Virus record (IMG/VR): IMGVR_UViG_3300030101_000994
Span: 1-58,301 of that record
DNA: 58,301 nt
Direction: 5' to 3' (one strand)
From: a virus
A program made the position numbers and the translations under genes. The number at the start of each line of letters is the position of its first letter. Within the stretch, counting starts at the first letter, position 1. This document shows positions 1-58,301 of this stretch, piece by piece. The notes under the pieces were generated by a model. It did not search any database, was not told where the DNA came from, and saw only the letters and a list, made by a program, of their open reading frames with translations.

Positions 1-642
1 CCTGATATTTGGTTTTTAAAACAAAGAAGTAACAATGGAGAATCCTCACAAAAAAATTGGAGAGTAATGTTAAATACAGGAGTAGGAGGAGCCTTTCGTA
101 GTTTAAGTGGTAGTAATCAAACTCTTGTATTAAATGAAGCAAGTGCAGCAGGAGGATTATATAGAAATGATGGTAATTTTGAACCTACTTCTACAGTAGT
201 TCAAGCACCTGATAATGGAAATGCAAATTCGTTTTTTGTGGTAAGTGGAAATACTTATGTAAGTTATTGTTGGCACTCAGTTGAAGGATATAGTAAGTTT
301 GGAAGTTATATCGGAAATGGTAATGATGACGGACCATTTATTTATCTAGGATTCAGACCCAGGTTAGTCGCAATTAAGTGGTTAACAGGTGTAAATTCAG
401 CAGAGAATTGGGGTGTTTTTGATACAGCTAGAAGTACATCAAATCCTAGTTCTAATGATAGCACTTCTCAATTACAATGGGATACAGAAGGAGCAGGAAG
501 TAATACAAGTGCTCACAAAATTGACTTTTTATCTAATGGTTTTAAAATGCGTGGGAGTGGTGGATTAAATAATACAAATGGTGCAACATATATCTACATG
601 TGTTGGGCAGACGTGCCATATAAATATAATAATACTTTTTAG
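1..642 (+). CDS. Tail fibre protein, C-terminal part (5' end outside the window)
   Basis: The reading frame is open from base 1 and stops at 642, so the beginning is missing; the first internal Met codon (67) is not a credible start. The first residues (PDIWFLKQR) match the motif PDLLWLKQRN in the fibre gene running off the other end of the window, and further Trp/Gly/Asn-rich repeats follow (for example FRPRLVAIKW). This is the usual build of phage tail fibres with repeated beta-sandwich lectin-like domains. I infer it is the end of the gene that starts at 57113. Role: host surface recognition at the tail tip. Confidence 0.8.
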   Translation, partial: PDIWFLKQRSNNGESSQKNWRVMLNTGVGGAFRSLSGSNQTLVLNEASAAGGLYRNDGNFEPTSTVVQAPDNGNANSFFVVSGNTYVSYCWHSVEGYSKFGSYIGNGNDDGPFIYLGFRPRLVAIKWLTGVNSAENWGVFDTARSTSNPSSNDSTSQLQWDTEGAGSNTSAHKIDFLSNGFKMRGSGGLNNTNGATYIYMCWADVPYKYNNTF

Positions 643-655
643 GAGGTGAAATAAT

Positions 656-1291
656 ATGTGGGCTTATATAAAAGATAACAAGATAGAGGAGATAATTGCT
701 AGACCTAAAGATATGGTCATAGATGATGTAAGACATTCTCGAAGAATATTTACTGCATGGACTTGGGATGAACTCAATGCCATAGGTATTTATACAGTAG
801 AATCAGGAACACAAGGTAATGATAGGTTTGAAATAACAAGTCAACCCACATACACATTTGATAGTTCTAATAAAAAAGTTACTACTAAATATACTATTAC
901 AGATAAAGCATTAGACGATTCAGAAGCTAAAGATGAGTCTGGTAAAAATATATTAGACCTTGATGGTAACAAAGTAATTAATTATGGGTTAAAAACACAA
1001 GCTAAAAATTTAGCTAAAACACAAGCTAACACTTTAATAGCTAGATTTAATTGGTTAGTAGAACGCAGTATTTATGATAGTAGCAAAGCCATTCCTGATG
1101 CAGTAAAAACATATGTTGCAGCAATAAGAACAGATTGTGCTGCGATAGAAACTGCGATCACTGATGCTAGTGATATGACTGCTTTCAAAGCATTGTATGC
1201 AGATGAATTAAATAGTGATGGTTCAGTAAAAACAGTAGCAAGAATAAATAGGTGGACATCAGATTCAACTGTAACTAACTATTTAAGATAA
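656..1291 (+). CDS. Putative tail fibre-associated protein
   Basis: A 211-residue protein with a strong ribosome binding site (AGGAGGTG) overlapping the end of the fibre gene. It opens with MWAYIKDNKIEEII, has a beta-rich N-terminal half and an Ala/Lys-rich helical C-terminal half (about residues 115-200). Its place right after the last fibre domain and its general build resemble phage fibre-assembly or fibre-tip accessory proteins, but I do not recognise a specific family. Confidence 0.6.
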   Translation: MWAYIKDNKIEEIIARPKDMVIDDVRHSRRIFTAWTWDELNAIGIYTVESGTQGNDRFEITSQPTYTFDSSNKKVTTKYTITDKALDDSEAKDESGKNILDLDGNKVINYGLKTQAKNLAKTQANTLIARFNWLVERSIYDSSKAIPDAVKTYVAAIRTDCAAIETAITDASDMTAFKALYADELNSDGSVKTVARINRWTSDSTVTNYLR

Positions 1292-1295
1292 TGTT

Positions 1296-3467
1296 ATGCT
1301 TAGTGAAGTCCAGATTGTTGGAGGAATAAATAAACAAGTTACACCTACAGGTGCACAAGGTAAATGGGTTGATTGCGATAACGTAAGATTTCGTTATGGT
1401 TTTCCAGAAAAAATAGGTGGATGGGAACAAACAACTTCAAGCACTATAGTGGGTGTTGCTAGAGATATGCACATTTGGAGTGATATAGTTGGTAAAAGAT
1501 ACATAGCCATAGGAACTAATAAAGGTTTGTTTATATATCATGATGGATCTATGTACGATGTATCTCCGTTAGATACAAACATAACTTCTTGTACATTAAC
1601 CACTACTAACAATTCTGCAACAGTTACTGTTAACAAAGCAGCACATGGGCTAGAAATAGGTGATTTATTTTTATTTTCTAGTGTTACATTACCAGGTGGA
1701 GGCACTGGTTTTGTTAGTGCAGATTTTACACAAAATACTTTTGAAGTAATAACAAGAACTTCTGATACATTTACTGTAACAGCTGGTAAAGTAGAATCTG
1801 GTGCTGGGTTCAGTGCTGGAGGTAGTGTTACTTTAACTCCATACTTTAAAGTTGGTGATGCGGTACAAGTAACGGGTTATGGTTTTGGTACAGGTCTTTA
1901 CGGTGGTACAAACCCCACAATAACAAGCACAACATTAAACGGGTTGTTAAATGATGACACAAATGGAACAGGAGGTTCAGGCACAACAATCACATTAACA
2001 TCGGTCTCAGGATTTAGTAGTGGTGGCGGCACTTTAAAAGTAGGGGAAGAATTAATAACTTATACAGGTGTAGCAGGTAGCACTGTCACAGGAATTGTAA
2101 GAGGAGCTTCTGGTTCTACAAGATCTGCTCATGATAGTGGTGCTGTTGTACAAGAAGCCTCAAACTTTACAGGGTGGGGAGATGCCTCACCGACTGGTGA
2201 AGTAACATTAGAACCAGGAAACTGGTCATTAGATAACTTTGGTCAAATATTAGTTGCGACTGTAAAAAACAATAAGACTTTTCAATGGAATCCGAGCAGT
2301 GCCTCGGCTCTGTCAACGAGAGCTACAGTTATAACAAACGCACCAATACAAAGCGTGATGACTGTAGTATCTGACAGAGATAGACATTTAATACATTTAG
2401 GCACTGAAACCACAGTAGGTACAAACTCTCAAGATAAAATGTTTATACGTTTTGCAGATCAAGAAAACTTTGAAGATTATACTCCTACCTCAACAAATAC
2501 TGCTGGCACATTTAGAATAGATAGCGGTACAAAAATAGTAGGTGCAGTAAATGCAGGTAGTTATATTTTAATACTAACTGATACATCTGCATATACGATG
2601 CAATTTGTTGGTCCTCCTTTTACATTTGCTATTCAACAAGTTGGGGCAAATTGTGGTTTAATATCACAACATGCTATAGTAGCAGTTAACGGAGTGGTTT
2701 ACTGGATGGGTCAAGCTGGTGGTTTTTATGTATATGATGGAACGGTAAAAAAAATAGATTGTCAAGTAGAGGATTTTGTTTTTACTACGCAAGATGAAGA
2801 TGATTTAGGTATGAATTTTGATGCGGCAAATGTTGTATATGCTGGTTATAATTCTTTGTTTAGTGAAATAAATTGGTTTTACCCTAAGGCAGACTCTCTT
2901 CAAATTGATAGAGTGGTTAGTTACAATTACAAAGAGGGACTTTGGACTATAGGATCATTATCTAGAACAACTTATTATGATAAGACTATATATGATAATC
3001 CTTATGCAACAGAGTACAGCACCACTACCATACCTAATTTTCCCATCATACAAGGAGCTACAGCTACTAATGGAGCTACAACTTTATATGCTCATGAGAA
3101 AGGAACTAATCAAGTTAAAAATGATGGAAGCATAACTGCAATTGTAGGCAGTATTGAAAGTGGAGATTTTGAAGTTGAAAGTGGTGGTACTGTAAGAGGT
3201 GAAATTTTCATGAAAATAAGAAGATTTATACCTGATTTTAGAGCATTGTCTGGTAACGCTAAAATAACTTTAAATTTAAAAGATTTTCCTAGCGACACTG
3301 AAGCTAGTAGTAGTTTAGGACCCTTTACCATATCTTCTGCTACTCAAAAAGTAGACACTAGAGCTAGAGCTAGAGCTGTAAGTTTAAAAATAGAAAACGT
3401 TACTACAAATGAAAACTGGAGATATGGAACATTTAAAGCTGACGTTCAACCAGATGGTAGGCGATGA
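1296..3467 (+). CDS. Large beta-rich tail protein (tail hub / stabilisation protein-like)
   Basis: A 723-residue Gly/Thr/Ser-rich protein. The start (VQIVGGINKQ, then DCDNVRFRYGFPEKIGGWEQ) is typical of podoviral tail proteins with a beta-propeller core, such as T7 gp12 or P22 gp10-like stabilisation proteins. Residues of about 220-290 form an inserted Ig-like stretch (KVGEELITYTGV, IVRGASGST). Aromatic motifs such as NGVVYWMGQAGGFYVYDG follow further on. It starts 4 bases after the previous gene and is followed by small genes. The exact orthology is inference; a structural tail role is likely. Confidence 0.65.
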   Translation: MLSEVQIVGGINKQVTPTGAQGKWVDCDNVRFRYGFPEKIGGWEQTTSSTIVGVARDMHIWSDIVGKRYIAIGTNKGLFIYHDGSMYDVSPLDTNITSCTLTTTNNSATVTVNKAAHGLEIGDLFLFSSVTLPGGGTGFVSADFTQNTFEVITRTSDTFTVTAGKVESGAGFSAGGSVTLTPYFKVGDAVQVTGYGFGTGLYGGTNPTITSTTLNGLLNDDTNGTGGSGTTITLTSVSGFSSGGGTLKVGEELITYTGVAGSTVTGIVRGASGSTRSAHDSGAVVQEASNFTGWGDASPTGEVTLEPGNWSLDNFGQILVATVKNNKTFQWNPSSASALSTRATVITNAPIQSVMTVVSDRDRHLIHLGTETTVGTNSQDKMFIRFADQENFEDYTPTSTNTAGTFRIDSGTKIVGAVNAGSYILILTDTSAYTMQFVGPPFTFAIQQVGANCGLISQHAIVAVNGVVYWMGQAGGFYVYDGTVKKIDCQVEDFVFTTQDEDDLGMNFDAANVVYAGYNSLFSEINWFYPKADSLQIDRVVSYNYKEGLWTIGSLSRTTYYDKTIYDNPYATEYSTTTIPNFPIIQGATATNGATTLYAHEKGTNQVKNDGSITAIVGSIESGDFEVESGGTVRGEIFMKIRRFIPDFRALSGNAKITLNLKDFPSDTEASSSLGPFTISSATQKVDTRARARAVSLKIENVTTNENWRYGTFKADVQPDGRR

Positions 3468-3470
3468 TGT

Positions 3471-3782
3471 ATGGATATAAAAAATGTTGTTAGTTTTAAG
3501 GATGAAAAAATATGGAAAAGTGATCACACCTCTAATCCATATGCTATAGTTTTAAACGCTGCAAAAATATGGAAGTTTTCAAAACACGAATGGCCTGATC
3601 AGTATAAATTTTATTACGAATTAATTAAAGAAAATGAAAAAGAATTTAGGTGGGGTTTAGATAAACAAAAAGCTATTAAGGTGTTTATTATGAAAGAACA
3701 CTATTATTTTGCAGCTCCTCCTGATATAATATATAAAGTTTTAAGAAAAGAACCTGAAAAAAAGAAAGGTAAGCGTGGATGA
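3471..3782 (+). CDS. Hypothetical protein, 103 aa
   Basis: Tightly packed between the large tail protein (3 bases away) and the next small gene, which it overlaps by 4 bases. It is Lys- and Trp-rich (KIWKFSKHEWPDQYKFYYEL) with a basic Lys/Arg tail. No domain recognised. Its position in the structural operon suggests a virion or assembly role. Confidence 0.7.
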   Translation: MDIKNVVSFKDEKIWKSDHTSNPYAIVLNAAKIWKFSKHEWPDQYKFYYELIKENEKEFRWGLDKQKAIKVFIMKEHYYFAAPPDIIYKVLRKEPEKKKGKRG

Positions 3783-3907
3783 AAAAAACTAAAAATAAAA
3801 TAAAAAAAGTTATCAAAGGATTAAAAAAAGCTTCAAAATTACATGCAAGTCAAGCTAAAACATTAACGGGAGTGATAAGTGGCAGATCCAAAAAAAGGAA
3901 AAGGTAA
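3779..3907 (+). CDS. Small basic protein, 42 aa
   Basis: ATG at 3779 overlaps the previous stop in an ATGA arrangement. The product is almost all Lys, Arg and small residues (KKVIKGLKKASKLHASQAKT). I remember similar short peptides with the KGLKKASKLHA core in marine phage genomes. Overlaps the next gene by 29 bases. Function unknown; nucleic acid or virion binding is possible from the charge. Confidence 0.6.
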   Translation: MKKTKNKIKKVIKGLKKASKLHASQAKTLTGVISGRSKKRKR

Positions 3908-4160
3908 AAAACCTAAAGGTAGTGGTCGTAGACTTTATACTGACGAAAATCCTAAAGATACAGTTCGTATTAAATTTGCTACTCCTGCTGATGCAAGAGC
4001 AACTGTAGCAAAAGTAAAAAAAATATCTAAACCTTATGCAAGAAAAATACAAATATTAACTGTAATGGAACAACGAGCAAAAGTTATGGGTAAATCAGAA
4101 GTGGTAAGAATTGCTAAAGCTGGTAAGGTTGCATTAAAAAGAAAGAAACAAGTTGGCTAA
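3879..4160 (+). CDS. Basic hypothetical protein, 93 aa (GTG start)
   Basis: Begins with GTG inside the preceding small gene. Lys/Gly-rich N-terminus (GKGKKPKGSGRRLYTDENP) followed by a helical basic region (KVKKISKPYARKIQ, EQRAKVMGKSEVV). Looks like one of the conserved small basic proteins of marine podoviruses. No enzyme motif seen. Confidence 0.65.
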   Translation: MADPKKGKGKKPKGSGRRLYTDENPKDTVRIKFATPADARATVAKVKKISKPYARKIQILTVMEQRAKVMGKSEVVRIAKAGKVALKRKKQVG

Positions 4161-4317
4161 AATAAATACATTTATACCAGAACCTAAAGAAGAATATAAT
4201 ATTGAAAACCAACGATTAATAAATTTAGCGTTGACACAAATAATTCAAAAATTAAACTTTACTTATCAACAAGAAATTAAAAATGATCAACAAGCTTTTG
4301 AATATTTTTTATCATGA
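4153..4317 (+). CDS. Small hypothetical protein, 54 aa (TTG start)
   Basis: Frame from TTG at 4153, overlapping the previous stop by 8 bases and the next ATG by 4 (ATGA). The product begins AKINTFIPEPKEEYNIENQ, has a short helical region and ends QQAFEYFLS. It resembles short conserved peptides I recall from marine phages with the same VPEP...F-L-S layout. It fills an otherwise unexplained 150-base gap, which supports it. The start codon is an inference. Confidence 0.55.
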   Translation: MAKINTFIPEPKEEYNIENQRLINLALTQIIQKLNFTYQQEIKNDQQAFEYFLS

Positions 4318-4664
4318 CAATACAGTATAAAAATCAAGGTTTTAAACAAACGGACACAAGTAAAACTACAGTGTTTACATGTCCGACTAATGCAACAGTT
4401 ATAGTTAAAAGTGTGTATTGTGCAAACAATGATGCTTCATCAGCCATATTAGTAAATATGAATTTTGTAGATTCATCCGACTCAAGCACGGAATATGAAT
4501 TTTTTAGAGATGACATAGCAGCTAAGACGCAGATAAATGCTTCACCTCAAGGTTTAAATTTAGAAGCAGGGGATGCTATTACTATACAAGCTGCTACTGG
4601 CAGTAACAAAATACAAGGTTTAATAAGTTATGCTTTATTAGATCGTTCTCAAGAAAATGGATAA
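4314..4664 (+). CDS. Putative virion structural protein, 116 aa
   Basis: Beta-rich protein with alternating Thr/Val strands (TTVFTCPTNATVIVKSVYCA) and an acidic middle part. The layout (a single jelly-roll or Ig-like domain with LNLEAGDAITIQA) is common for small head or tail decoration proteins. Translationally coupled to the preceding gene. Family not named with certainty. Confidence 0.6.
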   Translation: MTIQYKNQGFKQTDTSKTTVFTCPTNATVIVKSVYCANNDASSAILVNMNFVDSSDSSTEYEFFRDDIAAKTQINASPQGLNLEAGDAITIQAATGSNKIQGLISYALLDRSQENG

Positions 4665-5220
4665 AATAAGTTCTGCTATTTTTAAAATAGAAAAAGTTTT
4701 AGGCGATAAAATATGTAAAAATTTATCTGAGTATATTGAGCTATCTTGTAATCAAAAAGCTACTTTATTAAAAGGTGAAAAAGAGATTGAAGATAGTACA
4801 CAAAGAAATGTGTATAATTATGGTTTAAATGAGTCTAAGGAACATGATCTATTGTATAAAAAATTAATATTTAATACTTGTGATAAAGCTATAAAAAAAT
4901 ACCAAACAATCTTTACAAGTTTACAAAATTTAAGATTAGAATCTATTAATTTATTAAAATACAAGAAAGGTAATTTTTATAAGAAACATACTGACGCTTT
5001 TTATCAAGTCAATAGGCAACTATCTTTTATAATTAATTTAAATAACGATTACGAAGGGGGTGAGTTGATTTTTTATTACCCTTATAACCAAAAACCTTAT
5101 AGTAAAGTTGAATTACAAACAGGTGATTTAATTATGTTTCCTAGTAATTTTATGTATCCTCATTCTATACAACCGATAAAATCGGGTACTCGCTATAGTA
5201 TAGTTTGTTGGTTTAGTTAA
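4657..5220 (+). CDS. 2-oxoglutarate/Fe(II)-dependent oxygenase (prolyl hydroxylase-like)
   Basis: The iron-binding triad is visible: H111-x-D113 (KKHTDAFY) and H169 (YPHSIQ), followed by Arg179 (SGTRYSIVCWF), which would bind 2-oxoglutarate. Spacing and the strand pattern between them (LSFIINLN, GGELIFYYP, GDLIMFPS) match the prolyl 4-hydroxylase-like superfamily. Such enzymes hydroxylate proteins, nucleotides or sugars; the substrate here is unknown. It opens a modification cassette with the SET protein and two glycosyltransferases downstream, set within structural genes. Overlaps the preceding gene by 8 bases. Confidence 0.85.
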   Translation: MDKISSAIFKIEKVLGDKICKNLSEYIELSCNQKATLLKGEKEIEDSTQRNVYNYGLNESKEHDLLYKKLIFNTCDKAIKKYQTIFTSLQNLRLESINLLKYKKGNFYKKHTDAFYQVNRQLSFIINLNNDYEGGELIFYYPYNQKPYSKVELQTGDLIMFPSNFMYPHSIQPIKSGTRYSIVCWFS

Positions 5221-5223
5221 TAC

Positions 5224-5252
5224 TTGACTTTTTATAAGACATATCCGATATT
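5224..5252 (+). promoter_or_regulatory. Sigma70-like promoter with operator-like palindrome
   Basis: TTGACT at 5224-5229, 17-base spacer, GATATT at 5247-5252. The start codon of the next gene (5259) lies 6 bases beyond the -10 box and has no Shine-Dalgarno sequence, so the transcript may be leaderless. The spacer carries an imperfect copy (15 of 18) of the phage-wide palindrome, at 5233-5250. Confidence 0.5.
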
Positions 5253-5258
5253 ATTTTA

Positions 5259-5459
5259 ATGAAAACAATACAGTGCACTTCTCAAGAAATTTACAGAAAT
5301 AAAAAAAACAATGTTAAATACGCTACAAAAGAAGACGCTCAACACGATGTAGATAATCCTAACACAGATACTAAACAAGAAGACATAGTATGCGATGTAA
5401 ATATTATTGTGCCAAAAGAAGCTTTATCTATGATAAGCAAAACCAAAGATGAAAATTAA
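5259..5459 (+). CDS. Hypothetical protein, 66 aa
   Basis: Short charged protein (IYRNKKNNVKYATKEDAQHD) with a central motif IVCDVNIIVPKEAL. No domain recognised. It lacks a ribosome binding site and starts where the promoter at 5224 should initiate. It overlaps the SET-domain gene by 11 bases and probably leads that transcription unit. Confidence 0.6.
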   Translation: MKTIQCTSQEIYRNKKNNVKYATKEDAQHDVDNPNTDTKQEDIVCDVNIIVPKEALSMISKTKDEN

Positions 5460-5766
5460 ATACGATAGGTTTTATTACAATCCATTACCAGAACAATTAA
5501 TGTTAGGTGTAAGCCGTACTCATGGACATGGTGTTTTTGCAAAATGTGATTTACCAAAAAAATATGATTTAGGTATGAGTCATATTAAAATACCTATAAT
5601 ACATGGCTATGTTAGAACTCCGATGGGAGGGTTTTTAAACCATAGTGAAGAACCTAATTGTCGTTTGTTCATAGATTTAGATTGGGATGATTATCTAGTA
5701 TATAAAGTTATTACTATTAAAAAGATAAAACAAGGTCAAGAGTTGTTATTAGAGTATGGTTCATGA
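5449..5766 (+). CDS. SET-domain protein (putative protein lysine methyltransferase)
   Basis: Minimal SET domain of 105 residues. The signature NHSEEPNC (64-71) matches the SET NHS/C motif that forms part of the S-adenosylmethionine pocket, and GQELLLEYG (96-104) matches the C-terminal GEEL-x-x-x-Y-G motif with the catalytic Tyr. The N-terminal GVFAKCDL corresponds to the first SET strand (G-x-G-x-F). Free-standing SET proteins in phages are rare but occur in marine viruses. Substrate unknown; host translation or chromatin-like proteins are only speculation. Confidence 0.8.
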   Translation: MKIKYDRFYYNPLPEQLMLGVSRTHGHGVFAKCDLPKKYDLGMSHIKIPIIHGYVRTPMGGFLNHSEEPNCRLFIDLDWDDYLVYKVITIKKIKQGQELLLEYGS

Positions 5767-6695
5767 CTCCTTTGGGTGGCACAGAAATACAACATAGATT
5801 TTTATCACACTATGTTGATGACAGTTTATTAGATAACTTTCAAATATGTACATCAATACCAGGTAAAGTAGAATTAAGCAAAGATAAAATAAATATACTT
5901 TGGCAAAAAAATAGTCACGACCAACCTAATATATATCCGTGGTTTGAAGATAAAACTAATCATGACCAGTTTGATTGGTATGTTTTTAATAGTCATTGGA
6001 ATTATGAAAAATACAGATACAGGTTTGATATACCCACTCATAAATGTCACGTAATAAAAAATGGTGTGAATAACTTTCCTACACTTACACCTTTTAAAGA
6101 AGGTAATATGGTGCGTATGTTGTTTCATGTAACACCTTGGAGAGGACTAAATGTTTTATTAGGAGCTATGAGTTTATTAAAAGACTGTAATGTGCATGTA
6201 GATATTTTTAGTAGTTGTAAAATTTATGGAGATCAGTTTGAAAAAGAAAACGAAAGCAGGTATGAGCCTTTATACGAACAAGCTAGAAAGTTAGAAAATG
6301 TAACTTACATAGGATATAAAGAACATTCTTTCATACAAAAGTTTATGTATCGTTATCATATGTTTGCTTATCCAAGCACATGGGAGGAGACAAGTTGTAA
6401 TGCAGCTTTAGAAGCTATGGCTGCTGGATTATTTTGTATAGTTACAAACTTTGGAGCTTTGTATGAAACATGCTCCGAGTTTCCTGTATACGTTACCTAT
6501 GAGAAAGATACCAAAAGACTTGCTAGTAAATTTGCTACAGCTATCCGACAAGCAGTAAACACGATACACGAACCAGAGGTACAAGAACATTTAAAAATGC
6601 AACAAGAATTTGTTAAAAAGTTTTATAGTTGGGATAAGAAAAAATTAGAATGGACAAATTTTTTACAAGCTGCTTTAAATGACAGAAAAGGTTAA
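5763..6695 (+). CDS. Glycosyltransferase, GT-B fold (GT4-like)
   Basis: 310 residues. The C-terminal half carries the GT4 sugar-nucleotide signature E209-x7-E217 (EETSCNAALEAMAAG), preceded by FAYPSTW, and the mid-section has YVFNSHWNYEKY and HVIKNGV typical of the N-terminal acceptor domain and linker. The start overlaps the SET gene (ATGA). The N-terminus is short (TPLGGTEIQHR is the usual Gly-rich loop), so this is a compact member. Likely decorates a virion component or host surface sugar; pairs with the next glycosyltransferase. Confidence 0.85.
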   Translation: MTPLGGTEIQHRFLSHYVDDSLLDNFQICTSIPGKVELSKDKINILWQKNSHDQPNIYPWFEDKTNHDQFDWYVFNSHWNYEKYRYRFDIPTHKCHVIKNGVNNFPTLTPFKEGNMVRMLFHVTPWRGLNVLLGAMSLLKDCNVHVDIFSSCKIYGDQFEKENESRYEPLYEQARKLENVTYIGYKEHSFIQKFMYRYHMFAYPSTWEETSCNAALEAMAAGLFCIVTNFGALYETCSEFPVYVTYEKDTKRLASKFATAIRQAVNTIHEPEVQEHLKMQQEFVKKFYSWDKKKLEWTNFLQAALNDRKG

Positions 6696-7464
6696 ATTAT
6701 ATTTAGCGACACCTGTACATAGTGATGTATCTATGCACTACACTCAATCTGTAGTAAGGCTACAGACGGAGTGTTACAAAAAAGGCATTGAGTTTACACT
6801 AGAATTAATGAAATCAAGTTTAGTAACACAAGGTAGAAACTTGTGTGTATCTCATTTTTTAAATTCTGATGCTACTCATTTACTTTTTATTGACAGTGAT
6901 ATTTTATTTTATCCACAATCTATCTTTGAAATGATAAGAGCAGATGTTGATTTAATTAGTATACCTTATCCTATGAAACAAATACATTGGCATAAGGTAT
7001 TTAATAAAATTGAAGATATACCTAACATGACAGAGTTACAAAGACATACAAGTGGTAATAAGTTTCCTGTCAAAATTAAAGATGCAGAAAGTGATATAAA
7101 GTGTGTAGATGGCTTAATAGAACTGAACTTCGCACCCACAGGATGTATGTTATTAAAACGGCAAGTTTTTAATAAAATGATACAGAAGTATCCTAAAAAA
7201 ATTATTAAACAAGAAACTGAAATAGATGGAGAAACTATAATCAAACCTAACCTATATAACTTTTTTGATACATACTATGATGAAAAAGAACAAAGATACT
7301 ATGGCGAAGACTTTGCTTTCTCTAGATTATGGCGTAATATTGGTGGCACTTGTTATGCTTTAATAACCGAATATATAACACATGTAGGTGAGTATCAATA
7401 CACAGGTAGGTTAATTGATGAAATGGTTGCTGTAGGTATTGATGTCTCTAAGAAAAAAGAGTAA
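6679..7464 (+). CDS. Glycosyltransferase, GT-A fold
   Basis: 261 residues with the GT-A DxD metal motif in FIDSDILF (72-74), after SSLVTQGRNLCV, which is characteristic of phage glycosyltransferases that act on structural proteins or DNA. YYGEDFAFSRLW near residue 215 matches the C-terminal ED motif of this group. Overlaps the preceding glycosyltransferase by 17 bases, so they are probably expressed and used together. Donor and acceptor cannot be read from sequence. Confidence 0.85.
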   Translation: MTEKVKLYLATPVHSDVSMHYTQSVVRLQTECYKKGIEFTLELMKSSLVTQGRNLCVSHFLNSDATHLLFIDSDILFYPQSIFEMIRADVDLISIPYPMKQIHWHKVFNKIEDIPNMTELQRHTSGNKFPVKIKDAESDIKCVDGLIELNFAPTGCMLLKRQVFNKMIQKYPKKIIKQETEIDGETIIKPNLYNFFDTYYDEKEQRYYGEDFAFSRLWRNIGGTCYALITEYITHVGEYQYTGRLIDEMVAVGIDVSKKKE

Positions 7465-7493
7465 ACTAAGAGTATAAATAAGGAGATTCATAT

Positions 7494-8282
7494 ATGGTAC
7501 CTTTAATTGCAGGCGGAGTTAGTTTTTTAATGGCTAAAGCCTCTGGTGCTTCAAACAAACAAGCTTTACTAGCAGGTGTTGTTGGTGGTTTAGGAGCGTA
7601 TGGAGCTGGACAATTAGGTGCTGCGTTAGCAGGACCTTCAGCGAGTGCAGGATTTGTAGGTGCACCAACTGCCACACAACTTTTTGGTCAAAAATTAGCA
7701 GCTAGTGGTATAGGACAATTTGCAGCAGGAACCGCTGCAGGAACACTACCATTAGCAATGGAACAAAACAAGATGGCAGATAAACAAGCTCAACAGTTAG
7801 CCAAGCCTTTTGGTGGAGAAGAAGCGTATACACAAGCTTACAATACAGCAGTACAAGACATGCAAGGTTTAGGTCAAAGAGCTACCTATGATGATCAACC
7901 AACTACAAATCAAAGTGTCTATAATTTTCAACCTCCTATGTTTACTGCAAGAGAAGGTGGTATTGCTAAAATAGCAAAGTATAGAGAGGGTGGTGTAAAT
8001 TACTTACCGAGTAAAATAGACCATGATGAAAAAGATGTTAATAATTATGTTCGTGCACAAGGCTACGTAGAGGATGGTAGTGGGGTAGGTGATAAAGATG
8101 AAGATACGATGTTGGCACAATTAGCAGATGGTGAGTTTGTAAGTAGAGCAGATGCAGTGTTAGGAGCAGGGATTATGAGTGGTGCTAATCCAAAAGATTT
8201 TAAAGAGATGAGAAAGTTCGGTGCTAAATTTTTTTACAATCAACAAGATCAGTTTAAAAGAATTTATGACATCACCGCATGA
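7494..8282 (+). CDS. Virion-associated protein with hydrophobic N-terminus
   Basis: 262 residues with a clear AGGAG ribosome binding site. Residues 1-90 are Ala/Gly-rich and hydrophobic, with one or two possible membrane segments (PLIAGGVSFLMA, GVVGGLGAYGAGQLG). Later come REGGIAKIAKYREGGVNYL and TMLAQLADGEFVSRADAV, a motif (L-x-DGEFV-x-ADAV) recurrent in phage internal or tail proteins. First gene of the internal virion protein block, so an ejected, membrane-interacting role is likely. Confidence 0.6.
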   Translation: MVPLIAGGVSFLMAKASGASNKQALLAGVVGGLGAYGAGQLGAALAGPSASAGFVGAPTATQLFGQKLAASGIGQFAAGTAAGTLPLAMEQNKMADKQAQQLAKPFGGEEAYTQAYNTAVQDMQGLGQRATYDDQPTTNQSVYNFQPPMFTAREGGIAKIAKYREGGVNYLPSKIDHDEKDVNNYVRAQGYVEDGSGVGDKDEDTMLAQLADGEFVSRADAVLGAGIMSGANPKDFKEMRKFGAKFFYNQQDQFKRIYDITA

Positions 8283-8689
8283 TAGAAATAAAAAAATTAA
8301 ATCCAAACGAGTGTTGGAACAGAGTATCTGTTATGTTAGAAAAAGCAATTGAATTAAGTAATGGTAGGCATACATTAGAAACGACATACGAGTCTATATG
8401 TAAAGGTATTATGCAACTGTATGGAATATTTACTCACAAAACTTTAACCAGCGTATTTGTAACACAACGTATGGTTTATCCAGCAAAGCAAGTATTGTGT
8501 GTTTTATTTTGTGGGGGTAAAGATTTTATTACACACATAGAAAAAATTGTAAATTTTTTTAAAAATCTTTCTATTATGCAAGGTTGTAGAGGCGTAGAAA
8601 TTATAGGAAGAAAAGGTTGGACTAGAGTCAATAAAGAATACAAATTACCATTTAAAGAGAAGGGTTCTTATTATGAAATGGATAATTAA
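8279..8689 (+). CDS. Putative internal virion protein A (T7 gp13-like)
   Basis: 136 residues, overlapping the previous gene (ATGA). The ending CRGVEIIGRKGWTRVNKEY has the G-R-x-GW-x-R motif of T7 gp13-like internal virion proteins, which have an acetyltransferase-like fold without known activity. Position ahead of two large internal proteins fits the T7 order gp13, gp14, gp15, gp16. Assignment rests on this motif and gene order. Confidence 0.55.
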   Translation: MIEIKKLNPNECWNRVSVMLEKAIELSNGRHTLETTYESICKGIMQLYGIFTHKTLTSVFVTQRMVYPAKQVLCVLFCGGKDFITHIEKIVNFFKNLSIMQGCRGVEIIGRKGWTRVNKEYKLPFKEKGSYYEMDN

Positions 8690-9731
8690 ACTTTTACCAA
8701 TAAGTTTAAAAATTTGGTTATACAATATATTGTATGAAGATATAGCAGATAAGGGGGAATATGAAGATACTGAACTTGCACATGTTAATCCTTATGAAGT
8801 TAAAATTTTAAAACAATTAGGTGGTGCAGATAAAGTTAATACAAAAACAGGATTAAAAGGATATTTTGGTGGTGGAGGCTCTCCTGCTCCTGCTCCAGCT
8901 CCTAGTGGATCAGGCACACAAACTACCATATCTAGAGAAGCTCCGGGAATTGAATCTAGAAAATTAGCTTTATTTGATGAGGCAATAGATTTAGCTGGTC
9001 AACCCATATCTATACCAAGAATGGAAGTTGCTGGCGTTTCTCCTTTACAACAACAAGCCATAGAACAATCTGCAATAACTGGTGTAGGTCAAACTGCTGT
9101 AGATGCAGGCATAGCCTCTTTTTTAAAAGCTGCTGAAACAGCAGAAACTCCAATTAATGTTGATGCTTTTATGAACCCTTACGAATCTTATGTAGTTCAA
9201 GAAATAAACAGACAAGCTGATATTGGTAGAAATAGATTAGCCTCTGAAGCTATAGGATCAGGAGCCTTTGGTGGTGGTCGTGAAGGCGTTGCTTTAGGTG
9301 AACTCGAAGCAGGAAGAGCTAGAGCAATAGGTCAGGTTAGAGCATCTAATTATGATAAAGCTTTAGAACAGGCGACAAAACAAAGACTATTTCAAACAGA
9401 AGCACAAATGAACGTTGGGCAACAATTAGCCACTACTGGAGGTATGCAACAAGAGATGGCCCAATCTGATATACAACAGTTAGGTGGTGCTGGACAATTA
9501 CAACGAAGCATTGCTCAAGAAGGATTATCAGCGGATCGTGCAACTGAACTAGCAAGAGCATATGAGCCTTTTCAAAGAATAGAATTTGCAAAAGGTATTA
9601 TGACTGCCTTACCAACAGCAGCATCACAAGTTACACAAGCCTCTGCCCCTAGAGTTAATCCTCTATCTCAAGCTGTTGGAACAGGAATAGTGGCGGCTCA
9701 AGGTGCTACTATGTTAAAAGGACTTGGCTAA
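8673..9731 (+). CDS. Putative internal virion protein B-like
   Basis: 352 residues. A hydrophobic N-terminus (MKWIIKLLPISLKIWLYN) is followed by a low-complexity Gly/Pro/Ala linker (GGGGSPAPAPAPSGSG) near residue 70 and then a long Ala/Gln-rich helical region with a Gly-rich patch (GSGAFGGGREGVALGEL). Length and Gln/Ala-rich helices resemble ejection proteins of short-tailed phages. Overlaps both neighbours by 1-17 bases. Confidence 0.55.
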   Translation: MKWIIKLLPISLKIWLYNILYEDIADKGEYEDTELAHVNPYEVKILKQLGGADKVNTKTGLKGYFGGGGSPAPAPAPSGSGTQTTISREAPGIESRKLALFDEAIDLAGQPISIPRMEVAGVSPLQQQAIEQSAITGVGQTAVDAGIASFLKAAETAETPINVDAFMNPYESYVVQEINRQADIGRNRLASEAIGSGAFGGGREGVALGELEAGRARAIGQVRASNYDKALEQATKQRLFQTEAQMNVGQQLATTGGMQQEMAQSDIQQLGGAGQLQRSIAQEGLSADRATELARAYEPFQRIEFAKGIMTALPTAASQVTQASAPRVNPLSQAVGTGIVAAQGATMLKGLG

Positions 9732-12712
9732 TGGCTAAAAGGGGTAGACCACCAAAAAAAACTAGATTAGATAAAACTAAAGCTTTAGGTAGTGCAGGTT
9801 TAGCTGGATTAGGTAAAGGAATGAAAGGTTTAGGTAGAGGGATAAGTTATGGTACAGCACCTTTAGGATTAGCTTTTGGTGTACCCAATATAAAAGAGGG
9901 TATAGAAGAAGGAGATGTTTCTAAAACTTTTGTTGGTACGGGTGAAACTCTTGGTGGTCTTTATTCTTTAAGAGAGATAATAAGAAGATTGCCTGCTAAG
10001 AGCAGAAGTACAGCAATTTTAAAAGCAATAAATAAAGGATTAGATTATATACCTGGTGGTAAATTAACAAGAACTTTAAGTAAAAAAAGATTACCTGGAG
10101 AACAGACTTTTAGAGATAATCCAAGTTTAGCAGTACCAAGTTTAGTTGGGTTATATGGTGGAGAACAAGCTATTGATCAAATGGCTGATGTTTCAAGAGG
10201 TAAACCACCAGATGCTATGGTACAAGAAATAGCAAACATATTTAACGTAAGTCCAGAAGCTTTGCAACCACAAAGAGTTGTTACACAAGAACCAAGTGAA
10301 GAAGAAAAAGCAGAAAATTTAAGACTTGCTAGGTTAGACTCATACGAGCAAGCTGATGATAGAACTGGTTTAAAAGTAAATGTGCCTGAACTTGAAACTG
10401 AAACTGTTGACGAGCAAGCAGCCTTGACAGATGATTCACCTGACAGCGATGATAAAGATATACCTATTATAGCAGATAATACAGTTGACACTACTGAGAC
10501 AGAGGAAAAAGAAGATATTACTACAAATCAAGAGGTAGAGAAAACAGTAGAGCAAGATCAAGACCCTCGACAAAAAATTGTATCAGACACCGTTGCAGAA
10601 TTAGATAATATGGATCTTACTATATCAACTGGAGACGGCACTGATATTAATAATCCTAAAATAGTAGTGGGTGAAGATTTACCTGAAGAAGAGTCAAAAA
10701 TAGAACCTTTTAGTCAAAAAAATATGCAAGCTACTTTTGATAGATTAAAAAAAGTTGATGATCCTGTGCAGTTGATACTAGAAAGTAATATGAATGTTGA
10801 GGACTATGAAGACGCAGCTGTTAAATATAAACAAAATGCTTTGATAAGTATGAAATTGTTAAAAGATTTTGAAGCAGAAAACCCAAGAAATAAAATGACA
10901 TGGGATCAGTACAGAAATAAATTTAAAATTGATGCTAGAGATGAAACTAAAGATTTTATTTTGTTGAAGTTTGGACTTGGTTTGATGAGTGCAAGAACTG
11001 ATTTACCAGGTTTTAGTGGTTTTATGGATATTTTAGGCAGAGTAGGAGCTCAATCAGTGGATGAATTACAACAAGTTTATCAAGCAGAAAGAGCTAGACA
11101 ACAAAGATTACGTGAAAATTTTGCACAATACGAAATGCAACTCGAAAATAATGTAAGGGCAGATAAAGTAAATATGTTAAATTCACAACTAAGAATTTTT
11201 AACGATCTTAACAACAGTTTAATGAATTTAAACATTAAAAAAATAGATAATGATTTTCAATTAAATTTAGAACAAATGAGGTTAGAAGCTGATTTAAAAC
11301 AAAAGTTAATGGATATGAAGGCTGAAATGGCAAAAACCAATATAGAAATTACAAAAGACCTTATGGAAGCAGCAGATTTAAATCCTGAAACCGCTGATAA
11401 ATACACAATTTTATTTTCTCAAAATAATTTTTTACGAGGCACTCATATGCTTACTGGTATGAGCAAAGACGGTAAAATACAATTTGTTGATTCAAAGCTT
11501 TATGAAGATAAAGATAAAAATGTATTTATAGGAGACGGCTCTGCTAGAAATTTTATTCCTACTTATATTCATAACAATAGAGTTGACAGAGCAGTAGAAG
11601 TTTATGAAGACGAGCTTAAAGAACTAAATAAACAGATAAATCAAGAAAACGCTAAATTAATTACTGTAACTGTTGATGGTAAAGAACAAGTCCTTACTGA
11701 TGAATTGTTTCAAAAATTTAAAGACACTGAACAATTTAAAGATATTGATGAAGATCGACTAAATAACAATATAACAACAGTTGAAAAAATTAAAGAATTA
11801 AAAAGAGACAAATTTACTGTTGCAGGAAATATTGTTCAATTAGAGGACATAAGATTTAAAAAAGACAACACATCAAACCCACGTAAGGAAGAAATACCGT
11901 CTTGGATGAGAGGAGCGTTAACAAGTGCTAATTTAGCTTTAGGACAAACTGGTGAGATTTTAGCTTTGATGGACTATGCTCAAGCTAAAAATGATACCTC
12001 TCTAACTGGTTTTAGAGGTAGAATAGCAGAGCTGTTTTTAAATTTAAAAGATGTAGTTAATGCTACTGATCAAGAAGCAGTAAGTATTGACGACATAAAC
12101 AGTGAAATTACCAATAAAGCGATGAGTAATTTAATAAGTGAAAATGTAAAAATAGTAGATGCTAAGGGTAATGAAACAATTATCACTGTTGAAGAGATAA
12201 TGAAAAGAGCAGAAAAAGCAGGAGTTAAAGATTCTTTATTTGGGACAAATAGTAATCTTTATAAAAATATAGAGAAAAAAGCTGAATCTTTTATACAAGA
12301 TGGTAGTAAATTATCAGATGCTACAAAAAGAGCTATTCAAACAAGATTACGTGTTTTAGAAACCGTATTGACTTTCCAATTAGCTAATGCTTTAAAAGAA
12401 CAAGATCGTCTAACTGAAAAAAATATTGAAGAAGCAAGAAAGTTATTAAACTTATTTGGTTTTACAGGCCCTGGTGGTGTTAGAAACAGGGTATTAGCTA
12501 CACAAAAAACTATAAAAGAAAGATTTATATCAAATGTAAGAAATGCTCATTCTTCTGGAATGAAAGAGTCTGAAATAAATAATCTTGCAGAACAAATATA
12601 TTATGAGGTAAAACAAGAACATTTGAATAAACGAGTTGCAAACTATTTAAAGGTGCCAGAAAAAAATATAATTAGTATACAAGAAGAGTTACAAAAAAGT
12701 ATTGGAGAATAA
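9731..12712 (+). CDS. Large internal virion (ejection) protein, 993 aa
   Basis: Basic Gly-rich N-terminus (KRGRPPKKTRLDK, an AT-hook-like RGRPPKK), then a long acidic Glu/Thr-rich region (about 195-310, probably disordered), then several hundred residues of predicted helix and coiled coil (for example around 450-560). This size, charge distribution and place directly before an 1124-residue partner match the pair of large ejection proteins (gp15/gp16-like) of T7-related phages. No lytic transglycosylase motif is evident. Confidence 0.6.
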   Translation: MAKRGRPPKKTRLDKTKALGSAGLAGLGKGMKGLGRGISYGTAPLGLAFGVPNIKEGIEEGDVSKTFVGTGETLGGLYSLREIIRRLPAKSRSTAILKAINKGLDYIPGGKLTRTLSKKRLPGEQTFRDNPSLAVPSLVGLYGGEQAIDQMADVSRGKPPDAMVQEIANIFNVSPEALQPQRVVTQEPSEEEKAENLRLARLDSYEQADDRTGLKVNVPELETETVDEQAALTDDSPDSDDKDIPIIADNTVDTTETEEKEDITTNQEVEKTVEQDQDPRQKIVSDTVAELDNMDLTISTGDGTDINNPKIVVGEDLPEEESKIEPFSQKNMQATFDRLKKVDDPVQLILESNMNVEDYEDAAVKYKQNALISMKLLKDFEAENPRNKMTWDQYRNKFKIDARDETKDFILLKFGLGLMSARTDLPGFSGFMDILGRVGAQSVDELQQVYQAERARQQRLRENFAQYEMQLENNVRADKVNMLNSQLRIFNDLNNSLMNLNIKKIDNDFQLNLEQMRLEADLKQKLMDMKAEMAKTNIEITKDLMEAADLNPETADKYTILFSQNNFLRGTHMLTGMSKDGKIQFVDSKLYEDKDKNVFIGDGSARNFIPTYIHNNRVDRAVEVYEDELKELNKQINQENAKLITVTVDGKEQVLTDELFQKFKDTEQFKDIDEDRLNNNITTVEKIKELKRDKFTVAGNIVQLEDIRFKKDNTSNPRKEEIPSWMRGALTSANLALGQTGEILALMDYAQAKNDTSLTGFRGRIAELFLNLKDVVNATDQEAVSIDDINSEITNKAMSNLISENVKIVDAKGNETIITVEEIMKRAEKAGVKDSLFGTNSNLYKNIEKKAESFIQDGSKLSDATKRAIQTRLRVLETVLTFQLANALKEQDRLTEKNIEEARKLLNLFGFTGPGGVRNRVLATQKTIKERFISNVRNAHSSGMKESEINNLAEQIYYEVKQEHLNKRVANYLKVPEKNIISIQEELQKSIGE

Positions 12713-15700
12713 ATGTCAGAGTTAAGTTCAGATTTTATTACTAGATTTCGCAGAGCGGTAGAAGAACGTAGATTCAATCCCGATGGGTTATCTAAAGAAG
12801 CTGCACAAGAAGTGGATTCATTATTTAGGTCTGGTGCTGTAGCAGGTTTTAACTCATTAGGAGACTATGTTGATGAAAGACAAGCAGCAAAAATAGCTCG
12901 TGCTACAGAATATGCAGAGGCGGCTGAACCTGGTCGTACTGCTATTAGAGAAGCTACAGGTATAGATGTAACTAGGCCCGGATTAGAGTTTGGTGGTGAA
13001 GTCATTGGTGCTACTTCAGCTTATTTAGCTAACAGAACTAATTTAAGTGAAGCTTATAAAAGATCAAAACTAAGTCCTGTAAAGATAGACTTTATCAACA
13101 GTAGTAAAAATTTAGGTCAAGTTTTAGAGGGAGCTAAATTAAAAGGCAAAGCAGGTTTAATAAAATCGGCAATAAGTATATTACCTAGAACAGCAAACTT
13201 TTTAAAAAGAGTATCTAATGTTTTTGTAGGCAGAGATTACTCCTCTACTGCTAAAAGAGTTGGAGTATATTCAGCATTATCTGGAGCAGGTGGTGCCGCC
13301 GCAGGTTCTATTACTTACGATACTATTAATATGCAAAGAGATTTCGCAACCAATGCGACTTTAGATCTTGGTAAAATATCAGAGAACGAATTACAAAAAC
13401 TACCAACAACTGAGCGTATGGAAGTCGCTGCTATAAACGCTTTTAAAAATTCATTACTGTGGACTGGTGGCACGAGTGCTGCTTTAACTGGCGTACTAAG
13501 ACTAGGCTCTTTTGCTGGTAAGGCTTTGACTGGTACAACTGGTAAAGAAGCTAGAACTTTAGCTTTGTCTGCAAGAAAACTTATGGGTAATGATGGTATA
13601 CCTTTAATCTTATTAGCTAATAATAAAAACACTTTTGGTGCTATTATTAGAGGATTCTTTACAGCAGGTGGTTTGATACCTGGAGTAGGTAGTGTTGGTG
13701 ACAATGCTAAAAGAAAATTGGTAGAACAAGGTATGGCAAAATTTACTTCAGAATTATCTCAAGCATATGGTTTTATAAGTCACAATGAAATATTTGGACA
13801 CACTCTCGGCCCAGTGTTACGAAAAAATTATGTAAAAAATATGAAATTAATTGACACCAAATTTGGACACACAAAAGAAGCTGCAGAGTTAATAGATCCA
13901 GATAACACTTTTAGAATGATTCCAACCACTAATTTAAAAACAGCTATGACTAGTTTTAGTGACACTATGGATGAAAACACATTAAAAACTATTAAAGAAA
14001 CTATCAGTCGTGGTGATCCTTTTATAGACCCAAACATAGTAAAGGCATTACCTAATAGAAAATTGTTAAAAACTTTAACTGATTTTTTAGTAGATGGAGA
14101 GAACATACCAAAATTTATGACACCAAAAGAGTATCAAGGTTTTATTACTATGTTAAATAATGTTATAAAGCAAAGTGGTAAAGGTGATGATTTACTATTG
14201 TATACAAAGGGTATGCGTGCAGCTATGGAGTCCGATTTAAATTCTGTAGCTAAGAAAAAATTTAGAAAAGATTTTGTAAGACTTGCACAAGAAAACCCTC
14301 AAATAAAAGCTAATTTAGATTCTATTGATTCAGGTAATATAGTAGAAGTAGCTGGCACAAAATTTATGAAGAGAAACGATGCTATGATAGGACCTGCATT
14401 ACCTAATACTTTTGTTGGCGAGGCAAGTGCTGTGAAGAAAGAATATTTAAAACATCTGATGGATGGTGTAGATAATTTTGGCAAAAGTTTAACTGCTTCA
14501 AATGATTTTATGAGCCGTATGCTACAACCTTATGAGAGAACTTTATCAAGAAAACTGGCAAGAACTGCTGATAAAAATTTATTTAGCACTTATAATTTAT
14601 TAGATATTGTTGGAGAAGGTGTACCTGCTGATCAAGTTTTTAAACATTTAGCAAGAGATGTTTTACAATCAGGTAGTAAAGGCACCATACAAGATTTTAA
14701 AATATTATTAGGAACAAATCAAAGAAAAGGAGCTGCCTTAGGTAGAGATTACTTTCAAAGATTAAAACAAAATCATATATTTGATGCTTTTTTTAATGCT
14801 TTTGAAAAACCAGAATTAATTAAAATGGGTGGTATAAAAAGCACTTCTGAAATATTTGATGAAGCTATGAAAAAAAGGTTATTTAGTAAAAAACTTTTTA
14901 AAGAGGGTATTCAAGATGCTACTGAAAAAAATGTAATCAACCCTTATGATTTAAATGCAGATGCTATATTAAGAGATAAAAAGTTTCTTGAAATTGATCA
15001 AAGAAAATTACAAGCTGATGTAGGACAGTTAGGAGATTTTAATGCTGATAAATTTATTAAAAATTTAAAACTAGATTCTAAAGAAGGCGTAGAAGCTTTT
15101 ATAGAAATGATAGCAGATGGCACAGGTAAAGCTGAGTATGCTATGGCAAAAAACTATGTTGAAAATAGTGTATTACCTTTTATACAATCTATGAAAAATA
15201 TATCTGATATGAGAATAGGCAGTGTGTCCTCTATGATTGCAAGACAGACTCAATTAGGAGGAGCTAGAGGGTTTCTTTTTGCAGGCCCTATGGTGGGTGC
15301 TTTAGCAGGTTCTACTTTAGCTGCTACTGGTTTACTAGAAGCTTTGACTATACCTTTAATGTTAAGAGGTATTGGCTATTTACTTACAAGACCTAAACTA
15401 GCTACCAAATTATTAGATGCTTATTTACCTGAGGAGTTGATAGCTAAAAAGTTTAAGACTGATGCTTTGGGTAGACCTACCACATTCAAAGCAACGGCAG
15501 CTGAAGGATTACCATCTAAACGTAGAGCGTTAGGTGCTATAATAAATTTAATTAATGATGAAACACAAGACTCTTTACAAATTAATTTAGACAAATTATC
15601 TGATCAAGAAATACAAGAAAAGCAACTAGAAATACGTGATGCAATAATGAACGCACCTACTGTCTTACCTGATGATACTTTTAGTCCTGAGTTTTTACCT

Positions 15701-16087
15701 GACGATGAAAGACAAAGATTATATCCAGAGTATGAAGCATTTGCTAATGCAAGTAATGAAGATAAAACCGCATATTTACAATATATAGAAGGTTTAAGAA
15801 AAGGTAAGCTTAGAGCAGATATTGCTATGGAGGCTGAAGATATTACAGAAGATGAAATGCTTATGGCTATTCAAGGCACACCACGACAAGAAGATAGACC
15901 CGTGGCTCCCGAACCTGTCCAAGAACAATTTACTCCAACCGCACCTGTACAACTACAAACAGGCAACAATCAAATTAATCAAGCTGGTTTAAATTTAGAC
16001 CAGTTTGCTTCTCTATTTCCAGACGATCCTATGGGTCAACTTATAGCTGATAGAAGAAAAAGTGTAGGAGGACCTAAGATTGGATGA
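12713..16087 (+). CDS. Largest internal virion (ejection) protein, 1124 aa
   Basis: Starts one base after the previous stop. Mostly helical, Lys/Leu/Asp-rich, with Ala/Gly-rich segments near residues 185-200 and a hydrophobic pair near 865-895 (FLFAGPMVGALAGSTLAATG) that could insert in a membrane. The C-terminus has Gln/Pro-rich low complexity (PVAPEPVQEQFTPTAPVQ). The size and position suggest a gp16-like protein forming the DNA ejection conduit. No peptidoglycan-cleaving motif recognised. Confidence 0.6.
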   Translation: MSELSSDFITRFRRAVEERRFNPDGLSKEAAQEVDSLFRSGAVAGFNSLGDYVDERQAAKIARATEYAEAAEPGRTAIREATGIDVTRPGLEFGGEVIGATSAYLANRTNLSEAYKRSKLSPVKIDFINSSKNLGQVLEGAKLKGKAGLIKSAISILPRTANFLKRVSNVFVGRDYSSTAKRVGVYSALSGAGGAAAGSITYDTINMQRDFATNATLDLGKISENELQKLPTTERMEVAAINAFKNSLLWTGGTSAALTGVLRLGSFAGKALTGTTGKEARTLALSARKLMGNDGIPLILLANNKNTFGAIIRGFFTAGGLIPGVGSVGDNAKRKLVEQGMAKFTSELSQAYGFISHNEIFGHTLGPVLRKNYVKNMKLIDTKFGHTKEAAELIDPDNTFRMIPTTNLKTAMTSFSDTMDENTLKTIKETISRGDPFIDPNIVKALPNRKLLKTLTDFLVDGENIPKFMTPKEYQGFITMLNNVIKQSGKGDDLLLYTKGMRAAMESDLNSVAKKKFRKDFVRLAQENPQIKANLDSIDSGNIVEVAGTKFMKRNDAMIGPALPNTFVGEASAVKKEYLKHLMDGVDNFGKSLTASNDFMSRMLQPYERTLSRKLARTADKNLFSTYNLLDIVGEGVPADQVFKHLARDVLQSGSKGTIQDFKILLGTNQRKGAALGRDYFQRLKQNHIFDAFFNAFEKPELIKMGGIKSTSEIFDEAMKKRLFSKKLFKEGIQDATEKNVINPYDLNADAILRDKKFLEIDQRKLQADVGQLGDFNADKFIKNLKLDSKEGVEAFIEMIADGTGKAEYAMAKNYVENSVLPFIQSMKNISDMRIGSVSSMIARQTQLGGARGFLFAGPMVGALAGSTLAATGLLEALTIPLMLRGIGYLLTRPKLATKLLDAYLPEELIAKKFKTDALGRPTTFKATAAEGLPSKRRALGAIINLINDETQDSLQINLDKLSDQEIQEKQLEIRDAIMNAPTVLPDDTFSPEFLPDDERQRLYPEYEAFANASNEDKTAYLQYIEGLRKGKLRADIAMEAEDITEDEMLMAIQGTPRQEDRPVAPEPVQEQFTPTAPVQLQTGNNQINQAGLNLDQFASLFPDDPMGQLIADRRKSVGGPKIG

Positions 16088-16310
16088 GATGATGTTTTGG
16101 AACATCTTGCTGACTATTTTAGCCTCAGCGTTTGGCTGGGCATTTAGCAAAATGTTTGCAGAAGTAAAACGCTTACAAATACTACTCAATAAAACCAGGG
16201 AAGAGTACCTGCCTCGTGACGATGCAAAGTCACAGACTTCTCAGATTCTAGAACAACTTCGTAGATTAGAAGTTAAACTAGATAGGTTTATTGAGAAACA
16301 AAATGGTTGA
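16080..16310 (+). CDS. Small membrane protein with coiled coil, 76 aa
   Basis: One N-terminal membrane segment (FWNILLTILASAFGWAF), followed by a charged heptad-like helix (EVKRLQILLNKTREEY, QLRRLEVKLDRFIEKQ). Several in-frame Met codons lie in the first five positions, so the exact start is uncertain. This build recurs next to internal proteins in marine phages; a spanin- or holin-accessory role is possible but unproven. Confidence 0.65.
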   Translation: MDEMMFWNILLTILASAFGWAFSKMFAEVKRLQILLNKTREEYLPRDDAKSQTSQILEQLRRLEVKLDRFIEKQNG

Positions 16311-16944
16311 TCCCGTCACTGCTGGAGCTGCTGTTCTTTCAGGAATTAAATTAGTTAAACAAAGTGTAGATTTTGTTAAACAGCAAATACAAACTTGCAA
16401 TGATATTGGTGATTTAGTAGGTCATATTGATAAAGCTATGATGGGTGAACAACAAGTTATCAAAGCTCGAGATTCAAAAAATGTTGACCATTTTGCTGTA
16501 GAGAACGTGGCCCAAGAAGTAATAGATGCTAAATTAGCTAGAGAACAATTAAATGAAATGAAAAATTTAATTAATTTACGCTTCGGCCCAGGCACATGGG
16601 AGTTTATTTTACAAGAAAGAAAAAAACGTATTGATGCAAAGAAACAAGCTATAAAAGAGGCAAAAGCAAAAAAGTTAAAACAACAAAAAGAAATGTACGA
16701 TATGATAAGGATGGGGTTTATAGTATTAGCAGTGATAAGTTTTATAGCAGTGGCTATAGGTATTACAGTAAAAATTGTTTTAGCTCATTCACTTTTAGAG
16801 GGAGATGAAAAATCATGTATGTTGTACGAGCCAAAATATTTTATGATATGTATGAATGAGGGCAGAGGATATGCAGATACAGAATTATATTTAGATTACA
16901 AAAAAATTAGAGATAACTGGATTGTCGAAGACGATGAAAAGTAG
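16303..16944 (+). CDS. Membrane-anchored virion-region protein, 213 aa
   Basis: ATG at 16303 (MVDPVTAGAAVLSG) is preferred over a TTG four codons upstream, because the resulting N-terminus matches related proteins I recall. The middle part contains INLRFGPGTWEFILQERK, then a Lys-rich coiled coil, and a strong membrane segment at about residues 138-165 (MGFIVLAVISFIAVAIGITV). Homologous layout is frequent in marine podoviruses between internal proteins and replication genes. Function unknown. Confidence 0.7.
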   Translation: MVDPVTAGAAVLSGIKLVKQSVDFVKQQIQTCNDIGDLVGHIDKAMMGEQQVIKARDSKNVDHFAVENVAQEVIDAKLAREQLNEMKNLINLRFGPGTWEFILQERKKRIDAKKQAIKEAKAKKLKQQKEMYDMIRMGFIVLAVISFIAVAIGITVKIVLAHSLLEGDEKSCMLYEPKYFMICMNEGRGYADTELYLDYKKIRDNWIVEDDEK

Positions 16945-16950
16945 TATACT
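16922..16950 (+). promoter_or_regulatory. Candidate sigma70-like promoter
   Basis: TTGTCG (16922-16927), 17-base spacer, TATACT (16945-16950), just at the end of the preceding gene and 27 bases before the start of the Lys-rich repeat protein, which has its own AAAGGAG ribosome binding site. Confidence 0.4.
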
Positions 16951-16977
16951 GATAGTGTTATAACAAAGGAGTTTCTT

Positions 16978-17517
16978 ATGAGAAAAACTAAAGGGTACAG
17001 CAAAGGTGGTGCTAAAATGATGAGAGCCAGAGGTGGTAAGATGGCTAAAGGTTACTCAAAAGGCGGTGCAAGAATGATGAAAGCTATGGGTGGTAAAATG
17101 GCATCCAAAGGCGGCACAAGAATGATGCGTGCTATGAAAGGTAAAATGGCTAAAGGTTATTCTAAAGGTGGCACAAGAATGATGATGAAAGCTATGGGTG
17201 GCAAAATGGCTAAAGGTTACGCCAAAGGTGGATCTAAAATGATTAGAGCTCAAGGTGGTAAAGAGATTAAAAGACCTAAAAATATGATTAGTAGTGTTAG
17301 GACTATGAAAAAAGATCCTATGACTAAAAGACAATTGCAACTAGGTGGAGCAGGAGGAACTAGCAAACTAGCAAGTATGATTAATAAGTTACCAAGAGCT
17401 AGTAAATTAGCTTTATTAGGTGGTTTAACAGCAGGAACAATATCTCTTGTAAAAGAATTAAAACCTAAAGCCAAAGAAGCTGGAAGAAAACTTAGAAAAG
17501 CAAAAAACAAAAAATAA
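16978..17517 (+). CDS. Lys/Gly/Met tandem-repeat protein, 179 aa
   Basis: Residues 6-98 are five imperfect repeats of about 19 residues (consensus GYSKGGxxMMxAxGGKMAK). The rest is basic, with one hydrophobic stretch (LALLGGLTAGTISLV) near 140-155 and a Lys-rich end. Extremely basic and Cys-free. Small Gly-Gly-Lys repeat proteins occur in marine phage virions; DNA condensation or virion packing is inference. Ribosome binding site AAAGGAG. Confidence 0.7.
   Translation: MRKTKGYSKGGAKMMRARGGKMAKGYSKGGARMMKAMGGKMASKGGTRMMRAMKGKMAKGYSKGGTRMMMKAMGGKMAKGYAKGGSKMIRAQGGKEIKRPKNMISSVRTMKKDPMTKRQLQLGGAGGTSKLASMINKLPRASKLALLGGLTAGTISLVKELKPKAKEAGRKLRKAKNKK
16993..17271 (+). repeat. Five coding tandem repeats of about 54-60 bases
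   Basis: DNA behind the GYSKGG...GGKMAK repeats, with unit lengths of 19, 18, 17, 20 and 19 codons. Units share phrases such as AAAGGTTACTCAAAAGGCGG with synonymous differences, so the array is not a very recent duplication. Confidence 0.75.
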
Positions 17518-17518
17518 C

Positions 17519-17546
17519 TTGCAATATATCTTATAAGTCTTATGAT
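17519..17546 (+). promoter_or_regulatory. Promoter overlapping a partial operator palindrome
   Basis: TTGCAA (17519-17524), 16-base spacer, TATGAT (17541-17546). The spacer contains one arm of the phage-wide palindrome (12 of 13 positions at 17523-17535). The start codon at 17552 lies 5 bases after the -10 box, so a leaderless transcript is suggested. Confidence 0.45.
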
Positions 17547-17551
17547 GAGGT

Positions 17552-18244
17552 ATGGCATACTTAACTGCAAACATACCTTACTTCAAAGTGTGGATACGAA
17601 GAGAGTTTACTCATAACCATCGGAACTATCACGGCGAGTTCTTACACGGACTTGCCATTGCAGTTACTGCGATACCAGATCGCTCCTTATCTTTCCAAGT
17701 CGTTTTCACGGGGTGTGAAGACGAAGAGAACCGTGTGACATCTCCTCACGGTGGAGCGATGTGGGCTCGTATGCCTATACAATCCTTAGTGGCTGACGAA
17801 GAACTAGAACAATTTCCTCCAAGAATTCCTAATCATTTCGTACAGCCTTGGGATTGTTCTAGCAGACATTTTAGTATTGTAAGATATGATCGAACAAGTA
17901 GTTCTCCTTGGATAGTCAAAATAGATGGGCAGTTCTACAATGCAAAGTATTATTTTACAATTGATTACACAAATGGAGATGAGATCACCAGCCTAGGTGA
18001 TGATGTAGCTCAACATAAACAAAGTCATATCTTAGCGATTACCAATGGTGAGTTTGCTGGACAGATAGTAGCTCAACCTAACAATAGAGTTCGTGTTACT
18101 AATCCTGCGTTATGGGTAACAGGTTCAGGTGCTCCTGATTTTATACCAAGTCAACACGAGTTTGCCGCAGAAGAAGATGAGTCCTACATGGATCCGAACT
18201 ATACCTTTAATAATCTGTACTCTAATGAAGATACAGACAAGTAA
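17552..18244 (+). CDS. Conserved hypothetical protein, 230 aa
   Basis: Starts AYLTANIPYFKVWIRREFT; beta-rich with His/Trp motifs (EFLHGLAIAV, GGAMWARMPI, PWDCSSRHFSIVRY) and an acidic C-terminus. I recall similar proteins heading replication modules of marine phages but know no function. Local base use is richer in GC than in its neighbours (17,580-17,800). The only Shine-Dalgarno-like GAGG is one base from the start codon, too close to work normally. Confidence 0.7.
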   Translation: MAYLTANIPYFKVWIRREFTHNHRNYHGEFLHGLAIAVTAIPDRSLSFQVVFTGCEDEENRVTSPHGGAMWARMPIQSLVADEELEQFPPRIPNHFVQPWDCSSRHFSIVRYDRTSSSPWIVKIDGQFYNAKYYFTIDYTNGDEITSLGDDVAQHKQSHILAITNGEFAGQIVAQPNNRVRVTNPALWVTGSGAPDFIPSQHEFAAEEDESYMDPNYTFNNLYSNEDTDK

Positions 18245-18938
18245 TGAAAAAATAATATTAACTGACGTAGAGTTTGTTAATAAATATCCTTACAAAGAAT
18301 ATGAACGAAATGATGAGGAGGTGCGAACTTACTCAGTATCCGATAAGAAAGTGCCAAGTGTCACTACCATATTATCTGCAACACAAAGCAAAGAAAAACA
18401 AGAAGGTCTACAAAGATGGAGAGAACAAGTAGGCAAGGATGAAGCCGCACGAATCACGAAACAAGCCTCTACTCGAGGCACAGAAATGCACTATGTATTA
18501 GAACAATATTTACAAGGTCAAGGCTATTTAAACTTATCACCAAAGGGTGAACAAGCTCGTATGATGGCTCACACTATATTAGCTAATATGCAAGATGTAA
18601 CAAAGGTGTATGGCACAGAAGTAAATTTAGAATACAAACAAAGATGGGCTGGAACTTGTGATTTAGTTTTTGAATCTGAAGGTGGTTTAGCTCTTGGTGA
18701 TTTTAAACAATCTAACAAACCAAAACGAGAAGAATGGATCACAGATTATTATTTTCAGTTGGCAGCATATGCTTTAGCTCACAGTCTACATTTTGAAGAT
18801 GTGCAACGTTGCGTCATTTATATGTGTACTCCCGGACTAATCTTTCAAAAGTTCATTATGCCAAAGGATATGTTAGAAGATTACAAAGTGCGATGGTTAG
18901 AACGAGTAGATAAATATTATAGCTTAGTTGAAGTCTAG
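18225..18938 (+). CDS. PD-(D/E)XK exonuclease, RecB-like
   Basis: Chosen start ATG 18225 (MKIQTSNEKIILTDVEF), overlapping the upstream gene by 20 bases; the longer open frame upstream is only read-through of that gene. VPSVTTILSAT and STRGTEMHYVLEQYL match the N-terminal RecB-like signature; the catalytic core is WAGTCDLVF followed by ALGDFKQSNKPKR (G-x-x-D and D-x-K), then ITDYYFQLAAYALA (Q-x-x-x-Y). Such nucleases process DNA ends or degrade host DNA in phage replication. Converges on the SNF2 helicase gene, overlapping it by 15 bases. Confidence 0.85.
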   Translation: MKIQTSNEKIILTDVEFVNKYPYKEYERNDEEVRTYSVSDKKVPSVTTILSATQSKEKQEGLQRWREQVGKDEAARITKQASTRGTEMHYVLEQYLQGQGYLNLSPKGEQARMMAHTILANMQDVTKVYGTEVNLEYKQRWAGTCDLVFESEGGLALGDFKQSNKPKREEWITDYYFQLAAYALAHSLHFEDVQRCVIYMCTPGLIFQKFIMPKDMLEDYKVRWLERVDKYYSLVEV

Positions 18939-20360
18939 TATATCTTCTCCTAAAGTCTTAGCAGATATTTCTAATTTTCTTTTTAGAGCGTGTAAAATAT
19001 ATTTATCGATGGTGTTTTCTGTAATTAAATCTATATAATTTACTACATTCTTTTGTCCTTTTCTGTGAGCTCTATCTTCTGATTGCACTCTTTGTTCTAA
19101 ATTAAAATTATTACAATAATAAATCACGGTGTTTGCTGCAGTTAAAGTTAAACCTATACCCCCCGTGCTGGGGTTTGCTACAAAGAAACGAACCTCTTTA
19201 TCATTTTGAAAGTCCTCTACTCTTTTGTGTCTATCTTTGACAGACACTTCACCATAAAAGGTTACTACACTTTTTTTACCATACTTATTAACTAAGGCTT
19301 CAGCAATTTTATTAATGGTATATACATAGGTGCTCCATATAATAATCTTATCATCTGTTTCTCCTATAATATTAAATAGTTCGTTAATTTTATTAGAAGA
19401 TAAATCTATACGTTTGCCATCATCTGTCATAACATAACCATTAGCTACTTGATGTAATTTAACTATCTCTGTCAATCTGTTTTGATAAGTAGCCTCTTTA
19501 TTTTTTAAAACAGTTCTTGCGTTCTTTTTAAGTTCTCCATATATTCTTTTTTGTTCTGGTGTCATAGGTACAATACGAGTATGAAATATCTTTGGAGGTA
19601 AATCTAAACATTCGTTTTTTCTAGTTCTGTAACTAAAACCTCTTAATATATTTAAAAGTTTATCTAAATTTACAAACTTATAAGGCTCTTGTATGACTCT
19701 ACCTGTAATTGTAGTAATTGGTTTTAGTAATGAGTATGATGCTCTAAAAGCATAATAATTATCACTACCTAAAAGCCCGGGCCTAAGAAAGTTACACTGA
19801 CTAAATAAATCTAAAGGGCTTTTGGTTACAGGAAAGCCACTTAATATTCTTTTGTAACGCACCCCTTTTGTTAATCTAATTATATTTTTAGTTCTTTTTG
19901 CAGTTCTGTTTTTAATCCAAGTCGATTCGTCCACGACACACGCCATACTATTTCTCATCTGCTGCACATAATTTTCTACCTTTGCTATACCTGACTGATG
20001 TGAAAAAGCCTCTGTATTTATTAAGTAGTAATTTAAACTATCATCTTTATATACAAATTTTTTATCTATCTTGTAACGAAAAACATTTGTTCTTACACTA
20101 CTGTGAGTTCTTATTTCATCAGCCCAAGTCATATAGTTAGAATTAGGTGCTATCACCAATACAAATTTAATTTTATTATGTAAGTAAAGAAAACTCATAT
20201 CGTCTATAGTTACTTTAGTTTTGCCTGTACCCATATCCATAAACAAAGCAAAATAGTCCTGATTTTTGACTAAATTAAAAGCCTCTACTTGGTGATCCAT
20301 AGGCTGTGTCTTAAAATATCTTTTATCCATATGAGATATATTATAATTTATTATTGACAT
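18924..20360 (-). CDS. SNF2-like superfamily 2 helicase/ATPase
   Basis: 478 residues. Walker A MDMGTGKTK (41-49), motif Ia (LVIAPNSNYMTWADE), Walker B VVDES (142-146), motif III LSGFPVTKSPLDL, and the C-terminal helicase half with IIWSTY, ANPSTGGIGLTL and QSEDRAHRKGQ (motif VI, arginine fingers). This is the SNF2 set. It is the only minus-strand gene of the replication module and shares a short divergent promoter region with the operon at 20403. A second in-frame Met (MDKRYF) at 20330 is an alternative start; neither has a clear ribosome binding site. Confidence 0.9.
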   Translation of the reverse strand: MSIINYNISHMDKRYFKTQPMDHQVEAFNLVKNQDYFALFMDMGTGKTKVTIDDMSFLYLHNKIKFVLVIAPNSNYMTWADEIRTHSSVRTNVFRYKIDKKFVYKDDSLNYYLINTEAFSHQSGIAKVENYVQQMRNSMACVVDESTWIKNRTAKRTKNIIRLTKGVRYKRILSGFPVTKSPLDLFSQCNFLRPGLLGSDNYYAFRASYSLLKPITTITGRVIQEPYKFVNLDKLLNILRGFSYRTRKNECLDLPPKIFHTRIVPMTPEQKRIYGELKKNARTVLKNKEATYQNRLTEIVKLHQVANGYVMTDDGKRIDLSSNKINELFNIIGETDDKIIIWSTYVYTINKIAEALVNKYGKKSVVTFYGEVSVKDRHKRVEDFQNDKEVRFFVANPSTGGIGLTLTAANTVIYYCNNFNLEQRVQSEDRAHRKGQKNVVNYIDLITENTIDKYILHALKRKLEISAKTLGEDILDFN

Positions 20361-20382
20361 TGTAAACTAAAAATATTATATA
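20354..20382 (+). promoter_or_regulatory. Strong promoter of the replication operon
   Basis: Consensus TTGACA (20354-20359), 17-base spacer, TATATA (20377-20382), followed by AAAGGAGG 8 bases later and ATG at 20403. The -35 box lies within the first codons of the divergent helicase gene. Confidence 0.65.
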
Positions 20383-20401
20383 TTGTTTTAAAGGAGGTCA
20401 A
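20375..20401 (-). promoter_or_regulatory. Divergent promoter of the SNF2 helicase gene
   Basis: On the minus strand: TTGACC (top strand 20396-20401), 15-base spacer, TATAAT (top strand 20375-20380), 14 bases before the helicase start codon, implying a leader of only about 8 bases. Its -10 overlaps the -10 region of the plus-strand promoter. Confidence 0.4.
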
Positions 20402-20402
20402 T

Positions 20403-20963
20403 ATGACTATTAATTTAAGAAAAGAAAGTGAAGATGCAGTCTTAGAATTAGACATAAAGCTATCTAAAACTATCTCTGATTATTGCAATAAGCTATTAGA
20501 ACTTCAGAATCAAATAAAAGCGAAAAAAGAAGAACTAAAAAAGATTGAGGAAGAAGAGAAACGAGTATCACAAAAAGTGATACCAGAGCTTATGCAACAA
20601 GCGGGGATAAAGATGCTAAAACTCAGCAGTGGAGCGAAAGTTGAAATCAAAGATAAATTTACAGCTAGACAAAGTTCTGGCAACAAAGAATTTATTTATG
20701 ATTGGCTTCGTGAAGTTGGTTTAGATTCTATTATAAAGAACAAAGTGTCTGTCAGTTTTGAGCGAAGTGAAGACAATCGTGCAACAGACGTTACTGAAGA
20801 GTTAAAGCAAAAGTTTGGCGACAATGTACGTAAAGAATCTTACATTGAACCCGCCTCTTATACATCAACCTTACGGGAACATGTATCAGAGGGTAAGGCA
20901 GTCCCTATGGACAAGCTTGGTATTTATATTTTCAGCGAAACAAAAATAACTAGAAAGGATTAA
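20403..20963 (+). CDS. Coiled-coil replication-module protein, 186 aa
   Basis: Residues of about 15-65 form a charged coiled coil (KLLELQNQIKAKKEELKKIEEEEKR given in part: LLELQNQIKAKKEELKK), then PELMQQAGIKMLKLSSGAKV, KVSVSFERSED and VPMDKLGIYIFSETKI. The same layout is common just before the SSB or primase in marine podoviruses. No catalytic motif. Strong AAGGAGG ribosome binding site; first gene of the plus-strand replication operon. Confidence 0.7.
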   Translation: MTINLRKESEDAVLELDIKLSKTISDYCNKLLELQNQIKAKKEELKKIEEEEKRVSQKVIPELMQQAGIKMLKLSSGAKVEIKDKFTARQSSGNKEFIYDWLREVGLDSIIKNKVSVSFERSEDNRATDVTEELKQKFGDNVRKESYIEPASYTSTLREHVSEGKAVPMDKLGIYIFSETKITRKD

Positions 20964-20966
20964 ACT

Positions 20967-21782
20967 ATGCCGAAAAACGAAAATACAAACGCAGTATCAT
21001 TCCGTCAGTATGCGGGACAAGGTACTGAAAACATAACAGCTAAAGATTTAAAGCTACCTATACTTAAAATACTTCACGCTTCATCACCCGTGTTGGATGA
21101 ATCAGAAGCTAAGTATAATGAGAAAGCCAAACAAGGCGACATCTATAATGAAATTACGGGATCTTTATATAAGTCTAAAGATGGAGTTATCGTTGTGCCA
21201 TGTGGATATGTTAACACTTTTAATGAGTGGGCTGACAGAGGAGACTCTCCAGGTAGACCAATAGCAGTGCACACCAATCCAGATATAATGACTAAGACTA
21301 ATCGTGATGGAGAAAACAAAGATCGATTAGATAATGGTCATTATGTAGAGGATACGGGTAATCATTTTGTTTATATATTAAATAAAGATTATGAGCCTAT
21401 CGAAACTGCTTTGGTTACCATGAAGTCAACACAAAGGAAGAAGTCAAAGTTGTGGAATTCTATGATTGATTCTAAAAGAATGAAAGACAAAGATGGCTTT
21501 TTTGTTCCCGCCACTTGGATGACTGTGTATAGATTAACAAGCACTAAGGAATCAAATGGCAACAACACTTGGTGGGGTTGGAATGTAGAGTTTGATAGAT
21601 TCTTAGATAAACCAGAGGATGCTGATACTAGAAGTATGACAGAAGATTTTTGGAAGTTCTCTTCTACTTCTGATATTTTTGGTAAAGTGCAGTTTGAAGG
21701 TAAAGAGGATAAGACTATCGATCAAATACCCACTACTAAAATTGAAAACTCTAAAGACGACATAAGTCAATTTAAGAGTTAA
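20967..21782 (+). CDS. Candidate single-stranded DNA-binding protein
   Basis: 271 residues, three bases after the previous gene. Contains DLKLPILKILHASSPVLDE, VIVVPCGYVNTFNEWADRG, FVYILNKDYEPIETALVTM and WWGWNVEFD, a beta-rich layout with conserved aromatics and a charged C-terminal stretch (ENSKDDISQFKS). The position between the coiled-coil protein and the primase, and the fold-like pattern, suggest an OB-type SSB; that is inference, not a recognised signature. Confidence 0.5.
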   Translation: MPKNENTNAVSFRQYAGQGTENITAKDLKLPILKILHASSPVLDESEAKYNEKAKQGDIYNEITGSLYKSKDGVIVVPCGYVNTFNEWADRGDSPGRPIAVHTNPDIMTKTNRDGENKDRLDNGHYVEDTGNHFVYILNKDYEPIETALVTMKSTQRKKSKLWNSMIDSKRMKDKDGFFVPATWMTVYRLTSTKESNGNNTWWGWNVEFDRFLDKPEDADTRSMTEDFWKFSSTSDIFGKVQFEGKEDKTIDQIPTTKIENSKDDISQFKS

Positions 21783-21784
21783 CT

Positions 21785-23368
21785 ATGCACAGCAAACTCT
21801 TAAAAGTGTTTGCTGGGTATCAAGAATCACATGTTCAGTTCTCTCTTATAGAAGAGAGGACTGAAAGTGGTAAGGTGCAAGCTAAGTACGTTACTGTAAA
21901 GAAGCCTGTCACTGCTGATATTTGGAAACAACATCTTGAAGGCAAGATTAGAATAGGTATACGACCTGAACATGAAGGTAAGTGTAGTTGGTCTTGTATT
22001 GATGTTGATCCCGCTAATTACAAAGATTATTCACAGAAAAAATATGTAGACATTATAGGTAAGTATAAGCTACCTCTTGTGCCCGTATTATCCAAGAGTG
22101 GTGGTTTACACATTTTTGTTTTTTTTAACAAACCTCACAGTATACAAAAAGTAAAAGATAAGTTGTGTGAAATAAATGAACAATATTTTTTAGCTAATGA
22201 AGTTTATCCGTGCAATAAGACTATAAATATGCCTTATTGTAATCACAAGAGAACAAGAGAATTTGCTTACGATGATGAGAATTATCCACTTAGTTTAGAA
22301 AGATTTTTAGAAGAGGTAGAAAATAAAACTGTAGATCCAGAAGACTTTTGTCAGATAGAGGTTAAAGAAAATGAAATAGAATCTGATTGGTCACACTATC
22401 CTCCTTGTGTACAAAAACTTATACAAGAGGGATGGTCTGGTAATAACAGACATCAGTTTTTATATAATGTGGTGGTATTAGAAATAAAAAAACAGCCAAG
22501 CATATCTTTACCAGATTTAGAAACTTTAATACTGCAGCGTAACATAAAGATATTTACAAAACCTTTACCAGAACAAGAGGTTCGCACAATGGTAAAGTCC
22601 ATACATAAAGAAGGGTATGGTTTTCAATGTCCACCTAAACATATTGAGTATCAGGTAATATGTAACAAAGAATTATGTAAAACTAGAAAATTAGGCACGG
22701 GTGATTACGTGCCTGATATTATAGATGATTTTACAGATATAGCGTATATCCAAGATACTAAAAATACATTTTATGAATTTACATTTAAAGATAAACACGT
22801 ATCTGTAACACCAGAAGATATGAAAGATGAAAAAAGTTGGCGAGTTAAATTATTACGATACAGAATATATTGGTTGACTTTACCAAAACCACGAAAAGGG
22901 CCAAGTCCTTTTGAATTACTTATGAAGGGTATCGTAGAAAAGTCTGTTGAAAGTAAAGAACATGCTTACGTAGATACACTAGAAGAAGAAAGATATTTAA
23001 TATTAAAAGATTTTTTTGAAAATCATATAGAGCAAGATAAGTTTGATAAATTAAAAGACTCTTACATAGTTTTAGATAGTAAAACTAATGTATGTTATTT
23101 TAAGAAGTATACTTTAGATAGGTTTTTAAAAAAGAATAGTTCGAAAGCATTTAACAACACACAAGATGCTTTACGAGTATTAGGTTGTAAACGAAAAGAC
23201 TATCACGAAGGTGAAAAGAATGTTTGGTATGTTGAAATGCCAGAGTTTGTAAGACACGAAAGTATTAAGAAAGAAGTAGTAAAAGAAAAAGTAACGGAAA
23301 TGGATGATGAATACCACAGTAAATTTAGGACTACAAAAGCAAAAGCAGATATACAAAAAAACAATTAA
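21785..23368 (+). CDS. DNA primase, archaeo-eukaryotic (AEP) type
   Basis: 527 residues. SCIDVDP holds the metal-binding D73-x-D75, and SKSGGLHIFVFF (103-114) the S-x-H nucleotide-binding motif, the two hallmarks of the AEP superfamily. MPYCNHKRTREFAYDD follows at the expected place of the third motif. Residues beyond 190 match a PriCT-like helical region (SGNNRHQFLYNVVV, EQEVRTMVKSIHKEGY). The C-terminal 200 residues are unassigned. It would prime phage DNA synthesis; no bacterial DnaG-type zinc or TOPRIM motif is present in the window. Confidence 0.8.
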   Translation: MHSKLLKVFAGYQESHVQFSLIEERTESGKVQAKYVTVKKPVTADIWKQHLEGKIRIGIRPEHEGKCSWSCIDVDPANYKDYSQKKYVDIIGKYKLPLVPVLSKSGGLHIFVFFNKPHSIQKVKDKLCEINEQYFLANEVYPCNKTINMPYCNHKRTREFAYDDENYPLSLERFLEEVENKTVDPEDFCQIEVKENEIESDWSHYPPCVQKLIQEGWSGNNRHQFLYNVVVLEIKKQPSISLPDLETLILQRNIKIFTKPLPEQEVRTMVKSIHKEGYGFQCPPKHIEYQVICNKELCKTRKLGTGDYVPDIIDDFTDIAYIQDTKNTFYEFTFKDKHVSVTPEDMKDEKSWRVKLLRYRIYWLTLPKPRKGPSPFELLMKGIVEKSVESKEHAYVDTLEEERYLILKDFFENHIEQDKFDKLKDSYIVLDSKTNVCYFKKYTLDRFLKKNSSKAFNNTQDALRVLGCKRKDYHEGEKNVWYVEMPEFVRHESIKKEVVKEKVTEMDDEYHSKFRTTKAKADIQKNN

Positions 23369-24926
23369 GATATACGGACCTCCGGGAACGGGTAAAACGC
23401 ATACCTTAATTGAAAGAATATTAAAGAAGTATTTAGACAAAGGAATACATCCTATGGATATTGCTTTTATATCGTTTACTAACAAAGCAGTGAACACAGC
23501 TCGTGATAGAGCTTTAGCTGCATTTCCTAAATACATAGAAGATGACTTTGCACGATTTAAAACATTGCATAAATATTGTAAAAAATATTTTGAAGAAGAA
23601 GTGTTTGATCCAAAAGCTTGTATGTTAGATTATGCCTTGCAGGCTAAGATAATAAAGACTACCGACTCACGGCTATCGGATGACAACTTTTTGTATAAAG
23701 ATTGGAGTTTAGGTATTTACGATAAAGCAAGAAACATGATGGAAGATCCTATACTTGTGTATAAAAAAGAAAGTTATAAGAAAGATAGTCTTGATGTATT
23801 TGTGAGAAAGATAAACACTTACGAGCATTATAAGAAAGATAGCTTCATAGATTTTACTGATATGATAGAAAGAACGATTGATGAGGTAGACTTTCCAGAT
23901 TTGAAAGTTTTGATATTAGATGAAGCTCAAGACTTTACCCCGCTACAGTGGTCTGTGTTATACAAGATGGCTGAAAGTGTGGATCGGATTTATGTTGCTG
24001 GTGATGATGACCAAAGTATTTATAAATGGAATGGTTCTGATCCTAAATACTTCACACAGTTTTTTCCGGGCCGTAAAGTTATACTAAGAAAAACTAGAAG
24101 ATTTGGTGAGGCAATACATCACTTTAGTCAGATAATTAGAAGAGGTATATTAGATAGTGTTGATAAAGAATATGTGCCACAAGACAAAAAAGGTTATGTA
24201 AAACGTTATCTTAATTTTAATGAAGTGCCAATAGGAGAACTTCCAGGGACTTGGTTTATTCTTGGTAGAGTAAACACGACTGTCAATGAGCTGCGTATTG
24301 CTGCAAAAAATGCTGGCCTATATTATGCAGACAATAAAGGTAATAAGTCTTTTGATGCTAAACAATGGGAAGCTATTAAGTCTTGGACTAGGATTACTAA
24401 AAATAAAAGTATTACCAAAATGCAAGCAGAAAATATGTACAAATATATTAGAGAGTTAAAAGATTTAGAATATAGGACTATGCGTTTTTGGTTAGGTTGT
24501 GCTGATACTAAAATGTATGACTTTCAGGAGTTAGTAGATTGGTGTGGTTTAGATATGCAACCAGAAGACAAGACTAGAACTTGGTGGGAAGTATTAACAC
24601 GAAACTTTACGCCTATACAAACAGAATACTTTGTTCGTTTGTTGAAACGTTATGGACAAAAAATGTTAGACGATGAACCTCAAATCATAATTGATACAAT
24701 TCATAGCGTAAAAGGTGGTGAGGCTAATAATGTATTGTTATACAGTAAAGCTAATTGGCCTTCTAACTTTTACAATAAAAATATTGATGAACGTTCTGAT
24801 GAACGCAGAGTAATATACACAGGAGCTACTAGAGCTCGAGATACTTTACATATACTATCTAGTAATTATAAGTATAATTACCCTATTGGTGAAGATTATT
24901 TAATATATTTAAGGGAGAAAAAGTAA
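23304..24926 (+). CDS. UvrD/Rep-like superfamily 1 DNA helicase
   Basis: 540 residues, overlapping the primase by 65 bases. Motif I GPPGTGKT (25-32), Ia FISFTNKAV, II LILDEAQD (203-210), III AGDDDQSIYKW (232-242), then IDTIHSVKGGEANNVLLYS (motif V region) and RVIYTGATRARDTLHIL (motif VI). This is the complete set for a 3'-5' SF1A helicase and would be the likely replicative or fork-remodelling helicase, as no DnaB-type helicase is visible. Confidence 0.9.
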   Translation: MMNTTVNLGLQKQKQIYKKTIKIYGPPGTGKTHTLIERILKKYLDKGIHPMDIAFISFTNKAVNTARDRALAAFPKYIEDDFARFKTLHKYCKKYFEEEVFDPKACMLDYALQAKIIKTTDSRLSDDNFLYKDWSLGIYDKARNMMEDPILVYKKESYKKDSLDVFVRKINTYEHYKKDSFIDFTDMIERTIDEVDFPDLKVLILDEAQDFTPLQWSVLYKMAESVDRIYVAGDDDQSIYKWNGSDPKYFTQFFPGRKVILRKTRRFGEAIHHFSQIIRRGILDSVDKEYVPQDKKGYVKRYLNFNEVPIGELPGTWFILGRVNTTVNELRIAAKNAGLYYADNKGNKSFDAKQWEAIKSWTRITKNKSITKMQAENMYKYIRELKDLEYRTMRFWLGCADTKMYDFQELVDWCGLDMQPEDKTRTWWEVLTRNFTPIQTEYFVRLLKRYGQKMLDDEPQIIIDTIHSVKGGEANNVLLYSKANWPSNFYNKNIDERSDERRVIYTGATRARDTLHILSSNYKYNYPIGEDYLIYLREKK

Positions 24927-24994
24927 TGGAAATAATTTGGATATATACAATCATTAGCACCTTGATTGGTTTACAAAATGCGGGAGTGCTATGA
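24926..24994 (+). CDS. Tiny hydrophobic peptide, 22 aa
   Basis: ATG overlaps the helicase stop (TAATG) and its own stop overlaps the next ATG (ATGA). The peptide is one membrane-like helix (IIWIYTIISTLIGLQNAGVL). The double coupling supports translation; function unknown. Confidence 0.4.
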   Translation: MEIIWIYTIISTLIGLQNAGVL

Positions 24995-25173
24995 ATTATA
25001 AATATGAAATAAATTTAAAACTAGAGTTTAAAGCGAGACCAACTAAATTTGAAGTAGAATCAAAATTATTTGATGTCTTAAAAAATGGTTTTGTTTTAAA
25101 AAGCACTGAGGATAAAGACTATTTTGTAAAAAAGAAAACTATAAAGGAGAAAAATGAAAGAAAAATTAAGTAA
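24991..25173 (+). CDS. Hypothetical protein, 60 aa
   Basis: Lys/Glu/Phe-rich small protein (KYEINLKLEFKARPTKFEVE) with alternating strand-like pattern and a basic end. GGGAG lies ahead of the start. Overlaps the next gene by 20 bases. No family recognised. Confidence 0.55.
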   Translation: MNYKYEINLKLEFKARPTKFEVESKLFDVLKNGFVLKSTEDKDYFVKKKTIKEKNERKIK

Positions 25174-25480
25174 AACATTACTAGAATTTTTTGAAAAAAA
25201 TAAAGAGATACCAAAAGAAACAGTTGAAGAGTTTCAGGTAGTTCTTAATAAAGTGTATGATCATGCCTCCGATGAAGATGATGACTTATGGGACAGAGGT
25301 GGAGATCATTATAAAGATTTTAAGATACAACCTTCACAGTTTATTAATCAAAACGATTTAGGTTTTGCTGAAGGTAATGTAATTAAATATATTTGTAGAC
25401 ATACAAAGAAAGATAAGAAGAAAGATATTTTAAAAGCTATACATTACTGTGAAATGATAATTGAACGAGATTATGAGTAA
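25154..25480 (+). CDS. DUF3310-family protein
   Basis: 108 residues. The C-terminal part HYKDFKIQPSQFINQND, then FAEGNVIKYICRHTKK and DILKAIHYCEMIIE, matches DUF3310, a small helical family frequent in phage replication modules near DNA polymerase and sometimes called nucleotide kinase-like. The N-terminal 45 residues are acidic and specific. Ribosome binding site AAAGGAG. Confidence 0.85.
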   Translation: MKEKLSKTLLEFFEKNKEIPKETVEEFQVVLNKVYDHASDEDDDLWDRGGDHYKDFKIQPSQFINQNDLGFAEGNVIKYICRHTKKDKKKDILKAIHYCEMIIERDYE

Positions 25481-25583
25481 AAACCAAGGTAGAATCATAA
25501 GCAAAACATTTTTACAGGCACCCAGTGGTCATTTAAACGGGTTTTTATCTCAAAATCAAGCTGACAGGGGGTTTTATGACTAA
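25473..25583 (+). CDS. Small hypothetical protein, 36 aa
   Basis: Frame MSKNQGRIISKTFLQAPSGH to GFYD, overlapping the DUF3310 gene by 8 bases and the polymerase start by 8. It fills the 95-base gap between them. No recognised family; coding status rests on tiling alone. Confidence 0.4.
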   Translation: MSKNQGRIISKTFLQAPSGHLNGFLSQNQADRGFYD

Positions 25584-27441
25584 TTTACAGTTAGTTTTTA
25601 ACTATAAGAAGAATATTTGGTCTGCACCAATAGAATATAAAGATTTATCCGATGCAAAAGAGATCGCTATAGATTTAGAAACTAGAGATGATGGTATCAA
25701 CGAAGGACTTGGAGCTGGTTGGGCAACAGGTAAAGGTAAGATTGTAGGTTTTGCAGTAGCTGTTGAAGGGTGGCAAGGATATTATCCTATGGAACATTTT
25801 GGCGGAGGTAATTTAATTAAAGAACAAGTCTTACAGTATATGCAAGATATTTGTAAACTGCCTTGTCGTAAAATATTTCACAATGCACAGTATGATGTGG
25901 GTTGGCTTAATGCTTATGGTATCAAAGTAAATGGTGAGATAGTAGATACTATGATTGCAGGAGCTTTGATTGATGAAAACAGATACAGTTATAAACTAAA
26001 TGTTTTAGCTAAAGATTATCTAGGAGAGATAAAAGCAGAAACAGATTTAGTTGAAGCAGCAAAAGCTCACGGCGTGGATCCAAAAGGGGAAATGTGGAAA
26101 TTGCCAGCAGAACATGTTGGACATTATGCTGAACAAGATGCACGACTCACGTATCTTTTATGGCAACGCTTTAAACACGAGATAAACCAACAAGACTTAG
26201 AAACTGTATGGGAGTTGGAGAAGAAGTTATTACCTCATTTAATAGAAATGCGTATGCGTGGCGTACGAGTTAATGTAGAGCAAGCAGCTTTACTTAGACA
26301 AAATTTTATTAAAAAAGAAAAAGATTTATTATTAAAAATTAATAAATTAGTTGGACAAGATGTAGATATATGGGCTGCGAGGAAAATAGGATTTGCTTTT
26401 GATAAACTTAATATAGATTATCCTAAAACTCCTAAAAGTGGTGAGCCTAGTTTTACACAACAGTGGTTGATTAACAGTCCACACGAAATTAGCAAACTTA
26501 TAGTGCAGGCCCGGGAAGTCAATAAGTTTCATTCTACTTTTTTATCTAGTATTATGAAATACGAACATAAAGGTCGTATACATTCAGAGATACAACAGTT
26601 GCGTAGTGACTCTGGAGGTACAGTATCTGGTAGACTATCTATGTCTAATCCTAATTTACAACAACTTCCCGCTAGGAATAAAGAATTAGGTCCTTTAATT
26701 AGAGGTTTGTTTTTACCTGAACCAGGCTGCAAGTGGGGTAGTTTTGATTACTCGCAACAAGAACCTCGAATGGCAGTACACTATGCAAGTGCTGTAGGTT
26801 TTGATGGTAGTCAAGAACTTGTAGATGCTTACGCTAATGCTAGTGCTGACTTTCATCAAACAGTAGCCGACATTGTGGGTATTGACAGAAAACAAGCCAA
26901 GACTATTGGATTAGGTCTGATGTATGGTATGGGTAAAAATAAATTAGCGAATATGTTAGGATTACCAACAGATGATGCAACTGCACTTATTAATAAATAC
27001 AATCGCAAAGTACCTTTTATGAAAGAACTATCTAACAAATGTATGCAGTTAGCACAAGATAGAGGTTCTATTAGAACTAAAAAAGGTCGCAAGTGTAGAT
27101 TTGATTTATGGGAACCAAAAGACTTTGGTATACATACTGCTGAACGATATGATAATGCAGTAGCTAAATATGGTAGAAATAACATTAAACGTGCTTTTAC
27201 ATATAAAGCGTTAAACAGATTAATACAAGGATCTGCTGCAGACCAAACAAAAGCTGCAGTTATTGCTTGTGCTGAACAAGGACATTTACCTATTGTTCAA
27301 ATACATGACGAACTTTGTTTTAACGTCAAAGACGACAAAGATATAGCTGAAATAAAGAAAGCTATGGAAACCTGTGTGGAGCTAATTGTTCCTTCAGTAA
27401 TTGATGTTGCTCTAGGCAACGACTTTGGTCAGGCTGTCTAG
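25576..27441 (+). CDS. polA: Family A DNA polymerase with 3'-5' exonuclease
   Basis: 621 residues. Exonuclease motifs: ExoI D33-x-E35 (AIDLETRDD), ExoII FHNAQYDVGWL (D107), ExoIII Y184-x3-D188 (YAEQDARL). Polymerase motif A SFDYSQQEPRMA (D391), motif B R438...K442 (RKQAKTIGLGLMYG), motif C QIHDEL (H577, D578, E579). The residue matching E. coli Pol I Phe762 is Leu446, a known variant in marine phage polymerases. No 5'-3' exonuclease domain, as usual for phage enzymes. It is the replicative polymerase. Ribosome binding site AGGGGG. Confidence 0.95.
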   Translation: MTNLQLVFNYKKNIWSAPIEYKDLSDAKEIAIDLETRDDGINEGLGAGWATGKGKIVGFAVAVEGWQGYYPMEHFGGGNLIKEQVLQYMQDICKLPCRKIFHNAQYDVGWLNAYGIKVNGEIVDTMIAGALIDENRYSYKLNVLAKDYLGEIKAETDLVEAAKAHGVDPKGEMWKLPAEHVGHYAEQDARLTYLLWQRFKHEINQQDLETVWELEKKLLPHLIEMRMRGVRVNVEQAALLRQNFIKKEKDLLLKINKLVGQDVDIWAARKIGFAFDKLNIDYPKTPKSGEPSFTQQWLINSPHEISKLIVQAREVNKFHSTFLSSIMKYEHKGRIHSEIQQLRSDSGGTVSGRLSMSNPNLQQLPARNKELGPLIRGLFLPEPGCKWGSFDYSQQEPRMAVHYASAVGFDGSQELVDAYANASADFHQTVADIVGIDRKQAKTIGLGLMYGMGKNKLANMLGLPTDDATALINKYNRKVPFMKELSNKCMQLAQDRGSIRTKKGRKCRFDLWEPKDFGIHTAERYDNAVAKYGRNNIKRAFTYKALNRLIQGSAADQTKAAVIACAEQGHLPIVQIHDELCFNVKDDKDIAEIKKAMETCVELIVPSVIDVALGNDFGQAV

Positions 27442-27614
27442 GCCTGATTATGTACCCTTTTACGCATTTTAATTTGATCCTCTACAATAATTTCTCTAGT
27501 CAAATCTTCAATACGTTTAGTAAGCGAAACCATATCTACTGTGTACAATCCATTTTTTTTGTACAATCTAGTCCACTTACGTTCTAAGGCTACTTTTTCA
27601 TCTAACAATGTCAT
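27438..27614 (-). CDS. Small minus-strand protein, 58 aa
   Basis: Open frame opposite to its neighbours, in the 285-base gap between polymerase and the next gene, converging on the polymerase stop (4-base overlap). The product (TLLDEKVALERKWTRLYKKN, then VDMVSLTKRIEDLTREIIV) is charged and helical with protein-like composition. Ribosome binding site weak (AGG). Promoter not obvious. Hypothetical. Confidence 0.5.
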   Translation of the reverse strand: MTLLDEKVALERKWTRLYKKNGLYTVDMVSLTKRIEDLTREIIVEDQIKMRKRVHNQA

Positions 27615-27670
27615 TTATATACCTGTTTAGTTTATATATATAATATGTTATATATATCTGTCAACATACC

Positions 27671-27698
27671 TTGACATTTCTAGGATATATCTTATATT
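27671..27698 (+). promoter_or_regulatory. Consensus promoter with operator-like palindrome
   Basis: TTGACA (27671-27676), 16-base spacer, TATATT (27693-27698). A 16-of-18 copy of the phage-wide palindrome at 27679-27696 covers the spacer and enters the -10 box. The next gene starts at 27727 with AAAAGGAG. Confidence 0.65.
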
Positions 27699-27726
27699 TA
27701 ATATATAACTAAAAAGGAGATGAAAG

Positions 27727-27981
27727 ATGGGTAAAGTAAAACAACATTATACTATGGAAGCAGAGAAAAAGTTAGAAGCTTTGGCTACTATGTTAAAACA
27801 AAAACTAATTACCCCGGAGTATGTACGTAAACAAATTAAAGGTGATCAAGCCATACAACTGTTTGCTTTTAATTGTGATGAAGACGAAATGGATGAACAT
27901 ATAACCGAGTTTATCAAGTTCGTACAACAATCTGTTAGATTGGTAGTAGATAATAATAAGGAGGGTTTGATAGATGAGTAG
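27727..27981 (+). CDS. Hypothetical protein, 84 aa
   Basis: First gene of the unit driven by the promoter at 27671. Helical and charged (MEAEKKLEALATMLKQKLIT), acidic middle (FNCDEDEMDEHITEF). Overlaps the next gene by 8 bases. No known domain. Confidence 0.65.
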   Translation: MGKVKQHYTMEAEKKLEALATMLKQKLITPEYVRKQIKGDQAIQLFAFNCDEDEMDEHITEFIKFVQQSVRLVVDNNKEGLIDE

Positions 27982-28270
27982 AAAAACTAGCGTAATGGAA
28001 AACCTTATGAAAGTACAACCTTCTTTTAACGCACCACGAAGCAAGTCTTTTGCTGAATGGTATGAGAAAGTAGATGAAGTGTTAGATTCACTTCAACTAA
28101 ATGATTATAGTTTTGGTCAGACTATACATAGATTGAAGGGACTAGGTGTGCCTACAGAGTTTGCAACTCAATGGGTACAAGACGAAAAGGCATACAGAGA
28201 AGATTGTGCGAAACTGTATAGCAAATGGAAGCAGGATGTAGGTTTAACTGATATAGTAGATGAGAGATAA
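27974..28270 (+). CDS. Hypothetical protein, 98 aa
   Basis: Helical, charged protein (PRSKSFAEWYEKVDEVLDSL; IHRLKGLGVPTEFATQW) with a preceding AAGGAGG. Contains no Cys/His metal site. Family not recognised. Confidence 0.65.
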   Translation: MSRKTSVMENLMKVQPSFNAPRSKSFAEWYEKVDEVLDSLQLNDYSFGQTIHRLKGLGVPTEFATQWVQDEKAYREDCAKLYSKWKQDVGLTDIVDER

Positions 28271-28272
28271 TT

Positions 28273-28383
28273 ATGTTTAAAATTTATTTAGTTATGTTTG
28301 GTCTATTATTTTTAATCGCTCCTAAACTTGTTGCTATACTAATTGCACTTTTCTTATCTGGGGTTTATTATTTAATATTATAG
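28273..28383 (+). CDS. Small membrane peptide, 36 aa
   Basis: Frame MFKIYLVMFGLLFLIAPKLV, then AILIALFLSGVYYLIL: two hydrophobic stretches around a Pro-Lys turn, or one long helix. Fills the gap between two genes. Small phage membrane peptides can be lysis-timing or host-takeover factors; no evidence here decides. Confidence 0.45.
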   Translation: MFKIYLVMFGLLFLIAPKLVAILIALFLSGVYYLIL

Positions 28384-28392
28384 AGAGGTACA

Positions 28393-28596
28393 ATGGACAC
28401 AACTAAATGGCGAAGTATAGCAATACGAGTAGAAACACATAAACTGTTGAGAGCGTTAGCTGAAGATAGTTTTAGAACACCAGAACAACAGATAGCCAAA
28501 CTGTTAGATAATCATATAGCCTACAAGGCTCAGAAAGAACGTATCAAGAAAGATGATTTACTAGCAGATCTGTTGAAGAAAGAACCAGATAAGTAA
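28393..28596 (+). CDS. Ribbon-helix-helix type DNA-binding protein
   Basis: 67 residues with a strand (WRSIAIRVET) followed by two helices (HKLLRALAEDSFRTPEQQI; AKLLDNHIAY), the ribbon-helix-helix layout of Arc/CopG regulators, plus a charged tail. RHH dimers bind palindromic operators, so this is a candidate reader of the 18-bp palindromes in this genome; that link is inference only. Ribosome binding site AGAGG. Confidence 0.6.
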   Translation: MDTTKWRSIAIRVETHKLLRALAEDSFRTPEQQIAKLLDNHIAYKAQKERIKKDDLLADLLKKEPDK

Positions 28597-28597
28597 A

Positions 28598-28810
28598 ATG
28601 CCTATTTTAAATTGGAGTGAAGTGACTGAAGAGATAACGAATTTAGAGCATTTCACTCCAGAAGAAAAGTTAATGATCATAAGTTCTGTTCACGAAGATT
28701 ATGAAAAGTTAACTTTTTTAAATAAACACGAAATTTCAAAGTTTGACAAAAATGTTTTGTTATTATACAAAAAGATATTGGGGTTATTAATAAAAAAACA
28801 TGGTCATTGA
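28598..28810 (+). CDS. Hypothetical protein, 70 aa
   Basis: Charged helical protein (ILNWSEVTEEITNLEHFT; KLMIISSVHEDYEKLTFL). Begins one base after the RHH gene and its TGA shares a base with the next ATG. Not recognised. Confidence 0.55.
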   Translation: MPILNWSEVTEEITNLEHFTPEEKLMIISSVHEDYEKLTFLNKHEISKFDKNVLLLYKKILGLLIKKHGH

Positions 28811-29283
28811 TGTATTTTCCAGCACCGCACATTTTAGAAATTATAGGATTACAACTTTCAAGAGAAATATTATACACCACACACGTTACACCAGAGGAAC
28901 GATTATGGCGAGGAGTTTTACTAAATGCCATAGAAGATGTTTTAATAAAACACTCTGATCGTAAACATTCATTACAAAAAGGACAAGCCCACGATTGGAT
29001 TATAACCAATAGTGTTTGTTTTCAAAAAGTATGTGGCTGGGCATCACTAGACTCCGATCTCGTTTTAGAGGCATACATAAAAGCATTAGAGGAAGGCAAA
29101 GTAACTTTTACAGCTAGACAAATTATGTGGAATAAGTATGCAAGGTTTAGTAAAAAGATTCGCTCCATAGAAGAATGTAATATTAAAAGAAAATATAAAG
29201 GTGAGATTAAACGTTTCCGCACAGAAGTATTGGAAGCCCCTACAACTTACGTTACTACTTTATTTACTTCGGTGGTAGCATAA
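28810..29283 (+). CDS. Hypothetical protein, 157 aa
   Basis: ATG 28810 overlaps the previous stop; a TTG one codon upstream is possible. Contains PEERLWRGVLLNAIEDVL, HDWIITNSVCFQKVCGWASL and ARQIMWNKYARFSKKI. Similar proteins precede small terminases in marine phages, but no function is known. The stop shares a base with the small terminase start. Confidence 0.65.
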   Translation: MYFPAPHILEIIGLQLSREILYTTHVTPEERLWRGVLLNAIEDVLIKHSDRKHSLQKGQAHDWIITNSVCFQKVCGWASLDSDLVLEAYIKALEEGKVTFTARQIMWNKYARFSKKIRSIEECNIKRKYKGEIKRFRTEVLEAPTTYVTTLFTSVVA

Positions 29284-29786
29284 TGCCACAAGTTAAAAAA
29301 GAACTACGCACCACGGATCACCTCAAGCCTAAGCAAAAAGAGTTTGTGCATATTTTAGTAAAAAATTGGGGACAAATTAGTAAAACCGCTGCATTACAGA
29401 AAGCAGGATACAAAACAAAGAACGAAGCAAGTGCCCGTGTTCTCGCTAGTAAACTAACCAATCCCAACCTCAACCCACATATATGTCGCTACCTGGAAGC
29501 AGAGCTATCCCGGGAACAAGAAAGATATGAGAAAGATAAGTTACGCCGCTACAAAACATTTGAACGATTACGAGATGGTGCTGAAGCCAAGGGACAGTAC
29601 ACAGGTGCAATCAACTCTGAATATCGTTCTGGTCAACTCGCTGGATTGTTTGTGGATAAAAAAGAAGTTACTCACAATACATTAGAAGGTATGAACAGAG
29701 AACAACTAGAAAAAAGATTAGAAGAATTAGAAAGAAAAATCGGAGAAGGTGTAAATATTATTGACATCACTCCTGAGAAAAAGTAA
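29283..29786 (+). CDS. terS: Terminase small subunit
   Basis: 167 residues. Helix-turn-helix (KPKQKEFVHILVKNWG, then KTAALQKAGYKT and SARVLASKLTNPNLN) matches the N-terminal DNA-binding domain of Terminase_2-like small subunits, and residues of about 135-155 form a coiled coil for ring assembly (REQLEKRLEELERKI). It recognises the packaging site and hands DNA to TerL. Notably it lies about 7 kb upstream of the large subunit, at the end of the replication segment. Confidence 0.8.
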   Translation: MPQVKKELRTTDHLKPKQKEFVHILVKNWGQISKTAALQKAGYKTKNEASARVLASKLTNPNLNPHICRYLEAELSREQERYEKDKLRRYKTFERLRDGAEAKGQYTGAINSEYRSGQLAGLFVDKKEVTHNTLEGMNREQLEKRLEELERKIGEGVNIIDITPEKK

Positions 29787-29826
29787 TATACATTATCTCT
29801 TTTTAAGAGGTTTGAAAAAAAACGTC

Positions 29827-29881
29827 AACCTAGCACACTCCTTTTTAAATTCATATTTATTTCGTTTGTGCTAGGTTTTTT
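29827..29881. terminator. Bidirectional terminator between convergent genes
   Basis: Inverted repeat AACCTAGCACA (29827-29837) and TGTGCTAGGTT (29867-29877) with a 29-base loop. T-runs follow on the plus strand (to 29881) and, read on the minus strand, after GACG (top strand A-run 29814-29821). The right arm overlaps the last codons of the methylase gene. Confidence 0.55.
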
Positions 29882-30936
29882 AGTATGTGGGCTATGACAT
29901 CAACAGTCCAACCATTACCTATCATTTTATAGCGTTGTGTATCTGACACGCCTTGTGTGTAATTATCTGGTAAGGTCTGTAAGCGTTCACATTCTAATGG
30001 TGTAAGTTTTCTCCAATAGTTTGTATCTATATTTTCGCTGACAACCACATTATCTTTTTGTACTGTGGTTAAGGTATTTGTTTTACCATCAAAACGAAGT
30101 TCTAATTGTTGGTCTGTCAATCCCGCTACTTTCATTTTGTGATCCTGCCGCACCCCGTCTATTTTGTACCTACCACGAAACGCACCACAATATACTTTTG
30201 GTTCTCGGTGTCCTCCTTGCATAGTCGTCAATGTCGGTGCTTTGCCTTCTTTCGCATACACCCGTTTCACGCTATCGTGTCCTTTTATATCAGCATCTCC
30301 CACACGCATACAGCTGAATACCAACTGCCGTCTTGCCTTTTTAAAATAGTTTTCTACATTCCCACCTTTAAAATAGTGTGCATCAATGCAATATGATTTA
30401 TCACGATCCACGCACCCACATTCTAGTATGTCTTTTAGATAAATGCGTTTGTTTTCGGGCAAGAACACTCTCGGTATATTTGTCCAGTACAAGCGTTCTC
30501 GGTTTTGTGCTGACACTAACGCACTATTGATACATAAAGGTTGCACCCCTAATTCTGCCGTTATCACCCGTTCGTGTTCCTTTGCCATTCTGACATTTTC
30601 AAGCAAAAAGTATTTCGGTTTTGTTTCTTCCAACACTCGCATAAACTCCCAGAACAGTTCTCCCCGTTCGTCTTTGAACCCTTCTTGCCGTCCAGCAAAC
30701 GAGAATGACTGACACGGCGAACCACCCATCACCAAGTCTGGTTTGGCCAGACTCACGCCTCTTGAACCTAGTTTGGTAATGTCGCCTAGTTCTCTCGTGT
30801 TTGGATAATTCTTTTTTGCTATAGTGATTGCATACTTGTCAATTTCTGCTGCTTCATAGTGTTCAACGGGCAAATTAGCCCGTTGACACGCTACTTGACC
30901 AGAGGACATTCCGTCAAATAAAGATAATACTTTCAT
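29857..30936 (-). CDS. dcm: DNA (cytosine-5) methyltransferase
   Basis: 359 residues. Motif I (KVLSLFDGMSSG), the catalytic GGSPCQSFSFAG (PCQ 74-76, Cys75), motif VI FLLENV (ENV 113-115), motif VIII AQNRERLYW and C-terminal motifs LTPLECERLQTLP and IGNGWTV (IX-X). The full set of C5-methylase motifs is present, with a compact target-recognition region of about 100 residues. No restriction partner is adjacent, so it most likely protects phage DNA from host cleavage. Last gene of the minus-strand cluster; its ATG shares a base with the preceding stop (TGATG). Confidence 0.93.
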   Translation of the reverse strand: MKVLSLFDGMSSGQVACQRANLPVEHYEAAEIDKYAITIAKKNYPNTRELGDITKLGSRGVSLAKPDLVMGGSPCQSFSFAGRQEGFKDERGELFWEFMRVLEETKPKYFLLENVRMAKEHERVITAELGVQPLCINSALVSAQNRERLYWTNIPRVFLPENKRIYLKDILECGCVDRDKSYCIDAHYFKGGNVENYFKKARRQLVFSCMRVGDADIKGHDSVKRVYAKEGKAPTLTTMQGGHREPKVYCGAFRGRYKIDGVRQDHKMKVAGLTDQQLELRFDGKTNTLTTVQKDNVVVSENIDTNYWRKLTPLECERLQTLPDNYTQGVSDTQRYKMIGNGWTVDVIAHILKNLAQTK

Positions 30937-31157
30937 CAAAATTTATGTCCTAATATTCTTTTAAACTCTTCCCACTTCCATTTTTCATATTCTTCATCTA
31001 TCTCGGATTCTATAATCTCTCGGAAATGATTTACAATCATGTCAAGCCCTTTACACATACCATTATACTCGGCTCTCATATGGCTGTCATTTGGTTCTCC
31101 CCAACTTTGTTTTATATCTTTTGCTGCGTTTTTTAATCTATAAAATTCAATTTGCAT
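30936..31157 (-). CDS. Hypothetical protein, 73 aa
   Basis: Charged helical protein (YRLKNAAKDIKQSWGEPND; NHFREIIESEIDEEYEKWKW) with ribosome binding site GGAGAG. Translationally coupled to the methylase gene. Not recognised. Confidence 0.65.
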   Translation of the reverse strand: MQIEFYRLKNAAKDIKQSWGEPNDSHMRAEYNGMCKGLDMIVNHFREIIESEIDEEYEKWKWEEFKRILGHKF

Positions 31158-31407
31158 TTTTACTCTCCTCTATTAAATGGTGAATACAATTTCCTTCAAC
31201 AGTAAATAAATACTCATTCACTTCACAATGCTCTTGTATTTCATAATCTTTAGCATCAGAAAAATATTGATATTTTGTGATAATATTCCCGTCCTTATCT
31301 TCACAATCATATTCTATCGGATATTCATCTAACCACCATATTACTTTTAATTTAGCTTTTGGATCTAATTCTTTATATTGATACACATTAATCATAGCTT
31401 TTGGCAT
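31147..31407 (-). CDS. Hypothetical protein, 86 aa
   Basis: Start ATG at 31407 is preferred over one two codons upstream because GAGGAG then stands 7 bases away. The N-terminus INVYQYKELDPKAKLKVIWW resembles small phage and plasmid proteins with a Y-x-F/Y-DEL-AK-KA pattern. Acidic middle. Function unknown. Confidence 0.6.
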   Translation of the reverse strand: MPKAMINVYQYKELDPKAKLKVIWWLDEYPIEYDCEDKDGNIITKYQYFSDAKDYEIQEHCEVNEYLFTVEGNCIHHLIEESKNAN

Positions 31408-31576
31408 TTTCATTCTCCTCTATTATTTCTACTTCTGATTTCTTAAAACATAATTGGTCATCTAATGTTTCTGCATCTTCATCTTCTATGACAACTTCCG
31501 TATCGTGTTCAACGATACACTTTCCATATATCTCTTGGTCTATTACTTTTATTCTTTTGTTAAGATAATGCTTCAT
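31388..31576 (-). CDS. Hypothetical acidic protein, 62 aa
   Basis: Starts MKHYLNKRIKVIDQEIYGK, then mostly acidic (EVVIEDEDAETLDDQ). Beta-like alternation suggests a small barrel. Ribosome binding site GGAG. Overlaps both neighbours. Confidence 0.6.
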   Translation of the reverse strand: MKHYLNKRIKVIDQEIYGKCIVEHDTEVVIEDEDAETLDDQLCFKKSEVEIIEENENAKSYD

Positions 31577-31793
31577 TTTTTAACTCCATTGTTATAGGAT
31601 TAATATCTAGGAATCCTCCTCCATTACCTTCTGCATCTTGACACACTACAACTTGATATTGTTTTCCTTCATACTCGGTAATCAAAATTGGAAAAGGTTC
31701 TATGTCTTCACAATTATCATCTACATAAAATCTCATAATTTTATGACCAAGTAATTGTTTATAGTGGTTTATATATTTTTTAGTTATTTCCAT
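31560..31793 (-). CDS. Hypothetical protein, 77 aa
   Basis: Start ATG 31793 (MEITKKYINHY) is chosen because AAAAGGAG stands 8 bases upstream; the open frame extends eight codons further but through that ribosome binding site. Contains RFYVDDNCEDIEPFPILITE and GNGGGFLDI, a beta-rich acidic domain. Not recognised. Confidence 0.6.
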   Translation of the reverse strand: MEITKKYINHYKQLLGHKIMRFYVDDNCEDIEPFPILITEYEGKQYQVVVCQDAEGNGGGFLDINPITMELKNEALS

Positions 31794-32064
31794 TCTTGCA
31801 CTCCTTTTCTTGTCCATCTAGTATTTCTGTAACATGATAGTTAATAATCTGATGTAATAAATGTGTCGCTATCAATTCATTCGGTGCAGTATCAAAAGCT
31901 AACTCGCATACAAAATGTTGCAAAGCCTTTACCATATTCGGTACTGATACTTGCTCTTGACTATCCTCACACAAATCTAATAACTTTTCACGCACCAATG
32001 CCATCTGCTGCACATCTCTCAATGGTGTTACTTTTTTTCTTTTAACTGTCTGTCTTTTAGCCAT
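31780..32064 (-). CDS. Hypothetical protein, 94 aa
   Basis: Basic N-terminus (AKRQTVKRKKVTPLRDVQQ) and a helical rest (NMVKALQHFVCELAF). Ribosome binding site AAGGAG. Not recognised. Confidence 0.6.
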   Translation of the reverse strand: MAKRQTVKRKKVTPLRDVQQMALVREKLLDLCEDSQEQVSVPNMVKALQHFVCELAFDTAPNELIATHLLHQIINYHVTEILDGQEKECKNGNN

Positions 32065-32267
32065 ATTATTTCTCCTTGTTTTTTAGGTTTGATTATTAAA
32101 TCCGTCTTTTGTTGTCTTACTGCATCTTCTACTTTTTTCCAGTGTTGCCTTGCCCAGAGTGTTACATCTGGGCTAAAGCTACTTCTTAACTTTCTGACTC
32201 GCTCAAGTCTTAATTCAGCGACTATCTTTTTCATTTTCTTTTCGTCTATATCCATAAAGCTACACAT
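32028..32267 (-). CDS. Hypothetical protein, 79 aa
   Basis: Starts with AGAGGAG 7 bases ahead. Basic helical protein (MKKIVAELRLERVRKLRSSF; ARQHWKKVEDAVRQQKTD). Not recognised; DNA binding is possible from its charge. Confidence 0.6.
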   Translation of the reverse strand: MCSFMDIDEKKMKKIVAELRLERVRKLRSSFSPDVTLWARQHWKKVEDAVRQQKTDLIIKPKKQGEIIWLKDRQLKEKK

Positions 32268-32412
32268 CTTTATTCTCCTCTGATTCTGGTATTGTAACTC
32301 TTTGGTTAATTATATCTTGTATCAATTCAAGTACAGCTTTTAACTCATCTGTACTTAATTGAAAGAAATTTTCTTTTATTTCTGTTTGTAATTTTTTATG
32401 TTCAATCATCAT
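32260..32412 (-). CDS. Small hypothetical protein, 50 aa
   Basis: Frame starting MMIEHKKLQTEIKENFF and ending SEENKDV, with AAGGAG 6 bases before the ATG pair (32412 and 32409), overlapping its neighbours by 8-11 bases. It tiles exactly in the operon, which supports coding despite its length. Confidence 0.6.
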   Translation of the reverse strand: MMIEHKKLQTEIKENFFQLSTDELKAVLELIQDIINQRVTIPESEENKDV

Positions 32413-32644
32413 TCAACTCCTTGTTAATTATGTCTAGGTCTGCCATACATTGTTCTACACTAGCTAATATGTCTTCAAATATTTCTTGTCCTTCCTCTGT
32501 ATAACTTGAGTTTCCATCTCTGTTATAAGTTACATACCTCTCATATTCTTTGCCATATTTTATCTGCATCAAATCATCTGCCCACTCGCAAGTGAAAGCG
32601 ATATACTCATCTGAACTTATTTTAATAGTTTTATTATCTGACAT
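32402..32644 (-). CDS. Hypothetical acidic protein, 80 aa
   Basis: SDNKTIKISSDEYIAFTCEW followed by an acidic helical part (EDILASVEQCMADLDI). Strong GGAGGA ribosome binding site. Not recognised. Confidence 0.6.
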   Translation of the reverse strand: MSDNKTIKISSDEYIAFTCEWADDLMQIKYGKEYERYVTYNRDGNSSYTEEGQEIFEDILASVEQCMADLDIINKELNDD

Positions 32645-32975
32645 TTTTTAAATATCCTCCTCTCATCATAAACTTCTGTGGTTCGATATACTTGAACCAA
32701 TCAATCATGCTAGGAATAAATCCCAAGTCTTCTATAATATGTCTTTCAGCAATTAGTCTGACGGGGACTTTTCTTCCGTCTGAATTAGTAATGGTAGTGC
32801 CAAACTTTTCTTCACAAGCAAAGCAACCTTCTGCGTGGTGTCTTAACGCTCTATGTCTGAAGTCTGGCATTATCTTTTTACTCTCATCAAACCAATCGTG
32901 AATAGGTTGGTAGTCCTCTGGACTACCTCCCCATTTTTTTACAGATGATACTGCGTGATGGTAACAGTTAGCCAT
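32634..32975 (-). CDS. DUF6915-like conserved protein
   Basis: 113 residues. The N-terminus NCYHHAVSSVKKWGGSPEDY and the motif FRHRALRHHAEGCFACE, then RKVPVRLIAERHIIEDLG, match a widespread small family of phages and plasmids that I recall as DUF6915. The His cluster (HHA, RHRALRHH) and Cys pair hint at a metal site. Function unknown. Strong ribosome binding site (GGAGG). Confidence 0.7.
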   Translation of the reverse strand: MANCYHHAVSSVKKWGGSPEDYQPIHDWFDESKKIMPDFRHRALRHHAEGCFACEEKFGTTITNSDGRKVPVRLIAERHIIEDLGFIPSMIDWFKYIEPQKFMMRGGYLKNVR

Positions 32976-33174
32976 TTTTTACCTCCTTGAATGTTTTACC
33001 AAGACCATTCTCCCACGCCTCTGGGATAATCCAATTAGTCATATTTAATAACTCACAGAATTTTGGAAACAGTTCTTTTTCATAATCAGAATCATCTGCT
33101 AGTCGTCTAGATAACTCCTTTATAAACTCTCTAAATTCGTTTGTCAGTTCTATGTCTTTATCTTTGTATGCCAT
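32968..33174 (-). CDS. Hypothetical protein, 68 aa
   Basis: ATG 33174 (MAYKDKDIELTNEF) is preferred over one seven codons upstream, since GGAGGAG lies 7 bases ahead of it. Helical, with NMTNWIIPEAWENGLGK near the end. Not recognised. Confidence 0.6.
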   Translation of the reverse strand: MAYKDKDIELTNEFREFIKELSRRLADDSDYEKELFPKFCELLNMTNWIIPEAWENGLGKTFKEVKNG

Positions 33175-33175
33175 A

Positions 33176-33688
33176 TTATATCTCCTCCACTTCACTATGT
33201 TCTACATAAGAAACATAATCGTGTAATATTGTACCTTTAACTACATCAAAAATAATATTGCCACTTTGACCTTCATTGATTTCCCAACCTCTGTGAAATG
33301 CCTCAAGATAATCATAAGCCATCTCTTCAATATAATCTTTTAAATCCATTGGATCGGTTGTATATTTATAAGTGTGGTCTGTATGACTCCAATACTTTCT
33401 TTCTCCAATGTCTACTATATGCTTTTCAGTAAGATTGATAGTATTTTTACCTACATAAAAGGTTGCATCTTCTAATGAACCATCATCTCCAGAACCACTA
33501 TAATATATTTCAACTCTATCTATTTTCATGTCTTTTAGTATCTTCATTATTTGTGGTTTAACACTTTCTTTAAAGCCCTTCTTTTTTCTTTCTTGTCTGG
33601 CATAAAACTCTTCGTGCCATTTCTTATTTTCTTCGTCTGTCTGATGAATACTAATACTACCATCATTTTCTTTTTTGAACTCTGTCAT
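33176..33688 (-). CDS. DUF6878-like conserved protein, 170 aa
   Basis: Start ATG 33688 is chosen because AAGGAG then has 6-base spacing. The middle RVEIYYSGSGDDGSLED and the C-terminal MAYDYLEAFHRGWEINEG, GNIIFDV pattern match a family I recall as DUF6878, found on plasmids and phages. First gene of the minus-strand cluster, transcribed from the promoter at 33721-33748. Function unknown. Confidence 0.65.
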   Translation of the reverse strand: MTEFKKENDGSISIHQTDEENKKWHEEFYARQERKKKGFKESVKPQIMKILKDMKIDRVEIYYSGSGDDGSLEDATFYVGKNTINLTEKHIVDIGERKYWSHTDHTYKYTTDPMDLKDYIEEMAYDYLEAFHRGWEINEGQSGNIIFDVVKGTILHDYVSYVEHSEVEEI

Positions 33689-33710
33689 TGTCATCTCCTT
33701 GTTAAGTTAA

Positions 33711-33728
33711 TATAAGATATATCTTATA
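33711..33728. promoter_or_regulatory. Perfect 18-bp operator-like palindrome
   Basis: TATAAGATATATCTTATA, its own reverse complement, identical to the copy at 35788-35805. It overlaps the -10 box of the minus-strand promoter and so could block RNA polymerase. Confidence 0.65.
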
Positions 33729-33748
33729 GGTATCTATATTATTGTCAA
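33721..33748 (-). promoter_or_regulatory. Promoter of the minus-strand gene cluster
   Basis: On the minus strand TTGACA (top strand 33743-33748), 16-base spacer, TAAGAT (top strand 33721-33726). The first gene starts at 33688 with AAGGAG in the leader. Confidence 0.55.
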
Positions 33749-33804
33749 TACCTAATGCCATTCCTTACAACTTTTTTTTTAAACAAAGTGTAAAATAAGC
33801 AAAA

Positions 33805-33896
33805 GTTTTAGGAAAATAGGAAAATTAGCAGAAAACATAGTATTACAGAGAAAAAGTTTTAGGAAAGTTTTAGGAATTTTTCCTAAAGTTTAGGAA
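33805..33896. repeat. Iteron-like cluster of GTTTTAGGAA repeats
   Basis: Direct copies at 33805-33815, 33856-33866, 33867-33876 and 33888-33896 (GTTTAGGAA), plus an inverted copy TTCCTAAA at 33880-33887. The third and the inverted copy form TTTAGGAA-TTT-TTCCTAAA. Surrounded by A/T tracts, like a replication-initiator or regulator binding region. Confidence 0.6.
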
Positions 33897-33976
33897 TATT
33901 ATAGACTTCTTACCGACCGACTGCTGCATTTTTTTTTTAATTTTTTTTTGTAAGTAAGTGCATTATACTATTTTGA

Positions 33977-34414
33977 ATGAAGTTAACTGAATCAAAAATC
34001 TGGTCTTACATTAACAAGATTCAAAAGCAGAAAAAAAATTGGCATTTTATAAGGATAGAATCCCATACAGTTAATGGAATCCCTGATATTAATGGTGTTA
34101 TCAATGGGCGTGAGTACTGGATAGAATTGAAGTGCAATCGTGGTAACAATATTGGATTAAGTAAGTATCAACTGTTATGGCATAGCAAAAGAATACAATC
34201 TGGAGGCAAATGTTTTATTCTGCATGCGACCGAGAAGCACGAGCATATAGAAATTCTCGAAGTGCGAGATTCCCGTTCCCGTTCTCGTTTCCCGTTTCCC
34301 GTTCGAATTGGTCTAGTGTCGTACCATCAGGAGCCGGGCAGCCCAGTGCTGCGTCCCGGGTCCCGGGTCCGGGAGGGGTTAGAAAGAGCCGTTGTTCAAA
34401 TGTCCCGTTTGTAG
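33977..34414 (+). CDS. VRR-NUC domain nuclease with repeat-derived C-terminal tail
   Basis: Residues 1-95 form a VRR-NUC (PD-(D/E)XK) domain: GIPDIN (Asp37), EYWIELKCNRG (E50-x-K52), GLSKYQLLWHSKRIQSGGKCFIL. Phage VRR-NUC proteins are Holliday-junction or flap-type nucleases. From about residue 96 the sequence changes to Arg/Ser/Pro/Val-rich (RDSRSRSRFPFPVR), which is translation of the GC-rich repeat element that begins at about 34265. The natural C-terminus was probably replaced by it. TATACT at 33964-33969 lies 7 bases before the ATG and there is no ribosome binding site. Confidence 0.75.
   Translation: MKLTESKIWSYINKIQKQKKNWHFIRIESHTVNGIPDINGVINGREYWIELKCNRGNNIGLSKYQLLWHSKRIQSGGKCFILHATEKHEHIEILEVRDSRSRSRFPFPVRIGLVSYHQEPGSPVLRPGSRVREGLERAVVQMSRL
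34265..34380. repeat. GC-rich repeat element A
   Basis: Begins with iterated TTCCCG/TCTCG units (34268-34305), continues through CGTTCGAATTGGTCTAG and GAGCCGGGCAGCCCAGTG to CCCGGG-rich sequence (34353-34375). Overlaps the end of the VRR-NUC gene. GC content is far above its surroundings. Confidence 0.65.
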
Positions 34415-34500
34415 TTCCCGTTTCCCGTTCTCGTTCGGCGTGTTCTAGTTGGAGGCGTAGATCCATCTGGGAGGCTGCACGGCAGCACACCGCAGCACTG
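34401..34500. repeat. GC-rich repeat element B
   Basis: TCCCGTT iterations, then GTTCTCGTTCGGCGTGTTCT (34427-34446), AGTTGGAG, and GGCAGCACACCGCAGCACTG (34481-34500). Shares the core CGTTCGGCGT (34432-34441) with elements D, E and F, and GGCAGCACACCG with C. Confidence 0.65.
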
Positions 34501-34528
34501 GAACAAGACTTACATAGAAAAAAAATTT

Positions 34529-34556
34529 TTGCATATATATAAAAGCGTGATATAAT
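34529..34556 (+). promoter_or_regulatory. Promoter of the first cassette gene
   Basis: TTGCAT (34529-34534), 16-base spacer, perfect TATAAT (34551-34556). ATG of the next gene is at 34589 with AAAGAGG ahead of it. Confidence 0.65.
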
Positions 34557-34588
34557 AAAATTTTTCAAACTTAAAAAGAGGTAAAACA

Positions 34589-34939
34589 ATGACATATAAA
34601 ACTTGTAAAGAAAGAATCCAACAAGAATATCAAGACAGACTTGAACAGATAAGAACGGAAGAAGAACCCCCTTTCTTGTCTTTTGATTATGTAGAGCCGA
34701 ACACCTTCGAAGGTCAAGAGGTCGGTTATTATCGTTACCAGATGAGTTGGGGAGGTCCTTCTGATGAATTTAGAATGTACGACAATAGCGATAAAATTCA
34801 ATATTGGTTTTTAGATTGGTTTGACGGAGCATTTATAGAGGTTGATGACATTGAAGTTGTTGACTTGGTTAACTCTTACATTGAAAGCGTCAAAGAAAAA
34901 AAATTAAATCCCTTAAATAAAATTTTTAATTATACTTGA
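34589..34939 (+). CDS. Conserved hypothetical protein, 116 aa
   Basis: Acidic protein with YYRYQMSWGGPSDEFRMY and QYWFLDWFDGAFIEVDD. The W-G-G-P-S-DEF and YWFLDWFDGA motifs occur in small proteins of plasmids and phages that I remember without a function. It has its own promoter and is followed by a hairpin terminator, so it is an independent transcription unit between GC-rich elements B and C. Confidence 0.75.
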   Translation: MTYKTCKERIQQEYQDRLEQIRTEEEPPFLSFDYVEPNTFEGQEVGYYRYQMSWGGPSDEFRMYDNSDKIQYWFLDWFDGAFIEVDDIEVVDLVNSYIESVKEKKLNPLNKIFNYT

Positions 34940-35030
34940 GCCCGTTCTCGTTTCCCGTTCCCGTTTTCGGGAACGGGATTGTTTTGTTTTGGTCCTTAGT
35001 TACCGGGCTGGCAGCACACCGGGTCAAGTT
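34940..35030. repeat. GC-rich repeat element C with hairpin
   Basis: CCCGTTCTCGTTTCCCG, then the hairpin below, then GTTACCGGGCTGGCAGCACA and CCGGG. Shares the polypyrimidine CCCGTT/TCTCG part with A and D and the GGCAGCACACCG phrase with B. Confidence 0.6.
34953..34990 (+). terminator. Hairpin terminator within GC-rich element C
   Basis: TCCCGTTCCCG (34953-34963), loop TTTT, CGGGAACGGGA (34968-34978), then TTGTTTTGTTTTGG. A perfect 11-base stem right after the preceding gene's stop. The T-tract is interrupted by G, so efficiency is uncertain. Confidence 0.5.
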
Positions 35031-35060
35031 TTTGATTCTCCTACATTTGGGAAAAAGTAG

Positions 35061-35088
35061 TTGCAAAATATCCCATATATAATACAAT
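35061..35088 (+). promoter_or_regulatory. Promoter of the second cassette gene
   Basis: TTGCAA (35061-35066), 16-base spacer, TACAAT (35083-35088), followed by AAAGGAG at about 35106-35112 and ATG at 35121. A TATAAT in the spacer (35079-35084) is too close to the -35 to be the match. Confidence 0.55.
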
Positions 35089-35120
35089 AGTTCTTTTAAA
35101 CCAATAAAGGAGAATGAAAG

Positions 35121-35294
35121 ATGAATAAAGATGAATTTATAAAAGGGCTGATGAAGTACGGCAGAGACAAAGGGTTTATACAAGATAAGCCTAAAGAGGG
35201 TAGAACATATACTCTTGTGGGTGCAGGTAACTGTATTGCAGGTGGCAATACTTGGGCTGAATCAGAAGTACATAAAAAGAAAGAAGACAAATGA
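35121..35294 (+). CDS. Small hypothetical protein, 57 aa
   Basis: Frame MNKDEFIKGLMKYGRDKGFI, then GRTYTLVGAGNCIAGGNTWA and a Lys-rich end. An upstream ATG at 35114 stops after four codons. Own promoter and ribosome binding site, flanked by GC-rich elements C and D. Family not recognised. Confidence 0.6.
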   Translation: MNKDEFIKGLMKYGRDKGFIQDKPKEGRTYTLVGAGNCIAGGNTWAESEVHKKKEDK

Positions 35295-35430
35295 GGGGGA
35301 AGTCCACGGGAAACGCAGTTGCGTTTCCCGTTTCTCGTTCGAATTCCCGTTGGGGCGTTCGGCGTTATCAGTTGGAGCTGAGCAGCCAGTTGCAGCGGCC
35401 CGGGCGTGATGGTTTGGAGGCTATCGTGAT
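35295..35430. repeat. GC-rich repeat element D with perfect hairpin
   Basis: ACGGGAAACGCA (35306-35317), loop GT, TGCGTTTCCCGT (35320-35331): a 12-base perfect inverted repeat not followed by a T-run. Then CGTTTCTCGTTCGAATTCCC, core CGTTCGGCGT (35356-35365), CAGTTGGAGCTGAGCAGCCA and GCGGCCCGGGCG. Confidence 0.65.
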
Positions 35431-35544
35431 ATGATTCAGTTAGCAGTTTTCGTGGGCATTTTGTGCGTCCTTTGGTTCTTTACTAGATGGCTAGTGCTGT
35501 CTGTGGGTATCTTGGTCTTGACATACCTGATTTTTTTCTGTTAA
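35431..35544 (+). CDS. Small membrane peptide, 37 aa, between GC-rich repeats
   Basis: Frame MIQLAVFVGILCVLWFFTRW, then LVLSVGILVLTYLIFFC: almost entirely hydrophobic with an Arg-Trp turn, so one or two membrane helices. GGAGG lies about 12 bases upstream, farther than usual. No own promoter recognised. A toxin-like or lysis-related peptide is possible but not supported further. Confidence 0.4.
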   Translation: MIQLAVFVGILCVLWFFTRWLVLSVGILVLTYLIFFC

Positions 35545-35548
35545 AAAT

Positions 35549-35630
35549 GCCGTTTCTCGTTTCAACTCTCGTTGGTGCGTTCGGCGTTTCTAGTTTCTGG
35601 TCGTGCTGCGATCCGCTGCGGCCCCGGAAG
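35549..35630. repeat. GC-rich repeat element E
   Basis: First copy of a 51-base direct repeat (35551-35601), followed by GTGCTGCGATCCGCTGCGGC and CCCGG. Contains core CGTTCGGCGT at 35578-35587. Confidence 0.75.
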
Positions 35631-35715
35631 CCCGTTTCTCGTTTCAACTCCCGTTGGTGCGTTCGGCGTTTCTAGTTTCTGGTTCCAGTTTTTACCTGGG
35701 CCCAGGAGCAGCAGA
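35631..35715. repeat. GC-rich repeat element F
   Basis: Second copy of the 51-base repeat (35633-35683), differing from E at one position (CTCTCG versus CTCCCG), with core CGTTCGGCGT at 35660-35669, then CTGGGCCCAG palindrome and GAGCAGCAG. The near identity shows a recent tandem duplication. Confidence 0.75.
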
Positions 35716-35738
35716 AAATAAATATTTATGTGCGGACA

Positions 35739-35756
35739 TATAAGATGTGTCTTATA
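35739..35756. promoter_or_regulatory. Operator-like palindrome, 16 of 18 match
   Basis: TATAAGATGTGTCTTATA, differing from the perfect copies at two central positions only. Followed at once by another inverted repeat, TATAGGA-TAT-TCCTATA (35753-35769), and 32 bases later by a perfect copy. Confidence 0.55.
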
Positions 35757-35780
35757 GGATATTCCTATAACAGATATAGG

Positions 35781-35809
35781 TTGCATCTATAAGATATATC
35801 TTATATACT
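35781..35809 (+). promoter_or_regulatory. Promoter with perfect operator in its spacer
   Basis: TTGCAT (35781-35786), 17-base spacer, TATACT (35804-35809). The perfect palindrome TATAAGATATATCTTATA at 35788-35805 fills the spacer. The next gene starts at 35842 with TGGAGG in the leader. Confidence 0.65.
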
Positions 35810-35841
35810 ACAGGTATTATTAACTTAACTTGGAGGTTATT

Positions 35842-36102
35842 ATGTCAGATACAAAACTGATATTACAAACATTACAAAGCTTTGAGCGTAAGCTTGAAGA
35901 GATTAAAACTAATGCGGTTACCAACCCACAACCATTAACTGAAAGCAGTATTAATTGGTTGAATGTATATAAGGCTATGGAGTCTTGTGTCGAGGAGGTT
36001 ATGGTCGCTTATCCTAATAGTGAAGTCACTAGACTATTAAGGAATAAACTAGCAGAGAGATTACAACCTTTACTTGCTAGAATGAATGGGGAGGAACTAT
36101 AA
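35842..36102 (+). CDS. Hypothetical protein, 86 aa
   Basis: Start ATG 35842 (MSDTKLILQTLQSFERKL) follows TGGAGG at a good distance. A longer frame four codons upstream runs through the ribosome binding site and is rejected. Helical (INWLNVYKAMESCVEEVMV). First gene under the operator-covered promoter, overlapping the next by one base. Not recognised. Confidence 0.65.
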   Translation: MSDTKLILQTLQSFERKLEEIKTNAVTNPQPLTESSINWLNVYKAMESCVEEVMVAYPNSEVTRLLRNKLAERLQPLLARMNGEEL

Positions 36103-36452
36103 TGGGTACTTGGCACATAGACAAAGATAGGTTGAAAAAAATATTGACTAAACCTATTAAGAATAAAGAAAGCATAAAGAAGTTGAGTGACGGATTGGGC
36201 GATGATGCTTTCTTTGATTTCTTGGGTGTGATGCAAGACAAACATTCACCTAATCTGATAATCAACAAAGCAGTGATAGATTGGTTGACTACACCAGACC
36301 ACAATGATGAAATTTGGTTGACTCCTAAAGATGGTGAGGAGATAGTAACCAATAAAGTTGTAGACAAATATGGTAAACCAGATACTTGTCCAAGTTTGTT
36401 GGAGAATATAAAAAATAAAGTAGATGATATAATCAAAAAAAACACGAACTAA
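36102..36452 (+). CDS. Hypothetical protein, 116 aa
   Basis: Starts MGTWHIDKDRLKKIL; Lys/Asp-rich with FFDFLGVMQDKHSPNL and DHNDEIWLTPKDGEE. No motif recognised. Its stop codon lies inside the first of three abutting hairpins ending in a terminator. Confidence 0.65.
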   Translation: MGTWHIDKDRLKKILTKPIKNKESIKKLSDGLGDDAFFDFLGVMQDKHSPNLIINKAVIDWLTTPDHNDEIWLTPKDGEEIVTNKVVDKYGKPDTCPSLLENIKNKVDDIIKKNTN

Positions 36453-36509
36453 CTCTCCAAGTTAGTCGTTGCAACGAATCGAGTCTCATTTGAGACTCGA
36501 TTTTTTTTT
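36448..36509 (+). terminator. Three abutting inverted repeats ending in an intrinsic terminator
   Basis: ACTAACT-CTCCA-AGTTAGT (36448-36466), palindrome CGTTGCAACG (36467-36476), and a perfect 12-base stem AATCGAGTCTCA / TGAGACTCGATT (36477-36488 / 36491-36502) with a two-base loop followed by a T-run to 36509. The last is a strong rho-independent terminator separating the cassette region from the packaging operon. Confidence 0.75.
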
Positions 36510-36621
36510 GGTTTTTGCCGTTAGCAATTTTGCCGTTTTATTTCGTCAGGCTACCCGATAGTGTCTTCTTGCTAAAGTCGTGCAAGACAAATACACGTAA
36601 ATATGCTATAAAAATTCTAAG

Positions 36622-38094
36622 ATGCAAAAAGAAAATTTACCTGTAGAAAAACTGAGGCTCGAAGTAGAGAGGCTCTTGTTAAAACACATCAAGTTATGTC
36701 AAGACAATTTTTTATATTTTGTACAAGAGATCTGGCCTGATTTTATATGTAGAAAAGAAAAAGAAAAAAGTAAGTGGGGACATCATCAGATTATTGCAAA
36801 TGAATTTACAAATATAGCAAAAGAAAGAAAAGGAAGGCTCATAATAAACATGCCTCCTAGACATACCAAATCAGAATTTGCTTCTGTTTATTTTCCAGCG
36901 TGGATCATAGGAAAGTATCCAAAATTAAAAATTATGCAAGTATCACACAATACAGAACTTGCAGTACGATTTGGAAGCAAGGTTCGTAATATTATTGACT
37001 CACCAGAGTACAAACAAATTTTTGGAGACGTAAAACTTCGTGAGGACTCCAAGGCAAAAGGAAGATGGGAAACTAATCAAGGTGGAGAATATTACGCCGC
37101 GGGCGTTGGTGCGAGTATCACGGGTCGTGGAGCTGATTTACTGATTATTGATGATCCACACACGGAACAAGATTCCATGTCTGATATGGCTATGGAACGT
37201 GCATACGATTGGTACACTTCAGGACCACGACAAAGATTACAACCTGGAGGCTCAATATTATTGGTAATGACAAGATGGGCTGAAGATGATTTGACAGGAC
37301 GATTGTTGAAGGCTCAAACGGAACCTAAAGCAGATACATGGCGACAAATTTCTTTTCCTGCGATCCTCGGATCTGGGAACCCAGTTTGGCCAGAGTATTG
37401 GGAACTAGAAGAATTAGAAAAGATAAAAGCTTCTGTTCCGATAAGAAACTGGTCAGCTCAATATATGCAAGAACCAACTTCCGAAGAAGGTGCGATCATT
37501 AAACGTGAATGGTGGCAACCTTGGGAGAAGGAAAGTATACCGAACTTAGTACACGTGATACAAAGTTATGACACAGCGTTTAGTAAAAAAGAAACAGCTG
37601 ACTATTCTGCGATTACGACTTGGGGTGTTTTTTATCCTGATGAGATTACACCAAATATTATTTTGTTAGATGCGATACGTGGCAAGTATGATTTTCCCGA
37701 GTTGAAAGTGGTAGCGTTAGATGCGTACAAATACTGGGAGCCCGAATCGGTGATCGTGGAACAAAAAGCAAGTGGCGAGCCGTTGACACAAGAGTTTCGC
37801 AGAATGGGTATTCCTGTGATTCCGTTTGTTCCTACACGAGGTAATGACAAACATGCACGAGTCAATTCTATTGCACCGTTGTTTGAAAGTGGTGCTGTGT
37901 GGTTTCCGTTTGGTGAAAAGTTTGCCGATGATGTGATTGACGAATGTGCTGCTTTTCCACACGGAGCAAATGACGATTATGTAGACTCTACGAGTCAGGC
38001 ACTTTTAAGGTACAGACAAGGCAACTTTGTTGAGTTATACTCAGACTATGTTGATGATTTTGATAGACCAGTAAAAAATTATAGTTATTATTAG
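36622..38094 (+). CDS. terL: Terminase large subunit
   Basis: 490 residues. ATPase: Walker A PPRHTKSE (78-85), Walker B LLIIDDPH (173-180), coupling MTRW (216-219). Nuclease (RNase H-like): SYDTAF (Asp317), VIVEQKASG (Glu380), and NDDYVDSTSQAL (Asp residues around 451-455). All catalytic parts are present. It cuts and translocates DNA into the procapsid at the portal. A TATAAA box sits 9 bases before the ATG and no ribosome binding site is seen, so a very short leader is possible; the upstream terminator means it needs its own promoter. Confidence 0.95.
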   Translation: MQKENLPVEKLRLEVERLLLKHIKLCQDNFLYFVQEIWPDFICRKEKEKSKWGHHQIIANEFTNIAKERKGRLIINMPPRHTKSEFASVYFPAWIIGKYPKLKIMQVSHNTELAVRFGSKVRNIIDSPEYKQIFGDVKLREDSKAKGRWETNQGGEYYAAGVGASITGRGADLLIIDDPHTEQDSMSDMAMERAYDWYTSGPRQRLQPGGSILLVMTRWAEDDLTGRLLKAQTEPKADTWRQISFPAILGSGNPVWPEYWELEELEKIKASVPIRNWSAQYMQEPTSEEGAIIKREWWQPWEKESIPNLVHVIQSYDTAFSKKETADYSAITTWGVFYPDEITPNIILLDAIRGKYDFPELKVVALDAYKYWEPESVIVEQKASGEPLTQEFRRMGIPVIPFVPTRGNDKHARVNSIAPLFESGAVWFPFGEKFADDVIDECAAFPHGANDDYVDSTSQALLRYRQGNFVELYSDYVDDFDRPVKNYSYY

Positions 38095-38097
38095 TCT

Positions 38098-38373
38098 ATG
38101 AAAAGAAGAAGTAGTGATCTAGCACCTCTGAGTGAATGGGCAGGAAGATGGGCAGATTACAATTTATATCAACGATATGGAAAACTATGGAGAATAGTAA
38201 AATGTTACAAAAACTTAAAACAATATTTCAAAAAATTAAAAAAAGACTTTTTGGTAAACTATGCGAATGTAAGCCAAAGAAAAGAGGCAGAGGTAGACCA
38301 AAAAAATCATGAGTCTAAAGAAAAGAGGATTACGAGCTTTAGCAGATTTTTTTTCAAGAAGAAAAACTCCTGA
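38098..38373 (+). CDS. Possible small protein, 91 aa, overlapping two other frames
   Basis: Starts 4 bases after TerL: RRSSDLAPLSEWAGRWADYN, LYQRYGKLWRIVKC. The first 40 residues look protein-like; the rest is Lys/Phe-rich and lies in a different frame over the AT-hook gene (38202) and the start of the 846-residue gene. Either the true product is shorter, or a frameshift joins it to the AT-hook frame. Low certainty on the 3' part. Confidence 0.4.
   Translation: MKRRSSDLAPLSEWAGRWADYNLYQRYGKLWRIVKCYKNLKQYFKKLKKDFLVNYANVSQRKEAEVDQKNHESKEKRITSFSRFFFKKKNS
38202..38312 (+). CDS. Small AT-hook-like basic protein, 36 aa
   Basis: Frame MLQKLKTIFQKIKKRLFGKL, then CECKPKKRGRGRPKKS. The C-terminal RGRGRPKK is a classic AT-hook core binding the minor groove of AT-rich DNA. 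Its stop overlaps the next gene's ATG (ATGA). I recall similar short proteins next to TerL in marine phages. Confidence 0.55.
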   Translation: MLQKLKTIFQKIKKRLFGKLCECKPKKRGRGRPKKS

Positions 38374-40849
38374 AGCACCGCCGACACAAACAAGCACTGT
38401 TTCTACAGAGGCTCAGAGTTTAGAAGATGAGATCCGTAAAAGTCCTTTAACTAAAGAACGAGATCCGTTTTTACCAGCTCCACAAAAGCAAAGAGAGATA
38501 GCTCCATCAAGAGTGCGTCTTGAGCAAGAAGAACTTGATGAACAGATAAACTTATCGAAACAAAGAAGAAAACGAGCAGAAGAAAAACCTTTTGAGGATG
38601 TACACGTTTCACACAGAGGAGTATCTCCTGTAGAAGAATATTCTACAGTGCCTCGAGATGCGATGCCCTCGGGTTCTTCTTTGTATCAATACATATCTGC
38701 ACATCCTAGTGACAAACCACTAGCTGCAAAAGAATGGATTCGTTATTTAAAAAAAGGTATACAAAAAGGAGATCGTGTCAAAGTAGATAATCCTAATTTA
38801 AAAAATATAGATACAAGTATATCAAAAGAAGAACTTGCTGATTCTAATTTATTAGTATTAGAACCTGCTACAATAAAACCTACTTTTCGTTTAAAAAAAT
38901 TTGATACCAAACCCATAGATACTCCATCAAAGTTTGAAGAAAATTTAGAAGTGGGAGGGTATTTAAAAAGTGCAGAGAGTATAAATGCAAAATTAACAAA
39001 AGAAGAATTGTTAGGTATGGTTGCAGATCAACCAATGGCAAGAGCAAAAGTTACAGTTTTGGGATACCAAAATGTTCCTCAAATTGTAAAAGCAATTGAT
39101 GACGGACATGAAAAATTATTAGAACTAGGAACAAAAAATAATGCAATCATTAACAAAGCTATAGACGATGTTGATTCATTTGTAAATTTAACCGCACAAC
39201 AAAAGGAAGCTCTCAAAGCTAACTTAATGAATTTATTAGTTGTACCTACTTCAAGGTCAGGAGGAGTTACACCTTTTACTGCAATTCAAACACTTATTAA
39301 AGAAGGTAATCAAGTTAGTTTAAAACCTGCTGAAGTGGATGTTATGTTTGAATCAGCCATAAGACATTTATATGATAATTTACCATCTGAAGATAATCTA
39401 TTAAAACAAATTAAACTTCCTGGAAATAATCAAAGATTTGGAGAATTGTTTGGTGAAAATAAAAAAATGCTAGATACGCTTTTTTTATCTGGAGGAACAG
39501 ATTTAGGAGAAGCTTTTACTATACAAAAAGAAATAAAAAAAATTGCAGAGAGAACTAAAGATGATGTTGTAGGATCATTTTCTAATCCAAAATTTTTTCC
39601 TTCTGTTTATGGAAACGCTTCTTCCTATCGTATAACAGGTGGAGAAGAGTATATAGAATTTGTTACAAGAGTTCCTGATCCACAAGGAGTGATTGTTCGG
39701 TCAGGGGGACATTACGGTACTTTAACAGGACCTGATGGAGTGGCACAAAATTTACGACAACAAGCTTTGGCACATACAAGAGGACATATACGTTTTACAA
39801 AAGATGGTAAAAAAGTTTTTCTTATTGATGAACACCAGTTAGATAAGCAACAAAAGATAGGAGTGAAACTTGCACGTAAACCAGAACTAAGAAGATTAAA
39901 TCCGTACAACAGAGATTACTTTGATAATGTGGCTGGTTCACCAACTGAATCTTTAGTTACTGCACAAAAGAAAAAGTTACTAGAACAAATGACAAAATTA
40001 GACAAAGGTGTGCGAACAAGTGATGCAGACTTACAAGAAATAGAACGCATACGAGATCGTTTAGCAAATGTAGACGGACAGAAAAAATTCCATAACTTAG
40101 ATAATAATATGTTTGTTGAGGAATATAACAAGTTACTGAATCAAGAAGGTATAGAGTATCAACCTATGTTGCAAGAACATAGAAACTATACCATAAAAAT
40201 GTTATCAAAATATTTTGCAAAAGAAAGACCAGACATAGATTATATAGGCGTGGTTCCTTCTGAAATAAGTGGTGCTGCAAAAGGCCGAGGAACTGCTGCT
40301 GACTTTTCTCAATATGGAACTTTCTTAGGTAAAGCTGGTGCTAGACTAGATGGTAAAGTTTTGCGAGGACAAAGTTCAGGTACAAGTTCTGAAAGAAGAT
40401 TAACAAAACCTGATCAAGATTCTAGTTTTATGAAAGCGATGAAAAGTTTTGCAAAAAATTATAATGGCAAAATTGTAAAAGTAGATGTGGCACGAAGCGA
40501 TCCTAAAAAACAATATAAAGTATTAGCTAGAGAGAAAGCAAACACAAATACAGAAGGTTCTGATTTAGTAGAACAAAGATTAAAAGGAATGAAAATACAA
40601 GCACATGGCCCGATGACAGAACCTTATGTAGAACATCTTGGTGCGTTTAAAACTGATGCAGAAGCAGAATCGTTTAAAAATTTAGCAGGAATAAGTGGAA
40701 CTAAGTCTATAATACCTGATTCTAGTGCTACATCCAGATCATTGTATGACAAATATATTTTACTAGAACTGCCAAAAGATTTGGACAAAACTCCTGTGAA
40801 GATATATAAAAGCAAAGGGGGTCTAGTCGTAGACCTATTTAAATGGTAG
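38309..40849 (+). CDS. Polyvalent-type protein, 846 aa
   Basis: Basic N-terminus, disordered charged region (to about 100), then helical and mixed domains. Around residues 440-515 the sequence GGEEYIEFVTRVPDP, HYGTLTG, AHTRGHIRFT and KVFLIDEHQLDKQQKIG matches the layout of a domain found in phage polyvalent proteins (GGxNYxEx...LAHIRF...DGKKVLFIEExQSD). Such large proteins are delivered with the genome and act on the host early. The position between TerL and portal is unusual. A second conserved-looking section is KMLSKYFAKERPDIDYIGVV (640-660). Substrates unknown. Confidence 0.55.
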   Translation: MSLKKRGLRALADFFSRRKTPEAPPTQTSTVSTEAQSLEDEIRKSPLTKERDPFLPAPQKQREIAPSRVRLEQEELDEQINLSKQRRKRAEEKPFEDVHVSHRGVSPVEEYSTVPRDAMPSGSSLYQYISAHPSDKPLAAKEWIRYLKKGIQKGDRVKVDNPNLKNIDTSISKEELADSNLLVLEPATIKPTFRLKKFDTKPIDTPSKFEENLEVGGYLKSAESINAKLTKEELLGMVADQPMARAKVTVLGYQNVPQIVKAIDDGHEKLLELGTKNNAIINKAIDDVDSFVNLTAQQKEALKANLMNLLVVPTSRSGGVTPFTAIQTLIKEGNQVSLKPAEVDVMFESAIRHLYDNLPSEDNLLKQIKLPGNNQRFGELFGENKKMLDTLFLSGGTDLGEAFTIQKEIKKIAERTKDDVVGSFSNPKFFPSVYGNASSYRITGGEEYIEFVTRVPDPQGVIVRSGGHYGTLTGPDGVAQNLRQQALAHTRGHIRFTKDGKKVFLIDEHQLDKQQKIGVKLARKPELRRLNPYNRDYFDNVAGSPTESLVTAQKKKLLEQMTKLDKGVRTSDADLQEIERIRDRLANVDGQKKFHNLDNNMFVEEYNKLLNQEGIEYQPMLQEHRNYTIKMLSKYFAKERPDIDYIGVVPSEISGAAKGRGTAADFSQYGTFLGKAGARLDGKVLRGQSSGTSSERRLTKPDQDSSFMKAMKSFAKNYNGKIVKVDVARSDPKKQYKVLAREKANTNTEGSDLVEQRLKGMKIQAHGPMTEPYVEHLGAFKTDAEAESFKNLAGISGTKSIIPDSSATSRSLYDKYILLELPKDLDKTPVKIYKSKGGLVVDLFKW

Positions 40850-40873
40850 ACTATATATAATTCAGGAGTTTCT

Positions 40874-41881
40874 ATGGGTTCAAAATATAAAATAGGAAAA
40901 GCTTTTTATTCAGAAATAAAAGAAAGTATTGGTGACTTAGGTAGAAGATATAGAAAAGAAACTGGTAAAAAAAGAGCTAGTATTGAGGATAAAGAGTTTA
41001 GAAAAATAATACAAGACAGAGTCAATAGAACACTTGAAGCTGATCGTTATGTAAAAAAATCCTTAAATGGTAGTACAAAAAAATATAATGAATTAATGAA
41101 AGTTAGAGATAAATTTAGTGGTGGAGGCACAATGAATAAGAAAAAGAAAAAAACAAAAGATCCTTTAGTAAAAAAATATGAAAGAATTAGAAACACAATA
41201 ATCGCTGCACCAGAGGTACAAGCGTTAGGTGAAGTCGTTAACGACTTGATTGGCATAGGAGGTTTTGATGATGGTGGTCTTAATGAAGGTATTAAATCAG
41301 TAAAAGCTAGTGAGAAACAAGCAGCTCCAGCAAGAAAAGCTGGGCAGATGCAAGCAGCTCCAGCAAGAAAAGCTGGGCAGATGCAAGCACCTCCCTCTGT
41401 AAGACCAAGTAAAAAACAACTTATACCACTAGACAAAATTAAAGGCAGAAGAAAACCTCTAGCCGATTTTAAAAGCAAAATGAAAAGAGCAAATGGTGGT
41501 TTGTTAAAAAAAGATAAAGCAAAATTGTCAAAAAAAGATAAAGCAAAACTAGCTGCATTAAAAACATATAGAAGAATAGCTCCTGCTGGTTCTGTAGCTG
41601 AAAGTGTGTATACTAAAATTACGGGAAAAAGAATACCTAGTGCATCTGATGTTTTTGGTAAACAATATAATATAAAAGGAAAACCCATTGGTAAAAATAA
41701 AATGAAAAGAGCAGAGGGTGGTTTTACGGATAATAGAAAAAAAATAGATAAGGCTCCTCCTTTTGGAGTTATTAATGCAGATGATTTTAAAGCCTTAAAA
41801 GCTATGAAAAAAAAATCAAATGGCGGATCTATTATGGTGCCAGTAAAGATGGGAAAAAATAAAATAACTAAAATAATGTAA
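40874..41881 (+). CDS. Lys-rich protein with short internal duplications, 335 aa
   Basis: Strongly basic. Contains an exact duplication of AAPARKAGQMQ (about residues 150-170), a second duplication KKDKAKLSKKDKAKL (about 214-228), and three short Gly-Gly motifs (KRANGGLL, KRAEGGFT, KSNGGSIM). Ends MVPVKMGKNKITKIM. Clear AGGAG ribosome binding site. Low complexity precludes family assignment; a virion DNA-binding role is a guess from charge and position before the portal. Confidence 0.65.
   Translation: MGSKYKIGKAFYSEIKESIGDLGRRYRKETGKKRASIEDKEFRKIIQDRVNRTLEADRYVKKSLNGSTKKYNELMKVRDKFSGGGTMNKKKKKTKDPLVKKYERIRNTIIAAPEVQALGEVVNDLIGIGGFDDGGLNEGIKSVKASEKQAAPARKAGQMQAAPARKAGQMQAPPSVRPSKKQLIPLDKIKGRRKPLADFKSKMKRANGGLLKKDKAKLSKKDKAKLAALKTYRRIAPAGSVAESVYTKITGKRIPSASDVFGKQYNIKGKPIGKNKMKRAEGGFTDNRKKIDKAPPFGVINADDFKALKAMKKKSNGGSIMVPVKMGKNKITKIM
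41318..41383 (+). repeat. Perfect tandem duplication of 33 bases
   Basis: Two identical 33-base units, 41318-41350 and 41351-41383, encoding the QAAPARKAGQM repeat; a third start (CAAGCACCTCC) follows at 41384. Perfect identity indicates a recent slippage event. Confidence 0.85.
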
Positions 41882-41885
41882 CTAT

Positions 41886-44240
41886 ATGGTTGATGCAAAT
41901 TTAAATCCTGAGATTGAAGAAGAGGAGGTTGCACCTGAAGGTTTACCTGAAGTAGAAATAGAAGAAGAGGTAGAACAAGAAGAGCAACAAGAAACACAAG
42001 ATTTTAGTGAAGAACAAGAAGCAATAGAATTTTTTTCTAATTTAGCAGAAGAATTAGACGAGAGAGTTTTATCTTCGTTAGCTAACGATCTTATAGCAGA
42101 TTATAAAAAAGATAAAGAATCCAGAAGCGATTGGGAACAAGCGTACATTAAAGGATTAGACTTACTCGGTTTTAAATACACAGAAGAAGCAGGTCCTTTT
42201 TTGGGAGCATCCTCTGTTACACATCCTTTACTAGCAGAATCTATTACACAGTTTCAAGCACAAGCCTATAAAGAATTATTACCAGCTAATGGCCCGGTAA
42301 AAACACAAGTGGTAGGAGAACGAACAGCTGAAAGAAATGAACAAGCTCAAAGAGTAAAAGAATTCATGAACTATATGTTGACAGATAAAATGGAAGAATA
42401 CACTCCTGAGTTTGATCAGATGTTATTTTATTTACCCTTAGCAGGTTCTGCATTTAAAAAAGTTTATTATGATGAAGTGATGCAAAGAGCAGTAAGTAAA
42501 TTTGTTCCTGCTGAAGATTTAATTGTTCCGTATTATGCTACTGATTTGAGAGACTGCGATAGAATTACACACATTTTAAAAATGAGTGAAAATGACATTC
42601 TAAAAAAACAACGTGCAGGATTTTATAGAGATATAGATATTTTACCATCAAGAAGTGATGATGATGAAGTGCAATCTAAATATGATTCTATTGAGGGAGT
42701 ATCTGATACACAAGATACAGATTACCAATTTAATGTTTTAGAGATGCACGTAGATTTAGATATGGATGAATATGAGGTTGAAGATTCAGAGAAAAATGTA
42801 AAGCTTCCTTACATTGTAACTATTGATGAAGGATCACAAGAAATACTTTCTATCTACAGAAATTACAATATGAACGATACCACTTACAAAAGAAAAGATT
42901 TCTTTGTTCATTTTAAGTTTTTACCAGGTTTGGGATTCTATGGGTTTGGTTTAATTCATATGATTGGTGGATTATCTAGAGCGGCAACTGCCGCATTAAG
43001 ACAATTACTTGATGCGGGTACGTTAAGTAATTTACCAGCTGGATTTAAATCAAGAGGTATGCGAGTAAGAGATGACGATCAACCTTTTCAGCCCGGGGAG
43101 TTTAGAGATGTGGATGCACCAGGTGGAAACATAAGAGATCAATTTTTACCTCTACCTTTTAAAGAGCCTAGCACTACCTTGTTTAATCTTTTAGGATTTG
43201 TAGTACAAGCTGGTCAAAGATTTGCAGCGATTGCAGATTTACAAACAGGTAATGATAAACAAAATAGAGCAGTCGGATCTACACTAGCTTTGTTAGAACG
43301 TGGTTCAAGGGTTATGAGTGCAATACACAAGCGTTGTTATTACTCTATGCGACAAGAATTTAAATTATTATCTGTAGTATTTGGAACATATTTACCACCT
43401 GTGTATCCTTATGCAGTATATGGCGGTAATCGTTTTGTTAAACTAACCGACTTTAGTCAAGAAGTAGATGTGTTACCTGTAGCAGATCCAGATGTGTTTT
43501 CTTTATCACAAAGATTTACGATGGCTCAAGCACAATTACAAATCGCATCAAGTAATCCTGCGATGCACGATATGAGAGAAGCTTATTATAGGGTGTACGA
43601 AGCACTTGGCACTAAACAAATTAATAGTTTGTTGAAACCATCTACTAAACCTAAACCTACAGATCCTGCTATTGAAAACAGTAATGCAATGAAAGGTATG
43701 CCAATACAAGCTTTTGCTGACCAAGATCATGATGCACACATAGGAGCACATATAGCTTTTATGCAAACTCGTATGGTTCAGGTAAATCCAGCTGTATATG
43801 GAGCCTTACAAGCTCATATTATGGAACACATATCTTTCAAAGCCAGAGCTTTAGTGTTATTAGACTTACAACAAGATGCAAAGTTAAGTCAGTTAGCTCA
43901 AACTGATCCAAAAAGATTTGAAATTATTACAGAATCTAAAATAGCACAAACAATTAATGAATTAACACAAGGTTTAGCAGAGTTAGAAATGGGTACAACT
44001 AAGCCAGATCCATTAGTTGCTCTCAAACAAAGAGAATTAGATCTGAGAGCTTTAGATATTCAACGTAGACAAGCAGAATTTGCTACAACAGAGCAAAGAA
44101 AAATAGACGAATTTGAAGAAAAGATTGATTTAGATAAATTAAAAAGAGAAGATCAAGAGTTTCAAGCTCAAGAACGTATTAGAGTAGCTGATGATAAGGT
44201 AGATATAGCAAGGACAAAGGCAAATGAAACAAAAAAGTAA
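41886..44240 (+). CDS. Portal protein (head-tail connector)
   Basis: 784 residues. Acidic N-terminus, then DWEQAYIKGLDLLGFKY, AGPFLGASSVTHPLLAESI and QFQAQAYKELLPANGPVKTQ, characteristic of P22-like podoviral portals with TerL-proximal wing and stem. PEFDQMLFYLPLAGSAFKKV and LPPVYPYAVYGG follow. A long helical C-terminus (residues 680-784) would form the barrel and coiled coil. Twelve copies form the DNA gate in the capsid vertex. Overlaps the next gene by 17 bases. Confidence 0.88.
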   Translation: MVDANLNPEIEEEEVAPEGLPEVEIEEEVEQEEQQETQDFSEEQEAIEFFSNLAEELDERVLSSLANDLIADYKKDKESRSDWEQAYIKGLDLLGFKYTEEAGPFLGASSVTHPLLAESITQFQAQAYKELLPANGPVKTQVVGERTAERNEQAQRVKEFMNYMLTDKMEEYTPEFDQMLFYLPLAGSAFKKVYYDEVMQRAVSKFVPAEDLIVPYYATDLRDCDRITHILKMSENDILKKQRAGFYRDIDILPSRSDDDEVQSKYDSIEGVSDTQDTDYQFNVLEMHVDLDMDEYEVEDSEKNVKLPYIVTIDEGSQEILSIYRNYNMNDTTYKRKDFFVHFKFLPGLGFYGFGLIHMIGGLSRAATAALRQLLDAGTLSNLPAGFKSRGMRVRDDDQPFQPGEFRDVDAPGGNIRDQFLPLPFKEPSTTLFNLLGFVVQAGQRFAAIADLQTGNDKQNRAVGSTLALLERGSRVMSAIHKRCYYSMRQEFKLLSVVFGTYLPPVYPYAVYGGNRFVKLTDFSQEVDVLPVADPDVFSLSQRFTMAQAQLQIASSNPAMHDMREAYYRVYEALGTKQINSLLKPSTKPKPTDPAIENSNAMKGMPIQAFADQDHDAHIGAHIAFMQTRMVQVNPAVYGALQAHIMEHISFKARALVLLDLQQDAKLSQLAQTDPKRFEIITESKIAQTINELTQGLAELEMGTTKPDPLVALKQRELDLRALDIQRRQAEFATTEQRKIDEFEEKIDLDKLKREDQEFQAQERIRVADDKVDIARTKANETKK

Positions 44241-44865
44241 AAAAAAATCTATTAATAGGTTAGAAATGTTAAAACTTGGTCAAACTTTAATGGCTAGTAA
44301 ACAGCGAAGCAATTTAGATCGTAATAAAATACCTTCTATGTCAGAATTAGTAGCAAAAATTAAAAGAAAACAACAATCTGGCAGAGGTAAATTGTTTCCT
44401 ATGCCTTATGAACAACCCCAAACAGCAAAAAACGGTAAAATTTTTAAAATACCAGATTATAAAGTAGGAAAAAACTTGTCTTTTACAGCAAAAGGAGATG
44501 TAAAAGTAAAAAAAAGAATACAACCAAGAACACAAGCTGAAGTTACATACAACGTTAAAGATAAAAAAGTAAAAAATGTTAATTTAAAAAGTGTTGTGGG
44601 CAATGGTCTGTTAAATATTTCAAAAGGTAAAGACAATACAACGTTAAATTACTCAAAAAAGCTGTTAGATGGTAATCTTAGTATTAATGTAGGAGCATCT
44701 AAAGGAAAACGCAACACATCAGTAGGTTTTGGTATAACAAAAAAATTTAAAACAGGAAATGCTGTAAATAGTAGTTGTCCTTACAGAGAAAATGGTGTAA
44801 GAACTGCTATTAAGGGTATTAAACCCGTACAGGTTAAAGGCGTTAAATTTACAGGAGTAAAATAA
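44224..44865 (+). CDS. Basic, beta-repeat protein, 213 aa
   Basis: Lys-rich N-terminus, then alternating hydrophobic and polar strands (KNLSFTAKGDVKVKKRIQPR, NTTLNYSKKLLDGNLSINVG) reminiscent of a beta-barrel or solenoid. The C-terminus RTAIKGIKPVQVKGVKFTGV resembles the end of the protein encoded at 51503 (AIRGFNFKGVR). Function unknown; sits between portal and holin. Confidence 0.65.
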   Translation: MKQKSKKKSINRLEMLKLGQTLMASKQRSNLDRNKIPSMSELVAKIKRKQQSGRGKLFPMPYEQPQTAKNGKIFKIPDYKVGKNLSFTAKGDVKVKKRIQPRTQAEVTYNVKDKKVKNVNLKSVVGNGLLNISKGKDNTTLNYSKKLLDGNLSINVGASKGKRNTSVGFGITKKFKTGNAVNSSCPYRENGVRTAIKGIKPVQVKGVKFTGVK

Positions 44866-45254
44866 TGGCACTTACTGCATTAATAGGACCAGCAACTAAA
44901 CTTATAGGAAAATTTGTAAGAGATAAAGATAAGCAAGCTCAACTTGCACACGAAATATCCACTATGGCAGAAAAACACGCACAAGAATTATCCTTACAAC
45001 AAATAGAAATTAACAAAGCAGAGGCAAAAGGCAATTGGTTTCAATCATCGTGGAGACCCCTTGTTGGTTGGATAGCCGCAATATCTTTAGGGGTAAATTA
45101 TTTAATTTCACCTATTTGTGCTGGATTTGGTATTACTATCCCACAAGCTGATATGTCTGTAATGATGCCTTTATTACTAGGTATGCTCGGTCTTGGCGGC
45201 CTTAGGTCATTTGATAAGTTGAAAAAGACGGATACTAAAATACTGAAAAAGTAA
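44865..45254 (+). CDS. Holin of the 3-TM gene-transfer-agent type
   Basis: 129 residues: N-terminal amphipathic helix and charged coiled region (EKHAQELSLQQIEINKAEAK), then FQSSWRPLVGWIAAISLG and two further membrane segments (NYLISPICAGFGI; MMPLLLGMLGLGGL). The S-x-RP-x-x-GW motif is the signature of the GTA_holin_3TM family. It would permit the M15 endolysin (50256) to reach the cell wall. The lysis genes are separated by the capsid genes. Confidence 0.85.
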   Translation: MALTALIGPATKLIGKFVRDKDKQAQLAHEISTMAEKHAQELSLQQIEINKAEAKGNWFQSSWRPLVGWIAAISLGVNYLISPICAGFGITIPQADMSVMMPLLLGMLGLGGLRSFDKLKKTDTKILKK

Positions 45255-45499
45255 TGATAAAAAAAATTCATATCAACCAACACATAATTAGACGCAATAA
45301 AAAAAATAACACGACTGAACCAGTTATTACTATTAAGACATCTAAAAATAATTATTACGCAGATGAAGTAGAGATAAAAGGCAAATGCACTGTTAAGTAT
45401 AGTCCTACTAAACCTTTATCTTGTGGAGCAAGAGTCTGGATTGAAACAAAAGATGAAGTAATTATGAACAACAGTGATTTTTTGACTAAAATTTTGTAA
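45254..45499 (+). CDS. Conserved small protein, 81 aa
   Basis: IKKIHINQHIIRRNKKNNTT, EPVITIKTSK, then PLSCGARVWIETKDEVIM. The pattern HVNQH-IR-NKK...EPVI...PLSCGARVWIET is one I recall as conserved in cyanophages and other marine phages. Function unknown. Starts on the holin stop (TAATG). Confidence 0.75.
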   Translation: MIKKIHINQHIIRRNKKNNTTEPVITIKTSKNNYYADEVEIKGKCTVKYSPTKPLSCGARVWIETKDEVIMNNSDFLTKIL

Positions 45500-45687
45500 T
45501 GTACGATATAGATACTATTCAAGTTCTACGAGCAAAAATAAGAGATAATTTAGAGAAATACAAAGAAGATGTCATCTATGGTGTAGACACAATGGAAAAC
45601 TTGCAATATGCTAGAGGTAGGATCAACGCATTAGAAACGTTGCTTCAGGATTTAAATGACCTGCAAAAGAAAGAAGAAAACTTATGA
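45499..45687 (+). CDS. Small helical protein, 62 aa
   Basis: Two helices (LRAKIRDNLEKYKEDVIYG; RINALETLLQDLNDLQKKE) with acidic composition. Common small partner upstream of scaffold genes in marine phages. Overlaps the next gene by 4 bases. Confidence 0.65.
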   Translation: MYDIDTIQVLRAKIRDNLEKYKEDVIYGVDTMENLQYARGRINALETLLQDLNDLQKKEENL

Positions 45688-46091
45688 CTACGATTAACTT
45701 AAAAAGACGAGCCGAAGTTAAGATACCAAAAACACCACAAGAAACAGAAGAATATTTAGATACGATACCAGATCCAGTAGGATATAGACTACTTGTTAGA
45801 CCTTGGACTGGTAAAGCTAAAACTGATGGTGGTATTATACTTACAGATAAAACTCAAGAAACCAGAGAGATTACTACAGTCGTGGGACTTGTGGTTAAAA
45901 TGGGAGAACTTTGTTACAAAGATAAAACTAAGTTTCCTGAAGGACCTTGGTGTAAGGAGGGACAGTTTGTAATTTACGGAAGGTATGCTGGTGCTAGATT
46001 TAAAACTAATTATGGAGAGCACCGTATTTTGAACGATGACGAAATCATTGGAACTATTAAGAAACCCGAGGACATACTCGCATTATTTTAG
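45684..46091 (+). CDS. groES: GroES-like cochaperonin
   Basis: 135 residues. VGYRLLVRPWTGKAKTDGGI and ILTDKTQETREITTVVGLVV match Cpn10 (R-x-LV-x-P-x-x-x-x-x-x-TxGGIILxD), with the mobile-loop region (residues 45-60) and YGRYAGARFK near the roof. It has about 25 additional N-terminal and some central residues relative to bacterial GroES. It likely works with host GroEL to fold the capsid protein, as T4 gp31 does. Set directly before scaffold and capsid genes. Confidence 0.82.
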   Translation: MTTINLKRRAEVKIPKTPQETEEYLDTIPDPVGYRLLVRPWTGKAKTDGGIILTDKTQETREITTVVGLVVKMGELCYKDKTKFPEGPWCKEGQFVIYGRYAGARFKTNYGEHRILNDDEIIGTIKKPEDILALF

Positions 46092-46099
46092 GAGGTAAT

Positions 46100-46987
46100 A
46101 TGGCAGAACAAGTAGAACTTGATATGGACGATGCACAAGAAAAAACAGTAGAGGTAAATGAAAAACCTAAAGTGGCTACAGAGGATACACCTACTGTTGA
46201 TTTAGGATATACAGATCATGATACAGGAACAGCTAAAGTAAAAGTAGAAGAAGAACCTAAAGATGATTTAACTGAAATATCAGGAAACGTACAAAAACGT
46301 ATAGATAAATTAACAAGAAACTGGAGAGAATCTCAAAGAAGAGAGCAAGCCGCATTAGATTATGCAAAAGGTTTACAGCAAAAATATGCAGATATAGAAA
46401 AAAATTATTCAGCTGTAGATGAAAACTATGTTAAAGAATATGATGCAAGAGTCGATGCAGAAAGAGAGCAAGTTAAAAAAAGTCTACAAGAAGCTATAGA
46501 AGCACAAGATTCTAAAAAAATTATGGAAGCTAATGATCAACTCACAAAACTTGCAGTTGAAAAAGAAAAAGCTAGGATTAAAATACAACAAAAAGAAACA
46601 CAAAAAGAAGAACAAAAAAAACAACCTACACAAGAGCAAATACAGCAACCAGCACAACCAAGTCCAAGAGCTCAGGAATGGGCAGGTGATAATGAATGGT
46701 TTGGTAAAGATAAAGCTATGACTAATGCTGCTTTTGGAATTCATGAAGATTTAATCCAAAAGGGGTTTGACGCAGAAAGCGAAGAGTATTATGCTGAAGT
46801 AGATAAGCAAATGAGGGGATATTTCCCAAATAAGTTTGTTGATGAGACAAAACCCGTTCAAACTGTTGCCTCAGCGGGCCGTAAACAGCAAGGACGTAAA
46901 ACTGTGAGACTCACTCGATCACAGGTTGCAATAGCACAGAAACTAGGAGTGCCATTAGAAGAATACGCTAAATACGTGAAAGGATAA
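46100..46987 (+). CDS. Capsid scaffolding protein
   Basis: 295 residues, acidic N-terminus, long charged helical section (GNVQKRIDKLTRNWRESQRR; REQVKKSLQEAIEAQDSKK), a Gln/Pro-rich linker (QEQIQQPAQPSPRAQ) and a basic C-terminus (QQGRKTVRLTRSQVAIAQKL). This composition and place between portal and capsid gene are typical of scaffolds whose C-terminal basic helix binds capsid protein. No homologous sequence motif beyond that. Ribosome binding site AGGAGG. Confidence 0.75.
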   Translation: MAEQVELDMDDAQEKTVEVNEKPKVATEDTPTVDLGYTDHDTGTAKVKVEEEPKDDLTEISGNVQKRIDKLTRNWRESQRREQAALDYAKGLQQKYADIEKNYSAVDENYVKEYDARVDAEREQVKKSLQEAIEAQDSKKIMEANDQLTKLAVEKEKARIKIQQKETQKEEQKKQPTQEQIQQPAQPSPRAQEWAGDNEWFGKDKAMTNAAFGIHEDLIQKGFDAESEEYYAEVDKQMRGYFPNKFVDETKPVQTVASAGRKQQGRKTVRLTRSQVAIAQKLGVPLEEYAKYVKG

Positions 46988-46989
46988 AT

Positions 46990-47460
46990 ATGACTGAAAA
47001 ATTAGATAGAACTTCACGCAGTTCAAGGGAGAAGGTAGAAACACGTAATAAACCTTGGACTCCTCCATCAAGTCTGGATGCACCCCCTGCACCAAAAGGG
47101 TTCAAGCATCGTTGGATAAGAACAGAAAGCATTGGTTTTATGGATACAGGTAATGTATCTAAAAAACTAAGAGAAGGTTGGGAATTTGTACGAGCAGAAG
47201 AAGTCAAAAACCAACTTGGCGATCACGATTATCCAGTTGTGCAACAAGGACAATATCAGGGGTTAATCGGGGTTGGTGGCCTTGTGTTGGCAAGGATACC
47301 TGAAGAAGTAGTCGAACAACGCAAAAAATATTTCGAGAATATTACAGCAGATCAAGTTAAATCCGTTGACAACGACATTCTAAGGGAGCAACGTCCTGAG
47401 ATGCCTGTCAATATTGACAGACAATCTAGGGTAAGTTTTGGTGGCTCTCGCAAAAAGTGA
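46990..47460 (+). CDS. Conserved virion-module protein, 156 aa
   Basis: Contains PPSSLDAPPAPKGFKHRWIR, RTESIGFMDTGNVSKKLREG and GGLVLARIPEEVVEQRKKYF. I recall this layout between scaffold and capsid proteins in marine phages, function unknown. Its last codons overlap the terminator stem. Confidence 0.7.
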   Translation: MTEKLDRTSRSSREKVETRNKPWTPPSSLDAPPAPKGFKHRWIRTESIGFMDTGNVSKKLREGWEFVRAEEVKNQLGDHDYPVVQQGQYQGLIGVGGLVLARIPEEVVEQRKKYFENITADQVKSVDNDILREQRPEMPVNIDRQSRVSFGGSRKK

Positions 47461-47469
47461 GAGTTTTTT
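47445..47469 (+). terminator. Intrinsic terminator before the head genes
   Basis: CTCTCGC (47445-47451), loop AAAAA, GTGAGAG (47457-47463), then TTTTTT. The stem contains one G-U pair. It overlaps the stop codon of the preceding gene and could set the ratio of scaffold to capsid mRNA. Confidence 0.65.
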
Positions 47470-47495
47470 GTTAATTATTTTTAAGGAAATAAAAT

Positions 47496-48140
47496 ATGGC
47501 TAATACTAACGTATCGTTTGGCTTGAGACCTTTATCAAGATTAGGTTCAAGTTATAACACTACAGGTACTACTGAATACAGAATAGCCTCTGACAACTCC
47601 AATAGAATTTACCAAGGGATGCCTGTAATACCTACAGCAGCAGGGGTCATTGATGATCTTCAAGCAGCAGCAGGTGGAACAGTTTCTATCTTAGGTGTTT
47701 TCTATGGTTGCGAGTATGTTTCTAGTACCACAGGAGAAAGAATTTTCTCAAACAACTGGCCTGGATCTGGAGCTGATGCAAATCATCCAGTAAAGGCTTT
47801 CATTTATGACGATCCAATGCAATTATTTGTAATAGCAGCTGATGCAGGCGGTGGCAGTTTTGATACCGAGTCTGAAATTAGAGCAGCAATATTTTTAAAT
47901 GTGCAACTAGCAAATGGAAATAGTGGTAATAACACTACTGGTATTTCTACTGCTGTCGCAGATTTAAGTACAGCTGCTGATACTGCTTCTTTTCCTCTAC
48001 GTATTGTGGGTATTCAAGAAGATCCTGAAAACTCTGACTTTACAGCAGCAGGTATTCCGTTGATCGTTCGTATTAATAATCACTTTAATGCACCGAACGG
48101 CTCTATAGTCCAAGGTACAGTTTCAAACACAGGAGTATAA
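47496..48140 (+). CDS. Putative capsid decoration/head protein
   Basis: 214 residues, Ala/Gly/Ser/Thr-rich beta protein (NVSFGLRPLSRLGSSYNT; RIASDNSNRIYQGMPVIPT). Adjacent to the major capsid gene (3 bases apart), downstream of the terminator, with AAGGAAA as binding site. The composition and place indicate a head decoration or head-stabilising protein; family name not certain. Confidence 0.65.
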   Translation: MANTNVSFGLRPLSRLGSSYNTTGTTEYRIASDNSNRIYQGMPVIPTAAGVIDDLQAAAGGTVSILGVFYGCEYVSSTTGERIFSNNWPGSGADANHPVKAFIYDDPMQLFVIAADAGGGSFDTESEIRAAIFLNVQLANGNSGNNTTGISTAVADLSTAADTASFPLRIVGIQEDPENSDFTAAGIPLIVRINNHFNAPNGSIVQGTVSNTGV

Positions 48141-48143
48141 AGC

Positions 48144-49055
48144 ATGGCAATATCTAGAACACAATTAGTTAAAGAGTTAGAACCAGGCTTGAACGCACTT
48201 TTCGGTTTGGAATATAACAGGTATGAAAACGAACATGCAGAAATATACATATCAGAAACTTCTGACAGAGCTTTTGAAGAAGAAGTAATGTTAAGTGGTT
48301 TTGGATCTGCTCCAGTTAAAGCTGAGGGTCAAGCAGTTCAATTTGATGATGCAAATGAATCTTTTACAGCAAGGTACACACATGAGACTATTGCTATGGC
48401 TTTTGCTATTACAGAAGAAGCTATTGAAGATAATTTGTATGACAGATTAGCTGGTAGGTACACAAGAGCTTTGGCTAGAAGTATGGCAAATACTAAGCAA
48501 GTAAAAGCTGCAAATGTTCTTAACAACGCATTTAACGCATCCTTTACTGGTGGTGACGGAGTTGAGTTATGTGCAACTAATCATCCGCTATTAAATGGTG
48601 GAACTTTTAGAAATGAATTAGCAACAGCTGCTGATTTGTCTGAAACATCACTAGAACAAGCATTAATTGACATTTCTGCTTTCGTTGATGAAAGAGGTTT
48701 AAAAATTTCTACTCAAGGGTTAAAATTGATAATTCCTAAAGAATTACAATTTACAGCTGAGAGAATTTTAAAATCTCCACAGAGAGTTGGTACTGCTGAT
48801 AATGACATTAATGCTATGGCTAACATGGGTATGATTCCACAAGGTTATAGAATTAATCATTTCTTAACAGATACTGATGCTTTCTTCATTATGACAGATG
48901 CTCCTAACGGTATGAAACAATTTGTTAGAGCACCTATTAAAACAGCTATCGAAGGAGATTTTGATACTGGTAATGTAAGATTCAAAGCAAGAGAGAGATA
49001 TTCATTTGGATTCTCCGATCCTAGAGGTGTTTTTGGCTCACCTGGTGCTGCTTAA
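48144..49055 (+). CDS. Major capsid protein (HK97-like)
   Basis: 303 residues. ISRTQLVKELEPGLNALFGL, YTHETIAMAFAITEEAIED, DRLAGRYTRALARSMANTKQ and FTGGDGVELCATNHPLLNGG match the Mu gpT-like / HK97-fold capsid group of marine phages. SLEQALIDISAFVDERGLKI and FKARERYSFGFSDPRGVFG give the spine helix and the A-domain end. The most likely building block of the head. Followed by its own terminator. Confidence 0.88.
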   Translation: MAISRTQLVKELEPGLNALFGLEYNRYENEHAEIYISETSDRAFEEEVMLSGFGSAPVKAEGQAVQFDDANESFTARYTHETIAMAFAITEEAIEDNLYDRLAGRYTRALARSMANTKQVKAANVLNNAFNASFTGGDGVELCATNHPLLNGGTFRNELATAADLSETSLEQALIDISAFVDERGLKISTQGLKLIIPKELQFTAERILKSPQRVGTADNDINAMANMGMIPQGYRINHFLTDTDAFFIMTDAPNGMKQFVRAPIKTAIEGDFDTGNVRFKARERYSFGFSDPRGVFGSPGAA

Positions 49056-49079
49056 AAATCTCTAACGATAAACTAAAAG

Positions 49080-49107
49080 AGGGGACTTACATTGTCCCCT
49101 TTTTTTA
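49080..49107 (+). terminator. Intrinsic terminator after the capsid gene
   Basis: AGGGGAC (49080-49086), loop TTACATT, GTCCCCT (49094-49100), T-run to 49107. Strong GC-rich stem; ends the capsid transcript. Confidence 0.8.
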
Positions 49108-49195
49108 TGTATACTGTAATTACCAAGATTAATAATGGATATAGACTGGCTTGGCAGATACCCTAGAAAACTATATCTACAACTAGGAGAAAATT

Positions 49196-49657
49196 ATGGG
49201 AACAACTACTTTTTCAGGTCCTATTAAAGCAGGAACAATTAAAGAAACAACTGGTACTACAATAGGTACAGATATTAAAAATACTGGACAGGTTGTAATG
49301 GTGCAAACATTTGCAGTTAGTTTAGCAGCTGGAGCTGTTGCAGCAGCAGTGCAAGATGTTGTGATACCAGCAAATTCACAAATAATTGATTGTGTTATCG
49401 ATGTAATAACAGCAGCAAATACTGGCACTAACATAAGTGTGGGTGATACTGTTGGAGGTGCCGCTACACTTGTAAATACGTTTGGTATAGGAACTACAGC
49501 TGGTAGAAAATATCCAACAACTGAATCAGGCGGAGCTTTAGCTTGGGAAGATGTGGGTACTTCAGATATAAGATTAACTTTTACATCTTCTGCTACAACA
49601 AACGCAGGTGAAGTAAGAGTATCTGTTTTATATCAACAAAACACTAACTTAGCATAA
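49196..49657 (+). CDS. Putative virion structural protein, 153 aa
   Basis: Thr/Gly/Ala-rich beta protein (FSGPIKAGTIKETTGTTIGT; VIPANSQIIDCVIDVITAAN; LAWEDVGTSDIRLTFTSSA). The pattern of a beta-sandwich with aliphatic strands suggests a head or tail surface protein. AGGAG ribosome binding site. It follows the capsid terminator, so a promoter within 49108-49190 is expected; TTGGCA...TATATC (49151-49177) with a 15-base spacer is the only weak match. Confidence 0.65.
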   Translation: MGTTTFSGPIKAGTIKETTGTTIGTDIKNTGQVVMVQTFAVSLAAGAVAAAVQDVVIPANSQIIDCVIDVITAANTGTNISVGDTVGGAATLVNTFGIGTTAGRKYPTTESGGALAWEDVGTSDIRLTFTSSATTNAGEVRVSVLYQQNTNLA

Positions 49658-49669
49658 TAGAGGTAAACA

Positions 49670-49978
49670 ATGAACTCAGATATAGGAGCAAAAACGCTTA
49701 CCTCGACTGGTTCAATTCAGTCAGGTAGAACAAGGTTGCTATCTATTTATTATGTTGGTCATGCGTCAGCTGGAAGTTTAACGTTTAAAGATGGTGGGGG
49801 TAGTGGTACTCAAAAGCTAGTTATTGCTACACCTGCTGGAAGTGCAGCTGATCAATATCAAGTTGATATGCCTTTAGATGGTTTACTTTTTAAAACTGAT
49901 ATGCACTTGACTATTAGCAACGTAACCTCTGTTACTGTTTTTGTAACACCGATTACTGCTGATACTGATAATGGCTAG
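49670..49978 (+). CDS. Putative virion structural protein, 102 aa
   Basis: Beta-rich small protein (SIQSGRTRLLSIYYVGHASA; DMHLTISNVTSVTVFVTPI). Pairs with the preceding protein. Overlaps the next gene by 8 bases. Similar small jelly-roll proteins are common after capsid genes in marine phages. Confidence 0.65.
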   Translation: MNSDIGAKTLTSTGSIQSGRTRLLSIYYVGHASAGSLTFKDGGGSGTQKLVIATPAGSAADQYQVDMPLDGLLFKTDMHLTISNVTSVTVFVTPITADTDNG

Positions 49979-50255
49979 AAAACCAGATAAACAGCCGCCT
50001 AGAACTAAGAAGTATTACAGATCTACTAAGTCTGGAGCGGGAATGACTAAAGCTGGGGTTGCTAAATATCGAAGAGACAACCCTGGCAGTAAATTAAAAA
50101 CTGCTGTTACAGGTAAAGTAAAAAAAGGTAGTACGGCTGCAAAAAGACGTAAATCATTTTGTGCAAGAAGTGCTGGTCAGATGAAAAAATTTCCTAAAGC
50201 AGCTAAAAATCCTAATTCAAGATTGCGACAAGCAAGACGTAGATGGAAGTGTTAA
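49971..50255 (+). CDS. Small basic protein (marine phage KKYYRSTKSGAGMT type), 94 aa
   Basis: TKKYYRSTKSGAGMTKAGVA, KYRRDNPGSKLKTAVTGKVK and KRRKSFCARSAGQMKKFP. This motif series recurs in marine phages and some large viruses and is thought to bind nucleic acid because of its charge; I cannot name the family with certainty (DUF5872 is possible). Probably packaged in or near the head. Confidence 0.7.
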   Translation: MARKPDKQPPRTKKYYRSTKSGAGMTKAGVAKYRRDNPGSKLKTAVTGKVKKGSTAAKRRKSFCARSAGQMKKFPKAAKNPNSRLRQARRRWKC

Positions 50256-50717
50256 ATGAAACTATCAGATAATTTTAGCTTACATGAATTTACTAGGTCT
50301 CAAACTGCAATTAGAAATAACATTGACAATACACCAAGCGATAAACAAATATTTAATTTACGTAATTTATGTATTCATATTTTACAGCCAGTAAGAGATT
50401 ATTTTCAACAGCCCATGACTATAAGTTCAGGTTTTCGATGTGTCGAACTTAATTTAAAAATTGGGGGCAGTATTACTTCTCAACATGTGCAAGGTCAAGC
50501 AGCAGACATTGAGGTTCATAAGGTAGGAAACTTAGAGTTAAGTGATTGGATACATAATAATATGAAATACGATCAGTTAATATTAGAGTTTCACAAACCT
50601 GAAGAAGATCCTCATTCAGGATGGGTGCATGTATCTTACAGCACAGAAAATAATCGATTTGAATATAAAGAAGCATATAAAAATAAAGAAGGGAAAACAA
50701 GGTATAGGTTACGATAA
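50256..50717 (+). CDS. Peptidase M15 family endolysin
   Basis: 153 residues. FSLHEFTRSQTA, PVRDYFQQPMTISSGFRC and the zinc site H77 (SQHVQGQAADIEV, Asp84) with H125 (GWVHVSY) match the Peptidase_M15_3 group. These D,D- or L,D-carboxy/endopeptidases cut peptidoglycan cross-bridges. Likely the lysis enzyme partnered with the 3-TM holin at 44865. No signal sequence. Confidence 0.88.
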   Translation: MKLSDNFSLHEFTRSQTAIRNNIDNTPSDKQIFNLRNLCIHILQPVRDYFQQPMTISSGFRCVELNLKIGGSITSQHVQGQAADIEVHKVGNLELSDWIHNNMKYDQLILEFHKPEEDPHSGWVHVSYSTENNRFEYKEAYKNKEGKTRYRLR

Positions 50718-50863
50718 TGGCAATGAATAGAGGCAGTATGAGACAACAAATAACAAAAGGTCCTATGAAGAAAAAAGTAGGATTATATAAAAAAGGTAAA
50801 AGAGTTAGAGTAGTACAAGGAAACAAAGGTAGACTTGTTAGAAATAATATTAGAACACGCTAG
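50717..50863 (+). CDS. Small basic protein, 48 aa
   Basis: Frame MAMNRGSMRQQITKGPMKKK with a Lys/Arg-rich rest (KRVRVVQGNKGRLVRNN). Its ATG overlaps the endolysin stop (TAATG). Short peptides with the N-RGSMxxQITKGP start are familiar from marine phages. Function unknown. Confidence 0.6.
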   Translation: MAMNRGSMRQQITKGPMKKKVGLYKKGKRVRVVQGNKGRLVRNNIRTR

Positions 50864-50910
50864 TAGACAGAACGGTAGCAAAAGTTTAAAATATAAAAAA
50901 AGGAAACAAC

Positions 50911-51210
50911 ATGACAAAATTATGCCCAAGAGGAAAAGCAGCAGCAAAAAGAAAGTTCAAAGTTTACCCCTCGGCCTATGCAAACGCTTACGCTTCAAAA
51001 ATTTGTGCAGGTAAAATAAAAGACCCGAGTGGAGTAAAACGTAAAGATTTTAAAGGACCTAAACCAGCAAAACAGGGAGGTGTTATGAATATGAATGACG
51101 GTGGTATGATGCCTCAAGGAACAGGTTCTTATATTAAACAAGATATAGACGGTGATGAAAGTTTTACAAACCCATCTACACAAGATTATTACAGAGATTT
51201 ATTAGGATAA
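50911..51210 (+). CDS. Small basic protein (KLCPRGKAAAKRKFKVYPSA type), 99 aa
   Basis: KLCPRGKAAAKRKFKVYPSA and YANAYASKICAGKIKDPSG form a basic Cys-containing domain that recurs in marine phages; the C-terminal half is acidic/Gly-rich (MMPQGTGSYIKQDIDGDE). Possibly nucleic acid-binding. Function unknown. Ends on the next gene's ATG. Confidence 0.7.
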   Translation: MTKLCPRGKAAAKRKFKVYPSAYANAYASKICAGKIKDPSGVKRKDFKGPKPAKQGGVMNMNDGGMMPQGTGSYIKQDIDGDESFTNPSTQDYYRDLLG

Positions 51211-51503
51211 TGTCTGGTTTAAAAAAATGGTTTGCTCAAAAGTGGGTAGACATTGGTAGTAAGAAAAAAGATGGCACATTTGCTAAATGTGGTAGAAGCA
51301 AACAAAAAGCAGATGCCAAAAGAAAATACCCAAAGTGTGTTCCTTTAGCAAAAGCTAGAAGAATGACTGAAGGACAAAGAAAAAGTGCTGTTAAAAGAAA
51401 AAGAGCAAAAGCACAAGGAGTTGGTGGTAAGCCAACTAATGTTAAAACGTTCACTGCTTACAAAGGTGGTTTAGCCGATAAATATTATGAAGGAGTTTTA
51501 TAA
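51210..51503 (+). CDS. Small basic protein (KKWF...KCGRS...KYPKCVP type), 97 aa
   Basis: GLKKWFAQKWVDIGSKKKDG, AKCGRS, RKYPKCVPLAKARRMTEGQR and GKPTNVKTF. Cys pairs in CGRS and PKCV plus high charge are conserved features of this type in marine phages. A DUF5872 relation is plausible but not verified. Shares one base with each neighbour. Confidence 0.7.
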   Translation: MSGLKKWFAQKWVDIGSKKKDGTFAKCGRSKQKADAKRKYPKCVPLAKARRMTEGQRKSAVKRKRAKAQGVGGKPTNVKTFTAYKGGLADKYYEGVL

Positions 51504-51973
51504 TGTCTAGAATGAAACAATTACAAGCTTTAGCCAAAGAAGCTAGGGAAAAAGGCGATAGAGATAAATATGAAATGATACGAGGAGACATATTTAAGGA
51601 GTTTGACTTTGACATAGGTAAGTTTGGTTTAGGTGGTCTTTTATATAAAAAAGGTAAAAAGTTATTAGAAAAATCAGGTTTAATTGATGACCTACCTTCT
51701 ATGTATCGTAAAATGCGAGATGCTAAAGATAAAGGTGATTTTAAAAAATTTAAAAAATACAAATCTAAATCTACAAACGTAGTAAAAGATAGTAAAAGTA
51801 TGAAACAGTTTCAAAAAGAGTTAGATGAAGATTTACCTTTACCAAAAAATTTTAAACCAACTAAAAAGAAACCAGAAGGTAAAGTAGTTAGTATAACAAA
51901 AAAAAGTATGGGTGGTGAAGTTAGGGGTATTGGTAAAGCTATCAGAGGTTTTAATTTTAAGGGTGTTAGATAG
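51503..51973 (+). CDS. Lys-rich hypothetical protein, 156 aa
   Basis: Helical charged N-terminus (QLQALAKEAREKGDRDKYE), then GKFGLGGLLYKKGKKLLEKS, a Lys-rich stretch and the end MGGEVRGIGKAIRGFNFKGV. The ending resembles that of the protein encoded at 44224. Part of the basic-protein block; function unknown. Confidence 0.65.
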   Translation: MSRMKQLQALAKEAREKGDRDKYEMIRGDIFKEFDFDIGKFGLGGLLYKKGKKLLEKSGLIDDLPSMYRKMRDAKDKGDFKKFKKYKSKSTNVVKDSKSMKQFQKELDEDLPLPKNFKPTKKKPEGKVVSITKKSMGGEVRGIGKAIRGFNFKGVR

Positions 51974-52662
51974 TGGTTACATCAGGCACTACAGCTTTTG
52001 ATTTAGACATCGATGATATAATACAAGAATCTTATGAGCGTTGTGGTATCAGAACAAACTCTGGTTATGATTTAAAATCTGCAAGAAGAAGTTTAAATAT
52101 ATTGTTTTCTGAATGGGGTAATAGAGGTATTCATTTATGGAAAGTTACTTTGAAAGAACAAGAGCTTACCGCTGGAACAGCTACGTACACAGCACCAACA
52201 GATGCAAACGCCATATTAGAGGCTTATGTGAGCACTACAACAGGTACTACTACTTCTACAAATGACGTGTCTTTAACTAAAATAAGCAGAAGTCAATATG
52301 CAGCTTTACCCAATAAAGGTTCACGTGGACAACCTAGTCAATATTATGTTGACAGGCAAACTACCCCTACGATAACTTTGTATCAAACTCCTGATGCGAG
52401 TACCTATACGTATGTAAAATATTATTACATGAAGAGGATAGAAGATGTCGGTGCATACACTAATCAAGCAGACGTGGTATTTCGATTTATACCCTGTATG
52501 GTTGCAGGTCTTGCATATTATCTCTCTATGAAAAAAGCTCCTAATCTTATACAAGCTACTAAATTAGTTTATGAAGATGAATTACAAAGAGCATTGACAG
52601 AAGATGGACAAAGAACTTCTGTGTATATTACTCCACAAACTTTTTATCCACAAGGTGCATAA
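51973..52662 (+). CDS. Head-tail adaptor protein (P22 gp4-like)
   Basis: 229 residues, GTG start coupled to the previous stop. AFDLDIDDIIQESYERCGIR, LKSARRSLNILFSEWGNRGI and LYQTPDASTYTYVKYYYMKR match the tail accessory factor/adaptor family of P22-like podoviruses, which bind below the portal. A second adaptor follows at 53039. Confidence 0.78.
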   Translation: MVTSGTTAFDLDIDDIIQESYERCGIRTNSGYDLKSARRSLNILFSEWGNRGIHLWKVTLKEQELTAGTATYTAPTDANAILEAYVSTTTGTTTSTNDVSLTKISRSQYAALPNKGSRGQPSQYYVDRQTTPTITLYQTPDASTYTYVKYYYMKRIEDVGAYTNQADVVFRFIPCMVAGLAYYLSMKKAPNLIQATKLVYEDELQRALTEDGQRTSVYITPQTFYPQGA

Positions 52663-53042
52663 TGCCTTACGCAAGAGGTAAAAAATCAAAAGCAATATCC
52701 GACAGGTCAGGTATGGAGTTTCCATATACAGAAATGGTTAAAGAATGGAATGGTTCTTTTGTGCATCGTTCTGAGTATGAAGCTAAACATCCACAAATTG
52801 AAAGAAAGAAAATAAGTGCAGATGCTATTGCTTTACAAAATGCTAGACCAATGCACCCTGATACACAAAAAGATTTTGTTTTGTATATTAGTAATGGATT
52901 TTTTTCTGAAACAAAAGATACTGGTATAACAGGTGGAGCAAGTATGACTGTTGCAGGTAGTGACAATATTTTAGGAACTAAATTAACATCAGTGCAAGCA
53001 ACTGTTTCTGTAGGCACTAATTTTACTGTGGTGATTTCATGA
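52662..53042 (+). CDS. Hypothetical protein with degenerate zinc-ribbon-like N-terminus, 126 aa
   Basis: The start ARGKKSKAISDRSGMEFPYT, EMVKEWNGSFVHRSEYEAKH follows the layout of small phage zinc ribbons (CDRCG...EW-G-V-C-ECY-KHPQ), but the usual Cys positions are Ser or His. The C-terminus is a beta-rich Thr/Gly section (GASMTVAGSDN). The family relation is inference. Sits between the two adaptor genes. Confidence 0.6.
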   Translation: MPYARGKKSKAISDRSGMEFPYTEMVKEWNGSFVHRSEYEAKHPQIERKKISADAIALQNARPMHPDTQKDFVLYISNGFFSETKDTGITGGASMTVAGSDNILGTKLTSVQATVSVGTNFTVVIS

Positions 53043-53686
53043 CAATAACGCACTCAGCTTTTTTAACACAAGTTAGAAATTATACAGAAGTAGACTCAAA
53101 TGTTTTATCGGACACTTTGATTGATCAATTTATAAGAAACACAGAATTAGATATAGCTAGTAAAGTAGATTACGATGACATAAGAGAATATGTAACAGCA
53201 GTTACAGGAACTTTAAGGTTTTTAAATGTTCCTGATGATTGTATAAGTATTCGATCTGTGCAAATTATAAACAGTAGTACAAGAGATTTTTTGGAAAAAA
53301 GAGACACTTCTTTTATAGCAGAATTTAATCCAACAGACGCAACAGGACAACCAAAATATTATGCAAACTGGGATGATAAAAATATTGTGTTTGCTCCTGT
53401 GCCTGATCAAGCTTACGAGATACAATTAAATTATATAAGAGACCCACAGCATTTTACATCTACACAAAACACTTTTTTGTCTCAACACGCAGAAAATTTA
53501 TTATTGTATGGTGTTTTAGTAGAGTGTTTTAGTTATTTAAAAGGCCCTATGGATATGTACAACTTGTATAAAACTAAGTATAATGAAGAGATACAAACAT
53601 TTATGCTTACACAAATGGGTAAACGTAGACGTGCAGATTATGATGATGGTGTAATGAGATTACCTGTTCAATCTCCTTCACCTTAA
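53039..53686 (+). CDS. Tail tube/adaptor protein (T7 gp11 / phage adaptor-like)
   Basis: 215 residues. AFLTQVRNYTEVDSNVLSDT, IDQFIRNTELDIASKVDYDD and AFAPVPDQA-like NIVFAPVPDQAYEIQLNYI match the helical core plus beta extension of tail adaptors (gp11/gp4 group). Ends with LLLYGVLVECFSYLKGPMDM. Likely forms the ring joining portal and tail hub. Confidence 0.75.
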   Translation: MTITHSAFLTQVRNYTEVDSNVLSDTLIDQFIRNTELDIASKVDYDDIREYVTAVTGTLRFLNVPDDCISIRSVQIINSSTRDFLEKRDTSFIAEFNPTDATGQPKYYANWDDKNIVFAPVPDQAYEIQLNYIRDPQHFTSTQNTFLSQHAENLLLYGVLVECFSYLKGPMDMYNLYKTKYNEEIQTFMLTQMGKRRRADYDDGVMRLPVQSPSP

Positions 53687-53703
53687 CTTTATAGGAGAAA
53701 AAT

Positions 53704-54144
53704 ATGGCAATAACAACAAGTGCAGTGTGTAATGTTTTTAAAACAGATGTTTTAAAAGGGGTACACAATTTTACAGCAGCACCTACTGGAAACACTTTTA
53801 AATTAAGTATGTACACTAGCTCTGCTACTTTAGGAAAATCAACAACTTCTTTTACAACTGACAATCAAGTATCTTCACCATCTGGCTACACCAGTGGTGG
53901 TAAAGCTTTGGTTGCTGTAACACCTGTGTTAAGCAGTGATACAGCGGTAGTAGACTTTGCTGATTTATCTTTTGTGGGTGTATCTCTTACTGCAAGAGGT
54001 GCTTTAATCTATAATGACTCAGCTTCTGGAGATCCAGCAGTTGCAGTTCTAGATTTTGGTGGAGATAAAACAGCTACTTCAGGTACATTTACAATACAGT
54101 TTCCTACTGCAAACTCATCAAGTGCTATTATTAGAATAGCTTAA
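53704..54144 (+). CDS. Putative tail/virion protein, 146 aa
   Basis: Thr/Ser/Ala-rich beta protein (TFKLSMYTSSATLGKSTTSF; AVLDFGGDKTATSGTFTIQF). The layout resembles a small phage-tail surface protein frequent before fibres in marine phages. AGGAG ribosome binding site. Exact role unknown. Confidence 0.65.
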   Translation: MAITTSAVCNVFKTDVLKGVHNFTAAPTGNTFKLSMYTSSATLGKSTTSFTTDNQVSSPSGYTSGGKALVAVTPVLSSDTAVVDFADLSFVGVSLTARGALIYNDSASGDPAVAVLDFGGDKTATSGTFTIQFPTANSSSAIIRIA

Positions 54145-54159
54145 TAGGAGACTTGTTCA

Positions 54160-55305
54160 GTGACTACTAGAACATTAACTATTACTGTTGTTGGTGGTAA
54201 TCCCTCTAATCATCCGTATCATAATGTTGGTTCTAGTAATAAATATGCAATAGATGGTTCTACTGCTACAGCAGATGTAACATTATATTTAGCTGAAGGT
54301 GGAACTTATGTATTTGATCAATCCGATAACACTAATAGTGGACATCCTTTAAGGTTTTCTACAACTGCTAATGGAACACATTCTGGAGGAAGTGAATATA
54401 CTACAGGTGTAACTGTAACAGGAGTACCTGGAAATTCTGGTGCAAAAACTACTATTGTTGTAGCCGATTCTGCACCTACTTTATATTACTATTGCACACA
54501 ACATTCCAACATGGGTTGGACTGCGAATACTGTGAACGCTACTTCTTGGGGTGTTTTATCTTGGGGCGAAGGAGCTTGGGGTGATCAAAATGACATATCT
54601 GTATCTGTTACTGGAGTAGCATCTACTACTGCTATAGGTTCTGTAACTATTGATGATGAATTTTTAATTGGCGTAGGTTGGGGTCGAGGAACTTGGGGTA
54701 ATAGAGTTTGGGATGGTGTATATTCCGTCATACCAACTGGCGTAGCTGCAACATCTGCAATAGGAACAGCGACAGCAAGTATTTCATTTACAGCATCTGT
54801 AACAGGAGTGTCTAGCACTTCTGCTGTAGGTAGTGTAACTACAACACAAGGAGTAGAGATAACTCCGACTGGTCAGGAGTTGACTGGTTCTGTAGGAACT
54901 GTTGATTTTGACGGAGATGCTTCAACTGGAGTAACAGGTGTTGCAATGACATCAGCGGTAGGAGAGTCAATCATTGCACCAATTACCTTAGTTGATGTTA
55001 CAGGTGTAGCTCTTACAAGTGCTCTTGGTGATATTGTAATAGAAATGACAGGAGCAGTAAATGTAACAGGTGTATCTTCAACAGCATCAATTGGTTCTAT
55101 AACACCAATATCAGGCTATGATGTTACTGGAGTAGCCATGACATCAACGGTAGGAACAGTAGCAGAAGTTACAGGCACAGGAATAGTAGATGATGTTACT
55201 GGAGTAGTATTGACGAGTAATGTTGGAAGTGTAATAATAATAGCATGGAACAGAGTAGATACTGGGACACCAGTTACCTGGACTAAGATAACTACAGCGG
55301 CATAA
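54160..55305 (+). CDS. Tail protein with cupredoxin-like domain and beta-repeats
   Basis: 381 residues, GTG start preceded by ATAGGAG. Residues 40-120 look like a cupredoxin: strand TYVFDQSD, H62 in GHPLRFST, then YYYCTQHSNMGW with C112, H115 and M118, a possible type-1 copper ligand set. From about residue 145, nine repeats of about 15-25 residues follow (VTGVAxTSAIGSVxI), a frequent tail repeat in marine phages. The copper site is a reading of the sequence; binding is unproven. Confidence 0.7.
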   Translation: MTTRTLTITVVGGNPSNHPYHNVGSSNKYAIDGSTATADVTLYLAEGGTYVFDQSDNTNSGHPLRFSTTANGTHSGGSEYTTGVTVTGVPGNSGAKTTIVVADSAPTLYYYCTQHSNMGWTANTVNATSWGVLSWGEGAWGDQNDISVSVTGVASTTAIGSVTIDDEFLIGVGWGRGTWGNRVWDGVYSVIPTGVAATSAIGTATASISFTASVTGVSSTSAVGSVTTTQGVEITPTGQELTGSVGTVDFDGDASTGVTGVAMTSAVGESIIAPITLVDVTGVALTSALGDIVIEMTGAVNVTGVSSTASIGSITPISGYDVTGVAMTSTVGTVAEVTGTGIVDDVTGVVLTSNVGSVIIIAWNRVDTGTPVTWTKITTAA

Positions 55306-55319
55306 AAAAAGGATAAAAT

Positions 55320-56285
55320 ATGGCATCTACATTCTCATCAGATTTAAAACTGGAACTCATGGCTACTGGTGAAAACGCTGGTACATGGGGAACAAAAACA
55401 AATAATAATTTAAATTTAGTACAACAAGCAATCGGTGGTTTTGAACAAGTAACAGTTGGTGACGGAGCAACAGTTGCACTAGCAATGACCGATGGTACAG
55501 TATCAAACGCAAGAAATATGGTTGTAAAAGTGGCTACTGTAACTCTATCAGGAGCCACTGTTTTAACAGTGCCTGACAGTATTGAAAAAATGTATATTTT
55601 TGATGTGACAGGCGTAACCAACCCGACAAACTTAACTATAAAAACAGCAAGTGGATCTGGTTTTTCTCCAGACCAACAAAAAATATATTTTGCATATGCA
55701 GATGGGACTAATATTGTTGAAGTTTCATTAGACAGTTTGGGTGGTGCGGTAGGTACAGCAAGTTTACCAACGGTACCAGTTACAAAAGGTGGGACAGGTT
55801 TAACATCTGCTGGTTCCGCAAATCAAGCATTAAAAATGAATAGTGGTGGTAGTGCTTTAGAGTTTGGGACATTAGCAATAGCTGGTGGTGGAACTGGTGC
55901 AACAACTTTAGCGGGTGCTAATATTGTAGCGTCAAATGCAAATACAACTTTTACAAAAGCATTAAGAGGATCTACTCAAACTGCTGGTTCTCAAACTGGT
56001 AGTGTTACTTTAGATTTTGACACCTATCAGAACTTCGTGCTGACAGCAACAGGTAATGTTACTTTAGCCAATCCTTCTACTGAGTCAGTAGGACAATCAG
56101 GTATTATAGTATTTATTCAAGATGGCACTGGCAGTCGTACATTAAGTTTAGGAACAGATTATGAAACAGCAGGTGGTGCTGGTTTAACTATATCTACTGC
56201 TGCTAATGCAGTCGATGTTATACCATATTTTGTTAAGGCTGCCTCAAGTATTCAATTAGGAGCACCTCAACTTGCGTTTGCATAG
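55320..56285 (+). CDS. Tail fibre protein, 321 aa
   Basis: ASTFSSDLKLELMATGENAG, TWGTKTNNNLNLVQQAIGGF is the N-terminal virion-attachment pattern of many phage fibres. The middle has KGGTGLTSAGSANQALKMN and the end shows beta-helix-like Gly/Thr repeats. Likely a fibre joined to the tail hub. Followed at 13 bases by the next fibre gene. Confidence 0.75.
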   Translation: MASTFSSDLKLELMATGENAGTWGTKTNNNLNLVQQAIGGFEQVTVGDGATVALAMTDGTVSNARNMVVKVATVTLSGATVLTVPDSIEKMYIFDVTGVTNPTNLTIKTASGSGFSPDQQKIYFAYADGTNIVEVSLDSLGGAVGTASLPTVPVTKGGTGLTSAGSANQALKMNSGGSALEFGTLAIAGGGTGATTLAGANIVASNANTTFTKALRGSTQTAGSQTGSVTLDFDTYQNFVLTATGNVTLANPSTESVGQSGIIVFIQDGTGSRTLSLGTDYETAGGAGLTISTAANAVDVIPYFVKAASSIQLGAPQLAFA

Positions 56286-56297
56286 GAGACATTACTA

Positions 56298-57107
56298 ATG
56301 CCAGTACAAGGTGAATTTTTTCAAAACCCAGGAAGTAGTGGTGGTTTTTATGATTATCAGATTTCTAATAGCTGTAGATTCGATAAAGCAGCTAGTTCTA
56401 GATTATATAGAACTTTTGGTACACCTTCAAGTGCTACAAAAATGACAATGAGTTGGTGGATGAAACATGGTGATATTCCAGATTATCAACAAATTTTTTC
56501 TAAAGCTGGAGGTTATGGTGGAGGAAATGGTGCTTCAATAACACTAAATGATAGTCTTGGTGGTTATGCTGATATAATTACTATGTATGGAATGAAAGGA
56601 AGTGGTGGAGGAAGTACAGGTGGAAATACTTATCCTGCTAATGCGTTTAGAGATTACAGTGGTTGGACACATTGCCATTATAAGATGGACACTAGTAAAA
56701 GTGGAATGTCTGGTACTAATGCAAAAGTAGTTATGCACATTAATGGAGTAAATGCAGTATTTGTCAATACAAATGAACCTTCAGGCAATTTTGATAATTT
56801 TAATACTAATGGTGATGTTCACTCTGTAGGAAATGGTAATGGTTACGACCAAGGAGATATTTATTTAGCAGAGTTTATATTTTTAGATGGGCAGTATGAA
56901 GATTATACATCTTTTGGTGAAACAAAGAATGGAGTCTGGATACCTAAAGACCCTAGTAGTTTAACATTTGGTAATAATGGCTTTCATCTTAAATTTGAAG
57001 ATGCTTCTAACCTAGGCAATGACAGTAGTTCGAACAATAATGATTTTACATCAACAGGACTTGGTACAGACCATCAAGTTGTTGATAGTCCAACATTTGG
57101 GAGTTAA
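56298..57107 (+). CDS. Tail fibre, LamG/ConA-like lectin domain
   Basis: 269 residues. SCRFDKAASSRLYRTFGTPS, ATKMTMSWWMKHGDIPDYQ, VMHINGVNAVFVNTNE and YLAEFIFLDGQYEDYTSFGE are typical of laminin-G/concanavalin-like lectin domains in fibres. Related proteins I recall continue without a stop into the domain encoded by the next gene; here a TAA at 57105-57107 splits them. GGGAG at its end serves as binding site for the next gene. Confidence 0.75.
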   Translation: MPVQGEFFQNPGSSGGFYDYQISNSCRFDKAASSRLYRTFGTPSSATKMTMSWWMKHGDIPDYQQIFSKAGGYGGGNGASITLNDSLGGYADIITMYGMKGSGGGSTGGNTYPANAFRDYSGWTHCHYKMDTSKSGMSGTNAKVVMHINGVNAVFVNTNEPSGNFDNFNTNGDVHSVGNGNGYDQGDIYLAEFIFLDGQYEDYTSFGETKNGVWIPKDPSSLTFGNNGFHLKFEDASNLGNDSSSNNNDFTSTGLGTDHQVVDSPTFGS

Positions 57108-57112
57108 TTAAT

Positions 57113-58301
57113 ATGGCAAGTAGTGGAAATTTTTGTACATGGAACGCACTTACAGGAATTAAAGATGATGGTAGTTCAGGTATAACATTTGCTAATGGTA
57201 ATACCAGTGCTAGTATGACGCATAACGGAATATCTTGTTTAGGTACACATGGTATAAAATCTGGTAAATGGTATTATGAAATTAATTATCATGCTGATGG
57301 TAATTATTCAGACGGAAGGCTTCATGCAGGTTGGACTTCAGATTTAAAAGGAATAAAATATGCTTTTTTTAGACAAGCAGGAGGTTCTCCAGATAGAGAA
57401 GGTTTTGGAGTTCATCTTTGGTTTTATAGAAACAATTATCAAGGTGGTAAAATATCATATCAATCATCAACAGATTATACAGGAAACACAGGTGCTTCAA
57501 ATTCTAATTTAAAAGCAACTCAAGCAAATGATATTATTATGTGTGCCATAGATGCTGATAATCATAAAATGTATTGGGGATTAAATGGTAACTGGGGTTC
57601 AACTAATACTAATGGAGCAACAGCAACAAATTCAGATATTACTCAAGTAGATGGTTGGTCTATAGAATCAACATGGCAAGGAAGTACATGGATGCCAGCT
57701 ATATGGTTTGCAGGTGCATCATCAGGAACAACTGCAATTATAAACGCAGGTCAGGACAGCACTTTTTCAGGAACAAAAACAAGTGGTTCTGCAAACGCAA
57801 GCGACTCAAATGGGGTGGGGAATTTCTATTATACACCTCCTAATAATTTTCTTGCCCTATCAAGTTCTGCCTTGCCCATATCAGATGACATAGACCCTGC
57901 ACAGACTGATGATGATTACCCTAGTAAACAATTTGGTGTAGTTACTTATTCTGGTACTGGTAGTAATGGTAATGCAATTACTGGTTTAGGTTTTCAACCT
58001 GATTTATTGTGGCTTAAACAAAGAAATGCAACTTCAGATTATTCTAATGCTTTAGTAGACTCATCAAGAGGTCGTACTAAAGTTATTTACAGCCATAGCA
58101 CTAGAGCTGAACTGACAAGTCCTGCTGATAAAGATGTTAAATCTTTTGATAGTGATGGATTTACAGTAGATGTAAGTGAACAAATAGGTATTAATTCAGG
58201 CAGTGGAACTTATGTTGCATGGTGTTGGAGAGCTAATGGTGGAGTAACCTCATCAAATACAGATGGAGATATAACAACAACAGTACAAGCTAATCAAAAA
58301 G
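57113..58301 (+). CDS. Tail fibre, SPRY-like plus repeat domains (3' end outside the window)
   Basis: Open to the last base, no stop. N-terminal SPRY-like part (NFCTWNALTGIKDDGSSGIT, KSGKWYYEINYHADGNYSDG, AIDADNHKMYWGLNGNW), then a phage repeat domain (GFQPDLLWLKQRNATSDYSN) and GTYVAWCWRANGG. The C-terminal repeat continues in the reading at window position 1 (PDIWFLKQR). The codon phase at 58301 and at base 1 does not match, so about 20-25 codons of linker are probably missing. Role: receptor-binding tip. Confidence 0.75.
   Translation, partial: MASSGNFCTWNALTGIKDDGSSGITFANGNTSASMTHNGISCLGTHGIKSGKWYYEINYHADGNYSDGRLHAGWTSDLKGIKYAFFRQAGGSPDREGFGVHLWFYRNNYQGGKISYQSSTDYTGNTGASNSNLKATQANDIIMCAIDADNHKMYWGLNGNWGSTNTNGATATNSDITQVDGWSIESTWQGSTWMPAIWFAGASSGTTAIINAGQDSTFSGTKTSGSANASDSNGVGNFYYTPPNNFLALSSSALPISDDIDPAQTDDDYPSKQFGVVTYSGTGSNGNAITGLGFQPDLLWLKQRNATSDYSNALVDSSRGRTKVIYSHSTRAELTSPADKDVKSFDSDGFTVDVSEQIGINSGSGTYVAWCWRANGGVTSSNTDGDITTTVQANQK

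Follow-up and report, generated by a model that had tools for sequence, protein, structure and literature searches.

A solo polyvalent-associated domain protein between the terminase and portal genes of an HTVC023P-like pelagiphage, a likely accessory effector

HTVC023P-like pelagiphages are an abundant ocean virus type. In the phage discussed here, an open reading frame (ORF) for an 846-residue protein lies between the genes for the large terminase subunit (TerL) and the portal, which raises the question of what such a protein does at this place. The window, i.e. the whole stretch of DNA analysed, is a virus record of 58,301 bases. Since its portal protein is 63% identical to that of HTVC023P (gp31) and 52% identical to that of HTVC027P, the phage is assigned to the HTVC023P-like pelagiphages. 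A tRNA search of the window identified none. The TerL-portal interval, here termed the slot, contains a 91-residue ORF, then the 846-residue ORF, and then a 335-residue ORF. The features are as follows.

36622..38094, + strand: TerL (terminase large subunit), upstream border of the slot (phrog_38, E 7.3e-119)
38098..38373, + strand: 91-residue slot ORF, overlapping the start of the 846-residue gene by 65 bp; kept in the relative L003 with 81% identity
38309..40849, + strand: 846-residue solo polyvalent-associated protein, ATG start (family HMM, hhalign, conservation)
39065..39604, + strand: residues 253-432, predicted helical-bundle insertion (AF2 model; helical-bundle matches)
39587..40273, + strand: residues 427-655, region homologous in sequence to the polyvalent-associated domain (hhalign, E 6.2e-19 with probability 99.1)
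39779..39850, + strand: residues 491-514, putative active-site strands with R491, E508, Q510 and D512 (conservation)
40817..40846, + strand: residues 837-846, C-terminal tail GGLVVDLFKW (tail pattern scan; pLDDT<50)
40874..41881, + strand: 335-residue basic slot protein with repeated GG motifs, ending in VPVKMGKNKITKIM; clusters with the small slot proteins of relatives
41886..44240, + strand: portal protein, downstream border of the slot (phrog_1216, E 5e-49; 63% identity to HTVC023P gp31)

With moderate confidence, we favour the reading that the 846-residue protein is a solo polyvalent-domain protein of GNAT-like fold in a slot for accessory effectors, made late, packaged into the virion, ejected with the DNA and acting on the host early.

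Conservation and homology to the polyvalent-protein domain

The ORF at 38309-40849 is confirmed as genuine and under purifying selection. Compared with the closest relative, L003 (85% identity), its dN/dS ratio is 0.235 over the whole gene; by region, it is lowest from aligned codon 431 onwards (0.149), and amounts to 0.220 in codons 1-105 and 0.334 in codons 106-430. All other relatives are only 19-27% identical. In an alignment of 40 representatives, Y440, H468, R491, E508, Q510, Y669, G670, S730 and K737 are invariant, and D512 is nearly so (at least 90% of the rows). H468 is a further invariant polar residue beside the putative active-site strands.

Searches with the single sequence yielded nothing significant in Pfam (best E 1.9), PHROGs (0.087) or the PDB (0.5), and no match at E 0.01 in a phage collection. 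A 111-residue stretch retrieved just four rows from this collection, at E 6-9, and the family consensus had no match there at E 10. Profile searches of the PDB gave a best E of 0.075 for A1 and nothing at E 5 for A4. The domain is therefore detectable only through a family profile. Such a profile (HMM) was used with the C-terminal tail trimmed, and E values were computed for a set of 120. The family was cut at E 1e-5. Among 488 non-family ORFs of at least 300 residues the best E is 0.98, and no sequence falls between this value and the cut-off.

Polyvalent proteins are large putative effectors that viruses and plasmids would deliver together with their DNA. In those of phages, the motif E[IV]QSDWHQ is frequent. 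An IMG/VR scan for it returned at least 120 loci, and the ORFs among the matches listed have 345-3429 residues. The family HMM matches all 120 listed motif-selected ORFs at E<1e-3 and 113 of them at E<1e-5 (best 1e-23). Because the motif had selected these ORFs, it was masked together with its neighbourhood; 37 of the 120 listed ORFs still score at E<1e-3 (best 3.6e-12), whereas none of the 120 reversed sequences falls below 1e-3 (best 0.047). In the 846-residue protein itself, the W and H of the canonical EIQSDWHQ are substituted. Gp34 of the Pelagibacter phage HTVC028P, retrieved through its similarity instead of the exact motif, matches the family HMM at E 4.1e-13, the named phage MW202675 at 3.5e-6, and a plasmid protein at 3.9e-5 (HMM match at 3580-3613). 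In hhalign, the family and the canonical alignment match with 99.1% probability (E 6e-19, 187 columns, residues 427-655), and the positions aligned with the putative active-site residues are invariant in 73 canonical rows. The 846-residue protein is thus homologous to the polyvalent-associated domain. A sequence-only reading of this DNA had already pointed to such a domain of phage and plasmid proteins from the layout YRITGGEEYIEF...HIRFTKDGKKVFLIDEHQ, which is present in the translation, and the relationship is borne out by the family HMM, hhalign, HTVC028P gp34 and a structural match to a protein named for this class (below). The same reading had placed the domain at residues 430-520. The domain is there, and it is larger: at the sequence level homology is proven only for residues 427-655, and the fold probably draws on parts of residues 107-838. 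No relevant Pfam or NCBIfam model matched the domain.

The domain is known from larger proteins. In seven canonical proteins, Pfam has no match to the domain itself; in one of them, L286, the domain is fused to ART-PolyVal. A 2564-position profile labelled endolysin, phrog_7348, matches six of the seven. A tblastn search with the canonical domain found five phage records, among them HTVC028P, Dolichospermum phage Dfl-JY45 and MW202675; the remaining two are short matches to genes annotated as lysin. Among plasmids it found four records, all from Pseudomonas aeruginosa. One of these encodes a 5000-residue protein with the domain near 3351-3818 alongside 12 ART-PolyVal stretches, and with LPD23 at 2261-2317, separate from the domain. 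ART-PolyVal and LPD23 thus co-occur with the same domain in other polyvalent-type proteins.

In the pelagiphage family the domain stands alone, as had been claimed. Pfam gave only scattered single-member matches in 19 family members (best DUF5856 at 6.4e-4; PBECR4 at 0.05, one member) and no match to LPD23 (PF18838) up to E 1; NCBIfam gave nothing relevant for nine proteins, and no second domain was recognised by Pfam in the 846-residue protein. With respect to its homologous domain and late-gene context, the protein resembles the polyvalent proteins as presented in the consulted parts of Iyer et al. 2017 (PMC5512222). It differs from them in being solo, and no Pfam LPD model matched in the proteins scanned. 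It contains a domain of the polyvalent repertoire and is encoded beside virion genes, between TerL and portal, but lacks the two or more domains of different activity that define a strict polyvalent protein. As only one domain was recognised, we file it as a solo polyvalent-associated domain protein. Near virion genes, Iyer et al. (PMC5512222) describe GNATs and LPDs as well as domains that stand alone.

A predicted GNAT-like fold

The AlphaFold model of the 846-residue protein has a pLDDT of 69.7 and a pTM of 0.74. A Foldseek comparison with viral models retrieved proteins of uncultured Caudovirales at E values down to 3.1e-9. One of them, at E 1.9e-5, bears the name of a large polyvalent protein associated domain. 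TM-scores are low, at 0.17-0.24 over the query for the best five hits. The compact canonical domain of L287 was modelled with confidence (pLDDT 88.1, pTM 0.83). When this model was compared with known structures by VIA-align, 35 of 50 rows were restricted to helices at 169-336, mostly to the inserted hairpin 265-336, and all of the other 15 were of the GNAT type (8g8k with Z 10.1, rmsd 3.5 and 150 aligned residues; 6edz with Z 9.6; NatD with Z 8.0; TacT2 with Z 7.9). The matched structures ICL2, TacT and GmvT are taken by us to be GNATs. The best PDB row in Foldseek, SSAT, is also a GNAT, at a weak E of 0.14. For the 846-residue model, six of 50 VIA rows belong to the same superfamily, with Z 7.1-8.1 over residues 107-838, where a Z below 8 can reflect a common arrangement. 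Judging from this model, it is probably segments within residues 107-838, arranged around the helical insertion, that form the fold. Matches to helical bundles (residues 253-432 of the 846-residue model) and to coiled coils (265-336 of the compact domain) were set aside as common arrangements.

GNATs have an acyl-CoA loop motif, Q/RxxGxG/A, after strand 4. Read by eye, this loop is not visible in the group consensuses of the domain alignment. In view of the missing loop, the weak Foldseek E value of 0.14 and Z values below 8 that may be common, fold and CoA binding are uncertain, and the models are consistent with a GNAT-like fold without arguing for it strongly. The predicted fold of the compact domain may be that of GNAT acetyltransferases such as the ICL2 C-terminal domain, NatD and TacT toxins (Z 7.9-10.1), but the domain differs from them in having no sequence match to PDB chains, no canonical CoA loop that could be seen, and its own invariant H, R, E, Q and D. 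We read the domain as a putative GNAT-like scaffold carrying its own conserved set of polar residues. Its chemistry may be GNAT-like, i.e. acyl transfer, possibly in an altered form. Phage GNATs such as Rac acetylate RNA polymerase, according to the consulted parts of the source (PMC7824862), and are a precedent for the mechanism favoured here.

Changing content of the slot between TerL and portal

In a scan of IMG/VR with TerL, the best 80 of at least 591 loci were taken, and the slot was complete in 71 of them. Among these 71 slots, 24 hold a family member (the family proteins span about 727-1047 residues), 40 only small ORFs of 80-299 residues, and seven nothing of at least 80 residues, so that the family is absent from 47. 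When the family HMM was run on nine contigs with a family-free slot (15.7-59.5 kb, fragments included), it found nothing elsewhere in any of the nine, and it detected the gene in four of four positive controls. Seven named phages of the portal lineage, among them the isolates HTVC023P and HTVC027P, yielded no match, and members were found here only in uncultivated relatives. In Pag-Yong1, which lacks the family, the gap between TerL and portal is 192 bp. The family gene is dispensable.

Phages with related virion genes keep other proteins at the same place. In 28 of the 120 listed motif-selected loci, TerL, portal or capsid is homologous to that of the window. Of these 28 listed loci, 23 have a portal match, and in 21 of them this match starts a short way downstream, 135-234 bp from the polyvalent ORF; in the exceptions, L297 and L335, the portal gene does not directly follow the domain gene. 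MW202675, with the domain gene after the portal gene, is another exception. A second set of loci, from a sister lineage, was fetched with the portal of one phage of this first set, and 75 of 80 loci were used; L393-L397 were excluded, since each of them either is the query or shares 95-100% identity with it. TerL lies upstream of the portal in 69 of the 75, and all 69 slots hold an ORF of 567-2393 residues. The family HMM matches 14 of 73 slot ORFs in this set, compared with 0 of 751 non-slot ORFs. Among 28 slot representatives, 12 have ART-PolyVal, seven PcfJ, three DUF7178, one ParB_N and one DUF3990. A PcfJ protein occupies the slot of DSL-LC04 as well.

Both the slot position and the variability of the slot content are thus established by computation, and the assignment of the gene to the packaging operon in the sequence-only reading can be made more precise: it sits between TerL and portal, in a slot that contains ART-PolyVal or PcfJ in sister phages. 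Given these and other sister-lineage occupants, the slot has the look of an effector bay whose occupants vary, and the 846-residue protein that of a solo occupant.

The protein might instead be an accessory of morphogenesis or of the ejection conduit, for example an internal structural protein associated with the portal, and no effector. The location beside the portal gene, the long helical insertion in the model and the small basic proteins in the same slot would fit this role. However, a structural accessory would not be expected to be missing from 47 of the 71 complete slots of close relatives (best 80 of at least 591 loci) or from the short Pag-Yong1 interval, nor to share its slot in sister phages with ART-PolyVal, PcfJ and ParB_N domains. 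We consider the structural role unlikely, and the accessory effector remains the preferred reading.

It is tempting to derive the family from the polyvalent proteins located in the slot, but the domain tree does not support such a descent. Of 160 sequences (40 family rows and the 120 listed motif ORFs), ten motif ORFs were excluded because too little sequence flanks the motif; from the other 150, the tree was built on the 110 that have at least 130 aligned core positions. The pelagiphage family forms one split (support 0.993), which is placed no closer to the slot-located domains than to other polyvalent domains. Shared ancestry within the slot is therefore not established.

The C-terminal tail and a possible route into the host

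A C-terminal tail is conserved in the family. A tail of the type YKxGGLVVDIFKW ends 68 of 71 unique full-length family ORFs, and the three ORFs without it may be truncated or frame-shifted. A scan for the tail pattern at the DNA level found at least 119 stretches, of which 80 were examined; with the strict pattern, 79 of these 80 listed matches belong to family members, where 0-1 residue separates them from the stop codon. The idea that the strict tail is a tag shared with unrelated proteins was rejected, the sole outside match (25 residues) being too short to judge. The models suggest that the tail GGLVVDLFKW, where confidence is low, is probably disordered.

A looser motif that the family tail resembles, [YFMLA][AKSTE].GG.[VIAM] (roughly [Y/F/M][A/K]xGGxV), was defined post hoc from the first set. 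There, it is carried by 21 of 28 slot-linked polyvalent ORFs, with 54 occurrences compared with 3.8 in shuffled sequences, and by 18 of 92 unlinked ones (20 compared with 16.3). The Fisher p value for linkage to the slot, 1.3e-7, ignores relatedness, and slot-linked sequences are indeed grouped on the tree, with 8 label changes where shuffling gave no fewer than 14. After dereplication of the first set at 50% identity, 26 of 66 slot proteins carry the motif (57 occurrences, 5.1 shuffled) and 16 of 538 non-slot proteins (21 and 12.8). For the second set, 10 slot and 402 non-slot ORFs at least 50% identical to first-set proteins were dropped. Here, the motif is present in 21 of 25 slot representatives (53 occurrences, 4.6 shuffled) and in 14 of 180 non-slot representatives (72 and 5.1). 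It is not exclusive to the slot: in the second set the non-slot density exceeds the slot density. Altogether 73 of 751 non-slot ORFs of this set have the motif, 72 of the 73 on the same strand and downstream of the portal. Most of the non-slot occurrences are supplied by a late protein that has 6-12 copies and is encoded about 4-5 kb beyond the portal gene; it accounts for 33 of these ORFs. In slot representatives, the motif is found in the last 70 residues in 13 of 28 and anywhere in 26 of 28, sometimes shortly after the domain. The tail of the 846-residue protein, Y-K-S-K-GG-L-V, has one extra residue between Y-K and GG and thus falls outside the loose pattern. The domain is present without a KGG-type motif in HTVC028P gp34 and in the plasmid protein. 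The motif therefore seems to belong to the virion type and not to the domain, as far as these sequences indicate.

Several motifs per protein, some of them just past the end of a domain, are also what one would expect of cleavage sites at which a maturation protease splits slot proteins into domains, and the consulted parts of Iyer et al. propose a processing of polyvalent proteins (PMC5512222). The pelagiphage motif, however, is at the extreme C-terminus, and cleavage there would shed only about ten residues. That the motifs are cleavage sites instead of packaging tags is, in our estimate, improbable.

A terminal packaging signal has precedents. According to the consulted parts of PMC9024508, the N-terminal 30 residues of P1 DarB suffice to direct a reporter to the capsid. 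DarB and the T4 internal proteins with capsid targeting sequences are virion-packaged anti-host proteins with a short terminal signal (PMC9024508, same parts), and the 846-residue protein may be similar. Its candidate signal differs from theirs in being C-terminal, or between domains in other slot proteins, and in its sequence.

The steps of the preferred reading can be stated as a mechanism. The 846-residue protein would be synthesized late, its C-terminal tail would draw it into the prohead near the portal, it would be ejected together with the DNA, and it would modify or bind a component of the host cell while the infection is only minutes old. Virion packaging, injection, enzymatic activity and a host target are what we infer for the protein. 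A late cytoplasmic enzyme that is never packaged, and that modifies for example host or phage proteins during assembly, would also be compatible with the enzyme-like predicted fold, and position in a late operon by itself is no proof of packaging. This alternative appears quite unlikely, because a plasmid polyvalent protein contains a relative of the domain and another relative is encoded beside an annotated internal virion protein, and because Iyer et al., in the parts consulted, infer delivery from a like context (PMC5512222). The annotated neighbour is a putative internal virion protein that adjoins gp34 of HTVC028P, a phage sharing its cultured host with HTVC023P. Gp34 has the same domain as the 846-residue protein, but is longer (954 residues) and, in the stretch seen, is not between TerL and portal.

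More generally, it is conceivable, although we hold this only tentatively, that phages of the portal lineage own a modular system of effector delivery, in which large, mutually unrelated effectors (GNAT-like, ART, PcfJ, ParB) would be interchangeable in the slot and [Y/F/M][A/K]xGGxV would be the address for loading into the head. The pelagiphage protein would then be a cargo of one domain with the address at its C-terminus. In the parts consulted, a study of 80 genomes of HTVC023P-type phages (PMC9599517) does not treat the slot, with 'portal' absent from the text and 'terminase' used once, and a transcriptome paper on HTVC027P (PMC12753301) names no slot gene. In the portions of the open-licence literature searched, with terms that did not include the motif letters, neither the slot nor the KGG motif is described.

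On these findings, a family of proteins of about 727-1047 residues can be counted with the likely effectors of entry, and its predicted fold and candidate catalytic residues make its function testable. The findings also draw attention to a domain that recurs in phage polyvalent proteins and has no matching Pfam or NCBIfam model in the proteins scanned. The slot position lets further effectors be read out, and should the KGG-type motif turn out to direct loading, it would be a new kind of address by which proteins are brought into phage heads.

Polyvalent-associated domain in cultured and related phages

The domain of the window's 846-aa protein, encoded between TerL and portal (the slot), is also present in gp34 of the cultured pelagiphage HTVC028P (L389:4237-7101), the gene of which is annotated as hypothetical and adjoins that of a putative internal virion protein. 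In L287, the phage locus that supplied the compact domain model, the canonical polyvalent-domain ORF has a large neighbour, for which a Pfam search returned no match:

L287:5120-8566, minus strand, 1149 aa, the second of the large ORFs in this slot, containing KGG-type motifs (loosely [Y/F/M][A/K]xGGxV)

Small ORFs of the slot

A cluster of 53 basic proteins (83-335 aa), encoded immediately 5' of portal, comprises the product of window 40874-41881 and those of small slot ORFs from the TerL-scan relatives (L006-L085). Many members end in tails like VKCKLGKNKKTRIT, and the cluster occurs both with and without the large slot ORF. In a third small cluster, formed by L012:2863-3177 and seven related slot ORFs, most members have the C-terminal end KKNKGGLLVTPKLAKRGF/Y or a near variant.

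Other genes of the window

After the primase-like gene come one for a UvrD-like helicase and one for DNA polymerase A.

21785-23368, primase-like protein, its archaeo-eukaryotic primase domain being of TOTE type (PF22548)
5763-6695, gene for a group 1 glycosyltransferase

GG-motif proteins outside the slot

Three further window proteins carry GG motifs:

16978-17517, plus strand, 179-aa basic protein composed of repeated GYSKGGA+MM / A.GGKMA units
51210-51503 and 51503-51973, plus strand, two small proteins with GG motifs close to the C-terminus (YKGGLADKYYEGVL; KKSMGGEVRG)

In the sister lineage, fetched by the portal of one polyvalent-domain phage, a protein of 335-476 aa in which the KGG-type motif occurs 6-12 times is encoded about 4-5 kb 3' of portal (33 ORFs in 69 loci, L398-L467). 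The 179-aa repeat protein is akin to it in style.
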